From positions 1 to 64,000 of the forward strand of contig CAWUHX010000223.1 of assembly GCA_963922205.1 (NCBI GenBank): a stretch of DNA of 64,000 bases, in the 5' to 3' direction. Below are positions 1-64,000 of this stretch, piece by piece. A model generated the notes under the pieces. It did no database searches and was not told the origin of the DNA. It worked only from the letters and a program-made list of their open reading frames with translations. How positions within the stretch are numbered: the stretch's first letter is position 1; every line of letters starts with the position of its first letter. Made by a program: the position numbers and the translations under genes. Origin of the DNA: Romanomermis culicivorax (Eukaryota; Nematoda; Enoplea; Mermithida; Mermithidae).

Positions 1-25
1 AGCAGTGGTATCAACGCAGAGTACT
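1..25 (+). other. SMART-type PCR adapter remnant
   Basis: The first 25 bases, beginning AGCAGTGGTATCAACGCAG, match the widely used SMART amplification primer apart from its missing first A. This primer is used in template-switch cDNA libraries and in low-input genomic DNA amplification. It is not natural genome sequence. Its place at position 1 implies that the window starts at a contig end and that the adapter was not trimmed. The satellite sequence that follows begins at once. Confidence 0.93.
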
Positions 26-1500
26 GGATAACTTTTTGATCGATCGATCAATAAATTATCAATTAATTAATTAATAATCATTTTCTCCTTGGCATAAAAC
101 ATGATCTTGCGGGTTTAAAAAGTTGTTAAAACATGAGCTCGAAAAAAAACTATTTTATACCATCATTAAAACATAAAAATTGTCGGTTCGAATAAAATCG
201 AAAATTTTTGTTTCTGAAACGTTCGTTTCGATGTTATAAAGGAAGTATAAAATACGATGACGTCACGATCGATCAATCAATCAATTATCGATTGATCAAA
301 TTATGATTATTTTGTATTCAGCTTAAAACATAATCTCGCAGGTTTACAAAACTTCTCGAAATACAAAAAGTACAAAAAAAGTATTTTATACCAAGATTAA
401 AACATAAAAGTAGTGATTCCAAAAAAATCGAAAAATTTTTTTTTTGAAACGTTCATTTTCATGTTATAATGAAAGTATAAAAGACGATAACTTTTTGATC
501 GATCGATCGATCAATTATCGATTGATCAAATTATGATTATTCTGTATTCAGCTTAAAACATAATATCGCAGGTTCAGAAAAATGTTCTAAATACAACATA
601 CAAAAAAAAATTTTTTTTATACGAAGATTAAAACATAAAAGTAGTGGTTTCAAAAAAAATCGGAAATTTTTTTTTTTTGAAACGTTCATTTTGATGTTAT
701 AATGAAAGTATAAAAGACGATAACTTTTTGATCGATCGATCGAATCGATTGATCAAATTATGATTATTTTGTATTCAGCTTAAAACATAATCTCGCAGGT
801 TTACAAAACTTCTCGAAATACAAACAGTACAAAAAAAAATTTTTTTATACGAAGATTAAAACATAAAAGTAGTGGTTTCAAAAAAAATCGGAAATTTTTT
901 TTTGAAACGTTCATTTTGATGTTATAATGAAAGTATAAAAGACGATAACTTTTTGATCGATCGATCAATTATCGATTGATCAAATTATGATTATTTTGTA
1001 TTCAGCTTAAAACATAATATCGCAGGTTCAGAAAAATGTTCTAAATACAACATACAAAAAAAAATTTTTTTATACCAAGATTAAAACATAAAAATAGTCG
1101 TTTCGAAAAAATCGGAAATTTTTTTTTTGAAACGTTCACTTTAATGTTATAATGAAAGTATAAAAGACGATAACTTTTTGATCGATCGATCAATTATCGA
1201 TTGATCAAATTATGATTATTTTGTATTCAGCTTAAAACATAATCTCGCAGGTTCAGAAAACTTCTCCAAATACAAAAGGTACAAAAAAAATATATTTTAT
1301 ACCAAGATTAAAACATATAAGTAGTGATTCCAAAAAAAATCGAAAAATTTTTTTTTTTGAAACGTTCCTTTTGATGTTGTACCCAGAGTATAAAATACGA
1401 TGACGTCAAAATCGATCGGGAAAATATCGATTGATCAAATTTTCTTGTCAAAAAATAAAACATAATTTCCCCAGATTCAGAAAAATTACCCATTTTTCCC
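26..1500. repeat. ~228-bp tandem repeat, about six copies
   Basis: A block beginning near GATAACTTTTTGATCGATCG and continuing through a motif like CAGCTTAAAACATAAT recurs at about 26, 256, 485, 716, 942, 1168 and 1397. The period is therefore about 226-231 bp. Each unit has palindromic ATCGATCGAT stretches and a run of T followed by GAAACGTTC. Copies differ by small indels in the A/T runs. The first and last copies contain GATGACGTCA, a CRE-like site. No coding potential is visible. Confidence 0.9.
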
Positions 1501-2035
1501 AGAAAAACCAATGAATAAAATGAAAAAGAATGGAATTTTCGCCCCGTTTTGCGCCTGAAAACAAGGTTTCCGAGCTATTTTTAGCATCGAAAAATTGGAC
1601 ATCGGTTCGAAAAGGGCACGTTTTAGAAAAATTTCTAGCTCGGAATGCAGGCGCATTTTCATCTTCAAAACAAAATTAGACCACCTCAAAATGGCGAAAA
1701 CACGTGGTCTGCCGGCCTTTTTTTTATTTAAAAACAGAAAATAGGCTACAGTATTTTTTAGAAAAGGAAAAAAATTCCTAGTCTGGGTGTGGAAGGGGAT
1801 TTAAAAAAAAAAAAAAAATCAGACGTTATTTTCTTTATCGGGCGAAAAAACTGAACTTTTCGATAAAGATCTTTGATCTTTTATATATAAGGCGAAATTT
1901 TTGGGCTTAATTATCAAAAATTTGCACGTCGAAAAACTGGTCTAGTCGACGTGATTTCGATGATCAAAAAAATTTTTTTAACGCGCGTAACTTGTTCAAA
2001 AATGCATCTAGATTTATAAAAATGGTATATTTTGA
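1501..2035. other. unassigned AT-rich spacer
   Basis: Non-repetitive AT-rich DNA between two satellite arrays. No convincing exon, RNA gene or mobile-element end is visible. The short open frames here lack recognisable motifs. Confidence 0.6.
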
Positions 2036-4800
2036 TTCCTCTCAACGAGATCTATCGATTGGTACCAAACATGATATATTTTTTGCTGAAAGGTCTGTTA
2101 GTTTTTGGTCGGAAAACTTTTGGAGGATTCTCGAGGTCGCTTCCAAAAAAGCCTAGAAACTTTCAAACACTATAACTTTATGAAAAATTAAGATAGATAA
2201 ATAAAAATAAAATATTTGAATTTGTCTCAACGAGATCTATCGATTGGTACCAAACATGATATATTTATCGCTGAAAAGTCTGTCGATTTTTGGTCGGAAA
2301 ACTTTTGGAGGATTCTCGAGGTCGCTTCCAAAAAAGCCTAGAAAGTTTCAAACACTATAACTTTATGAAAAATTAAGATAAATAAATAAAAATAAAATAT
2401 TTGGATTTGTCTCAACGAGATCTATCGATTGGTACCAATAATGATATATTTTTTGCTGAAGAATTTGTCACTCCTTAGCCGGAAAAAATTTTGGAGAATT
2501 TTTGAGGCGGCTTAAAAGCCCAGAAATTTTCAAACAATATAACTTTATGAAAAAATGAGATTAAGCAATAAAAATGGCATATTTACATTTGCCTCAACGA
2601 GATCTATCGATTAGTACCAAAAATGGTACATTTTTTTCAGAAAGAATTGTCAATTTCTGGTCGGAAAAGTTTTGAAGGATTCTTGACGTTGCTTCCAAAA
2701 AAGCCTAGAAAGTTTCAAACACTACAACTTTATGAAAAATTAAGATAGATAAATACAAATAGAATATTTGGATTTGCCTCAACAAGATCTATCGATTGGT
2801 ACCAATTATGATATATTTTTTGCTGAAGAATTTGTCACTCCTTAGCCGGAAAAAATTTTGGAGAATTTTTGAGGCAGTTTCCAAAAAGGCCCAGAAATTT
2901 TCAAAAAATATAACTTTATGAAAAATTGAGATTCAGCAATAAAAATGGCATATTTACATTTACCTCAACGAGATCTATCGATTAGTACCAAAAATGGTAT
3001 ATTTTTTCAGAAAGAGTTGTCAATTTTTAGAGAGAAAAATTTTGAAGGATTCTTGACGTTGCTTCCAAAAAAGCCTAGAAAGTTTCAAACACTATAACTT
3101 TATGAAAAATTAAGATAAATAAATAAAAATGAAATATTTGGATTTGTCTCAACGAGATCTATCGATTGGTACCAATAATGATATATTTTTTGCTGAAGAA
3201 TTTGTCACTCCTTAGCCGGAAAAAATTTTGGAGAATTTTTGAGGCGGCTTAAAAGCCCAGAAATTTTCAAACAATATAACTTTATGAAAAAATGAGATTA
3301 AGCAATAAAAATGGCATATTTACATTTGCCTCAACGAGATCTATCGATTAGTACCAAAAATGGTACATTTTTTTCAGAAAGAGTTGTCAATTTCTGGTCG
3401 GAAAAGTTTTGAAGGATTCTTGACGTTGCTTCCAAAAAAGCCTAGAAAGTTTCAAACACTATAACTTTATGAAAAATTAAGATAGATAAATAAAAATAGA
3501 ATATTTGGATTTGTCTCAACAAGATCTATCGATTGGTACCAATGATGATATATTTTTTGCTGAAGAATATGTCACTCCTTAGCCGGAAAAAATTTTGGAG
3601 AATTTTTGAGGCAGCTTCCAAAAAAGCCCAGAAATTTTCAAACAATATAACTTTATGAAAAATTGAGATTCAGCAATAAAAATGGCATATTTACATTTGC
3701 CTCAACGAGATCTATCGATTAGTACCGAAAATGGTATATTTTTTCAGAAAGAGTTGTCAATTTTTAGAGAGAAAAATTTTGGAGGATTTTTGAGGTCGCT
3801 TCCAAAAAAGCCTAGAAACTTTCAAACATTATAACCTTATGAAAAATTAAGATAGATAAATAAAAATAGTATAATTAGATTCGTCTAAACAAGATCTATC
3901 TAATAGTATCAAAGATAACATATTTTCAGCCGAAAGTCGATGAATTTTTTGGTAGAAAATTTTAGAGCATTTTTAAAGTCGCTTTCGAAAAAGTCAATAA
4001 ACTTTCAAAGAATGCAACTCTATGAATAATTGAGCTAAATCAATAAAAATTATATATTTAGATTTGTCACAATATGATCTATCGATTGACGTTATTAATG
4101 ACATATTTTTCAAAAGAAACTATTCGATAATATAGAACAGGTTCCTAGAAATGTTTAAAGTTGCTCTCAAACAAATCTAAAAACTTTAAACATGTAAAAC
4201 TCAATCAAAAGTTGAGATCAATCAATAAAAATAATATATTTAGATTTCTCTTAACGAGATCTATCGATTAATACCAAGAATGATATATTTTTCGACAAAA
4301 AATGCATTAATTTTGATAAAAAATATTTATTGAAAAATTATTCAAGTCGCTCTTAAATAAAGAACTATAACTTTATGAAAAATTGGACACGTCAATAAAA
4401 ATTACATATCCAGATTTGTCTAAGCGAGACATATAGAATGATTTTAATGAAAATTAAATCACAGAAATTAAAAAATTTTTTCAAAGAATAATTAAAGTCA
4501 CTTTTACCAGAAAAAATTTTGTAATGTATTAACTTCATCAAAAATTGAGATAAATCAATGAAAGTTATTTATTTAGATTTTGCTCAAAAAGATCTATCGA
4601 ATAGTACTAAATATATTTTATTTCGCGTTATAATTAATCGAGAAATTTAGTAAATCCTAAAATTTGAAATATTAAAAGTGGTAATTTTAAAACATTATAA
4701 ATCAGTCAAAAATCAATTTAAACAAATTTTGAAAATATATTTCAAATCGTCTCATCTAAATCTATCGATTAGTAGCCAATTTGGGTAAAAAAATTCAAAA
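2036..4800 (+). repeat. 184-bp satellite with a two-unit higher-order pattern
   Basis: The core CAACGAGATCTATCGATT recurs at intervals of 181-186 bp, at about 2047, 2232, 2417, 2599, 2784, 2970, 3154, 3337, 3521, 3707, 3891, 4075 and 4255. It then decays to about 4760. Between 2.4 and 3.8 kb, two unit types alternate (GATTGGTACCAATAATG and GATTAGTACCAAAAATGG), giving a dimer of about 368 bp. A related satellite in the opposite orientation fills the adjacent calexcitin intron. Confidence 0.92.
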
Positions 4801-5314
4801 TCTAAATCCATTATTGTATAATTAAAACTCGTTTTTTTATATAATCTTAAAAATGTCACCAAAAATAGAAAATTAATTAATCTTCTAATTAATTGTAGGG
4901 CCTGATAAGAACAATGACACAGATTTTAGAAAAAATATTTTGCAGCCTAAAGTGTTGGAGAAAAATAATTAGAATAACAATCTACGGTCCACGTGCGCCC
5001 AAAAAATTTGAGATAAGGAGAAAAAGTTAGACAAGGACATTTTTGTACAAAAATGGGTTGTTTATTTTGAACCCGCGTTTATAAGGTTACAATTTTTTTT
5101 ACTTTGAATTTTCGATAACTCAATCAATATAAAACATTCGAAATTAAAAATTAGATATTTAAATTGAACTCTTCAAGATCTATCATTTGATACTAAATTT
5201 GAATTATTTGTGAAAAAAATCAAAAAAGTTGTTTTTTTGTTTTTTTACAGTAAATTATGTTCTATTTTTTGCTGATATTCTACACAATTCTATAGCAATC
5301 TTTAATAGAATATA
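4801..5314. other. decayed satellite edge and 3' flank of the calexcitin-like gene
   Basis: AT-rich sequence holding one further degenerate satellite core (AAGATCTATCATTTGATAC near 5176). It presumably includes the 3' untranslated region of the minus-strand gene that stops at 5315. I see no AATAAA close to the stop. ATTAAAG lies just downstream on the minus strand and could serve as a variant poly(A) signal. Confidence 0.5.
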
Positions 5315-8300
5315 TCATTCTTCAGCTGGCATAAGACCGAACAAATTGTTGCCCAAAGCTTGCTTGTCGGTCGAATAGAAAAATTCGTCCCATAATTTAC
5401 GGAAATGAGCGTAATCGAAAACTTTCATCGATTGACCTTGAGAATCCTGAGGTGAAAAAAATTCGAGAGATAAAATTATTTGACACTATTCGATTGGTCT
5501 CGTTGAGATCTATTCAATGATATAAAAAATATACCTGTTAGTTCAATATTGTTCGAGAAATTATCCATTGAAGTTTTCGGATTTTTGTCAACACCCTATT
5601 GTCATCAGAATGATTTAACTTCAGTAAAAGGCTTTCTATCGTATCAAAACGAAACAAACATGATATAAATCGATAGATCTTGTCAAGATCTATCTAATCA
5701 TACTAAAATCATATCTCCACCATCAGTTTTGATGGAAAAATCTCGGATCGAAATTTTCGGATTTTTATCAAAACACCCTGTTGACATGACATAAATTTAC
5801 TTGGAAAAAAATATTTTCTGTCATATCAAAACCCGACATACATGGTATAAATCGATAGATCTCGTCAAGAGCTATCTAATAATACAAGAATCACAGTTCT
5901 ATAACAAGTTTTGAGCGAGGAATCATCGATTGAAGTTTTTGACTTTTGGTCGAAACACCCTGTTTTTATAAATATTACTAAACTGTGCAAAATGTTTCCT
6001 GATGTATTAAATTTCAACATTTAAGGTACAAATCGATAGATCTCGTCGAGATCTATCTAATTATACTAGATTCATATCTCTATCATTAATTTTAATCGAA
6101 AAATCGTGGATCGAAGTTTTTGGATTTTTGTCGAAACACCCTGTTGACATAACGTTTATTAACTTTGAAGAACATATTTTCTATCTAATCAAAATCCAAC
6201 ATACATGGTATAAATCGATAGATCTCGTCGAGATCTATCTAATCATACTAGAATCATATCTTTATCATCAATTTTGATCGAAAAATCCCCGATAAAAATT
6301 TTTCAAATTTTTGTCGAAACACCCTGTTGTCATAACGTGAATTAATTAGGAAAAACTTATCTTGTACGGTACAAAAACTCAACATACATGGTACAAATCG
6401 ATAGATCTCGTCAAGAGCTATCTAATTATACAAGAATTACAGCTCTATCGTAAATTTTGATTGAAAAATCATCGATCGAAGTTTTTGACTTTTGATCGAA
6501 ACAACCTGTTTTTATAAATACTACTTAACTCTGCAAAATGTCTTCTGTTGTATTAAAATCAAAATTAATGATATAAATCGATAGATCTCGTCGAGATCTA
6601 TCTAATCATACTTAAATTATATTTCTATCGTTAAGTTTGATCGAAAATTACTCGATCGAAGTTTTTGGATTTTTGTCGAAATACCCTGTTGACATGACGT
6701 GAATTAACTTTGAAAAACATTTTTTCTATCACATCAAAACCTAACATACATGGTATAGATCGATAGATCTCGTTGAGTTCTATTGATCAGTAGTAAGCGC
6801 TTCTTTCTATGTAAACTTTTCATCGAGTTACAAAGATTGTAAGTTTTTGTAGGCTGACAGGGTGTGCCTAAAAAACGATAAAAATGTTGTCGTTCCAAAT
6901 GTAAAAAACTATACATCAATGGAAAGATCTTTTTTAGCTCTATCCAACGGCGATAAGCGTTTTATTATAGATACATTTTTGACCGAGTTATAAGGGTTCA
7001 AAGTTTTTGAGGCTAACAGGGTGTCTCTAAGAAATTAATTTCTTCCCGATTTTTTTAAGGTTTCAGCGTTTTGAATACCAAAAAAATTATATCCAAAGAA
7101 AGGTCTCGTCGCGCTCTATCCAATAGTAGCAAGCGTTTTTTCATCAGTAAATTTTTGATTGAGTTACAAAGATTCGAAGTTTTTGTAAGCAAACTGGGTG
7201 TTTTTGTAAGTTTTTGTAATCGAACCAAAAAAATATTTTTCGGACTAAAAATGTGAAAAATGTACATCAGTAGAAAGATCTTTTTGAGCTCTATCCAACG
7301 GTAGTACGCATTTTAATTTAGGTTGATTTTTCATCGAATTATAAACATTCAAACTTTTTCAGGCTGACAGGGTGTCTCCAACACAAAAAAATAGGTTTTT
7401 CGTATTTATTCCAAAATTTAACATTTATATACCAAAAGTTTATATACCAAATGAAAGATCTCGTCGAGATCTATTCAAATATGGCATTTTTAATACTGTA
7501 TCTACTTTTTTGACGGAGTTACAGCTTTTCCAAATTTTCCTCAGCTGACAGGGTTTCTAGATCAAAATTTCTCACCACAGCAATTTTCTTGAACGCTTCA
7601 GTCGCTTCTCGGGTACTAAGGCCGTAGGCGTTCATACCGTCCACATATTCCGAAATGTCCAAAACGTTATCAGCTGGAAATGGAAAAAATGGAATAAAAA
7701 TGGAAAAAATGGAATAAAAATGGCATAAAAATAGAAAAAAATTGAAAAAATTAGCCATTTGGGGAAGAAAATCACCGGAAACGTCGAATAATTTGAACAT
7801 ATATTCGCCGTATTTTTCGAACCAACCAGAGGGCGATTGTCTCATTTCCAAGGTTCTACGCATCAAAGTCAACCATTCTTGTAATTCTATACGTTGGTCG
7901 TTGTCTTTGTCCGCAATTTCCAATAATCCGAGCCACAAAGCTTTCAAACTTTCTTTGGCGTAGCCCATTTGTTCCGAATCGTTGCCGTAAATGTTTCTAA
8001 CTTGCTAGGGTAGAGCATAATTTTTGCAGATTAATTTGATCAACTGGTTATTTTTACCTTGATCACCAAATAAAAATCGTTATGTTCGACCGAGCGACTA
8101 TCATTTTGATCTGAAAAAAATAAGCCTAAGCCTAAGCCTAAGCCTAAGCCTAAGCCTAAGCCTAAGCCTAAGCCTAAGCCTAAGCCTAAGCCTAAGCCTA
8201 AGCCTAAGCCTAAGCCTAAGCCTAAGCCTAAGCCTAAGCCTAAGCCTAAGCCTAAGCCTAAGCCTAAGCCTAAGCCTAAGCCTAAGCCTAAGCCTAAGCC

Positions 8301-8877
8301 TAAGCCTAAGCCTAAGCCTAAGCCTAAGCCTAAGCCTAAGCCTAAGCCTAAGCCTAAGCTCAAGCCCAAGCCTAAGCCTTGTCACATGCCCCACGGCCGT
8401 ACATCACCCCTTCGTAGCAATCGCAACATTGGCTCGGTAGTTCAATCGGAAGAACACTGCACTATAGTCACAGAGACCCTGGTTCGAATCCCGGTCGAGC
8501 ATTATTTTTCGAACAGTGTTTGGCAATGGTTACGATGGCAACGCGTTTACCCATTATGTGTCAGCCTAAGCCTAAGCCTAAGCCTAAGCCTAAGCCTAAG
8601 CCTAAGTCCAAGGCTAAGCCTAAGCCTAAGCCTAAGCCTAAGCCTAAGCCTAAGCCTAAGCCTAAGCCTAAGCCTAAGCCTAAGCCTAAGCCTAAGCCTA
8701 AGCCTAAGCCTAAGCCTAAGCCTAAGCCTAAGCCTAAGCCTAAGCCTAAGCCTAAGCCTAAGCCTAAACCCAACCAGCGCACTTACCGAAGAATGTATCA
8801 AAAATTTTAATCCATTTTTGTACTAAAAATGGATGAACTTCCTCATCATCGGTAACTTTATTTTCTACAGTAGCCAT
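5315..8877 (-). CDS. calexcitin-like EF-hand calcium-binding protein, 5 exons
   Basis: Exons, minus strand: 8877-8787, 8110-8058, 8004-7776, 7673-7576 and 5446-5315. All junctions have GT/AG ends, phases 1-0-1-0 agree, and the product is 200 residues. Three EF-hand loops are visible: residues 31-42 ([12 protein letters not shown], with Asp instead of Glu at position 12), 80-91 ([12 protein letters not shown], canonical) and 122-133 (split by an intron, [12 protein letters not shown]). The C-terminus has the pattern [11 protein letters not shown]...GNNLFG, typical of invertebrate calexcitins and sarcoplasmic calcium-binding proteins. Such proteins are cytosolic calcium buffers or sensors, best known from neurons; that role is family knowledge. 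The last junction (AV|DS) is the least certain. Introns 1 and 4 are filled with telomeric and satellite repeats. Confidence 0.88.
5480..7545 (-). repeat. ~181-bp satellite inside calexcitin intron 4, inverted relative to 2.0-4.8 kb
   Basis: The core ATCGATAGATCTCGTCGAG and variants recur at about 5683, 5864, 6045, 6222, 6408, 6590 and 6770, then more diverged near 6925, 7111, 7275 and 7458. The reverse complement gives CGAGATCTATCGATT followed by a GTACC-like tail, the same core as the 184-bp array to the left. The core is an inverted repeat (GATAGATCTCG / CGAGATCTATC). Many units also carry ACACCCTGTT or its complement, AACAGGGTGT. The intron (5447-7575) is almost entirely this array. Confidence 0.88.
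8121..8379 (-). repeat. interstitial telomeric repeat (TTAGGC)n, array 1
   Basis: About 43 tandem GCCTAA units on the + strand, equal to TTAGGC on the minus strand, which is the nematode telomere hexamer. Units are nearly perfect to about 8355 and degenerate (CTCAAGCCCAAG) just before the LTR insertion. The array lies within intron 1 (8111-8786) of the calexcitin-like gene, so the pre-mRNA carries UUAGGC repeats. It was continuous with array 2 before the insertion. Confidence 0.97.
8380..8563 (+). mobile_element. solo LTR of the tRNA-bearing miniature LTR element, inside telomere repeats
   Basis: A 184-bp unit starts TGTCACATG and ends TATGTGTCA, so it has TG...CA termini. It has the same length as both LTRs of the complete element at 50702-51156 and is clearly similar throughout. 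It is flanked by GCCT on both sides (8376-8379 and 8564-8567). Removing the unit and one GCCT restores a telomeric register. The interior carries the tRNA-like segment at 8431-8501. No internal region or second LTR is present, as expected after LTR-LTR recombination. Confidence 0.87.
8431..8501 (+). pseudogene. tRNA-like sequence within the LTR
   Basis: This copy has an A box (TAGTTCAATCGG), a B box (GGTTCGAATCC), a four-pair D stem, a T arm with one mismatch and an acceptor stem with six good pairs. The anticodon stem pairs only in its outer three positions (CTG/CAG), followed by two C-A/A-C mismatches. The nominal anticodon in the loop CTATAGT would be AUA. It is therefore a tRNA-derived sequence, not a dependable tRNA gene, although Pol III promoter boxes are intact. 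Confidence 0.75.
8564..8774 (-). repeat. interstitial telomeric repeat (TTAGGC)n, array 2
   Basis: About 35 GCCTAA units continue the telomeric array on the far side of the solo LTR. A small imperfection lies near 8587-8597 (AAGTCCAAGGC), and the array ends as CCTAAACCCAACC at the exon 1 donor side. Together with array 1 it makes up nearly all of calexcitin intron 1. Confidence 0.96.
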
Positions 8878-9113
8878 ATAGAATGGAATTTTTCTCGTTC
8901 TGAAACCGATTAGTTTATATTTCAAAAAAAGTATAAAAGTTAGGTAAACATTTTCGGGGAAATTTTCTACTAATGATTGAATAGCTAGGTGATTCTAGTT
9001 TTTGGAGACTTATTTCTTGTGTTGACTTTTTAGAACGTACAAAATAGAGAGTATACTGTAGCGAAGAGAGTTTTTGTAGGTTCATATACAAAAAATTGTA
9101 ACTCATGTTACAT

Positions 9114-9186
9114 GATTCCGTGGTGTAGTGGTTATCACACCTGTCTAACACACAGGAGGCCCCAAGTTCGATCCTTGGCGGAATCA
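9114..9186 (+). tRNA. tRNA-Val (anticodon AAC)
   Basis: This is a complete cloverleaf. The seven-pair acceptor is GATTCCG/CGGAATC with discriminator A. The anticodon stem CCTGT/ACAGG encloses the loop CTAACAC, giving anticodon AAC. The T arm is CCAAG-TTCGATC-CTTGG. The A box (TGGTGTAGTGG) and B box are intact and there is no intron. The gene lies upstream of the calexcitin-like gene, in the opposite orientation. Confidence 0.96.
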
Positions 9187-9189
9187 AAA

Positions 9190-9199
9190 TTTTTTTTTT
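9190..9199 (+). terminator. Pol III terminator of tRNA-Val
   Basis: A run of ten T residues starts four bases after the discriminator base, in the expected position for a Pol III terminator. Confidence 0.85.
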
Positions 9200-10135
9200 A
9201 AATTTTTCCTCACTAATGAACTTTAGTTTACAGCGGCTTACTGACTGTAATTATGCGTCTAATGGAATTGAATCAAATTTTATTTTTTGTCCGATTTTTT
9301 AGTTTAATTACTTTATTTTACTTTTTTGCTTTTTTTTTTGCTTTTTTGCTTCATTTTTTTTATTTTTAGGGTTTTCCCCCTTTTTCTAAGTTTTGATTTG
9401 TCATATTTTTTTTTGCTTTATTTTTTATTTTTCGAGTTTTTTTCCCTTTTTCTATGTTTTATTTTTTATTTTGTTTTTTCTTTATTTTTTAGGTTTTATT
9501 TTTGATCTTTTTATTAAATTTTTTGTTTTGGTATTTTGATTTTGTGATTTTTTAATTAATAATTTTTGCGTTTTTTGCTCTATTTTTTTATTTTTCAAGT
9601 TTTAACTTGTTATTTTTTTTCTAATTTTAGGTTGTATTTTTGATTTTTTGATTTAAATTTTGGTTTTGGCCTTACAATTTTTAATTTTTTGATTAGGTTT
9701 TGTTTTTTTGCTTTATTTTTATTTTTTTATTTATTAAATCTTTTTTTTTTATTTTTGGTTTTTTTATTCAATTTCTTAATTTGGTTTGATATTTTGACTA
9801 ATTTTTGTTTTTTGATTTATTTTTGTTTTTTTTTATTTTTTCAAGTTTTCTACTTATTATTTTCTTTTTTTTGACATTTTAGGTTTTATTTTTTATTATG
9901 AATGTTGATTTTTTGTTACAAATAGAGTTTATTTTTCTTATTTTTGATTTTTTTATCTTTTTAGATGTTTGTTTCTGTTCATTTTGAATAATTTTTCTAG
10001 TTTTGTTTCTTAAATTTTTTTTTGTTTTTAAATTTTTTTGTTCAATTTTATAAATTTTTTTGTTTAATTTTATAAATTTTATTTTTTTTGTTCCACTTTT
10101 AGTTTTGCTATTTCGATATTTGGTTTTTTGATATT
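9200..10135. repeat. T-rich low-complexity tract
   Basis: Long T runs broken by G, A and C, with short recurrent words such as TTTTGATTTTTTG and TTATTTTTT. It changes abruptly into A-rich DNA at about 10140. The frames here encode only Phe/Leu/Ile strings. No gene is seen. Confidence 0.8.
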
Positions 10136-13100
10136 TTTACATTAAAAAAAGGAAAAAAGACAAAAAAAACAGAAAAATAGAAAACAAAAAATCACAAAAG
10201 ATGCAAATAATAAGCATAAAAAAACAAGGAAAGAAAACAAAAAACTGTAAAATGAACAAAAACTATAAAAAATGTAAAAATAGCAAATTAAACTAAAATA
10301 ATAATCATGAAAATAAAAAATTGATAGGAAAGTAGAAACAAAAAACCAAAAAAAAAACAAAAAAAAAGAAATTGAAGAAAAATTCACAAAAAATCCAAAT
10401 AATAAGCATAAAAACAAAAGAAAAAAGACAAAAAAGTAAAATGAACAAATAGAGAGAAAAATGTAAAAATAGCAAATTGAACTAAAACAATAATGATAAA
10501 AAGTAAAAAAAAGAGTTATGAAAAGTAGGAAACAAAAAAATTACAAAAAATGTAAAAAATAAGCATAAAACAAAAGAAAAAAGAGAAAAAACAGTAAAAT
10601 AAACAAACAAACTGTAAAAATAGCAAATAAAACTGAAACAATAATTATAAAAAGTAAAAAGTAATGAAAAAAAGTGCAAAAAGCAAAAAAAATTATGAAA
10701 AAATAAAAAACGCAAAAGTGAAGAAAAAATTAACAAAAAACTGAAAATAGAATTTAAAAAAATGACAAAAAAGTCGAAAAAATAGAAAACAACACAAAAA
10801 AGTTAATAGAACTAAAACAATAATAATAAAAAATAAAGTGATAAAAAATATAAAAAAAAAACAAAAAATATATGAAAAATAGAAAGCATATAAAAAAGAA
10901 AAATTCGAAAAAAGTAAAAATAGAACAAAAACAACAATAATAAAAAATTACTAAAAACGAAAAAAGGCAACAACACAAAAAAGCAAATAGAACTAAAAAA
11001 TGATAAAAAAAGTAATAAAACGTGAAAGAGTAATAAAAACATAAAAAGAGAAAAAAGCTCATAAAAATTAGAAAACAAAAAAAAAATTTTAAAAAAGTCA
11101 CAAAAACACAAAAAAGAACAAAAAAAACAAAAAAATAAAAAATTAAAAACAACACAAAAAGCAAATAGAACTAGAACAATAATGATGAAAAAGTAAAAAA
11201 ACGAAGAATGCTGTAAAAAAACAAAAAATCACAAAAAAACAAATAATAAGCATAAAAACAGTAAAAAAAAGAAAAAAGACATAAAATTACAAAAAAAACA
11301 AAAAGCACAAAAAAGGACAAAAAAATGAAAAATTGAAAACAACACAAAAAAGCAAATTGAACTAAAACAATTAAAAAACAAAACAAGTTGTTTAAAAATA
11401 CAAAACAAAAAAATCACAAAAAAACAAACAATAAGCATAAAAACAGTAGAAAAAAAGAAAAAGACAACAAAAATTACAAAAAAAAACAAAAAACACAAAA
11501 AAGAACAAAAAAGAAAAAATTGAGAAATTGAAAACAACATAAAAAAAGCAAATAGAACTAGAACAATAATGATGAAAAAGTAAAAAAACAAAAAATGTTG
11601 TAAAAAAGAAACAATAAGCATAAAAACAGTAAAAAAAAGAAAAAAGACAATAAAATTACAAAAAACAAAAAGCACAAAAAAGAACAAAAAAACAAAAAAA
11701 TGAAAAATTGAAAATAACACAAAAAAGCAAATAGAACTAAAACAATTAAAAAACAAAACAAGTTGTTTAAAAATACAAAACAAAAAAATCACAAAAAAAA
11801 CAAACAATGCGCATAAAAACAGTAGAAAAAAAGACAAAAAAAATTACAAAAAAAAACAAAAAACACAAAAAAGAACAAAAAAGAAAAAATTGAGAAATTG
11901 AAAACAACACAAAAAAGCAAATAGAAATAGAACAATAATGATGAAAAAGTAAAAAAACAAAAAATGTTGTAAAAAAAGAAACAAAAAAATCACAAAAAAG
12001 AAATAAGTATAAAAACAGTAAAAAAAAGAAAAAAGACAAAAAATTACAAAAAAACAAAAAGCACAAAAAAGAACAAAAAAACAAAAAAAAATGAAAAATT
12101 GAAAACAACACAAAAAAGCAAATAGAACTAAAACAATTAAAAAACAAAACAAGTTGTTTAAAAATACAAAACAAAAAAATCACAAAAAAACAAACAATGC
12201 GCATAAAAACAGTAGAAAAAAAGACAAAAAAAATTACAAAAAAAAACAAAAAACACAAAAAAGAACAAAAAAACAAAAAATTGAGAAATTGAAAACAACG
12301 CAAAAAAGCAAATAGAACTAGAACAATAATGATGAAAAAGTAATAAAAAAGTAATAGAAAAGTAACAAAAATTATGAAAAATAGAAAAAGTGTAAATAAA
12401 ATAAAATAATAGTGATAAGAAATAAAAATTGATAGAAAATTATAAAAACAAAAACAAAAAACTTACAAAAAAAACGAAAAAGTACAAAAGAATAAAAAAC
12501 AAAAAGTACAAAAAAATGAAACATTGAAAACAATATAAAAAAGCAAATAGAGCTAAAACAGTAATGATAAAAAAGAATTAAAAAAGTAAAAAAACAAAAA
12601 AAAATATGAAAAATAGAAAACAAAAAAAACACAAATATAAATAAGCATTAAAACAAAACAAAAAAAAAACAGATCAAAAAAGTAGAAAAAATGTAAAAAT
12701 TATAAAAAGTATTACTGTAGCTCGATTTTACAAAAAAAAATTTTTTTTACTTGAGCATCAACAATAAAAAAATATTACTGAAATTATGCAGTTTATAAAA
12801 AAGTACAAAATGATAAAAAAGTACATGAAGCAAAAAAATAGAAAACAACACAAAAAGTGTAAATAGAAATGAAATAATCATGATGTAAAGGCACAAAGTA
12901 TAAAAAATTGTGAAAAAAATCAAAATGAAAAATAGAAAAAAAACTTGAGAAAAATTCTCAAAAAGTAAAAATACAACTAAAAAAATTATAAAAAAAATGG
13001 AAAAAAACAAAAATATTACGAAAAAACAAAAAAAAAACAATGAAAATTGAAAACAACGCAAAAAAGCAAATAGTACTAAAAGAACAATGATAAAAAAGTA

Positions 13101-14205
13101 ATAAAGAAGTAGGAAAACAGAAAAAAAATTTGTCAAAAATCAAAAACAAAAAAAAATCCCAAAAAATAAAAAATATAAGCATGAAAACAAAAGAAATACG
13201 ACAAAAAAGTGCAGAAAACAGAAAAAATTATGAAAAATTGAAAACACAAAAAAGCAAATAGAACTAAAACAGATAGACAGTAACAAAAAAAAATAAAAGA
13301 ACCAACGAAAGTTATGAAAAATGGAAAGCGAAAAAAGCTCAAGAAATACAAATAATAAGCGTAAAAACAAAAGAAAAAAGACAAAAATAAAAAAAGTTCA
13401 AAAAACAATATAAAATTGAAAATAAAGCAAAAAAGCAAATAGAACTAAAACGATAATGATAAGATAAGTAAAAAACAAAAAAGATTTATGAAAAAAAGGA
13501 AACAAAAAATTCACATAAATGCAAATAATAGGCATAAAAACAAAAAAAGGGGAAAACAATAAAATTTACAAAAAAAGAAAAAAATGTAAAAATAGTAAAT
13601 AGAACTAAAACAATAATAATAAAAAAGTAATGAAAAAGTTTAAAAAACTAAAAAAGTTGTGAAAAATACAAAACAAAAAAAATGACAAAAAATACAAATA
13701 AGCATAAAAACGAAAGAAAATAGACAAAAAACCAAAAAGTACAAAAAACAAAAAGTACAAAAAAACTTTGAAAAATTGAAAACAACGCGAAAAAGCAAAT
13801 AGAACTAAAACAATACTGATAAAAAAGTAAACAAAAAACAAAAAAAATTATGAAAAATAGAATTAATCACAAAAAATACAAACAATAAGCATAAAAACAA
13901 AAAAAGTCAGAAAAACAAAAAATTGTGAAAAATTAAAAACAACACAAAAAGCAAATAGAGCAAAAACAATAATGATAAAAAAGTTAAAAAAACGAGAAAA
14001 GTTATGAAAAAAAGAAAACAAAAAAAAATCACAAAAAATACAAACAAGAACAAAAATGCAAGAAAAAGACAGAAAAATGATCAAAAAAGTAGAAAAAATG
14101 TAAAAATTATAAAAAGTATTACTGTGGCTTGATTTTACAAAAAAAATTTTTTTTTACTTGAGCATCAACAATTAGACAATATTACTGTAATTATGCAGTT
14201 TACAC
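10136..14205 (+). repeat. A-rich satellite, average unit ~185 bp, with a local dimer
   Basis: The anchor GCAAATAGAACTAAAACAAT recurs about every 150-235 bp (for example at 10471, 10622, 10982, 11160, 11351, 11547, 11716, 11916, 12117, 12307, 12541, 13063, 13252, 13432 and 13794). Between 11.38 and 12.3 kb a larger unit of about 375-390 bp repeats, marked by ACAAGTTGTTTAAAAATAC at about 11380, 11755 and 12147. A ~115-bp block ending near ATTATGCAGTTTA occurs at 12680-12800 and again at 14088-14205, closing two sub-arrays. The poly-Phe frames on the minus strand are low-complexity artefacts. Confidence 0.85.
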
Positions 14206-14224
14206 AAAAAATGTAAAGCTTCGA

Positions 14225-17200
14225 TTAAATTTCGCGTTCTTGCAATTCGGGTAACGATTCTAAACTTGGTGTAAACTTCCTACAATTGCTAAATTTTCGC
14301 CTTTTATCCAAAACCGACGAATTGATGTTTAAATTTTGATTTAAAATATAGCCGAAAACTTGTTGCTTTTTGGACAATTCTTTAAACTTTACATCGCTCC
14401 GATTATCGATCATTTTTTGTTTACACTTTTCCGAAAATTGTAAAGAATATTTCCGGCTATTTACATCTATGTCGTTGTTTTCTTTTTTTTCGTTGTTTTC
14501 TTTTTTTTCTAAAATTTTTCGACGATGGAAAGCTTGTAATTCGGATTTTCGATTTTTGTCCACAATTTGATTGAAATCTAAATCGCAAGATCGACGCATT
14601 TCGTCCATATAAACGTCGGGTATGAGCATGGCCGGGCCATTTTCGTCTTCGGAAAGTTCGACGATTTTGACCTGGAAAAGAAAAAAAATGAAAAAATAAA
14701 AAAAAAAAATAAAAAAAATACAAAAAACAAAAAAAACAAAAAAAACAAAAAAAACATAAAAAATAGAAACAAAAACAAAAACAAAGAATAGAAACAGAAC
14801 AAAAATAAAAACAAAACAAAAAAAAACAAAACAAAAATAAAAACAAAACAAAAAATAAATTTTAAAATTAAAAAAAAGAAAAGGGAAAAAATTGTGAAAA
14901 ACAAAAAATAGAGAAAACTTTGGAGGAGAAATGGGAAAAATTGAAAAATTCGAAAAAACAAAAAATTGAAAACTTGTAAAAAATAAAACAGCAAAAAAGA
15001 ATTGAAAAAAAGAAAAGCGAAAAATGTAAAAAATAAAAAACATAAAAAAACATAAAAAATAGAAACAAAAACAAAAACAAAAAAAAGAAACAGAACAAAA
15101 ATAAAAACAAAACAAAAAATAAATTTTAAAATTAAAAAAAAAGAAAAGGGGAAAATTGTGAAAAACAAAAAATAGAGAAAACTTTGGAGGAGAAATGGAA
15201 AAAATTGAAAAATTCGAAAAAAAATTGAAAACTTGTAAAAAATAAAACGAAAAATAAGCGGAAAAAGCGAAAAAATGTGAAAAATGAAGAAATAAAATTA
15301 AAAACTAAAAACACAGACGGGGAAAATGTAAAAAATTTGGAAAAATATTAAAATAAAGAATTAAAAAAAAAGAAAAGGGGAAAATTCTAAGAAATAACAG
15401 AACCAAAAAAAAATTTTTGAAAAGACAAAAAAAAAATAAAGAAAAATTAAACAAAGAAAAGAAAAACTGTAAAAAATGATGAAGAATTAAAAAAATAAAA
15501 CGTAAAAAGTTCTAAAGAAAAAAATTGAGAAAAGTAAAAGAAACGGAAAAAAAGTACAAGAAATAAAAAAACGGAGAAAATTAAAATAGGAAAAAATTGT
15601 AAAAATTTAAGAAAAAACTAAAAAACCAATAAAAAAGGAAAAAATTGTAAAAAATAGAAAAAAGCGAAAGATTTGAAAAAAGCTAAAAAAAATAAAAAGG
15701 GAAATTTGTAAATGAAAAATAGATCAACATTTGAAAAGAAAAAAAAGAAGGAAAAAATCGTGCGAAAAATTGAGAAAAAGTGAAAAAAAACAAAAAAAGT
15801 GAAGAAAGTAAAAAATTGTAAAAATAAAAAAATTAAGAAAAATTAAAAAAAAAATGAAAAAAAACAAAAAATAGAAACAAAAGCAAAGAGAAACAAAAAC
15901 AAAAAAAAAAACAAAATTTAAAAATTAAAAAAAAGAAAAGAGGAAAATTGTGAAAAACAAAAAATAGAGAAAACTTTAGAGGAGAAATGGAAAAAAGTAA
16001 AAAGATTGAAAAAATAGAAAAATTGATAAAAATTCCTAAAAAATTGGAAACGTAAAAAATAAAACAGTAAAAAACAATTGAATAAAAGAAAGTGAAAAAT
16101 TGTAAAAAATGAAAAAAAAAATTAAAAACTAAATACACAAACGGGAAAAATATAAAAAAACCAGAAAAATTTGAAAAAACGTGGAAAAATATTAAAATAA
16201 AGAATTAAAAAAGGAAAAAGGGAAAATTGTAAGAAATAAAAAAACCAAAAAAAATTTGAAAAGCCAAAAAAAGTGAAAAATTGTAAAAAAATAAAAAAAT
16301 TAAGAAGAATTAAACAAAGGGAAAAAGTGAATAAAATAGAATTTAAAAAAAGTAAAATTTATAAAAAAAACAAAGTTGAAAAAAAGTAAAAATTGTAAAA
16401 AATAAAAAATTGAGGAAAATTTGGAAAAAAAAACAAAAAAAGAAGAAAAATTGTAAAAAGATTAAAAAAAAGGTAATAATTACCAAAAATAAAAAAGTTA
16501 GAAGAATTGAAACGAAAAAAAGAAAAAGTTGTAAAGTAGAAAATTGAGAAAAGTTAAAAAAAACGGAACAAAGTATAAAAAATAAAAAAACGGAGAAAAT
16601 TGTAAAAATAGAAAAAAAGAAGAAAAATTACCGAAAAATTATAAAAAAAAATTGTAAAAAATAGAAAAATTTAGTAAGAAAAGGAACAAATTATAAAAAA
16701 AAATTGAGAAAATAAGAAAAAGGGAAAATAGTAAAAATTCGAGAAAAAACTAAGAAAAACAATAAAAAAGGAAAAAATTGTAAAACTTAGAAAAAAACGA
16801 AAGATTTGAAAAAACTGAAAAATTAAAAAAAAAACAAGAAATGGAAAAATTGTGAATAAAAACAAGAAAAAAATTTGAAAAAAGAAGAAAAAAGCGTGAA
16901 AAAATTGTAAAAATAAAAAAATAAGAAAGAACAAAAAATAAGACAACAAAAAATAAAAAGAATTGTGAAAAATAAAAAAAAATGAAAAAATTAAAAAAAC
17001 AGAAGAATGAAAAATGGTAAAAAATAAAATTTGTAAATTGTAAAAATTGTAAAAAAAACAAAATAAAAAATAACAAAATAAACGGAAAACTTGTATAAAA
17101 ATACCAAAAAAATAAAAGGGAAAAACTGAAATAAAGAAAAATTTGAGAAAAAACGGAAAAAGTGAAAAATTGGAGAAAAAATTAAAAAAAAAACAAACAA

Positions 17201-20200
17201 AAATTAAAGAACAAAAAAAAGAAAATTTAAACAAAAGAAGAAAGGAACAAACTGTAAAAGATAGAAAAAAATTGAGAAAATTAGAAAAGGAAGAAATGGT
17301 AAAAATAAAAAATATAAAAAAATTAGCAAAAAATAATAAAAAAGAAGCATTGTAAAAAAAGAGAAAATTTGAAAAAAGAAAATCAATGAAAAAAATTAAG
17401 AAAAACAAAAGGAAAAAGTTATGAAAAATCAAAAAATAGAGAAAAATTTGAAAAAAGGCAAAAAGTGTTGAAAAATTGAGGAAAAAGTGAAGAAAAACAA
17501 AAAAATGTGAAAAAATGTAAAAATAAAAAATTAAGAAAAATTAAAAAAGGACAAATTAGAAAAAATTAAAAAAAAGAAAGTAAAAGTTGTAAAAAAGAAA
17601 AATAATAAAAAAATGAAAAAACAAAAGGAAAAAGTTATGGAAAATCAAAAAAGAGAGAAAAATTTGAAAAGAGGCAAAAAGTGTTGAAAAATTGAGGGAA
17701 AAGTGAAAAAAAAACAAAAAAATGGGAAAAAATGTAAAAATAACAAATTAAGAAAAATTAAAAAAGGACAAATTGGAGAAAATTGAAAAAAAGAAAGTAA
17801 AAAGATGTTAAAAAAATAAAAAAAAAAGAAAAAACTTTAGAAAAATCAAAAAATAGAGAAAAATTTGAAAAAAGGCAAAAAGTGTTGAAAAATTGAGGAA
17901 AAAAATGAAAAAAACGAAAAAATAAAATAATGTAAAAATAAAAAACAAAGAAAAATTAAGAAAAAATTGAAAACTGAAAAGTTGTAAAAAAATGAGAAAA
18001 TGAAAAATTGGGAAAAAAAGTAAAAATAAAAAAATAAGGAAAAATAATTAAAAAAAATAATTAATTTACCGTCGAAGTTTTCCTAATTAATTTTTCGTAT
18101 TCGATCAATTGACGCCAGAATCCCAAATTGGGACGCACCAAAGGCCGCTTCAAGGCCAAATGGGCGTAGGCCCGCCTCAACGACAAACGTTCATATTTGA
18201 CCAAATAGGCCAAGGCTAAAGAACAAGAACGGCTAACGCCGGCCAAACAATGGAGTAAAGTTTTGCCGCCGCCGCCGCCGTCGCCGCCGCTCCCATTTTC
18301 CCAAATTTTGTCGGCGATTTCGTCGAAATATTGAGCAATATTTTCCGTTTCCGTATCGTCCAACCACAATTTCAAACGTTCGAAATCCAAATTATTACCC
18401 GGTAAATTTGGAACTTCGTTGGTACAATTGATAACGCAAGTTATACCTGTAAAATTTTGAAACATAAAGTTTACGGGAGAGAATAGAAAAAAATGAAACA
18501 TAAAGTTTACGGGAGAGAAAAAATTGAAACATAAAGTATACGGGAGAAAAAAATTGAAATATCAAGTGTACGGGTTAAAAAATTGAAACATAAAGTTTAC
18601 GGGAGAAAAAAAATGAAATATCAAGTGTACGGGTTAAAAAATTGAAACATAAAGTTTACAGGAGAAAAAATTTGAAACATCAACTGTAGGGGTTGAAAAA
18701 CTGAAACATAAAGTTTACAAGAGAAAAAATCATAAAGTTTACGGGAGAGAAAATTTGAAATATCAAGTGTATGGGTTAAAAAATTGAAACATAAAGTTTA
18801 CAGGAGAAAAAATTTGAAACATCAACTGTACGGGTTGAAAAACTGAAACATAAAGTTTACAAGAGAAAAAATTTGAAACATAAAGTTTACGGGAGAAAAA
18901 ATTTGAAATATCAAGTGTACGGGTTAAAAAATTGAAACATAAAGTTTACGGGAGGGGAAAAAATAAAGCATAATGTTTACGAGAGAAAAAACAATTGAAA
19001 CATAAAGTTTATGGGAGGGAAAAATTGAAACATAAAGTTTACGGCAGATGAAAAATTGAAACATGAAGTTTACAGGAGGAAAAATTTGAAACATCAACTG
19101 TACGGGTTGAAAAACTGAAACATAAAGTTTACAAGAGAAAAAATTTGAAACATAAAGTTTACGGGAGAAAAAATTTGAAATATCTAGTGTACGGGTTAAA
19201 AAATTGAAACATAAAGTTTACAGGAGAAAAAATTTGAAACATCAACTGTACGGGTTGAAAAACTGAAACATAAAGTTTACAAGAGAAAAAATTTGAAACA
19301 TAAAGTTTACGGGAGAAAAAATTTGAAATATCTAGTGTACGGGTTAAAAAATTGAAACATAAAGTTTACGGGAGGGGAAAAAAATAAAGCATAATGTTTA
19401 CGAGAGAAAAAACAATTGAAACATAAAGTTTACGGGAGGGAAAAATTGAAACATAAAGTTTACGGCAGATGAAAAATTGAAACATAAAGTTTACAGGAGA
19501 AAAAATTTGAAACATCAACTGTACGGGTTGAAAAACTGAAACATAAAGTTTACAAGAGAAAAAATTTGAAACATAAAGTTTACGGGAGAGAAAATTTGAA
19601 ATATCAAGTGTATGGGTTAAAAAATTGAAACATAAAGTTTACGGGAAAGAAAAAATTGAAACATGAGGTTTACGGCAGAGCAAAAATTGAAACATAAAGT
19701 TTACAGGAGAAAAAATTTGAAACATAAAGTTTACGGGAGAAAAAATTTGAAATATCAAGTGTATGGGTTAAAAAATTGAAACATAAAGTTTACGGGAGAG
19801 AAAAAGTTGAAACATCAACTGTACAGTTTAAAAAATCGAAACATAAAGATTACAGGAGGGCGAAAAATGAAGCATAAAGTTTACGGGAGAAAAAATAAAT
19901 GAAACATAAAGTTTACGGGAGGGAAAAAATCGAGCTCTCGAACATCAGATATCCAACTGTAGGACATCAGATATCGAGCTCTCGGACGTCAGATATCGAG
20001 CTGTCGGACATCACATACCGAGCTCTCGGACATCAGGTATCAAGCTCTATGGCATGAGATATCAAGCTCTAGGATATCACATATCGAGCTCTCGGACATT
20101 AGATTTCGAACTTTTGGACAACTAGATATCGAACTCTCTGATGACTGATACCAACCTCTTGGACAGCACATATCGAGCTCTAGGATATCACACACCGAGG

Positions 20201-20502
20201 TCTCGGACATTAGATATCGAACTCTCGGACATCGGACACCAAGCTCTAGGATGTCACATATCGAGCTTCCGGACATTAAAAATTGAACTTTTGGACAACA
20301 GATATAGAACTCTCGGACATTAGACATCGAACCCTCGGACATCAGATATGAACTTTGGACTTTGGTCCGAGGCCCGTCTCGGACATCACCTACCTAAATT
20401 TTGCAACGTTTCCGGATTCAAATCGCTAACGCCGCAAACGTACAAACCATTGGTCACTTCGGTCAATTTAGCAAATTTAGGATTGACTTTAAAAACGGGC
20501 AT
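14225..20502 (-). CDS. dual-specificity protein phosphatase, DUSP14/18-like, 3 exons
   Basis: Exons, minus strand: 20502-20394, 18446-18070 and 14671-14225, phases 1 and 0, product 310 residues. The active site is HCLAGVSRS with nucleophile Cys103 and Arg109; Asp66 or Asp67 (LWLDDTE) is the likely general acid. The segment RPLVRPNLGFWRQLIEYEKL strongly resembles DUSP14/18/21, and the next junction gives STVKIV...IPDVY, again like DUSP14. These enzymes remove phosphate from Tyr and Ser/Thr, often on MAP kinases; the substrate here is inferred only. Unusual features are a Gly/Asp/Ser-rich insertion (residues 88-97) just before the catalytic loop and a charged C-terminal tail of about 130 residues (EKKENNEKKENND) absent from small vertebrate DUSPs. 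The start Met at 20502 lies 24 bases after a TTTTTTTAG acceptor, which may be a trans-splice site or an upstream intron. Confidence 0.87.
14672..18069. repeat. A-rich low-complexity intron 2 of the phosphatase gene
   Basis: About 3.4 kb of A runs broken by G, T and C. One larger duplication is visible: the block with AACTTTGGAGGAGAAATGG near 14920 recurs near 15180 and, diverged, near 15970. Another set (GAAAAATTTGAAAAAAGGC) recurs near 17440, 17650 and 17860, a period of about 210-215 bp. On the sense strand the intron is pyrimidine-rich. No exon was found in it. Confidence 0.8.
18480..19930. repeat. ~28-33-bp minisatellite in phosphatase intron 1
   Basis: The word GAAACATAAAGTTTACGGGA followed by GAAAAAATT repeats more than 40 times, alternating with variants such as GAAATATCAAGTGTACGGG and GAAACATCAACTGTACGGG. 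Blocks of several variants are themselves repeated (for example about 18.67-18.98 versus 19.06-19.38 kb), so a higher-order arrangement of about 0.3 kb exists. Confidence 0.92.
19931..20352. repeat. ~22-26-bp minisatellite in phosphatase intron 1
   Basis: Tandem variants of ATATCGAGCTCTCGGACATC, about 17 copies, run up to the exon 1 donor region. The unit contains SacI-like GAGCTC and EcoRV-like GATATC palindromes. It abuts the previous minisatellite directly but is unrelated in sequence. Confidence 0.9.
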
Positions 20503-20734
20503 AATAACCGAACAAATTTTCGCCGGCTAAAAAAAATTTATACTCGTTTTAAAACATAAAATCTACCGGTTCAAGAAAAATGTCCTATTTTCCAAAAAAG
20601 CTGGAAAATGCACGTAAAAAGTTGGCAATTCGCCCGTACCAGGCGCGGAATGATCGATTATTCTAATACGTATAGGCACGTGCTTATCACGTGAACAAAA
20701 AAAAACATGATTCTAATTAGTATATTCTCGGAGA

Positions 20735-21040
20735 ATGTTTCTAGAAAATGACGTCATTCTAATTTTTTTCTCTTTTTTCTTTTGATTAATGAAACCGTTT
20801 TGGTGATGTTATACGCAAAGTATGAAAACAAATTATCGATTTTCCGCTTCTAGAAGCACCATTCTAATTAGAATGACGTCATTGGAGTAGATAGAGCCCT
20901 AATGAAAATGCTATAGCAGAATTATTTATCCCTGTTTTTGATAAGCTGATAAGGAAATTGATGGGGGCGAATAATTGGAAAAACACGTAGAATTAGCAAA
21001 TATTGGAAAATTTGTGATAAGCAACAAGGAAAATTAAAAA
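20735..21040. repeat. ~310-bp duplicated block with CRE palindromes, copy 1
   Basis: This block and 22712-23040 share nearly all of their sequence, including ATTCTAATTAGAATGACGTC, GCTTCTAGAAGCACC, GTTATACGCAAAGTAT and GATAAGCTGATAAGG. Each holds TGACGTCA sites within longer palindromes. Each copy stands directly in front of an A-rich array. No coding potential. Confidence 0.85.
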
Positions 21041-22711
21041 AAAATTGAAAATAACAAAAAATGAAAAAAACAATAAAAACGAAAAGTAAACAAAAAAGTA
21101 CAATTAAGATACTCAAAAAAGTAAAAAAAAAACATCCAAAAATATAGAAGAAACGGAGAACCCAATAAAAGAATAATGAAAATAACAATCAACAACAAAA
21201 GAAAGACCAGAAAAAGTAAATGAAAAGAGTATAATAGGCCAAAAAATGAAAAAAACGAAATATAACAAGTAAAAACCAAAAAAATTTGAGCCAAAAAAGA
21301 AAAAAAAGAAAACAAAAAAATTAATAATAAAAATGAGCAAGAACACAAAAAAGTAAAAAATAAAACAAGAAAATACAAAAAAAGAAAAAATGATCAAAAT
21401 AAAAAAAAAAAAAAGAAAAAGAAAAGAAAAGAAAAGAAAAGAAAAGAAAAGAAAAGAAAAGAAAAGAAAAGAAAAGAAAAGAAAAGAAAAGAAAAGAAAA
21501 GAAAAGAAAAGAAAAGAAAAGAAAAGAAAAGAAAAGAAAAGAAAAGAAAAGAAAAGAAAAGAAAAGAAAAGAAAAGAAAAGAAAAGAAAAGAAAAGAAAA
21601 GAAAAGAAAAGAAAAGAAAAGAAAAGAAAAGAAAAGAAAAGAAAAGAAAAGAAAAGAAAAGACTAAAAAAATAAAATTAAGAAAAAAAAATAAAAAAAAA
21701 TAAAATTAACTAAAAAAAATAAAATTAGGAATAAAGGTAAAAAAAATCTAGAAAACATAAAATAATACAAAATAAAAACACAAAAACTTAATAATAAGAA
21801 TAAACAAATAGAAATTTGAAACAAGCGGAGTGAGTAAAAAAAGAAAGAAAAAAGGAAAAAAATTGTAAAAATTAAAAGAAAATAAAAAGTAAAAAATAGG
21901 AGCAAGAAAACATATAAAAGTAATGCAAAAACAAGAAGAATAAAGAAAAAAATAAAAAAACCAAGAAAAGTGATACAAAATACACAAAAAAACACAAAAA
22001 ATATTAATAAGAATGAAAAAAAGAATAGAAATACAAGGGGAAAAAGAGAAAAAAGAAAAACGAAAAACTAAAAAAAATCGAACGATAATTTTTAAAAATA
22101 AAAAAATGAAAAAGTAAAAAAAAAATCAGAACTAAAAACATTGAGAAAAAGAAAAAACTAAAAGAATAATGCAAAAATAAAAATATAGAAGCGAAAATAA
22201 AAAATTGTAAAATTTTCGAAAATTGCTAGACAATTTGTAAAGTTGCAAAAATAGTCGTGAAATTGCCTGAAAATTGTAAAGTTGCTACAAAAATTTCCAG
22301 AAAAACTGTAAAGTTCCAAAAAAAGTTGTAAAATTGTCAGAAAAGTTGTAAAATTGCCTAAAAACTGTAGAAATGTCAAAAAATTTGCCAGAAAAGTTGT
22401 AAAATTGCAAAAAAAAATTTAATTTGCTTAAAAATACCTAAAATTGATTAGAAAATACCAAAATAGTTGCGAAATTAAAAAAAAAATTGTAAAGCGTCCA
22501 AAAAAGTTGTAAAGTTACTGAAAACGTCGTAAAGTATCAAAAAATTTCAGGAAAAGTTGTAAAATTGCAAAAAAATTGTAAAATTGCTTAAAATTGTAAA
22601 AAATTATTTAAATATGCCTAAAAAAAGTCAAAAGGCTTGTAGAATTGCTAAAATTTTTTTTTGCAAAATTGCTAAAACAAAAAGTTGTAAAGTGTTGAAA
22701 AATCGCCATCT
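21041..22711. repeat. A-rich tract with a (GAAAA)n microsatellite and GTTGTAAAATTGC-type repeats
   Basis: 21041-21406 and 21662-22190 are A-rich low complexity. At 21407-21661 there is a nearly perfect GAAAA pentamer array of about 50 units. From about 22195 to 22705, words such as CAGAAAAGTTGTAAAATTGC repeat every 20-40 bp. The Lys/Arg/Glu frame over the pentamer array is not a gene. Confidence 0.88.
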
Positions 22712-23040
22712 TGGAGAATTTTTCTAGAAAATGACGTCATAATAATTTTTTTCTTTTTTTGATTAATAAAAATGAAACCGTTTTGCTGATGTTATACGCA
22801 AAGTATAAAAACAAATTATCGATTTTCCGCTTCTAGAAGCACCATTCTAATTAGAATGACGTCATTAGAGAAGATGGAGCCCTAATGAAAATAGTATAGT
22901 CTCGTTTTAAGCGGATTATTTATCTCTGTTTTTGATAAGCTGATAAGGAAAATTGATGGGGGCGAAAAATTGGAAAAACACGTAGAATTAGCAAATATTT
23001 AGAAAATTTTTGCAGTGATAAACAACAAAAAAATTAAAAA
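22712..23040. repeat. ~310-bp duplicated block with CRE palindromes, copy 2
   Basis: Second copy of the block at 20735-21040. Differences are scattered substitutions and short indels, with an extra ~15 bp near 22905 (AGTCTCGTTTTAAGCGG). Confidence 0.85.
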
Positions 23041-26000
23041 AGGGAAAAATAACAAAAAAAAGAAAAAAAAATTATAAAAACGTTAAATTTAAACAGAATA
23101 AATAAAAAGAGAAACACAAAAAAAACGAAAAACTGAACAAAGCAATAACAAAACACAAAAAGTAAAAAAAGAAAACAAACAATTTTGTAAAATGATAACA
23201 AAAGTAAAAAAACGAAAAATGAACAAAAACGAAAAATGAACAAAAACAAGAAAGATTGAAAAAAAGATTAATAATAAAAAACAAAAAAACAAAAAGACAC
23301 AAAAAAAACAAAACAAAAAAAGACAAAAAAACAAAAAAAAAATAAAAACATAAAATTTATACGGAATAAACAAAAAGAGTAACACAAAAAACGAAAAACT
23401 GAACAAAGTAAAAACAAAACACTAAAATTGAAAAATAAAACAAAAATTTTGTAAAATGATAACAAAAAGAAAAAAACCAAAAATGAACAAAAACAAGAAA
23501 GATTGAAATAACAGATTAATAATAAAAACAAAAAAACAAAACAAACAAAACAAAAAAAGACAAAAAAATAAAAACATTAAATTTAAACAAGTAAATGAGA
23601 AAAATAAAAAAAACAAAAAACTGAACAAAGCAAAAACAAAACACAAAAATTAAAAAAGAAAACAAAAATTTTGTAAAATGATAACAAAAGTAAAAAAACG
23701 AAAAATGAACAAAAACAAGAAAGATTGAAATAACAGATTGATAATAAAAAACAAAAAAACAAAACAAACAAAACAAAAAAAGACAAAAAAAGACAAAAAA
23801 TAATAAAAACATAAAATTTAAACGGAATAAATAAAAAGAGTAACACAAAAAACGAAAAACTGAACAAAGTAAAAACAAAACACAAAAAGTAAAAAAGAAA
23901 ACAAAAATTTTGTAAAATGATAACAAAAGTAAAAAAACGAAAAATGAACAAAAACAAGAAAGATTGAAATAACAGATTAATAATAAAAAACAAAAAAACA
24001 AAACAAACAAAACAAAAAAAGACAAAAAAACAAAAACAAAATAAAAACATTAAATTTAAACAAGTAAATGAGAAAAATAAAAAAAACAAAAAACTGAACA
24101 AAGCAAAAACAAAACACAAAAATTAAAAAAGAAAACAAAAATTCTGTAAAATGATAACAAAAGTAAAAAAACGAAAAATGAACAAAAACAAGAAAGATTG
24201 AAATAACAGATTAATAATAAAAAACAAAAAAAACAAAAAGACACAAAAAAACAAAACAAAAAAAGACAAAGAAAAACAAAAAAAAATATAAAAACATAAA
24301 ATTAATACGGAATAAATAAAAAGAGTAACACAAAAAACGAAAAACTGAACAAAGTAAAAACAAAACACAAAAAGTAAAAAAGAAAACAAAAAGTAAAAAA
24401 GAAAACAAGAATTTTGTAAAATGATAACAAAAGTAAAAAAAAAACGAAAAATGAACAAAAACAAGAAAGATTGAAATAACAGATTAATAATAAAAACAAG
24501 AAAACAAAACAAACAAAACAAAAAAAGACAAAAAAAACAAAAACAATATAAAAACATTAAATTTAAACAAGTAAATGAGAAAAGTAAAAAAACAAAAAAC
24601 TGAACAAAGCAATAACAAAACACAAAAACTGAAAAAAACAAACAATTTTGTAAAATGATAACCAAAGTAAAAAAACGAAGGATGAAAAAAACAAGATAAA
24701 ATAAAATCAGAAAATAAAAATAAAAAAGTAAAAAAAAAACAAAAAAGAGGCAATAAACAAAAATAAAATAAAAACATAAAATTTAAACAGAATAAACAAA
24801 AAGACAAAAACAAAAAAAAACGAAAAATTGGAAAGCAATAACAAAACACGGAAGATAAAAAAACAAAACAAAAAATTTGGTAAAATAATGGCAAAAGTAA
24901 AAAAAACGAAACATGAACAAAAACAAAATAAAATGAAATAAGAAAATAATAATTAAAAAGTAAAAAAACAAAAAAGACGCAAATAAAAACAAAATAAAAA
25001 CATAAAAATTAAACAAAATAAATACAAAGAGTAACACAAAAAACGAAAAACTGAAAAAAGCAAAAACAAAGCACAAAAACTGTAGAAAGAAAACAATTTT
25101 GTAAAATCATAACAGAAGTAAAAAAACCAAAAATGAACAAAAACAGGAAAGAAATAAAATGAGACAATAATAATGAAAACAAAAGTAAAAATAGATATAA
25201 ACAGAAATAAAAATAACAGAAGAGTACAACAAAAGAAAAAAAGAGAACAAGGCGTTAGCAAAACAGAAAAAGTAAAAAAAGAATCAAAACAAAATAAAAG
25301 TAGACAACTGATAAAAACACAAAAAAAGTGAGGAAATAAAATACAAAAAATAAGTAAAATAGAAAAAAAACAAAAAAAAAACAAAAAAAAAATAAAACAT
25401 GTAACAAAGAAAAAAACAAGAACAAAATTATAAATTACTAAATAAGAAAAAAAAAGTCGAAAGAAAATCGAAAGTAGCATAAAAACCAAAAAAATAAAAA
25501 CGATAAGGATACCAAAAAAAACAAAAAAGTAAACAAACAAAAACAATAAAATCTCAAAATAAGTAAAAAAAATTAAAATAAAAAAACATCAAAAACAATT
25601 GCAAAAAACTAACGAGTATAACAATAAAAAACAAAAGTAAACAAACTAAAAAAGGAAAAAATGAAACAAAAAAATTTCAAAATAGGGGAAGATAGAAAAA
25701 AATAGAGCAAAAAGTAAAGAGGACAAAAAATGAAACAAAAACAAAAAATAATAAAAACGAAAAGTGAAATGAAATGATGAAATAATAATGAAAAAAGTAA
25801 AACATACATAGATATAAAAAAACAACACAATAAACAAAAAAAACAACACACAAAAAACAAAAAAAAAGAACAAACAATAAAGAAAACTGATAACACATAA
25901 AACAAAAGAAACAAAAAGTAAAAACTGAAAAATGAACAAAAAAGAGAAAAAAATGGAATGAGTGAATAACAATGAAAACAAAAGTAAAAATAGATAAAAA

Positions 26001-27285
26001 CACAAAATTAAAAATAAATAAAAAAGAGTAACACAAAAAAGCAAAAAACTGAACAAAGCAATAACAAAACACAAAAAGTTGAGAAAGAAAACAAACAATC
26101 AAGTAAAATAATGACAACGAAAACAAGTAAAAAAACGAAATATGAACAAAAAAAGAAAAAAAGAAACGAGAGGATGACAATGAAAAAAAAGTAAAAATAA
26201 GAAAAACACAAAATTAAAATAAATAAATAAAAAAACACAAAGCGTTAACAACACACAAAAAGTAAAAAAAGAAAACAAACAATATAGTAATAATAAAGAA
26301 AACAAAAGTAAAAAATTGATAAAAGTACAAAATAAAAAAAAAGAATAACAAATCAAACCAAGAATTCAACAAAAAAAACAAGACACAAAAAAGGAAGAAA
26401 CTAAAAAAAACAATATAATAAAGTGAAAACATGAAAAATAAAGAAAAACAAAAAAGTAGAGTAATAAAAATAAAAAAAATGAAAAAAAACAAAAACGAAA
26501 AATTAACAAAGAAGATAAAAGAAATTAGAGGATAATAACGAAAACAAAAGAAAAAAATAGAAAAAACATAAAATGAAAAAGTGGAACACAAAAAACCAAA
26601 AACTGAACAAAAAAAAACACACGAAAGCTAAAAAAAGAAAACAAATAGTATTGTAAAATGGAAATTAAAAACTAAAAAAGGAACAAAAAGAGAAAAAATG
26701 GTAGAATAATAATAGAAACAAAAGTAAAAAATAAATATACAAAATAAAAAAAAAGAAATAAAAAAGACCATAAACTAAAAAAATAAGTTCACACAAAAAT
26801 TAAAAGAAGACAACAAATAATATGGTAAGATGAACAAATAAAAACAACAAAAAATTAAAAATTAAAAAAAACAATATAGAAAAATGGTAACAAGTAAAAC
26901 AAAAAAATGAAAAATAGACAAAAAAGAAAACACCGAAATGAGAGAATAATAATGAAAAAAGTTTAAAAAAATAAATAAAAAAGAGTAAAACAAAAAACCA
27001 AGAACAGAGCAAAAAAACAAAACAACAATAAATAAAGAAAAGAAAACAATCAATATGGTAAAATGATAACAAATAAAACAATAAAAACAAAAATTAAAAA
27101 AAACGAAAAATGAACAAAAAGAAGAGGAAAATGAGATGAAAGAATTATAATAAAAACAAAAATAAAAACATAAAATTGAAAAAAAACAAATAAAAAAAGA
27201 GTAGCATAACAAACCAAGAACTCAACAAAAAAACAACAAACAGAAAGTAAAAAAGGAAAAAAATAAACAACATAGTGAAATGAAA
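23041..27285 (+). repeat. A-rich satellite, ~225-275-bp unit, decaying rightwards
   Basis: The anchor ACAAGAAAGATTGAAATAAC recurs at about 23247, 23491, 23716, 23956, 24191 and 24465, spaced about 225-275 bp. Each unit also carries CAGATTAATAATAAAAA and a TTTGTAAAATGATAAC segment. After about 25 kb the units diverge but TTTGTAAAAT or TATAGTAATAAT-like anchors persist to about 27.06 kb. The long minus-strand frames are Phe/Cys/Leu low complexity. Confidence 0.85.
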
Positions 27286-27685
27286 AAAAATTAAAAAATG
27301 AGAAGAAAGATAAAAATAAAAGTAATAGATAAAAATAAAATAAAAACAAAAGAAAATGAAAATAAAAATAAAAATGAAAATAAAAATAAAAATAAAAACA
27401 AAAATAAAAATAAAAAAAAACTAAAAATAAAAATAAAAATAAAAATAAAAATAAAAATAAAAATAAAAATAAAAAAATCAAAAATGAAAATAAAAGTCAA
27501 AATCAAAATGAAAAAATTAAAAAAAATTAACAAAATAAAAAAACAAAAAAAAATAAAGAAATAAAATAAAACCAAAAATAAAAGTAAAAAAATTCATATT
27601 AAAAAAAATAAAGATAAAAATAAAAATGGGAGAAAAATAAAAAGAGAAGAAAAAAAGAAAGGGAAAAAATAATAAGGGAAACCAA
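27286..27685. repeat. (AAAAAT)n microsatellite tract
   Basis: Nearly perfect AAAAAT units around 27360-27480 within A-rich DNA. Nothing else seen. Confidence 0.9.
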
Positions 27686-27689
27686 TCAG

Positions 27690-28960
27690 AATGTACGTGG
27701 GAAAAGTGGGCGCGTCTTTATAATGGAGTGAAACGGTAGAGAATAACTTCAAATGAATGCCGAAGTGGGAGGAGCTATAACATGTATATTAATTTAACCA
27801 ATCAAAATGTGCGCAATGAAAAGTGGGCGCGGTTTCATGGTTCAAATGAAACGCCAAAAATTGAGTTTAATAAAAACAAATCAAAAAATGGGGAGGAGCT
27901 TAAATTTTTACTCCAATCAAACTAATCAAAATGCACTTGGGAAAAGTGGGCGGGGTTTTGCAGTCAATGTGGAACATCAAAAAAATGAGTTGAAAAAAGT
28001 CATAAAATCAATAAAGTGGGAGGGGCTACAATGATCAAACCAGTCAGAAAAGTACCTGAGAAAAGTGGGCGTGGTTTTATAGTCGAGATGAAAGGTAAAA
28101 AAATGGGTACATGCAAATCAATAAATCGATAAAGTGGGAGGAGCCAGACTACGCATTATAGTTCAACCAGTCAAAATGATCAAGCATTGAGACGAGAGCA
28201 ATAGCTTCGATTTGATTGGCCGAAAAAATTTATCGATTTTTTTAGTTTTGTTCTGACAAATTTGTTTTATAGTAGAGATGAAACGTCAAAAATTTGAGTT
28301 CAAAAAAGAATCGATCGATAAAGTGGGAGGAGCTACAATATTTATCCAATTGAACGAATCAGAAAAGTATGGGCGGGATTTTATGGCAAAGCTCAAATGT
28401 CAAAAATTGGCTCGAAGAAAGGATCAATCGATAAAGTGGGAGGAGCTAGGATGCTCATTTTGATCGAACCAGTCAAAATGTACTTATGAAAAGTGGGCGG
28501 GTTTTTATAGTGGAGGTGAAACATCCAAAAATTGGGTTTGAAAAAAAACAACCACTCAAAATGGTGGGAGGAGCTAAAATATTAGTTTTAATCAAGTCAA
28601 AATGTTCGCAGGAAAAATGGGCGGGGTTTTGTAGTGAGGACGAAAAATCAAAAATGGCATGAAAAAAATAAATCAATATAGTGGGAGGAGCTAAAACCTG
28701 TCAAAACGTACACGTGAAAAGTGGGCGGAGTTTCATGGTGGAGGTGGAAAATTCAAAAATTATGTTTGGAAGAACCAATCAAAAAAGTGGGAGGAGCTAC
28801 CATACAATTGAAAAAGTGAAAAAGTACCGAGGAAAAGTGGGCGGGGTTTATATTCGAGATGAAACGTAAAAAAAATGGGTTCAAAGAAAAAGAATTAAAG
28901 TGTAAAATGTGGAAAAAATAGGAGGAGCTACTACAATTTAAATTTTTAAAAACAGGAGGG
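27690..28960 (+). repeat. ~120-bp tandem repeat with GC-box and GTGGGAGGAGCT motifs
   Basis: Two G-rich words alternate in AT-rich DNA: AAAAGTGGGCGGGGTTTTAT and AAAGTGGGAGGAGCTAAAAT. The first recurs near 27706, 27823, 27947, 28066, 28366, 28492, 28616, 28720 and 28838, mostly 104-126 bp apart. A third shared word is CCAGTCAAAATG. Units are too diverged to be recent. The array ends about 115 bp before the 3' end of the cysteine-rich gene. Confidence 0.88.
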
Positions 28961-29073
28961 AAAATGTTTAAATTTAAAAATTTAAAAATTTTTTTTCAAA
29001 TATTATTAAATCGACCAAATACAAGAGTTTAAAGTGCTTTTTAAATTGAAAAATTGTAAAATGTTGTAAACCA

Positions 29074-32000
29074 TTAAATTTCAAAATTTTCGTCCGCCTG
29101 ACCATGTTGATCGAACGCTCCTCCTTCCTCGTATTCGACGCAACACGAATCGACATTGTAAAACAGACCGGTCTGGACGTACAATAAATCGGCTTTAAAC
29201 TAAAAGTGTAAAGTGTAAACAATTTTTGGTGTAAAGTGGATTTTTTCGCTTTACAGATTTGTAAAGCGCCGTATCTTCGATTAGAAAATTTTTGTAAAGT
29301 TCTTTTTTCGGTTTGTACGGTTCTTCGGGGCATTCGATTCGACGGGTAATTATGCAACGTTCGAAACATTTTCTATATCTAGAAAAAAAATGTAAACTTT
29401 TTTTTGGTTTTTTTTAAATTTTTTACCTTTTTTTGGTTTTTTTTAATTTTTTTTTAATTTTAAAATTTTTTTTTTTATTTTTAATTTTTTTTTTCTAATT
29501 TTTTGTTTATTTTTCCATTTTTTAATTTTTTTTTCATCTTTCAAATTTTTTTTGTTTTTATATTTTTTATTTGTTTTTTTATTTTTTTTTGATTTTCCTA
29601 ATTTTCTTTTAAATTTCTTTATTTTTTGATTTTCCTAATTTTCTTTTAAATTTCTTTTTTCTTTAATTTTTAAAAATTTTTTCAATTTTTTTCATTTTTA
29701 ATTTTTTTTATTCCTATTCTTTTGTTTATTTTTCCATTTTTTCCGTTTTTTTCATTTTTCTAATTTTTTTTGTTTCTTTAATATTTTTCTATTCTCAATT
29801 TTTCTTTTTTTTTAATTTTCTTACTTTTTCTATTTTTTAATTTTTCTTTATTTTCTAATTTTTTTTGAATTTTTAAAATTTTTCCAAGTTTCAATTTTTT
29901 TTTTCATTTTCAATTGCTTTTATTTTTTTATTTTTTGTTTTTTTTCCAAATTTTAAAATTTTTTTTGTTTTTTTTTGTTTTTGTGTTTTTTAATTCTATA
30001 TTTTCTTGCTTTTTTATTTTTTTTTTGTTTTTTCTTTTTTTTCCAAATTTTTAAATTTTTTTAAAGTTTCAATTTTTTTTCACTTTTAACTTTTTTATTT
30101 CTTTTTTTTTGTTTTGTTTTTCCGTTTTTTAATTTTTTTCATTTTTCAAATTTTTTTGTTTTTGTTTTTATATTTTTTTATTCTTAATTTTTTTATTTCT
30201 TATTTTTCATTTATTTCTCCATTTTTTAAATTTTTAAATTTTTTTTGTTTCTTTTGTTTTTATATTTTTTATTCTTTATTCTTCATTTTTTCTTTTTTCT
30301 TTTTTTGTTTTTTGTTTTTCATATTTATATTTTTCATTCTTTATTTTATTCTTTTTTAATTTTCTTTATTTTTTAATTTTTAACTTTTTAACTTTTTACA
30401 AATCTCAATTTTTTTCAAGTTCCAATTTTTTTCATTTTCAATTATTTTTATTTCGTATTTTTTTGTTTTGTTTTTCCATTTTTTCATTTTTTTTCATTTT
30501 TCCAATTTTTTTGTCTTCATATATTTTTATTCTTTTTTTTCTTTTTTTAGTTTTCTTGATTTTTTTTAATTTTAAAATTTTTTTCACGTTTCAGTTTTTG
30601 TCATTTTTATTTTTTTGCTTAATTTTTCTTTTTGGTTTATTTTTCTATTTTTTCATTATATTTTCATTTTTAAATTTTTTTTATTTTTTGTTTTTATATT
30701 TTTTTATTCTTTATTATTTTTTTTTGTTTTTTGGTTTTATATTCTGGTATTCTTTGTTTTTTTTTTCTTTTTTAATTTTCTTTTTTTTGTTTATTTTTCC
30801 ATTTTTTTCTTTCTTTTTATCATTTTTTAATTTTTTTCCTTTTTTTATTTTTCTTAATTTTTTTTCATTTTTCATTTTTCAATTTTCTTTAGTTTTTTTT
30901 CTTTTTTTAATTTTCTTTATTTTTTTTATTTTTTCAATTTTCTCAATTTTTTTAAATTTTCTTGATTAATTTTGTTTAATTTTTAATTTTTTTTCAAATT
31001 TAAATTTCTTTCATTTTAAATTTTTTTATTTCTAATTTTTTTGTTTTTTTCAATTTTTTTGCTTTTTTCATTTTTAAAATTTTTTTGTTTATTTTTCAAT
31101 TTTTCAATTTTTTTGATTTCTTTTTTTGTTTATTATTCCATTTTTTCGTTTTTTGCATTTTTCTATTTTTTTGTTCTCTGTTTTTATATTTTATATTTTT
31201 TTCATTTTTATTTTTTTATTCCTTATTTTTTGTTTATTCTTCCATTTTTTTATTTTTTTCTTCATTTTTCCAATTTTGTTTTGTTTCTTGTTTTTATATT
31301 TTTATATTCTTTTTATTCTTTTTCTAATTTTTTTTAACTTTTTAATTTTTTAATTTTTTTTATTTCTAATGTTTACAATTTTTTACAACAATGTAATTTG
31401 TACGTGTAACTTACTCGCAAACTTTGGTCATCGATTCAACTAATTTGGAACGGGATTTCGATGATCCAATTTTTTCGCCGCTACAGGACGTCTGAAATTT
31501 TGTTAACTTTACAATTTTAGTGGTCAGTGTAAACTTGAAGCACGAAAAAGTCTCGAATTTATGCAACTTTACACTTTTGAAGGCGGTGTAAAGTTAAATT
31601 TTCTTTTTAAAAAATATCTTTACACTTTTACTGGTTAGTGTAAAGTCGAAATTGACAGAAATCCGGAAAAATACCAAATTCATCCAACTTTACACTTTTG
31701 AAAGCGGTGTAAAGTTCAATTAATTAAAAAACATAATTATTTGAAAAAGTGTGAAATTTGGATAAATATACGTTCTTAATGTTTCGTGTAAAGCTGTATT
31801 GGGTAAAAACTGAAAACATCCTAAATTTATACAACTTTACACTTTACAAAGGAGCGTAAAGTTCAATTGATTTAAACAAATTTCATCACTGAAAGTTCCC
31901 AAGCTTTTGATAACTTTACATTTTTAATGGTTAGTGTAAAGTTGAAATTATCAAAAACGGAAAACGTGTAAAATTTATACAACTTTACACTTTTTAAGGA

Positions 32001-35000
32001 ATTGTAAACTTAAATCTAAAAAATATCCTATCTGCAAATTTCTTAAATTTGAATAAATTCACAATTTTGTGGTCAGTGTAAAGTGAAACAACCAAAAATG
32101 AAAAAGTCTCAAATTTTCAAATTTTACACTTTTCAAAGACAGTGTAAAGTTTAAACTACCAAGATCTGAGAAGTTAGTGTAAAGTTAAATTCATTTAAAA
32201 AATATCAAATCCAAAAATTTTGAAAACTGGGATAAATTTACACTTTCAATGGTCGGTGTAAAGCGGAATTTGGCCAAAACTAGAAGAAAATTTGAAATTT
32301 ATACAACTTTACACTTTTTTAAAAGCACTGTAAAGTTGAATTAATTCCGAAAAATCATTTCTGAAAATGTTTGCAATTTTGAATAACTTTACACATTTAA
32401 TTGTCAGTGTAAAGTTAAAATCGCAAAAAACTGAAAACGTCTAAAATTTATTCAACTTTACACTTTTTGGAGAAACTGTAAACTTGAATCTAAAAAAATT
32501 TCATCCCTGCAAATTTCTGAAATTTGAATAAATTCACATTTTAGTGGTCAGTGTAAAGTTGAGGCATGCAAAAAATGAAAAGGTCTGAAATTTATAAACT
32601 TTACACTTTTAAAAGATGGTGTAAAGTATAAACTACAAAGTACTGAGAACTTCTGACATTAAAATAACTTTATACTTTTTAAAGTTAGTGTAAAGTTAAA
32701 TTCGTTAAGAATATATCAAATCCGAAAATTTCGAAAACTGGGATAATTTGGCAAAAACTGGAAAAATTTGAAATTTATACAACTTTACACTTTTTAGAAG
32801 AACTATAAAGCTGAATTAATTTTTTAAAATCGTTTCTGAAAACATTCGCAATTTTGATAACTTTACATTTTTAATTGTTGGTGTAAAGTTGAAATCACCA
32901 AAAACTGCAAACGTCTAAAATTTAAACAATTTTACACCTTTTAGGGGCAATGTAAAGTTGAATTTATTAAAAATATCAGAAATTTAAAAAAGTTTACACT
33001 TATAATCGTCGTTGTAAAGTTGAAATTTAAAAAATTGAAAACATTGGAAATTTATACAATTTTACACTTTTTAAAATTGGTGTAAACTCAAATTAATTCA
33101 ACAATTAATGTGTTAAATTTGGATATCTTTACACTTTTAATTGTCGGTGTAAAATTGAAACGATAAAAAAACGACTCACTCGAATTTACGTAACTTTACA
33201 CTTTTTACAGGCTGTGTAAAGTGTTTTAATTAAAATAATATCAGCACTGAAAATTTCTGAACATTTGATATCTTTACAACACTTTTAGTGGTTAGTGTAA
33301 AGTTCAAATCATCACAAATTGAAAACATTTCAAGTTCATACGACTTTACACTTTTTAAGAGTGGTGTAAAGTTAAATTCATTGAAAAATATCTTTTCTGA
33401 AAACTTGAAGAATTTTGACATCTTTAAACTTTTGATGATTGGTGTAAAGTTTAAATTAACACACACTGGAAACGGCTGAAATTCAGGCAACTTTAAACTT
33501 TTTATGGGCCGTGTAAAGTTATATTTATTAAAGAATATCATCTTTGAAAATATCGCATATTAAAATAAATTTACACTTTCAATGATCAGTGTAAAGTCGA
33601 AACTTGAAAAAGTCCTAAAATTATACAACTTTACACTTGTAACAGTGGTGTAAAGTAAAATTCTTTAGGAAATAATATCTTTGAATACTTCCGAAATTTT
33701 GATATCTTAACACATTTAGTGGTTAGTGTAAAGTTTAAATTCACAAAAACAAAAATTTAGGCAACTTTACACTTTTTATAGGCAGTGTAAAGTTAAATTC
33801 ATTTAACAATATCATCTATGAAATTGTCTGTCATTGTAAAGTTGAAATTGACGAAAATCGAAAACATCCGAAATTCATTAGACTTTACACTTTTGAAGGC
33901 AGTGTAAAGTCATTAAAAATATCATATCAGCGAATTTTTGAAATTCGAGTAAATTTACATTTTAGTGTTCAGTGTAAAGTTCAAACCACCAAAAACTAAA
34001 AATGTTTGGAGTTTACATAACTTTACACTTTTTATGAGCAGTGTAAACATATATTTAACATTTCGAAAAATGTCTAAAATTTCAACGGCATAACACTTTC
34101 AATGGTTGGTGTAAAGTTCAATGAAACAATAAATTATCGCCTCTAAACACCGCATCATGGGTTTAGATAACTTTACACTTTCAATGGTTAGTGCTGAGTG
34201 TAAAGTTGAATTAACCGAAAAATTATCATACATGAAAACTTTTGAAATTTTGACAACTTTACACTTTCAAAAGTTAGTGTAAAGTCCACTTTGCACTATT
34301 AATAGTAAGTGTAAAGTTGGATTTATTAACCAAATTTGCCTGCAGTATTTCATCAACTTTACACTTATGATGATTTATGTATTTCCAAAATTCTCATGTC
34401 CGAAATTTCAACAACTTTTCACTGGATGTAGTAAGTGTAAAGTTGAATTTACAACAAAGTTTGCATTAACTGGTTAGTGTAAAGATGATTGGTGTAAAGT
34501 TCATTTTACCGGAAAATTCTTTCCCGTGAAAATGTTTAAAATTTCAACAATAGAGCTGTTTAATATTTGGTGTAAAATCGGATTTACCTAGAAATTTATA
34601 ACGTCTAAAATTTTGACAACTTACAATGATTAGTGTAAAGTTTAATTTTTCGAAAAATTTTGATCTCCCGAAATTTATGAACTTTGCACAAAAATGGTCA
34701 GTGTAAAGTTGAATCTATCAACAAATTCTCATATCTGATGATGTCTGAAATTTGTACAACTTTACACTCCAAATCATAGGTGTAAATTGAATTTATTAAC
34801 AAATTCTCATCTGCAAAAAACGTTCGAAATTTGCAGCTTTACACTTTCAATCAATAGTGTAAAGTTGAATTTATCAAAATATTCTCATCTCTGGTGATGT
34901 GTGAAGTTCCGCCAACTTTACACTTTCAACTATTAGTGTAAAGTCGAGTTGACCAACAAATGCTCATCTCTGATGATAGGTGAAATTTTGAAGACTCTGT

Positions 35001-38000
35001 TGTGTAAAGTTGATTTCGTCAAAAAATACTCATTCATCAAAACAAATGAAATTTGACGAATTTACACTTCCAATCATTGGTGTAATGTTGAATTCGCCAA
35101 CCAATTCTTATCTCTGAAAACGTTCGAAAATTGACAAATTTACACTTTTAATCATTAGTGTAAAGTTGAATATACCAACCAATTCTCATCTCTGAAAACG
35201 TTCGAAAATAATAAACTTTACACTTCCAATCATTGGTGTAAAGTTTAATTTACCAACAAATTCTTATCTTGACGGCTGGAATTTTGACAACTTTACACTA
35301 GCAATCATTGGTGTAAAGTTTAATTTATCAACTATTTTTCATTTTGGAAGCTGTGTGAAAATTAATTTTACACTCCGAATCATTAGTGTAAAGTTGAATT
35401 TACCAACAAATTCTGATCTCTGATGATGCCTGAAACATAGCACCTTAGACTTCTAATAGTCAGTGTAAAGTTGAATTCTTCAAGAAATTCTCATATGTGA
35501 GGATGTCTGAAATGTTTCCAACTTTACACTCCAAATCATTAGTGTAAAGTTGAATTTATCGACAAATACTGGTCTCTGAAGGTGCCTGAAAATTACCACT
35601 TTACACTTCTCATGATCAGTTTAAAGGTGAATTCATCAAGAAATTCTCATATCTGAGGATGTCTGAAGTTTTTACAACTTTACACTTCAAATCATTAGTG
35701 TAAAGTTGAATTTATCAAAAAATTATGATATCTGAAGGTGCCTGAAATTTACCACTTTAAACTTCTAATGGTCAGTGTAAAATTGAATTTATCAAGAAAT
35801 TCTCATATCTGAGGATGCCTGAAATTTTTACCATTTTACACTTCAAAGCATTAGTGTAAAATTAAATATATTGTCAAATTCTGATCTTTGAAAACATTTG
35901 AAATTTGCAACTTTCAATCATCAGTGTAAAGCTCAATTTACGAACCAATTCTTATCTCTGGAATCGTTCAAAAATTGACAAATTTACACTTTTAATTTCT
36001 AGTGTAAAGTTGAATTTACCAGCAAATTCACATTTCCGAAGATGTCTGAAATTTTCACAAATTTACACTTTCAATCATCGGTGTAAACTCGAATTTGCCA
36101 CAAATTCTCATCTCTGAAAACGTCTGAAATTTGATAACTCTTTACACTTTAAATAACTAGTGTAAAGTCGAATCGGAAAATATCTGAAATTTCGACAACT
36201 TTACACTTCTAAAGGTCGGCGAAAAGTTAATGTTAAAAACCCAATTTACTTGAAATATTGGAGATTTGATAATTTTACACTTTTTATGGTTGGTGTAAAG
36301 TTCAATTTGGCGAAAAATTCTCATCTCAGAAAATGTCTGAAATTTCCGCAACTTTAAACTTTTAAAAATCGGAGTAAAGTTGAATTTACAAAAAGGGCAT
36401 TTTCTGGTATTGACGGAAATTCGACAACTTCACACTTTCAATAATTAGTGTAAAGTCGGATTTACCAAAAAACTCATCCCTGAAAATGTCTGAAGTTTTG
36501 ACAACTTTACACCTTAAATTATTAGTGTAAAGTTGAATTTATCAGCATATTCTCATCTCTTAAAACGTTTGAAAATTGACCACTTTACACTTCCGATCAT
36601 TAATGCAAAGTTGAATTTACCGAAAAATCATCATCTATGAAAACGTTTGAAATCTACAACTTTACACTTGCAATCATTTGTGTAAAGTTGAATTTACCGA
36701 AAATTATCAATTCTGAAAATGTCTGTTATTTTGTCGAATTTACACTACTCTTAATCATTAGCGTAACTGGAAACGGGACATTTGACAACTTTACACTTTT
36801 TTTGGTTAGTGTAAAGTTGAATTACCTCTTAAAACGTCTGAAATTTCGACAATTTTAAACTTCCAATTAGTGGTGTAAAGTTGAATTTTAAAAACGTCAG
36901 AAATTTGACAAGTTTACACTTTTTATGATTGGTGTAAAGTGGATTTATCTCTTGAAACGTCTGAAATTTCGACAATTTTCAACTTCCAATAAGTGGTGTA
37001 AAGTTGAATTTTAAAAACCCTGTTTTCTAAAAACGTCGGAAATTGGAAAATTTTACACTTTTTATGATTGTTGTAAAGTGGATTTATCTCTTGAAACGTC
37101 TGAAATTTCGACAATTTTCAACTTCCAATTAGTGGTGTAAAGTTGAATTTTAAAAACCCTGTTTCCTAAAAACGTCGAAAATTGGAAAATTTTACACTTT
37201 TTATGATTAGTGTAAAGTGGATTTATCTCTTGAAACGTCTGAAATTTCGACAATTTTCAACTTCCAATTAGTGGTGTAAAGTTGAATTTTAAAAACCCTG
37301 TTTTCTAAAAACGTCGGAAATTTGACAAGTTTACACTTTTTATGATTGGTGTAAAGTGGATTTATCTCTTGAAACGTCTGAAATTTCGACAATTTTCAAC
37401 TTCCAATTAGTGGTGTAAAGTTGAATTTTAAAAACCCTGTTTTCTAAAAACGTCGGAAATTTGACAACTTTAAACTTTTTATGATCAGTGTAAAGTGGAT
37501 TTATCTCTTGAAACGTCTGAAATTTCGACAATTTCAAAATTCCAATTATTGGTGTAAAGTTGAATTTTAAAAACCCTGTTTTCTAAAAACGTCGGAAATT
37601 TGACATTTTTACACTTTTTATGGTTAGTGTAAAGTTGAATTATCTCTTGAAACGTCTGACATTTCGACAATTTCAAACTTCCAATTATTCGTGTAAAGTT
37701 GAATTCATAAACTCTGTTTTCTAAAAACGTCGGTAATTTGAAAAGTTTACACTTTTAATGATTAGTGTAAAGTGGAATTGTCTCTGAAAGCGCCTGTAAT
37801 TTCGACAAATTTAAATTTCAAATTATTGGTGTAAAGTTAAATTTTAAAAACCCTGTTTTCTAGGAAATTTAAAAACTTCACACTTTTTATGGTTAGTGTA
37901 AAGTGGAATTATTTTCTTAAATTGTCCGAAATTTCGACAATTTAAAACTTCCAATTATTAGTGTAAAGTTGAGTATTTAAAAACGCCCTTTTTTAAATAC

Positions 38001-38860
38001 GTCGCAAATTTAAAAACTTTACACTTTTTATGGTTATTGTAAAGTGAAATTGTCTCTGAAAACGCCTGTAATTTCGACAACTTTAAATTTACTAAATATT
38101 CGGTGTAAAGTTGAATTTAAAAAACTCCCTTTTTTAAAAACGTCGATAATTTAACAAGTTTACACTTTTAATAATCAGTGTAAAGTGAAATTTACCAAAA
38201 ATTCTTCGTCCATTCGTCCATTTTTCTTCTTCGATTTTAAATATTTATCTAGGCAAAACGAAACGCAAGAATTTGTCGCTTTTTTGTGAATTTCGTCCAT
38301 ACAACGTAAATTATCCTTGTCTAACGGAAAAAAAGTTAGTTTACACCAATAATTTTGACGTCAGCACTTTACATTTTGGTCGACACGGCAGGTACGCGGC
38401 GAACAACCTTATATACTTCTCCACTATGATGTAAACCTTATCGTTCCGAATTTCCAAATTGTGTAAACAAAGATTAAAGTCGTTAGCTGCTCTGACGTAA
38501 AAAATCACTTTACACTAATCAATTATCCCACTTTACACCAAAGCATTACTTGCACGTTGTATCATAAACATCAACTGCGAACAGATTTTTCAATAGCATA
38601 GAATCGAAAGTTTTCCCATTCAAGGCCCCTCCCAAATATTGTAAACAATCGGCCGGTGTTTTCCTGTGTAAAGTGAATCAAATTTTGGTGTAAAGTAAGT
38701 GTAAACTTACTTACGGGCATTTTTCTCCTTTACAATCGTGCTCGAAACCTGGAAAAAAAGAGGCAATTTTACCAGAATAAAAATTTCAAACTTTACACTT
38801 CGGTTTACAGTGTAAAGTGTAAAATAATAGCTTAACAACGACGATAAACAGCACGAACAT
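29074..38860 (-). CDS. secreted cysteine-rich protein of unknown family, 8 exons
   Basis: Exons, minus strand: 38860-38809, 38750-38717, 38663-38556, 38491-38373, 38320-38196, 31491-31415, 29378-29255 and 29199-29074. Phases 1-0-2-1-0-2-0 agree at every junction, all ends are GT/AG, and the product is 254 residues. The N-terminus MFVLFIVVVKLLFYTLHC looks like a signal peptide or anchor. Sixteen cysteines follow in spaced groups (for example CFEHDCKGEKC, CVSFC, CEYRKCFERC and CC near the C-terminus), suggesting disulfide-rich extracellular domains. I do not recognise the family. The spacing loosely recalls nematode secreted cysteine-rich or chondroitin-proteoglycan-like proteins, but this is a guess. 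The third donor (GTGCAAG) and first exon are the weakest points. Exons 5 and 6 are separated by a 6.7-kb repeat-filled intron. Confidence 0.72.
29379..31414. repeat. T-rich low-complexity intron of the cysteine-rich gene
   Basis: About 2 kb of T runs with words such as TTTTTTTATTTTT and CATTTTTCAATTTTT. It is A-rich on the sense strand of the host gene, the opposite skew to the phosphatase introns. No exon seen. Confidence 0.8.
31500..38190. repeat. ~75-bp hairpin repeat array filling intron 5 of the cysteine-rich gene
   Basis: About 80-90 diverged units occur. Each holds an inverted repeat of the form AACTTTACACT, a ~9-12-base loop, then AGTGTAAAGTT, followed by a spacer containing TCTGAAATTT-like sequence. 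Between 36.9 and 37.7 kb a dimeric unit of ~145 bp is recently amplified, with five near-identical copies. The array covers almost the whole intron (31492-38195). Short frames in it are repeat translations and not genes. Confidence 0.93.
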
Positions 38861-39304
38861 GGCTGCGAAGATGGCAATTTATGGAAAAATGGTGTTCCAA
38901 AAGCCGGGAATTTTGTCGAAATTTACATAAATTCTATTTATTGACACAGTTGGAAAATTTTGTATAAAATCTTACTGTAGATTTTCGCTTAGAATATTGT
39001 ATAATTTATACGTGATTTTAATCCGAGTAAAAACGTAAGTGTTACATTCTAAAATAATTTTCAAAATTAATTGCTGTTTACTGTAGAAAATTCAATCAGC
39101 GCTCGGCTTTTTTTCGGCGCAAAATTTTTGCTTTTGGCGTGAAAATTTCAAAAATGCGAAAAAATTTAGGGTTTTTTTCGCTAAATGGCGAAAAATTTTG
39201 GGATTTCGAAGCCGGAAAAGTGAAAAATATTGTCCTATGAGCAAGAAATTCTCTCCGGAAACGCGAAATTGTGGAAAAAATTTAAATTTTTCTCTCCTTT
39301 TCAG
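38861..39304. promoter_or_regulatory. divergent intergenic region (possible shared promoter)
   Basis: The cysteine-rich gene starts leftwards at 38860 and the EXTL3-like gene starts rightwards at 39342, so this ~480-bp gap must hold the promoters of both unless upstream exons exist. GC-containing words near 39100 (TTTTTCGGCGCAAAATTT and TTTTGGCGTGAAAATTT) resemble E2F-type sites. No clear TATA box could be assigned. The region ends in CTCTCCTTTTCAG, an acceptor ahead of the EXTL3 start, so a spliced or trans-spliced leader is likely. Confidence 0.45.
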
Positions 39305-39311
39305 GGGAAAA

Positions 39312-39338
39312 ATGAAGCCGCGTCGATCAAATGTGTGA
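39312..39338 (+). other. short upstream open reading frame
   Basis: An ATG eight codons before a TGA (encoding MKPRRSNV) lies after the acceptor at 39303-39304 and ends three bases before the EXTL3 start codon at 39342. If the acceptor is used, this uORF is in the mature leader and could reduce translation or force reinitiation. Confidence 0.5.
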
Positions 39339-39341
39339 AAA

Positions 39342-42300
39342 ATGAACAGATTTCTACTTATTTTTTACACTTTTCTATTTTTTCTAATCGTTTTATTAAC
39401 TTTTAACAATTTAAAATATTCAAAAATCGAACATATTATTCCGTCGCCCGATCGAGAAAAATGCGAATACGAAAAATTTCGCTACGAAGATTTGTTACGT
39501 TTAAAATCGTCCGTTTTAAACGAATTAGACGATTTAGAAACGAAACGGACGGCTTTAAATTTACAAATCGAAATTTTTAAACGACAATTTAAAGAATTAA
39601 CTCGGCGTTTAAAATCGCAAACGGAAATTTTACGGGAAAAAACCAAAATGATCGAACGGGCGCGGGAAAATTTTCGTCAATTTTCCGAACGCGAAACGCC
39701 GGATATTTTTCTACCATTAAAAAAATCGAAAATTCATTTTCAATCGATCGATAATCAAAAATCGAGGACGGTGATTAGCAATTTTTGTTCGTTAAATCAT
39801 TGTTTCGATCATTCGAAATGTTCGATTTTAGAACCAAAAATGAAAATTAAATTTACTGGTGTAAAGTTCATAAATTATGGTGGTGTAAACTACGACGATT
39901 TTTGTTTACATTTAATCGATTCACGATTCTACGATCAAAAAATACATAATCTCAATCACGTGATTTTACATTTTAATCGATCGATATTCGAAACCCCGCC
40001 CACTTTTGCCATTTTGGCCACGCCTACTTTTAAAATCGATCGATATCGATCGAAATTCGATTTTATAGTCCCGCCTCCGATTATCGATTTTTCCCACGCG
40101 CCGGATATATCGCCCGCTAGGAGAAAATTCCTATTTAGTTTATTGCTAAATCGATCGATAATTGAAACTTTAGAAAAATCGATAATCGATTTTATCCAAA
40201 AACGATTAGCTAAAAAAGTAGGCGGAGCTTTAATAAATACCGATTGCTCATTGGACGATTGTTTTATTTTAAAAACGAAAAAATCGATATTCACGTTTAA
40301 CGTTATAATAATCGGCCAATCAAATTTCGTGAGCGATTTTGATACGTCGATTAAAATTTTGTATAGTTTAAAATTTGGCGCTTTGCCGGTTATTTTGAGC
40401 GCCCAAAATTTTATTTTCCCGTTCGACGACCTCATCGATTGGCGCCGATGCGCACTACATTGGCCGATAGCCAGAATTTTCGAATTGCATTTTAGGTATA
40501 TGGGTTATCGATTTTTTGGGCGAATTTATCGATTTTTCAAAAAATTTATGATTTTTTTCTGAAAATTATATCGCATTTGGAAAATTTTTGAACTTTTCCT
40601 AAAAATTATCGATATTTTTGGGAATTTATCAATTTTTTTTTTCTGGAAATTCCGTCAAATTTCTAAAACTTCTGAACTTTTCCCCAAAAATTAACAATTT
40701 TTTTGGAATTTATCGATTTTTTTCCCGATAAATTATCGATTTTTTTCCTAAAAATTCCGTCAAATTTTTAAAATTTTTGAACCTCTTCCCAAAAACTATC
40801 GCTTTCTTTGGGAATTTGTCGATTTTTTTCTGAAAATTCTGTTTCATTTTCAAAATTTTTTTACTTTCCCACAGAAATTATCGATTTTTTAAAGCATTTA
40901 TTGATATTTTTCCGAAAAATTCATTCATTTTGTGTGGAATCATGTCAGATTATTAGAATTCATAGTGTGTTTTCAAGAAATTATCCATTTTTTTGGAAAT
41001 TTATCGATTTTTTAAAGGAATTGATCAATTTTTTTCGAAAATATTGTCAGATTTGTGAGATTTTTCAATTTTTTCCCCAAAAATTATCGTTTTTTCTGGA
41101 ATTTATTGATTTTTTTTACCAAGAATTATCGACTTTTATTGAGAATTCTGTTGGATTTTTGAAAATTTTAAACTTTTTCCTAGAAATTATCGTTTTTTTT
41201 TTAATTTATTTATTTCTTCCAGAGAAATTATCTGTTTTTTTTCAGAAAATTCTGTCAGATTTTCAAAATTTTTCTACTTTTTCCCAAAAACTTTTTTTTT
41301 GGGAATTTACCGACTTTTTTCCTGATAATTCTATCAGATTTTAAGAAACTGAACTTATTTCCAAAAATTATGAATTTCTATGGAAATTTATCAATTTTTT
41401 CCCGAAAATTCTATCAGATTTTTAGAATTTTTGAACTTTTTCTCAAAAATTATTGATTTTTCTGGAATTTATCGATTTTTAAAAGAAATTATCGATTTCT
41501 CTCTGAAAATTCTGTCTGATGTTTTGGAATTCATGGATTTTTTTCCAAAAATTATTGATATTCTTTGTAATTTATTGATTTATTTTTGTAATTTTCGGAT
41601 TTTTTTTTCCAGAAAATTTATCAATTTTTTCTAAAAATTCTGTCCGATTTTTAAAATTTTTGAAATTATCCCCGAAAATTGTCGATTTCTTTGAGAATTT
41701 ATCGACTTTTTATCTGGAAATTCTTTCAGATTTTTAGAATTTTTGAATTTTTTCTCAAAAAATTATCAATTTTTTTGAGCGTTTCCCAATTTTTTTCAGA
41801 GAAATTATCGAGTTTTGTCGGAAATTCTGTTGGATTTTCGAAAATTTTAAACTTTTTCCAGAAATTATCGATTTTTTTTAGGAATTTATTGATTTCTTCC
41901 AGATAAAGTTATTGATTCTTTCTGTAAATTTTGTCAGATTTTTAAAATTTTTCAACTTTTTCCCAAAAATTATCGATTTCTTTGGCAATTTCCTGATTTT
42001 TTCCTTGAAAATTCTGTCAGATTTTAAGAAACGTTGAATTTATTTTCAAAAATTATCAATTTCTATGGAAATTTATCAATTTTTCCGGAAAATTCTGTCA
42101 GGTTTCTATAATTTTTGAACTTTTTCCCCAAAAATTATCAATTTTTTTGAAAATTTACCGATTTTTATCAGAAATTATCAATCTTTTCTAAAAAATCTGT
42201 CAGATTTTTGGAATTAACGCACTTTTTCCTAGAAATAATCGATTTTTTGGGGGTATTTTTCGATTTTTTTTCAGAAAATTTGCCGATTTTTTTCTCAAAA

Positions 42301-45300
42301 TTCTTTTAGATTTTGAAAATTTTAGAATTTTTTCCCAAACACTTCCGATTGATTTGGTAGTTTATCGGTTTTTTCCTAAAAACCTTGTCAGATTTTTGAA
42401 GTTTTTGAACGTTTTCCAGAAATTATCTATTTCTTTGAGAGGTTATCGAGTTTTTTTTTCAGAATATTTATTGATTTTTTTCTACAAATCCTGTCAGACT
42501 TTGAAAATTTTTCAATTCACCCCAAAAATTATAGATTTCTTGGGAATTTATCGATTTTTTTTCTGAAAATTCTTTCAGATGTTTAGAATTTTTGAACTTT
42601 TTTCCCAAAAATTATCAATTTTTTTGAGAATTTACCGATTTTTTGCAGATAAATTATCGATTTTTTCTCAAAATTCTGTCCAAATCGCAAAATTTTCATG
42701 TTTTTTTTCCCAGAAATTATCGACTTTTTGGAATTCATCGATTTTTTTGCAGATAAATCATCGATTTTTTCTAAAAATTCCGTCAGATTTTTAAGGTTTT
42801 TGAATTTTTTTTCTGAAAATTATCGACTTTTTGGGGAATTTATCAATTTTTTTGTAAAAAAATTCTGTCAGATTTTTAGAATTTTTGACCTTTTCCCCAA
42901 AATTATCGATTTTTTTGAGAATTTACCGAATTTTTTTCAGAGAAATTATCGATTTTTTTATAAAAATTCTGTCAGATTTTAAAATTTTTTGAATTCTTCC
43001 AGAAATGATCGATTTTTTTGGAATTCGTCGACTTTTTTCCACATCAATCATCGAGTTTTTCCTAAAAATTCCTTCCAATTTTTAAAATTTTTGAACCTTT
43101 TCCTAAAAATAATCGATTTTTTTGGGGAATTTATCGATTTTTCCCCAAAAACTTATCGATTTTTCTAGATGTTCGAAAAAATTTATAAAATTGTAGAATT
43201 TTTCCAGAAATTATTGATTTTTTTTATGAAAATTGTGACAGATTTCAAAATTTTCTCAATTTTTTTCCCAAAAAATGATCGAATTTTATTGAAATTTATC
43301 TATATTTCCTGAAAAATCTGTAAGATTTTCAAAATTTTTTGGATAGTTTGGCAGAAATTATCGCTTCTTAGAATGAATTTATTGAATTTATCTGAAAATT
43401 CTATCAAATTTTTAAAAAATTTTGAACTTTTTTCTAGAAAATTATCGACTTTTTCGGAATTTATCGATTAAAAAAAATTTTCGATTTTTTCTGTTAATTC
43501 TGTGAGTTTTTTGATATTCATCCACTGTTTTCAAGCAATTATCACTATTTTCTGGAGATTTATCAATTTTTTTCGATAAATTATCGATTTTTTCCGAAAA
43601 TACTGTCAGATTTTCAAAATTCATGCTCTGTTTTTGCCAAAATTATCGAGTCTTTGGCAATTTATGGATGTTTTCTTACCAATTTTTTGGAAATTCTATC
43701 AGAATTATAAAATTTTTGAACTTTTTTTAAAGAAATTATTGATTTCTTTGATAATTTATCGATTGTTTGACGATTTTTTTTCAACAAATTAATCGATTTT
43801 TTCTGAGAGTTCTGCAGATTTTGAGAATTATCGATTTTTTAAGGAATTTTTTCACAATTTTATATTTTTTTGAATATTTTCAATTTTTTTTTTCAGATTA
43901 AAATCGATCAGCGATTTCGATATTCTACAAATGAGGCGTAATTGTCGACTAATTTTCGATAATTACCTAGCTAACGAACAACTAATTATCCAAACTTTAA
44001 TTAGTAGCCTAATTTATCGATTAGGTTTAAATTTACCTACGACCAACGATCACCAAAGCGCTTATTTACTTAAATCGTGGGATCAATCATCGTCCTCCAC
44101 GGGCGTCGTTTTGGCTCCGGTCCCGACGTCTGAAACCAATAATTTATTCGATCAAGACGAATATTTAGGCCCGTTGGACGACGAAGAAGTAGTGGTCAGT
44201 AGTGGTCGAGCGTCGCCTAGCTTCAGACATAATTACACATTGACCACTCTCTACGCTTACGACCGTTGGAATTTACAATTTTGCCCGCACAAAATGCACG
44301 AATTTAACCCGTTTAGACCATTTTGGTTGTCCGAAGCTAAATTTAAAGGTGGTTGGGTTTACAGTTTACACCATACCTGTAAACCCCCCCCCCAACTTGG
44401 TCGACCATATACCCACAAGCTCGAAAAAATTGGGAAAAAGTGGTTTTTTTTGGGAAAATTTTCCAAATTTTTTCGACCCCCTCCAAAATTTGGGACCTTC
44501 ACCCCAAAATGTTGGATTAACCCCCCCCTAGCAACTGATGAGACCTCTTACAGGTATGGTTCACGTTGTGTGGATCAGTAGGTTTATCCTCTACTGGCCG
44601 GACAGGAGGTATTCGTTGCGCTGGCCGGTTTGCATAATTTATTCATAAACAATATGATGGTACATGAAGGCGAAATGAGACGAATGAATAGTTGGCCAAA
44701 GCATACATGCACCCAGGTGGGGGCAGGGGGTAAGGGGTTTTACCCCTTGCCCAAAAAAAATCGTGAAACATGTTGTATTTGTGAATGGGTCGGGGCTTTG
44801 TGTATCAGGCAGGATTGGGATCCCAGGGTTCGTCCTTAATGTACGTATTTCCCACGCCCATGCTTACCCGATTAACTTACTTAATAGTACTTAAACCCGA
44901 CACTAATAACCCTACCAATCAAGGAAAAGATACTTCACGCAATTAAAAAAAACACTTACTTACTAACGTGACAGGGCGAGAATAAAAACAATTCACTCCC
45001 ACGCACTGGGGAAAAGGCAAACAAAGGTGGGCGTGCAGGGAGGCAGGAGTACAACATATTACTAGTAGAAAACGTACGTAATAAAAACACAATAATGCAC
45101 CTCGAGAGAGAGCCAACACACGCGTACCAACGTGCGCTACAGTAAGACGACTGTTGATGGTCCGCGTTATTCACTCCACTTGGTACTTGCGGGCCTCATG
45201 CGCGGATTGACAAAATATGACAAAATCGGGGGAAACACACTACAACAAACACCCCCTGAACTTTTTCGAAGACAGCTTTTCTGATGATTTTTGTGCATAT

Positions 45301-48300
45301 TTTGTATGAAAAACAGGCTTGCAGAATTTTTTTTGTTACCCCCCCTACCCTCTGGGTAAAAAGTCCTAGGACCCTAGCCCCCTGGAGAATTCTTGCTGTG
45401 CATGTCTGACCCCCACCCTAAAATTTTGATTTACCCCCCCCCCCCAGAAACTGGTTGGTCCTTTCGTTATCCTTGCTGGTTTGCATAATTTATTCATAAA
45501 CAATAAGATGGTAAATGAAGACGAAAATGAAGGCGAAATGAGACGAATGAATAGTTGGCCAAAGCATACAGGCACATAGGAGGGGGGTAAATCCCCTTAC
45601 CCCCTGGCCCGAAAAAATCGTTCAACACCCCCTCAAATTTTTTGGAGACTGCATATTTTGTAGAAAAACAGGCGTGCAGAAATTTTTTTGCTCTCCTACC
45701 CCCCTACCTCCTGGATAAAAAGTTCAAGGACCCTCCCCCTTGGAAAATTCTTGGCCTGCACGTCTGGGCCAAAGGTCCAACTATATATACACAAAAAACG
45801 ATGCTCACATAAATTTACATAGCCCACGGTGGCAGACATGCATGGCAAGAATTTTCCAGGGGGGAGGGTCTATATACTTTTTTCCAGGGGGTAGGGTGGT
45901 GGGTAAAAAAGTTCTGCAAGCCTGTTTTTTTTACAAAATATGCCCAAAAAACATCAAAAAAGCTGTCTTGGAAAAAGTTAAGGAGGGGGGGGGTGTTGAA
46001 CAATTTTTTTCGGCCAGGGGGGTGGCCAGGGTCTCAGGTATGGCGTTTAACCCCCCACCCCCCTATGTGCATGTATGCGTGGTAATCAAAATGCGGGCGA
46101 AAAGAACATGCCCAAAAACCATATGCACGTGCAAACACATCAGTTTACACCATGGACGAAATTTTTGTTCCACTTTACATTTTTTTCTCTTCCAAGGTTC
46201 CAGTTTCGGGTTTAAACCAATCAACGACGGAATTGGCGGTTCTGGGCAATATTTCGCAGAAAATTTAGGCGGCAATGACCCCCTGGAATATTTTACGGGT
46301 AAAAAAAACTTATACAAATTTTGAAACTTTATGAGGCTGGGTTCAAAAAAATTTTTTTCTGGTGTAAATCTCGTTTTTTCACTTTTTACCACACACTTTA
46401 CACCACACGCATTTTTTCTACAGTAATCCTTTTGACCTACGAGCGAGAAAACGTGCTAATTTCGGCCTTGGCTCGTTTAAACCGCCTACCTTATTTACAC
46501 AAAATTATCGTCGTTTGGAACGGCCCGACGCCACCCCTCCTGAACCATACGTGGCCCAAATTGACGGCTCCTTATGTAGTACGTCATGCTTCTGGTTTAC
46601 ACAAACTTTACATATAGTTTTACTAACTTCACATCCAAGTTTACACTAGATTTCTGCCAAGTTTACACAAGCTTTACATTCGAGTTCACAAAGTTTTATA
46701 TTCCAATTTACAAAACTTTACATCTAAATTTACACCAGTTTTTTATTTAAATTGAGACAAGCTTTACATCAAACTTTATATCTTAATTTACATAAAATTT
46801 ACATTCAAGTTTACACAAATCTTATATCCAAGTTTATACAAACTTTGCCTTCAAGATTGCACAGACTTTACACCAAGTTTACACAAATTTTACATCGAGG
46901 TTTACACAAACTTGAGTTTACTGAGCTTTACAGCTAAGTTGACACAAGCTTTACATCCAAGATTACACATGCTTTACATCTACAAATCTTCGCATCTAAG
47001 TTTACAAAAGCTTTATATCAAAGTTTACACCAGCCTTTACATCCAAGTCGAGACAACCTTTACGTCAAATTTTATGTCTTATTTCACATAAACTTTACAT
47101 TCAAGTTTACCCATATTTTACATCTAAGTTTACTCAGCTTTACAGCTAAGTTAACACAAGCTTTATGTCCAAATTTATACAAGCTTTACATGTATGTTTA
47201 CAAAGCTTTACATGTATGTTTACAAAGCTTTACATTTAAGTTTACACCAGCTCTAAATACAAGGTTTCCATCAAACTTTACACAAACTTTATATATTTAT
47301 TTACATAAACTTTACATTCAAATTTACACAAACTTTACATTCGAGTTTACACAAACTTTACATTCAAGTTTGCGCAATTTTAAATCTCAGTTTACAACAG
47401 CTTTAAATTTGAGCCTACACAAACTTTACACCATGTTCACACTAATTCTATATCTTAGTTTACACAAAGGTGGTATCTTAGTTTATGCTAGCTAGCTTTA
47501 CATTCAAGTTTACACTAAATATCTAAATTTACACAAACGTTACATTGAAGTTTACCCGAGCTTTACTGCAAAGTTCACACAGCTCTACGTCTAAGTCTTC
47601 ACAAGCTTTACATCGAAGTTTAAACAAGCTTTACATCTAAATTTACACCAACTTTACATCGAATATTTACAGAAACTTTGCATCTAAGTTTACGCAAACT
47701 TTACATCTAAGTTTACTAAGCTTTACAGCTGATTTAACACTAGCTTTATATCTAAGTTTACACATGCTTACATATGAGTTTACAGAAACTTTACATCTTG
47801 CAGAAGCTTTACATCTAAATTTACACAAACTCTATATTCTAATTTACACAAACTTTACGTTCAAGTTTAGGCAAGCTTCACGTGTAAATTTAAACAAACT
47901 TTACATCTAAGTTTACACAGTCTTTACATCTACGTTTACACAAGCTTCATATCTAAGTCTACATAAGCTTTACACCAAAACTGTATATAGTGGATTTTCG
48001 TGAAAGTTTAGCTTTACATAAAAATTTGCACAGGAACTTTACATTTAACTTTACACTTTTGTATTTTCGTGCAGATCCTCAAAATGGAGAATAATAGTTT
48101 AAACAATAGATTTTTACACTTTCGCGAAATTGAAACCGAAGCCGTTTTGTCTATAGACGACGACGTCCACTTGCGTCAAGACGAAATTATATTCGGTTTT
48201 AGGTAAAGTGTAAACTGACTTTTTTTCCAATTTTTTAGTGTAAAGTGTCTTTTTTCCGTCGTTCGTACGTTATTTTCATGGAAGTTACGAGCGTTCAACG

Positions 48301-50368
48301 CTCAGATTGACCAGTAGAATGACCACTACTTTTTTTGTTTAAATCATCGATAGTGTAAAGTATATAGTGTAAAGACTGAAGCAATGAATATAGAATTTTG
48401 ATGCGTGTAAAGTAGAGTGACCACTACTTTTGCCCACATGAACCTGGTCAATATGGGTATCATTCGATAGATCTTTCCAAGCTGATTCTCAAAATTGATT
48501 TTATTACCGCTTTTGATATAATATTATCCCGCTTTCACGGTTAGTTACGATCATTTTATGTTTTGAGTGACCAGTAGAGTGACCACTACTTGGTCCCATA
48601 TGAACCGTGGCAATATGGGTATCATTCGAAAGATCTTTCCTAGCTGATTCTAAAAATAAGTTTTAGTCCTGCCTTTGATATCAAATAACCGTTTTTTATA
48701 ACCGTTTTATGTTTTGAATGACCAGTAGAGTGACCATTACATTTTCGCATGTGAACCTCGACAATGTGGGTATTATTCGAAAGATCTTTTCAAGCTGATT
48801 CTAGAAATAAGGTTTATTCCTGCTTTTGATATCAAATTATACCGTTTTTATGGAAGTTACGACTATTTTATGTTTTGAGTGACCAGTAGAGTGACCACTA
48901 CTTTGTGCTATATGAACCCAGACAATATGGGTATCACTGGAAAGATCTTTCCACGCTGATTCTAGAAATTAGCTTCAATCCCAGATTTTTACATAAAATT
49001 ACCCTATTTTATGGTAATTACGAGCGTTTAATGTTTAGAATGACTAGTTGAGTGACCACTAAATTTTCCCATATGAACTTGGACAATATGGGTATCATTC
49101 GAAAGATCCTTCCATGCTGATTCTACCAACAAGTTTTATTTTTGCTTTTGATGTCATAAAAATCCTGTTTTTTTGAATGTTACGAGCCTTTCATGTTTCA
49201 AATGACCAGTAGAGTGACCACTACTTTTTCCCATATGAACCGTGGCAATATTGGTATCATTCGAAAGATCTTTCCAAGCTGATTCTAGAAATAAGCTTTA
49301 TTCCTGCTTTTGATATAATATTATCCCGTTTTTACGCAAGTTACGACTATTTCATGTTTTGAGTGACCAGTAGAATGACCATTACTCTTTGCCATATGAA
49401 CCCGCGCAATATGGGTATCATTCGAAAGATTTTTTTCATCTGATTCTAAAAATATCATTTTCAAAGCGTTATCTTCGCTTCTTCAATAAAAAAAAATCCA
49501 ATTTTTCAGAGTTTGGCGCGAAGCTAGGGACCGTATAGTTGGCTTTCCGGGTCGATTCCACGGTTTCGACAAAACCACCAATCAATGGATCTACAATTCT
49601 AATCATTCCTGCGAATTGTCCATGGTTCTAACAGGCGGCGCTTTTATACACAAAGTTGGTTGTAAAGTTTGTGTGGCCTAAATTTGGCGCTTTACACTTT
49701 TTTCTTTAAACTTTACAGTACTATTTACACGAATATAGTTACGTGATGGAGGATGCGATTAGGAGAAAAGTCGACGAAATTATGAACTGTGAAGATATAG
49801 CTATGAATTTTCTCGTCTCACATATAACACGAAAGCCACCCTTGAAAGTGAGTTTACACCAAACGTGAACATAGGGGGGTAAAGGCCCTTACCTGAGACC
49901 CTGGCCCCAAAAAAATCGTCAAACACCTCCCTGAACTTTTTCTAAGACAACTTTTCTGATGATTTTTGTGCATATTTTGTAGAAAAACAGGCTTCTAGAA
50001 CTTTTTTTTTCATTTTTGCTCACCCACCTCCCACCCCTTACATTGAAAGTCCAAGGACCCTCCCTCCTGGAAAATTCTTGCCTTGCATGCCTGGTTTACA
50101 CTGAGATGAAATTTTCATAATTTCTCCTAGTGTAAAGTTTTAATTTTTTTCACTTTAGGTCACCAGTCGTTGGACTTTTCGTTGCCTAGGTTGTACGGAA
50201 AATTTATCCTCATTCCAAAGCCATTTCGACGAACGACACGACTGTCTAAACTTTTTGACCAAAATTTACGGCTACAATCCGTTGATAAATACGCAATTTA
50301 GATTGGATTCCATCCTTTTTAAAACGAAAATTCCGCAAAATCATCAAAAATGTTTCAAATATATTTGA
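39342..50368 (+). CDS. exostosin-like glycosyltransferase (EXTL3/RIB-2 type), 8 exons
   Basis: Exons: 39342-40495, 43897-44348, 46197-46298, 46424-46578, 48075-48202, 49510-49654, 49719-49847 and 50159-50368. Phases are consistent throughout and the product is 824 residues. It is a type II membrane protein: cytoplasmic end, membrane span at 4-21, coiled coil at about 44-112, GT47-like domain from about 149 (cysteine signature C-x4-CFDHSKC), GT64 domain from about 570 to the end. The GT64 part aligns closely with animal EXTL3: [15 protein letters not shown], the DXD motif SIDDDVH (Asp649-651), [35 protein letters not shown] and VTSRWTFRC. Family members add GlcNAc to the linker and so start or extend heparan sulfate in the Golgi; nematode RIB-2 is the single such enzyme in C. 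elegans. Exon 1 could also read through to a stop at 40562, but splicing at 40495 restores homology. Introns 2-7 hold repeats and mobile elements. Confidence 0.95.
40496..43896 (+). repeat. EXTL3 intron 1: phased T/A-cluster repeat
   Basis: Three kilobases of short T runs and A runs spaced near helical distances, built from diverged units of words such as AAAAATTATCGATTTTTTT, GGAATTTATCGA, TTCTGTCAGATTTT and AATTTTTGAACTTTTTCC. The look is that of the periodic An/Tn clusters (PATCs) of Caenorhabditis germline introns. No exon is present; frames inside give Phe/Ile/Leu strings. Confidence 0.8.
44702..45408 (+). mobile_element. hAT-like MITE copy 1, split by a solo LTR
   Basis: Begins CATACATGCACCCAGG and ends TGCATGTCTG. 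The interior (AAAAAATCGT...AAACACCCCCTGAACTT) is interrupted at 44771-45247 by an LTR. Joining the two halves while removing one AACA restores the family sequence. Confidence 0.85.
44771..45247 (-). mobile_element. solo LTR, family of ~480-540 bp, nested in a MITE
   Basis: On the plus strand it starts TGTTGTATTTG and ends CACTACAACA, so termini are TGTTGTA/TACAACA. It is flanked by the 4-bp duplication AACA (44767-44770 and 45248-45251). Read on the minus strand it matches the LTRs at 58600 and 62992 (shared GTGTTTCC, GTCTTACTGTAGC and GGGTAAGC segments). No internal retroelement region is present. Confidence 0.9.
45565..45766 (+). mobile_element. hAT-like MITE copy 2
   Basis: A 202-bp copy starts CATACAGGCACATAGG and ends CCTGCACGTCTG. 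It is flanked by a perfect 8-bp duplication GGCCAAAG (45557-45564 and 45767-45774), the target-site length of hAT transposons. Confidence 0.9.
45833..46077 (-). mobile_element. hAT-like MITE copy 3
   Basis: A 245-bp copy in inverse orientation starts CAGACATGCATGGC and ends CTATGTGCATGTATG on the plus strand. Terminal inverted repeats are about 9-11 bp and imperfect. The flanks no longer show a clear target duplication. Confidence 0.85.
46579..48060 (+). repeat. EXTL3 intron 4: ~23-30-bp minisatellite
   Basis: About 50 diverged copies of words such as AAGTTTACACAAGCTTTACATC follow each other with variable spacing. The unit contains TTTACAC in one orientation, unlike the hairpin array at 31.5-38.2 kb which holds both orientations. 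Confidence 0.9.
48290..49450 (+). repeat. EXTL3 intron 5: ~160-bp satellite, seven to eight units
   Basis: GTGACCAGTAGAGTGACCACT recurs near 48308, 48411, 48571, 48720, 48884, 49043, 49205 and 49365. Each is followed by CATATGAACC and ATATGGGTATCATTCGAAAG then ATCTTTCC. After the first short interval, spacing is about 150-165 bp. The core ATCATTCGAAAGATCT, reverse complemented, resembles the core of the 184-bp satellite. Confidence 0.9.
49860..50093 (+). mobile_element. hAT-like MITE copy 4 in EXTL3 intron 7
   Basis: A 234-bp copy starts CAAACGTGAACATAGG and ends TTGCATGCCTG. It is flanked by a perfect 8-bp duplication GTTTACAC (49852-49859 and 50094-50101). The insertion lies between exons 7 and 8 and leaves both splice sites intact. 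Confidence 0.92.
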
Positions 50369-50382
50369 AAATTGGCCTGGTG

Positions 50383-50388
50383 AATAAA
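50383..50388 (+). promoter_or_regulatory. poly(A) signal of the EXTL3-like gene
   Basis: AATAAA begins 15 bases after the stop codon, giving a very short predicted 3' untranslated region. Confidence 0.75.
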
Positions 50389-50611
50389 GCTTAAATTCGA
50401 CGTAAATTTGATAGATACGAACTCCGGGAGCCGAAGTAAAGGGAGCTAGATTTCGAAATGAAGGAATTCCAGGCGCCTATTGGACCAAAAAAGTTTGGCT
50501 ATTTATGTCCAAAGGAGTGTCCGAAAAGTATATTCACGAGCTAGCTGACATAAAGATCAAATGCTTAGCAAAGATGGGTTTCAGGCAGCAAAGCCAAAAC
50601 CGGCCAGCTAC
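50389..50611. other. spacer downstream of EXTL3
   Basis: Unique sequence of moderate GC with no gene or clear element seen. Confidence 0.5.
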
Positions 50612-50752
50612 AGGCTCCAAAACTTGAAATGAATGAATGTACAAAACAACACACCTTATATAGTATCACAGAATGTTCTAGAACCTTGTAGAATATAAAA
50701 GTGTCACGTGTCGCACGGCTGTACATCACCCCTTCCTAACTATCGCAACACT

Positions 50753-50823
50753 GGCTCGGTAGTTCAATCGGAAGAACGTTGCACTATAGTCACAGAGACC
50801 CGGGTTCGAATCCCGGTCGAGCA
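50753..50823 (+). pseudogene. tRNA-like sequence in the left LTR
   Basis: Same layout as at 8431-8501, with a perfect T arm (CCGGG-TTCGAAT-CCCGG) and A box TAGTTCAATCGG. The anticodon stem has mismatches on its inner side. Confidence 0.75.
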
Positions 50824-51023
50824 TTATTTTTTGAACAGTGTTTGGCGATGGTTACGATGGCAACGCGTTTACCTGTTACGTGTCATGGCGAGGCTTGGAT
50901 TGGTCCCACATTGGTGGGCCGCAGAACCTGCATCTTCAATGGACGAGGTCATCCTTCTTTCAAGGGGGGGAATGTCACGTGTTGCACGGCCATATATCAC
51001 CCCTTCCTAACTATCGCAACACT

Positions 51024-51094
51024 GGCTCGGTAGTTCAATCGGAAGAACGCTGCACTATAGTCACAGAGACCCGGGTTCGAATCCCGGTCGAGCA
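51024..51094 (+). pseudogene. tRNA-like sequence in the right LTR
   Basis: Identical to the left LTR copy except one base in the anticodon stem (CGCTGC against CGTTGC). A and B boxes are intact. Confidence 0.75.
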
Positions 51095-51267
51095 TTATTT
51101 TTCGAACAGTGTTTGGCGATGGTTACGATGGCAACGCGTTTACCCGTTAAGTGTCAAAAGAATATTATAGAATATTGTGGAAGGTTCTAGATCTTTCTGG
51201 TACAATGCAGTACATGAACTGTACTTGCACATCATTCAATGTGATCATACTGTAAGATATGTATCAG

Positions 51268-51350
51268 TTATATGGACCCATATAGGGGGTACACAAAAGA
51301 TACCCGTGTACAAAACATAGACATCAAAGTATACCACCTTAACTGTACAG
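51268..51350 (+). repeat. short dispersed repeat, copy 1
   Basis: GGGGTACACAAAAGATACCC and the following ~50 bp (ending near AACTGTACAGGG) recur at about 57211-57285. Function unknown. Confidence 0.7.
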
Positions 51351-51356
51351 GGTGAT

Positions 51357-51781
51357 AAGTACGCCTTGGCCCAACTCGAACATTGAAATTGATGATGCCA
51401 TGTGTGTGAGGGCAGAAATTCTGAAAAAGTGAATCAAAAAATTTTTGGTCAACAAAGATCATGTCCCGAAACAATGAAAAACATGTCCCGAATAAGTAAA
51501 AATCATGTCCTGAAAAATTTTTTTTTTAGAAAATTTGGTAAAAAGCATGTAAATGCTGTTAAAACCCTGATTTTTGTGCATCAAACTGGTTTACAAGTTT
51601 ACCCATTTTTTACGAAAATTTGGTTTCAGGACATGATTTTCACTTATTTGGGACACATTTTTCATTGCTTCCGGACATGAAAATTTTTTGATCCAGTTTT
51701 GACAGTAAAATTTTAGGATTTTTGCTCTCAGAGACATCACATCATCGATTTTAATGTCCGAGTTGGGTCCGAGGCGTACTT
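51357..51781. mobile_element. fold-back element with ~190-bp inverted arms
   Basis: The left end AAGTACGCCTTGGCCCAACT and the right end, whose reverse complement reads AAGTACGCCTCGGACCCAAC, are the outermost parts of a long inverted repeat. Inner matches include ATCAAAAAATTTT, GAAGCAATGAAAAA or its variant, AATCATGTCCTGAAA, and GGTAAA near the turn. The whole 425-bp stretch could form a hairpin. It is probably a non-autonomous DNA transposon; no clear target duplication was found. Confidence 0.8.
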
Positions 51782-51784
51782 TCT

Positions 51785-52600
51785 ATATCAAGTTGGAATT
51801 TTACCTGTTGAAGTTTCCAGCATATTTTCTACATGAAAGTCGAATTTCGCACATTAAAGCACAATTTACACACAATTTTTGTATAAAATTGATGAATTTC
51901 TGAAATTTTTTTTCTTCAGTTTTTCAAGTAAATTTGTCGATTTTTCGAAAAAAATTCACTTTTTTGGATTTTTTTCCTCAAATTTTCATCAGGAATTTTA
52001 TAATTCATTGGTTTTTGGAACCAAAATTTAGAAAAATTTTGTCATTTTTGCCTTGAAATCTGTCAATTTTTGCTTAGAATTTGTGGAATTTTTATGCTAA
52101 ATCCATCGATTTTTTCAAAACTTTAAAAAATCGATTTTCTATCAAAAATGATTTTGAGCTTAATTCAAGCAAATTTTTGTAGAAATTTAGCTATTTTTAC
52201 CCTCAAATGTATCAATTTTTGTCTGGAATTTATTGAAATTTTTTAGCAAAATTTATCAACTTTTGGAAAAAATTCACTTTTTCAATTAATTCATCAATTT
52301 TTTTTGACAAAATTTTTGCAATTTGCTTGAAATTTAAAATCAATTTTTTAGCCAAAGCCATGTTTTTAAAGTTTTTTTGTTGATTTTTTAGCCTCATTTA
52401 TGCAGTTCATTTGAAAATGTTGAAATTTTCCTTTTGAAAGGCATCAAAATTTATAAAATTTCAAAAAAATTATTGATCAGAAAATTTTCAATTTGTGAAT
52501 TTTGAAAATTTCTTTCCACTTTGTAAACTGATTTTATTGAAATTTTAAAAAATTTCATTGTAAACACATTACATAAGGCACATATGTAAAATAAAGTCAT
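51785..52600. repeat. T-rich low-complexity tract with phased A/T runs
   Basis: Words such as AATTTTTGTAGAAATTT and TTTTTTCAAAAC, with repeats of TCAATTTTTGCTTAGAATTT type. It resembles EXTL3 intron 1 but lies outside a known gene. Nothing coding. Confidence 0.65.
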
Positions 52601-53776
52601 ATTGATCGAATACAAGCGTATACTTATAATTTGATTGAAATATATAGAAAAATTACAAATTTTGTTATTTTCTTCATGAAAAGAGCGAAAAATACAAGCT
52701 ACATATTAAAAGCCAAGATTCTTCAAAGTTGAAAAGCCTTGTATATATCTCCAAATTAGGCATGTCCCAGTACCATTTTTTTGTTGTTACCGGTGCCTAA
52801 GCACTTGTCCCCCTGCCAATTATACATGTTTATTATGAATTTTGTGTCAACTTTGCTTGACCCTCAATACAAGATCCGTTTCCTCAATAATAACCAGAAT
52901 CCATGGTGGTCGAAACCAAACACAAAAATCAGGAAATAATTAATGAACTGCCAAAGAAATCCATTGGACTATTGGAAAATCAAGAAGAATGAATATTGTT
53001 TGCTTGCAAACCTCATAGAACGATTCTTACGTGTCCCGTCCACAAGTGTATCAATGCTTGTTGAAGGGCTTCTGGGATGGTGCCAGAGATGTCCCACCAC
53101 TGGGCCATGTCAGGTTAGGCGTCACTATCCTGGCCAGGGTTCATCAAAAATGGCCTTGTTTGGAGCTCATGGATTGGCCAAAACATCACTCCTAAGGGTC
53201 AAATGTCGTTATGTTACCATACAAAATTCCTCCCTCCTTGGAGCAGCAGTGGGTCCCTGGTATGGTCACCAGTGCTGAAGGGCTTCCTGAGTGGCGCAAG
53301 ACCTGTTCCACCACTGGCCAATGTCAGGGTTAGTATCACCATCCGAACCAGGACTCAACAAAAATGGCCAGGTCCAGAATCTGTGACTCGGCTGAAACAC
53401 CAATCCTATAGCTGGAATGTTGTAGCATACAACACGTATATTCAGTATAAGTCGCACCATCTAGGACAAGGTTATTGCCAGAAAAACTTGAAATGTTAGT
53501 GTATTTGTTCAAAAATTTGAGGATTTTGAAAGAATTATGATAGAAATAAATCAATTTCCACATCATTTTGTCGTATTCAAAGTAATTATTGATGCCAAAT
53601 CTGGTGGCACCTACACCAGTGCCGGTACCTGGGGCGTCCCAAATCCAAATGCCCAACCTTTGAAGTCGGAAAATTTTCTCAATCTTAATTGCAAATCTAA
53701 GTCAAAGTTTTCAGATTTTGAAACCATTAAATGGAACCTAAACATCAAAAGCACTTCAATCTTCTTGAGTATAATT
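52601..53776. repeat. intergenic region with a tandemly duplicated ~150-bp unit
   Basis: Between about 53057 and 53420 a unit repeats once: GTTGAAGGGCTTCTGGGATG through AAAATGGCC, then GCTGAAGGGCTTCCTGAGTG through AAAATGGCC about 210 bp on. GC is higher than in the satellites. Frames of up to 111 codons cross it but have no recognisable domain. The remainder is unassigned and includes the 3' flank of the LAPTM4-like gene. Confidence 0.6.
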
Positions 53777-56700
53777 TCACATGTTACAGCTTGAATAATG
53801 AAATATCGGGTTTCCTCGACTAGTGACTGCTTGTTCATCTCGTAGATAGCGAAAGGTGCACAAAACCACCGTAAAGAACCATATTTGCAGGGCAGCAGCG
53901 ATCGCAAACACTATGGCCATAGTGATTAAAAAGACCACACCTTTGCCCCGATGTTCAACGTATTCCTCCTGAAAAGATGATTAATGAAGCAAACAAATAT
54001 AACGGCATGAGAAGCTTGTTTTTTCATATGCTACTTTTTCTGGAAAAAGTTGAAAGTGAAGGCTTCGAGGCCTATTCCATGTGTGTAGTTGGGACAGGAA
54101 ATACTGAAAGAACCTTCAGAAATTTCTGAATGTGGTTAGCATCCCCAACAGGATTTGCCAGTTATATGGCTAGTCAGAGACCCAATACTTTTGGTGCGAA
54201 AATCATTGAAAAATAATAATTTTTCAACAAAAATGTCAAATTTCTGTGTTTTTTTTTCAAAACTATTTTTGGGACTTTTTTGGTCAGAAAGTCTAAGTCC
54301 TGTAATGACCCTCCCGGAAAAGTTCAGGAGGTCAGTGAGCCCTGGCCCCGAAAAAGCCACCCCACCCTGCCTCAGCTCTCTGCCTCAGATGCTCAAATTT
54401 GCAAATTATTGCCCGGGGACCACACTAAATGTATTAGAAATTGAATTTTTGCATCAAAAAAGTTGATACATTTTTAAAAATTTTCGATATACATTAAAAA
54501 TTCAAAAATTTAACAGTAAAAGCTTTAACATTACTTTTGTGACTCCGGTATTTTAAAATTGAGTTCAGAATTCAAATTTGTGATTAAAAGTGTTGTACAA
54601 TTCGCACCCAAAAATGCAACATCTTATAATTTGAAGTACACTAACAAATGCTGCTCAAGCTGAAAAATCCATACTTTCCAGAGAGATGGCAGCCCGAGCA
54701 ATGTTTATACTTGCGCTTAAAGTTAGCTCCGCCCCAATTCAGGCACCTGATCCCTGATTGGTCAATTTATGGAGGGCACAAGAAGGGCCTGACTTTGACT
54801 TTGTTTTTTTCAAATGCTATTTTCCTGAAAAGAGTTGAAGCTAAGTGCTTTAAGCAACAACTATATTCTGATGTGTGTTGGCACATGCTGATGGATATGC
54901 CGTCAATGTCCACTTCTGTCAATGTACATTCTTATGACTTGTAGTGTGAAATCTGACACAATCATGTCAGTTTTGAGAAACGCCCACAAGTACAAAATGC
55001 CGGACTGAGCTGCACCTGGATTTCTGTGTCAGCTTACTGTAGAACACTATTTTGTGAATCGCAATGATTTCTAGTTACAACCATACACCTGCTCCTACAT
55101 CATCAACCTATCCTAGCAATTAATGTTGCTCAAGTCTTGCCTCGAAAGCAATCATATATGTGTTACTATTGTACGCTGAAAGGTATAAAGTAGAATTTGA
55201 ATCATAAAGTTTAAATTTCAACTTATATTTATTGATAAGCCTTCAATCAACTCGATATATATCTTACAGCATGATTACATTATATGATGTGTGAGTACAA
55301 GTGATGCATACCTTACAGTATGATCATGTAATATGATGTGTAGGTACAAGTACCTTACAGTATGATCAGAAAGTATGATGTGCAGGTACATCTCATATAC
55401 TGCATTGTACCAGAAAGTTCTTGAACCTTCTACATTATTCTATAATATTCTTTTACATTGTAAAATGTTTTAGTACATTCCGTGATAGTATATAAGCCAT
55501 GTTGTTTCGTAGGTCCATTCATTTATTTATTGTACTATTCAGTACATTGTATGTTGTGTTAGTTAGCCTTATTAAACTTAGCTATATTTGCCAGCTATTA
55601 TTCCTGTTGTATACCATACATGCACATAGGGGGGTCAGGGAAAGGTAAACCCTGTTACTTGAAACCCTGGACACCCCTTCTTGGCCTGAAAAAATTGTCA
55701 AACACCCCTCCCTGAATTTTTGAGAGTTATTTTAAATGATATTTATGCATATTCTGTATGAAAAACATGCTTGCTTTTTCGTTTTTTTTGCTCACCAATT
55801 CCACCCACCCCCCTTGACGAAAAGTTCAAGGACCCTCCCCCTGGAAAATTCTGGCCATGCATGTCTGCTGTATCAATTATTCCAAAGCTAATCTATTTTA
55901 ACTTAGTTCAGTCATTATTGAAGACACAACACAACCATTCATGCACATAGGGGGCTAGGGGGTAAACCCTCATACCTGAGACCCTGGCCACCCCCCTGGT
56001 CAAAAATATTGTCAAACACCCCCTGAAAATTTTTCAAAGACAGTTTTTTCCTGGATTTTTGTGCATATTTTGTATGAAAAACAGGCTCGCAGAACTTCTT
56101 TTTGTGATTTTGCTCACCCACCCCCTCCCCCCTGGGAAAAAGGTCCATGGACCCTCCCCCGTGGAAAGTTCTTGCTGTGCATGTCTGATCACAACCATCA
56201 TGTCTCACCTGATTGCTGGTTATGGCATTGAATCCAATAGTTAAAATAATGAAGACGACAGCAAGAAGACCACAAATGATAATAAAAATGATTTGGAAAA
56301 CCATATGGGGAATGAGGAAATAGCGGCTGAAATAGAAAAATAAAAATATATTTTATTTTAAATAATAAAAATATTTACAAAACAAAATATTACAATTTGA
56401 AAAAGCTTAAAATTTAGTTTTAAATTAACACTAAATTTTTAACAGTTCAAAATTGAGTTTAAAATTTAGTTTAAAAAGGCAGTTTAAAATTTACAATAGA
56501 TAGTGTTCAGAAGGCTGTGATAATGAATAACACTTTTCACGATATTTGAACCTTTATCTTACCTGGTTTTCCACAGACCGTAAATCATCAACAGGCAAAC
56601 TATGATCGTAATGCCGCAATTGAAATAAGATCCACTCTCGCTGCTGGACTTGTACTTACCGCTAGTTACGCCAGTTATACCACCCAAAGCTACCAAAATT

Positions 56701-56837
56701 GAAAATATAATTTCCACAATAGCGATTATCATAGCTCCATTGCGAACGTGGATGATGCCGCAACAACATTTATAACGCGGGTCATCATCATCTAATCCAC
56801 CCAATCTGCCGCCTTGTATATAAGTCACTGTTTGCAT
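53777..56837 (-). CDS. four-transmembrane LAPTM4-like protein, 3 exons
   Basis: Exons, minus strand: 56837-56563, 56326-56209 and 53968-53777, phases 2 and 0, product 194 residues. The N-terminal part has an acidic patch (LDDDDP) and then KCCCGIIHVRNG, a Cys-rich motif directly before the first membrane span, as in LAPTM4 and related nematode four-span proteins. Spans lie at about 35-57, 71-89, 98-122 and 141-170. The end FRYLRDEQ matches a charged stretch common after span 4 in nematode relatives. LAPTM4 proteins sit in late endosomes and lysosomes and bind transporters and ubiquitin ligases; that location is inferred. Intron 2 (2.2 kb) holds two MITE copies, the inverted heat-shock repeat and a dispersed repeat. 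Confidence 0.82.
54130..54420 (+). repeat. dispersed repeat shared with 62464-62760, copy 1
   Basis: Shared words in the same order: ATGGCTAG, CCCAATACTTTTGGTGC (CCCATACTTTTGGTTGC in the other copy), GGACTTTTTT, CCCTGGCCCCGAAAAAG (CCCTGGCCTGGAAAAAG) and GCC...CCTC. Lies within LAPTM4-like intron 2. Class unknown. Confidence 0.7.
55240..55560 (-). repeat. heat-shock-element-bearing repeat, copy 2 (without the TRIM insertion), plus a ~50-bp minisatellite
   Basis: Inverse copy of 50612-51265. The site that corresponds to the TRIM insertion is AAAG on the minus strand at 55453-55450, uninterrupted. GAAAGTTCTTGAACCTTC (55413-55430) is a perfect four-module nGAAnnTTC series. At 55255-55390 the motif CTTACAGTATGATCA and its neighbour ATGATGTGTAGGTACAAGT are repeated three times at about 50 bp. 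Confidence 0.82.
55615..55867 (+). mobile_element. hAT-like MITE copy 5
   Basis: A 253-bp copy starts CATACATGCACATAGGG and ends CCATGCATGTCTG. The flanks share only TGTAT, so the duplication has decayed. In LAPTM4-like intron 2. Confidence 0.88.
55936..56187 (+). mobile_element. hAT-like MITE copy 6
   Basis: A 252-bp copy starts CATTCATGCACATAGGG and ends TGCATGTCTG. Flanks are AACACAAC and ATCACAAC, an 8-bp duplication with one change. It ends only about 20 bp from exon 2 of the LAPTM4-like gene. Confidence 0.88.
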
Positions 56838-56944
56838 AATTTAGGGATAGACGATGAACCTTTGACAATAAAGTTACAATAAATGCACTTTACGTGATTG
56901 ATAGTAATGTTATTCTGACTGTATGCTGGCTCAAAAACTTGGAT

Positions 56945-57180
56945 AGTAGAGGAAGGGGGAGGTAAACCCTCCTACCTGACACCCTGGACACATCTCTCTG
57001 GCCTGAAAAAATGATTAAATACGTCTTCCTGAACTATTGCGGAGACAGATTTTCATGCATATTTTATATGGAAAACATGCTTGCGGAGCTTTTTGCAGTT
57101 TTTTTGCTCACCCACCACACCCCTCATTGATGAAAAGTCTGAGGACCCTAACCCTGAAAAATTCTTGCCATGCATGTCTG
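56945..57180 (+). mobile_element. hAT-like MITE copy 7, left end degraded
   Basis: The right part (ATTTTATATGGAAAACATGC to CCATGCATGTCTG) matches the family well. The left terminus is not recognisable. Located upstream of the LAPTM4-like gene. Confidence 0.75.
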
Positions 57181-58599
57181 ATATCAATGATAGTAGTTAT
57201 ACAGGCCCATACATGGGGTACACAAAAGATACCCCTGTACAAAACATATGTGCTAAAGTTTACCATGTTAACTGCGCAGGGGGTGTAGAAAGTATAGCTG
57301 ATGATCCAAATTCCTCATTGTGAGGGGCCGTACAGGGGATGTAGAAAGTATAGTCAATGATGTAATATGATACACCCTCAAACTATACATTGGGTTCAGT
57401 TAGCGCAGTTGGTAGGATGTAAAAATTGTACAGATGAGATGGAGGTGTCACATGCCAATCAAAATTATCAACATCACGTGATTTCTCACACTGATATTTT
57501 ATCACTTTTGATCATTTGTCATTTTTATGCCTTTTATGTTTGATTTGTGTTTCATCATTTATTTTGTTTCAGGCTACAGTATGCCCCATTAGCTGAAGTT
57601 TCCTCCGAAGGGCACTCCTTGCTCACAGCTATTTTGGGCCACATTACATGCCCCTTGTGTCAACAAAATGAGTTTCGCTCCAGCTGATGCAAATGAATAG
57701 CTGTGGCAACTTTAGCTAAAAGACGTTCATATGTTTAGCACAGGCACTAAGTTGACACCAATGTTAAGCATATTTGAACTGGGCAAGTGCCCATGTGTAC
57801 AGGCCCTTTTCGGCAGAGAAGAAGCTGCAGAATTTGGCCCGGGTGTTGTTTACTCCCCAACAGTCTCACTGCAGCTGACAAATGCTTAAAAATGCGTGTT
57901 GTGCTATGATATCACTCATTTCTGGGTTTCCAGCATCTTCCTGTGCTTTTAGCCTCCCCTTGCGCCGATTTATATTCCCTTTTATTGGTTCACCCATGTA
58001 TTAGTGCCGTCTCAGTTTGCTGTCATTTATTGTTTTGGATCCCTTGAGTCGATTATTATTTTAAAATAAAACCATCTACCAGACGCCATTTAGCCCTAGC
58101 CCTCCTTAGCCCATTAAGGGTAGCCATCCACTGTGACTCGTGCCCCCTATTTGATCATTCACCATGGCCATTCCCCAGCCGGACTAGGTAAGTTTCAGGG
58201 TATATTAGTGTTAGGGGTAGTTTAGGGCATCCCCTTTTAAGCAGGTTTTCCTCCCTAGTTTTTTTCCCCTAGTTACCAACAACACCCCCTCCCTGAGGTT
58301 GGGTCAAAAGGGATCTCTTGGTTCACAATCGGGATCCCAGATTCTGGGTCATATTATGGGTTGCCCATGTTCATCGTTCATGCTGAACAAGACCAATATT
58401 GGTCACCCCTAACGTGGTGGTGTTGTCCTTATTCTACAGTAGTAACCCCAGAGCAGGACCACAGTACCTATAGTTTCTTCTATAGTCAGTACTTACGGGG
58501 TTAGGTTGAACAGGAAATAGCCTTCACTATTAGTACTGGGCCCACGGCCCCTTACTTTGGTGACCTATCTCTCCTACAGGGACATGGGGCTACAGTTCA
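57181..58599. other. unassigned region with fragments of several repeats
   Basis: Holds copy 2 of the short dispersed repeat (about 57211-57285) and a tRNA-like head at about 57393-57420 (TTAGCGCAGTTGGTAGGATG, an A box without the rest of a tRNA). A segment near 57467-57570 resembles 63700-63815. GC is higher from 57.55 to 58.6 kb, with AAATAAAA near 58063 and GTAAGT/CTACAG-like sites. It may be a decayed retroelement, but no coding frame or LTR pair could be shown. Confidence 0.45.
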
Positions 58600-59136
58600 T
58601 GTTGTACTGTGTTTCCGCTGATTTTGCTATACATTTGTTAGTTTTTGTCAATTTTTGTATGGGGCCCACAGGTACAAAGTGGCGTGAGTGATGCGGACCA
58701 TTGATAGTCGTCTTACTGTAGCGCATGTCGGCATGTGTGCGTTTGGGCTCTCTCTTTATGATTATTGGTCTTTTTATTATTGATATACTTTATGCGTACT
58801 CTTCTGCCTCCCAGTGCGCTGTGCCCTCTTTGCGTTTTCTGGTAGCACTTGGGAGTGATTGTCATCTCGCCCATCTTGTTTGTGTTAGTAAGTGTGTATT
58901 TTGTGTCAGGTAAAATTTGGAGAGAATTCTCCTCTTTCCTTTCTTTATTCAATTTGGGAGATGGATTAAGGAAATAAACCTTCCTTATTCTGTGGGTAAT
59001 TAGTATCAGGTTTAGGTACATTAATTAGTCTTAATCGGGTAAGCATGGGTGTTGGAAATACGTGCATTAAGGATGAACCCTGGAATCCCACTCCTGCCTG
59101 ATTCATCAAGCCCTGACAAAGACTTAAGTTATAACA
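58600..59136 (+). mobile_element. solo LTR, family of ~480-540 bp
   Basis: Starts TGTTGTACTGTGTTTCCGC and ends GTTATAACA. It is flanked by TTCA on both sides (58596-58599 and 59137-59140). It shares the GTCTTACTGTAGC block, the GGGTAAGCATGGG block and a GATGAACCCTGG segment with the copies at 44771 and 62992. Confidence 0.92.
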
Positions 59137-60290
59137 TTCACCCTCGGTGGCTTAGTCAGGCTATTTCACCAATAATGCGACAGAGGCTTTGGAAAACTCA
59201 CCGAGCATTATTTTTCTGATTTAGTGGATTCGGGTATGCCTGCGACCAAACTTGAGTATACGAGGAACTAAAAACCACAAAACAGCAGAAACCTCGACAC
59301 CCGGCAAACTCAAAATGCATGGAAAATTTTATGGGAATGAAAAACAACAAGTAAAAAATTATGCATCACATAATATAGGAAATTTCGCTGCATATTCTTG
59401 CACAATTTAGGAAAATGTTCTATCCTAAAAAATGTAAGAGCTTGAAAAATACTAGCTGCTTTGGGCAGCTAAATAGAAAACATTTGGAAGCAAAATGCAC
59501 TTGGAATATTTTGCTCTGCTAGTTTATGTTAGCCATAATGTTTTTTAAATGGTGCGGATCGATGTAAGAAGAACAATGCTGTGCATGATAGAAACAAGAG
59601 ACTCGACAAAGAATATTTCACCTCACATTTCAATGCTTGGGATATGCCGGCATTGTTGTCACTTTTGGAAATGATCTGCAAGATGAAACTGAACTGTACA
59701 TGCGTGGACCATTTCCATGAGTTACTGTAGCCTAGACCCTGTGGTGAAAAAAGCTGCTATATATCTACTCATTTTTGATTGTGGATCTGATTCGGGGAGA
59801 AAACTTGGTTCTTTAACTTGTCTCCCTATTACATAATGGTGCCGGGGAAAACACTAATATTCTTTGCGCACGGGGAGGCGAACCAATGAAAAACATATAA
59901 TACTAATAATGCGAGAGTGAATCAAATGCACACGTGCTGATTTGCACTACAGTAAGACATCTCTCGATGGTCCGCGTTGCTCGCTCCACTTTGTACTTGT
60001 GGGCCTCTTCCTGAAAACGACAAATGCTAGAATAATTCTACAAATCGGCAGAAATACACTACAACATTCAGTTGTATTGTTTGGGAGTTTAATTGAAAAT
60101 TAAGTTCTATTGCAGTCATTTTGTTAACAATAGTATAATATATTACACAAATTTGGAAGATTTTCAGTGAGAATTTAATTAGCTATCAAATTGAATCTGA
60201 TCCTGGAACACTTCACGTTGAATGAGACTAATGCATAACTCAAATTTTTCTAATTGGAAATTAAAAATTTTTGATGCTCGATCATATTTT
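59137..60290. other. unassigned region with a tRNA-like relic and a decayed LTR
   Basis: At about 59144-59209 a tRNA-like relic has acceptor arms CTCGGTG/CACCGAG, an A-box-like TGGCTTAGTCAGG and no T arm; its 3' flank GAGCATTATTTTTC matches the flank of the TRIM tRNA-like sequence. At about 59890-60066 (minus) lies an LTR fragment: its end CACTACAACA and the inverted ATGGTCCGCG block match the solo-LTR family. The rest shows nothing identifiable. Confidence 0.55.
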
Positions 60291-62095
60291 TCGGTAAAAA
60301 AATGATTTTTTAACATAGTGTTTATGTCAAATTTCAGACAAAAATTAACAATTTTCAACGCAAAATTCCAATTTTTTGAGCTTAAAATTCAGATTTTCGA
60401 TGCTTAACAGCATTTTTTTAAAAAGAATTTTCATTAAAATTTGCAATAAATCTATCACACAATTTTGGATTTTTACCAGAGAAAATTTTCTAAATTTTTA
60501 TCTTTTTCAGCAGAATTATTGGAACTGTTGGCTTTTTCTGCGGAATCTTTGGAAGATTTTGCTTTTTTGGTGGAATTTTCTAGATTTTTCGGGGGAAAAT
60601 TTTGGGAGAAATTTCCAAATTCTTGGCTTTCTTAGACAGAATTTCGGAGTGCAGTTTTTTGACAGAATTTCTAAATTTTTTGACATTTTTGTGAAAAAAT
60701 TTTGGTTTTTAGGAATAATTTTGTTAATTTTTGACTTTCCGGGAGAATTTCCAGAATTTCTACCTTTTTTCGGAAATTTTCAAAACTTTTGGCATTTTTG
60801 AGAGAACTTTTAGGAATTTTCCTTTTTTTCGAGAGAATTTTCGAAAATTTAAACTTTTTCCGAAAATTTTTTGGTTTTTTTTTAGAACTGTCGGAACTTT
60901 TAGCTTTTTCGCGAGAATTTTCTGGATTTCTTGCCTATCTTTAGAAAAATTTTCAAAATTTTAGAATTTTTTTGAGAGAAATTTCCTAAACTTTTGGGTC
61001 TTTTTGGACGAATTTTCTGAATTTTTTTAGAGAAATTTCGAAAATTTCAACTTCGGGAGAATTTTCGAATCCTTTCGGGTTTTTTTTGTAAAAAGCTGTA
61101 AATTTTAGTTTCTTTGGGATAATTTTTAAAACGTTTGGGTTTTTTTCGGAAAATCTTCGGAATTTTTGGTTTTTTACACATAATTTTCGAAATCTTCGAT
61201 TTTTTTAGGTTAAATTTTTGGGAGGATCTGGGGAACTTTTGGTTTTTTTGGGAGAATTTTCCGAATTTTTGAGAGAAATTTTGAAATTTTTGACTATTTT
61301 ACGCAAAGTATTCGGATATATATCTTTTTTAAGATAATTTTCGAATATTCCAACTTTTTTGGGAGAATTTCCGGAATTTTTGCTTTTTTAAAAAATATTT
61401 TTCGTTAGTTTTCAATAATTTTGAATTTTTTTCGGATAATCTTCGGAACTTTAGGCTTTTTGGGAGAATTTTCCTGATTTTTTCTGGAAAATTTTGTTTT
61501 GCTAGGCAGGATTCTCAAAAATTTTGTTTTTTTTGGCAAAAAATTTCCAAATTTTGACTTGTTTTGGGAAAATTTTCGATGATGTTGGTTTCTTTTGGAG
61601 AATTTTCGAAAATGTTGGTCTTTATTGAGAATTTTCAAAGACTTTGGTTTGTTTCAGGAAAAATTGTCGAAATTTTTGACTTTTTTTGGCTTTCGCAAAT
61701 TTCAACTTTTTTAGAGGGAATTTTCGAATTTTTTAGGTTTTTTTAGAGCACTTTCAAGACTTTTGGGTTTTTCCGTGGTAGTTTGGCTGCTTGTGGAGAA
61801 TTTTCGACTTTTTTGGCTAAATAGTTTCCAATTTTTTTTAAAATTGAAAATTTCGGCTTTTTTGGGAGACTTTTGGAGAATTTTGTTTTTTCCGGAATTT
61901 TCGATGTTTAAGCTTCTATGGGAAAATTTTGTGTATTGTGAGAATTTTGGAGTTTTGAGAGAATTTTCTGAATTTTTGAGAGAATTTTCGGAATTTTTGG
62001 TTTTTTTTGGGAAAATTTCGAAATTTTTTCACTTTTTTTGGGAAAAAATTCCAGTAATTTTGGCTTTCTGTGAAAATTTTCAAAAATTTTCAATG
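60291..62095 (+). repeat. T-rich phased A/T-cluster tract
   Basis: Dense diverged repetition of words such as GGGAGAATTTTCGGAATTTT and TTGGTTTTTTT about every 30-45 bp, so A and T runs alternate regularly. It is like EXTL3 intron 1 in texture but different in sequence. Frames give Phe-rich strings; no gene is seen. Confidence 0.75.
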
Positions 62096-62160
62096 GGGTC
62101 AGTAAGTTCCCAAAATTTTGGGGGGAGGGGTCTATGAAAGAAAAAAATTTGATTTTTTTT

Positions 62161-62464
62161 GGGGTGATGATGGCCGTGCGACACGTGACATTCCCCCCCC
62201 CTTGAAAGAAGGACGACCTCATCCGTTGAAGATGCAGGTTCTGGGGCCCACCAAATGTGGGACCAATCCAAGCCTCGCCATGACATGTAATGGGCAAACG
62301 CGTTGCCATTGTAACCATCGCCAAACACTGTTCGAAAAATAATGCTCGACCGGGATTCGAACCCGGGTCTCTGTGACTATAGTGCAGCGTTCTTCCGATT
62401 TAACTACCGAGCCAGTGTTGCGATAGTTACGAAGGGGTGATGTACGGCTGTGCGACACGTGACA
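62161..62464 (-). mobile_element. truncated TRIM-like element with tRNA-like LTR
   Basis: On the minus strand: full LTR 62464-62281 (184 bp), interior 62280-62191 (90 bp; starts TGGCGAGGCTTGG and ends with a longer G run before AA), then the first 30 bp of the second LTR (62190-62161), broken after CACCCC. The tRNA-like part is at 62413-62343 with intact A and B boxes. The intact LTR length confirms the family boundaries. Confidence 0.9.
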
Positions 62465-62991
62465 AATCCAATGGCTAGCCATATGGTATCTGTAGGTACC
62501 CCCATACTTTTGGTTGCAAAAATTTAAAAATGTGAATTTTTGAACAAAAAATGGTATGCTTCACTCCATGGATACATTTTTGCAGTCTTTTTAGAGAAAA
62601 ATTACTATTTTCAACTATTTTTCGGACTTTTTTTGTAGAGAAATCGATTTTTTTTCCTTGAGAGACCCCTCCCACCAAAATTTTGGGAATTACTGATCCC
62701 TGGCCTGGAAAAAGTCGCCCAACTTTCCGCCAAGACCTCGGGGCTCGGTTACATGTATATACATTTCCATAATATTTTCTATAAAAAAAATTGATGACAA
62801 AATTAGTAGACCACATGATGCAGTAGAACACACAAAAATCACACCAAATGAACTTGACTGTCTTCGTCAAGCGAGCAAGGTTTTTGGTGACAGAAGATGC
62901 TCAAAAATTTACCTATTGAAAGTCTTTTGTATCATATAGACGTCAATCAAGGCGAGCTTTTAAGTGAAAAATCCTCAGAACAATCTGAAAT
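62465..62991. repeat. dispersed repeat copy 2 and unassigned sequence
   Basis: 62464-62760 matches 54130-54420. The remaining ~230 bp before the next LTR shows no gene. Confidence 0.6.
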
Positions 62992-63523
62992 TGTTGTAGT
63001 GTGTTTCCGCCGATTTTCTCATATTTTGTCAATCCACGCATGAGGCCCGCAAGTGCCAAGTGGAGCGAGCAACACAGACCATCAACAGTCGTCTTACTGT
63101 AGCACACGTCAGTACGCGTGTGCTGGCTCTCTCATTTTGCCTATTAGTCTTATGTGTTTTCCAATAAGTTATATTTCGTACTCACTGCCTCCCCGCATGC
63201 ACGTCATTGTTTGTTTTTCTTCCCAGTGCATGGGAGTGAATTGTTTGTTTTCACCCCATCCCATTGTAAGTAAGTGTTTTTTTTATTACGTAAGATAAAA
63301 TTAGAAAGGTTTTTCCTTCCCAGTTTGTATTAAATTTGGGAGACAATTAAGGAAGCATCTTTTCCTTGATTGGTGGGAATATTTGTGTTGGGTTTAAGTA
63401 CAATTAACTAAGTTAATCGGGTAAGCGTGGGCGTGGGAAATACGTACATGAAGGATGAACCCTGGGGTCCCAATCCTGCCTGAACTCAAAGCCCAAAGCC
63501 TCGACTACTTTTCAAATACAACA
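62992..63523 (+). mobile_element. solo LTR, family of ~480-540 bp
   Basis: Starts TGTTGTAGTGTGTTTCCGCC and ends AAATACAACA. It is flanked by AAAT (62988-62991 and 63524-63527). It is closest to the copy at 44771-45247, sharing AATCCTGCCTGA and CAAATACAACA near the end. Confidence 0.93.
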
Positions 63524-64000
63524 AAATTTCACAAATGCCTATTGAAGTAACACGGGAAATTAATTCACCAGCTTTTCTCATCGAATTGCATAGCAACAAA
63601 GGTTTATTTTTCCAAATGAAAAGTACGCATGCAAAATTTTCTTTGAAATGATTAAGCCAACAATAAGTCGCATATATATACAACTAATGCTCTTGTCATG
63701 TGCCGACCAATTTCCCCAAACGTCACATGGTTCCCATCATGCTGATATTTCATGTTTTTCGCCACTTTTTATTTCACAGTTACTTACTTTTATTTTGTTT
63801 TGTTCATTATGTTTCAGATGCATTTTTTGTGTGTCGTTTTGTTACATATGGTATGTTACCCTTTTAATCAGAATTTCTGCCAGATAAGCTCTAGGGGCTC
63901 AAGGACATAATTGGAGCATCTCATGCACCTCTTATCAGTAAAAACTAGCAACATTTCGCAATGCAAAACAACTAGTTTGGAAGTTCTCATTAAAAGACGT
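63524..64000. other. unassigned window end
   Basis: No gene, RNA or element boundary is supported. A stretch near 63700-63815 (CATGTGCC...CTGATATTTCATG) resembles 57467-57570, so an uncharacterised repeat is likely. Confidence 0.4.

Follow-up and report, generated by a model that had tools for sequence, protein, structure and literature searches.

Helenus elements (TRIMp3; Kojima 2024) are TRIMs with tRNA-like LTRs, a primer binding site (PBS) and a polypurine tract (PPT), and have been reported from other animals, from fungi and from one plant (PMC10886601). The passages of that paper that describe them give lengths of 311-1263 bp, 4-bp duplications in six animal phyla, solo LTRs, and tandem arrays in one zebrafish family. 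Most families carry a box B GGTTC and a box A TRGCY...YGG, and the PBS pairs with a cellular tRNA, not with the unit inside the LTR itself; the primers in hymenopterans include tRNA-Arg (PMC10886601). For animals, Gypsy is the presumed helper and the tRNA is considered unlikely to be functional, and several origins of the group are argued (PMC10886601). Helenus is also mentioned in a meeting report (PMC12859917, in the part available). The plant TRIM Cassandra carries 5S rRNA sequence in its LTRs, and Pol III transcription of this 5S unit with read-through has been reported, as described in PMC10886601, where the accessible text uses the word 'terminator' once, about Cassandra. PbTRIM of ants is an animal TRIM with LTRs of 152-184 bp, 4-bp duplications, solo LTRs and tRNA-Leu as the primer (PMC3532108).

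Here we analysed a 64-kb stretch of nematode DNA (the window), in which a small LTR element lies at 50702-51156. We think it probable that this element is a TRIM of the Helenus (TRIMp3) kind in a nematode, Pol III-transcribed, primed by tRNA-Arg and helped by a Ty3/Gypsy-type element. It resembles Helenus, by description and not by family sequences, in its tRNA-derived LTR sequence, PBS, PPT, 4-bp duplications, solo LTRs and tandem forms. GGTTC and CGG are present in its boxes, but the A box begins TAGTT and not TRGCY. An inverted repeat frames the unit in the window element, whereas the words 'inverted' and 'hairpin' have 0 occurrences in the accessible text of the Helenus paper (PMC10886601). 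With Cassandra the element shares a small-RNA gene promoter inside the LTRs and tandem LTR-interior arrays (PMC7215508, as far as its accessible passages go); it differs in having a tRNA-like in place of a 5S sequence and an animal in place of a plant host, and in that Pol III transcription has been reported for Cassandra (PMC10886601) but is inferred from sequence for the window element. LTR length, 4-bp duplications, solo LTRs and an animal host are shared with PbTRIM, which differs in its tRNA-Leu primer and for which the passages of PMC3532108 mention no tRNA-like LTR unit.

The first-pass annotation had proposed an animal counterpart of Cassandra. This stands in so far as the element is an animal TRIM with a Pol III-type unit, but the element is not a newly found counterpart, Helenus having been named in 2024 (PMC10886601). 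No nematode host is given in the Helenus Table 1, and 'Nematode' occurs 0 times in the main text of PMC10886601 as available. Our literature search, with Repbase and Dfam outside its scope and subscription journals mostly so, found no nematode TRIM with a tRNA-like LTR; given that scope, this is likely, but only likely, the first Helenus-type element in nematodes. TRIMs with tRNA promoters are thus probably extended to a further animal phylum, the nematodes.

Structure of the element

The element has the order LTR-interior-LTR, is 455 bp in total length and carries no genes (Table 1). Its two LTRs have TG...CA ends and are identical at 176/184 positions, the interior starts with TGG, and the duplication AAAG stands on both sides. 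When the coordinates and anatomy were re-measured, the 184-bp repeats, their ends, the 87-bp interior with its start and its closing AAGGGGGGGAA, and the AAAG duplication all came out as first annotated. TRIMs are shorter than 1 kb, have two LTRs, lack coding capacity, carry a PBS and a PPT and integrate with a duplication of fixed length, and the element has each of these properties. Together with the solo LTRs described below, this bears out the earlier view of a complete, gene-less LTR-type element in an animal. No retroelement genes were found in the 15 reading frames scanned of the 60 listed for the window, and folding z-scores of 0.30 and 0.82 for two copies gave no support to the interior as a structured RNA.

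Table 1 Coordinates in the window of the element at 50702-51156 and of the further copies
Feature	Position	Strand	Remark
Target site duplication AAAG, left copy	50698..50701	.	compare 4-bp duplications in 48/59 testable family loci
5' LTR, 184 bp	50702..50885	+	
Inverted repeat, left arm, framing the tRNA-like unit, 5' LTR	50737..50753	+	
tRNA-like unit, 5' LTR	50753..50824	+	ARAGORN tRNA-Tyr(ata); Rfam RF00005, 40.2 bits
A box TAGTTCAATCGG	50760..50771	+	
B box GGTTCGAATCC	50803..50813	+	
T6, putative Pol III terminator, 5' LTR	50827..50832	+	T-run of at least 4 here in 120/124 family LTRs
Inverted repeat, right arm, framing, 5' LTR	50836..50854	+	
Interior, 87 bp, no gene	50886..50972	+	
Primer binding site TGGCGAGGCT	50886..50895	+	complementary to genomic tRNA-Arg 3' end plus CCA
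Polypurine tract AAGGGGGGGAA	50962..50972	+	
3' LTR, 184 bp	50973..51156	+	
tRNA-like unit, 3' LTR	51024..51095	+	ARAGORN; Rfam 42.7 bits
T5, putative Pol III terminator, 3' LTR	51098..51102	+	
Target site duplication AAAG, right copy	51157..51160	.	
Solo LTR inside (TAAGCC)n array, GCCT duplication both sides	8380..8563	+	
Second element, 5' LTR	62281..62464	-	
Second element, interior	62195..62280	-	
Second element, truncated 3' LTR, about 31 bp	62161..62190	-	

We then used the LTR and the interior as queries against the genome (359,112,060 bases in 595 contigs). This genome also returned 50 matches to Col_cuticle_N, all over the cut-off; we take this domain and TTAGGC telomeres to be nematode-specific. 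The domain had no match in 14 control genomes, a control of little weight given that the ten named among them are prokaryotes. The LTR search gave 442 first-look candidates, the best 40 of which yielded 74 listed matches, and the interior search gave 300, the best 40 of which yielded 40 matches. These numbers agree with the large family that had been predicted from the window. The set analysed below comprises 74 loci, namely 38 from the LTR search, 33 further ones from the interior search and the three in the window; since only the best candidates were scored, it favours well-preserved copies close to the window element.

The tRNA-like unit of the LTRs

All four complete LTRs in the window matched the Rfam tRNA model at gathering score (34.7-42.7 bits, cut-off 29) and all four have an intact strict A box and B box, confirming the tRNA-like sequence with both boxes that had been noticed in each LTR. 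Scanning the window for the strict A...B pair gave four sites, all of them within these LTRs; a slightly relaxed pattern recovered the same four and had no match in 30 base-shuffled windows. The order of A box, B box and T-run is that of a tRNA gene. ARAGORN called tRNA-Tyr(ata) in 33 of the 38 loci from the LTR search and nothing in the other five, and automatic tRNA counts in this genome will be inflated by LTR copies called in this way. Tyrosine tRNAs do not normally have the anticodon ata, and the acceptor and anticodon stems contain mispairs in all four window LTRs, which makes it unlikely that the unit is a working tRNA.

An ordinary Pol II-transcribed TRIM with an old SINE or tRNA insertion in its LTR, the unit then being a functionless passenger, is an unlikely alternative, though one with evidence on its side. 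Across 68 LTRs, conservation of the A and B boxes does not exceed that of the remainder of the unit (p 0.21), just 44 of the 68 have both strict boxes intact, and the terminator behind the unit would hinder the production of full-length Pol III RNA. Taken singly, the strict A box is present in 53/68 LTRs of the LTR-search set and 48/56 of the interior-search set, and the strict B box in 56/68 and 51/56, respectively; the commonest failure of the A box (10/15) is a single variant, TAGTTCAATCCG, and not CpG decay.

Four observations speak against the passenger account. A T-run of at least four is kept behind the unit in 120 of the 124 complete family LTRs (with another T4 in four). The two boxes persist in the four window LTRs despite the mispairs in the anticodon stem. 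Across the 68 LTRs the unit varies less than the rest of the LTR when CpG columns are left out (p 0.026), though not clearly so over all columns (p 0.098); in the window's four LTRs 4/72 columns are variable within the unit vs 20/112 outside it (Fisher p 0.023). Finally, neither TATA(A/T)A nor A(A/T)TAAA is present in any of the 124 complete LTRs, which is weak evidence because so short a sequence often lacks them by chance; Pol II promoters can also do without TATA.

Architecture and insertion sites of the family

The LTR-interior-LTR order and the 4-bp duplication, on which the first-pass annotation had staked its reading, are both found in most of the loci analysed. The order is seen in 54 of the 74 loci (some with a cut outer LTR), and the remainder comprises ten solo LTRs, six loci with three LTRs, one with four, and three with an interior and an LTR but no 5' LTR. 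An exact 4-bp duplication flanks 48 of the 59 loci with complete outer ends, leaving eleven without, compared with 1.2 of 59 when flanks were randomly re-paired as a control. Among the solo LTRs, 8/10 have the duplication, and a 5-bp duplication was found in 0 of the 59 testable loci. Tandem LTR-interior-LTR-interior-LTR forms with up to four LTRs were observed at L021, L025, L042, L054, L060, L066, L072, L085 and L096; tandem LTR forms are likewise described in Cassandra and in one zebrafish Helenus in the relevant passages of PMC7215508 and PMC10886601.

We also considered that the units might be tRNA pseudogenes repeated in tandem at one locus, or a SINE, and not part of an LTR element. The spacing of the tRNA-like units, about 271 bp, and the forms with three or four LTRs could be so explained, but the loci are dispersed and have solo LTRs, PBS and PPT, and the 4-bp duplications already contradict this explanation. 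A separate SINE source is opposed by the exact 25-base core, which is preceded by a non-T only twice in the genome, both times at these elements (L064, L128). We therefore regard this explanation as highly improbable.

In the window, the four LTR copies first counted are indeed complete, and the count is refined by an additional LTR piece of about 31 bp, the whole lying at three insertion sites. The solo LTR splits an interstitial array of the telomere-type TTAGGC hexamer (8121-8767) and provided an empty-site phase test: upon removal of the LTR plus 4 bases, 114/120 bases fit one TAAGCC phase, whereas any other removal, from 0 to 8, left 79 or fewer of 120 in phase. Restoration of the repeat phase by removing the LTR and exactly 4 bases is independent proof of a 4-bp duplication on insertion.

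Divergence between paired LTRs was 0.022-0.092 (median 0.060, 26 pairs) in the LTR-search set and 0-0.098 (median 0.043, 19 pairs) in the interior-search set; two of these 19 pairs are identical, indicating that some insertions are recent. Much of the variation among 68 LTRs consists of CpG transitions (C to T or G to A), which account for 255 of 2583 cells, vs 68 of 9921 for transitions elsewhere. This excess is suggestive of germ-line cytosine methylation; in contrast, the genome search gave no match to DNA_methylase (PF00145). As expected, exact core patterns of the element had 0 matches in public viral and prokaryote collections.

Primer site and candidate helper

In the window element, 10 nt of the PBS are complementary to the CCA-extended 3' terminus of a tRNA-Arg(tcg) encoded in the genome, and three other family copies match tRNA-Arg over 18 nt (L072, counted by eye), 16 nt (L113) and 14 nt (L096). 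The primer is probably tRNA-Arg, judging from these complementarities. A longer pattern derived from the window-element PBS had 0 tRNA matches in the genome, while a shorter one had 6 matches, four of which share one tRNA-Arg-like end. ARAGORN called tRNA-Arg(tcg) at three of these four ends (L089, L090, L092) and none at L088, which is a retroelement leader at the same place as L095. As the control pattern also had 6 matches, the case for tRNA-Arg depends on the ARAGORN calls together with the longer complementarities of the other copies. Self-priming by the LTR's own tRNA-like unit was considered and rejected, the PBS matching its CCA-extended 3' end at 4/18 positions end-on and at 8/12 in the best 12-base window; as in Helenus, the complement of the PBS lies in a cellular tRNA rather than in the element's own unit.

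A search of the genome with a 14-nt tRNA-Arg site gave 67 matches, vs 0 for the reversed pattern. Thirty of these loci were inspected. Two (L096, L113) have the TRIM inside, and many others resemble LTR-element leaders by eye. The match to tRNA-Arg is at least 14 nt in 30/30, as set by the choice of pattern, and at least 18 nt in 15/30. Ten long reading frames were chosen behind such sites, and nine of them hit a gag, PNMA or zinc-knuckle model with an E value of 0.01 or lower (eight above the curated cut-off), one having no match. Further downstream, one of three pieces carries RNase H followed by integrase domains, the domain order of Gypsy elements, and the other two have no Pfam family. 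The gag, RNase H and integrase matches behind tRNA-Arg sites indicate that this genome harbours Ty3/Gypsy-type elements with tRNA-Arg as primer, which agrees with the Gypsy helper presumed for animal Helenus (PMC10886601), and we infer that an element of this type with the same primer is a candidate helper.

As to the autonomous partner that the first-pass annotation had asked for, Ty3/Gypsy-type elements with a tRNA-Arg site are present, but no autonomous element sharing the LTR or interior sequence was found in the genome. Searching for a helper with the element's own 14-16 nt PBS gave two matches for TGGCGAGGCTTGGATTH and one for TGGCGAGGCTTGGAV, all of them further TRIM copies.

Two of these loci have unusual features. 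In L095 (about 1501-1540, from the PBS) a retroelement leader is complementary to tRNA-Arg over 39 nt without a break, reaching into the anticodon arm; the unbroken match in the other 29 loci is 14-19 nt, with weaker traces (30-32 of 42) in L111, L114 and L121. L113 (about 990-1700) contains one TRIM LTR and the tRNA-Arg primer site, then sequence resembling an inverted Gypsy LTR. It is possibly a mixed reverse transcript, and no matching duplication was seen there.

The inverted repeat framing the unit

The inverted repeats that had been described around the unit are present, with 17/17 pairs in three window LTRs and 15/17 in the solo LTR, but they have no compensatory support in the 68 LTRs. 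Folding z-scores for the four window LTRs were -4.15, -2.92, -5.10 and 0.03, i.e. three fold well and the fourth does not. All 17 arm pairs are kept in 30/68 LTRs, and the variation is one-sided or pair-breaking. With no pair-keeping double change among the 68 LTRs, the framing stem is unproven as an RNA structure.

A retrozyme-like element, with a self-cleaving ribozyme in its LTRs and circulating as RNA, can be dismissed almost entirely: retrozymes are small LTR elements of similar size that also have a PBS and a PPT, but no Rfam ribozyme family reached gathering score in the window, and a search of 50650-51210 up to E 5 gave only tRNA and sub-threshold mascRNA-menRNA matches.

Proposed transcription and transposition cycle

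For the Helenus-type TRIM that we favour, the promoter boxes and the T-run point to transcription by Pol III. Initiation would lie a few bases upstream of the tRNA-like unit in the 5' LTR. A run of T5-T6 is a strong Pol III terminator, and since one stands directly behind the unit, most transcripts should end inside the 5' LTR, about 80 nt on. Some would run past this signal and end at the T-run in the 3' LTR, giving an RNA of roughly 350 nt with the tRNA-like unit at both ends, where it would serve as the R region. Cellular tRNA-Arg would then prime reverse transcription at the PBS with enzymes lent by a Ty3/Gypsy-type element using the same primer, and the helper integrase would insert the copy, producing the 4-bp duplication.

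A more specific proposal is put forward tentatively, at somewhat less than even chances. It holds that a nematode Helenus lineage has LTRs without evident Pol II signals and makes its genomic RNA with Pol III by read-through of the first terminator, the unit acting as the R region and the terminated product being an abundant tRNA-like by-product. The two T-runs, one to be ignored and one to be used, give a clear prediction on Pol III read-through, and the copy number is sufficient for testing how tRNA-promoter TRIMs are transcribed.

Other features of the window

Long low-complexity arrays, rich in A or in T, and a tandem array of a 30-bp repeat occupy 9300-18000 and 18457-19930. Exons with EF-hand and dual-specificity phosphatase domains, together with a weak exostosin match below the cut-off, were observed at 7519-8004 (-), 18061-18561 (-) and 39339-40562 (+).
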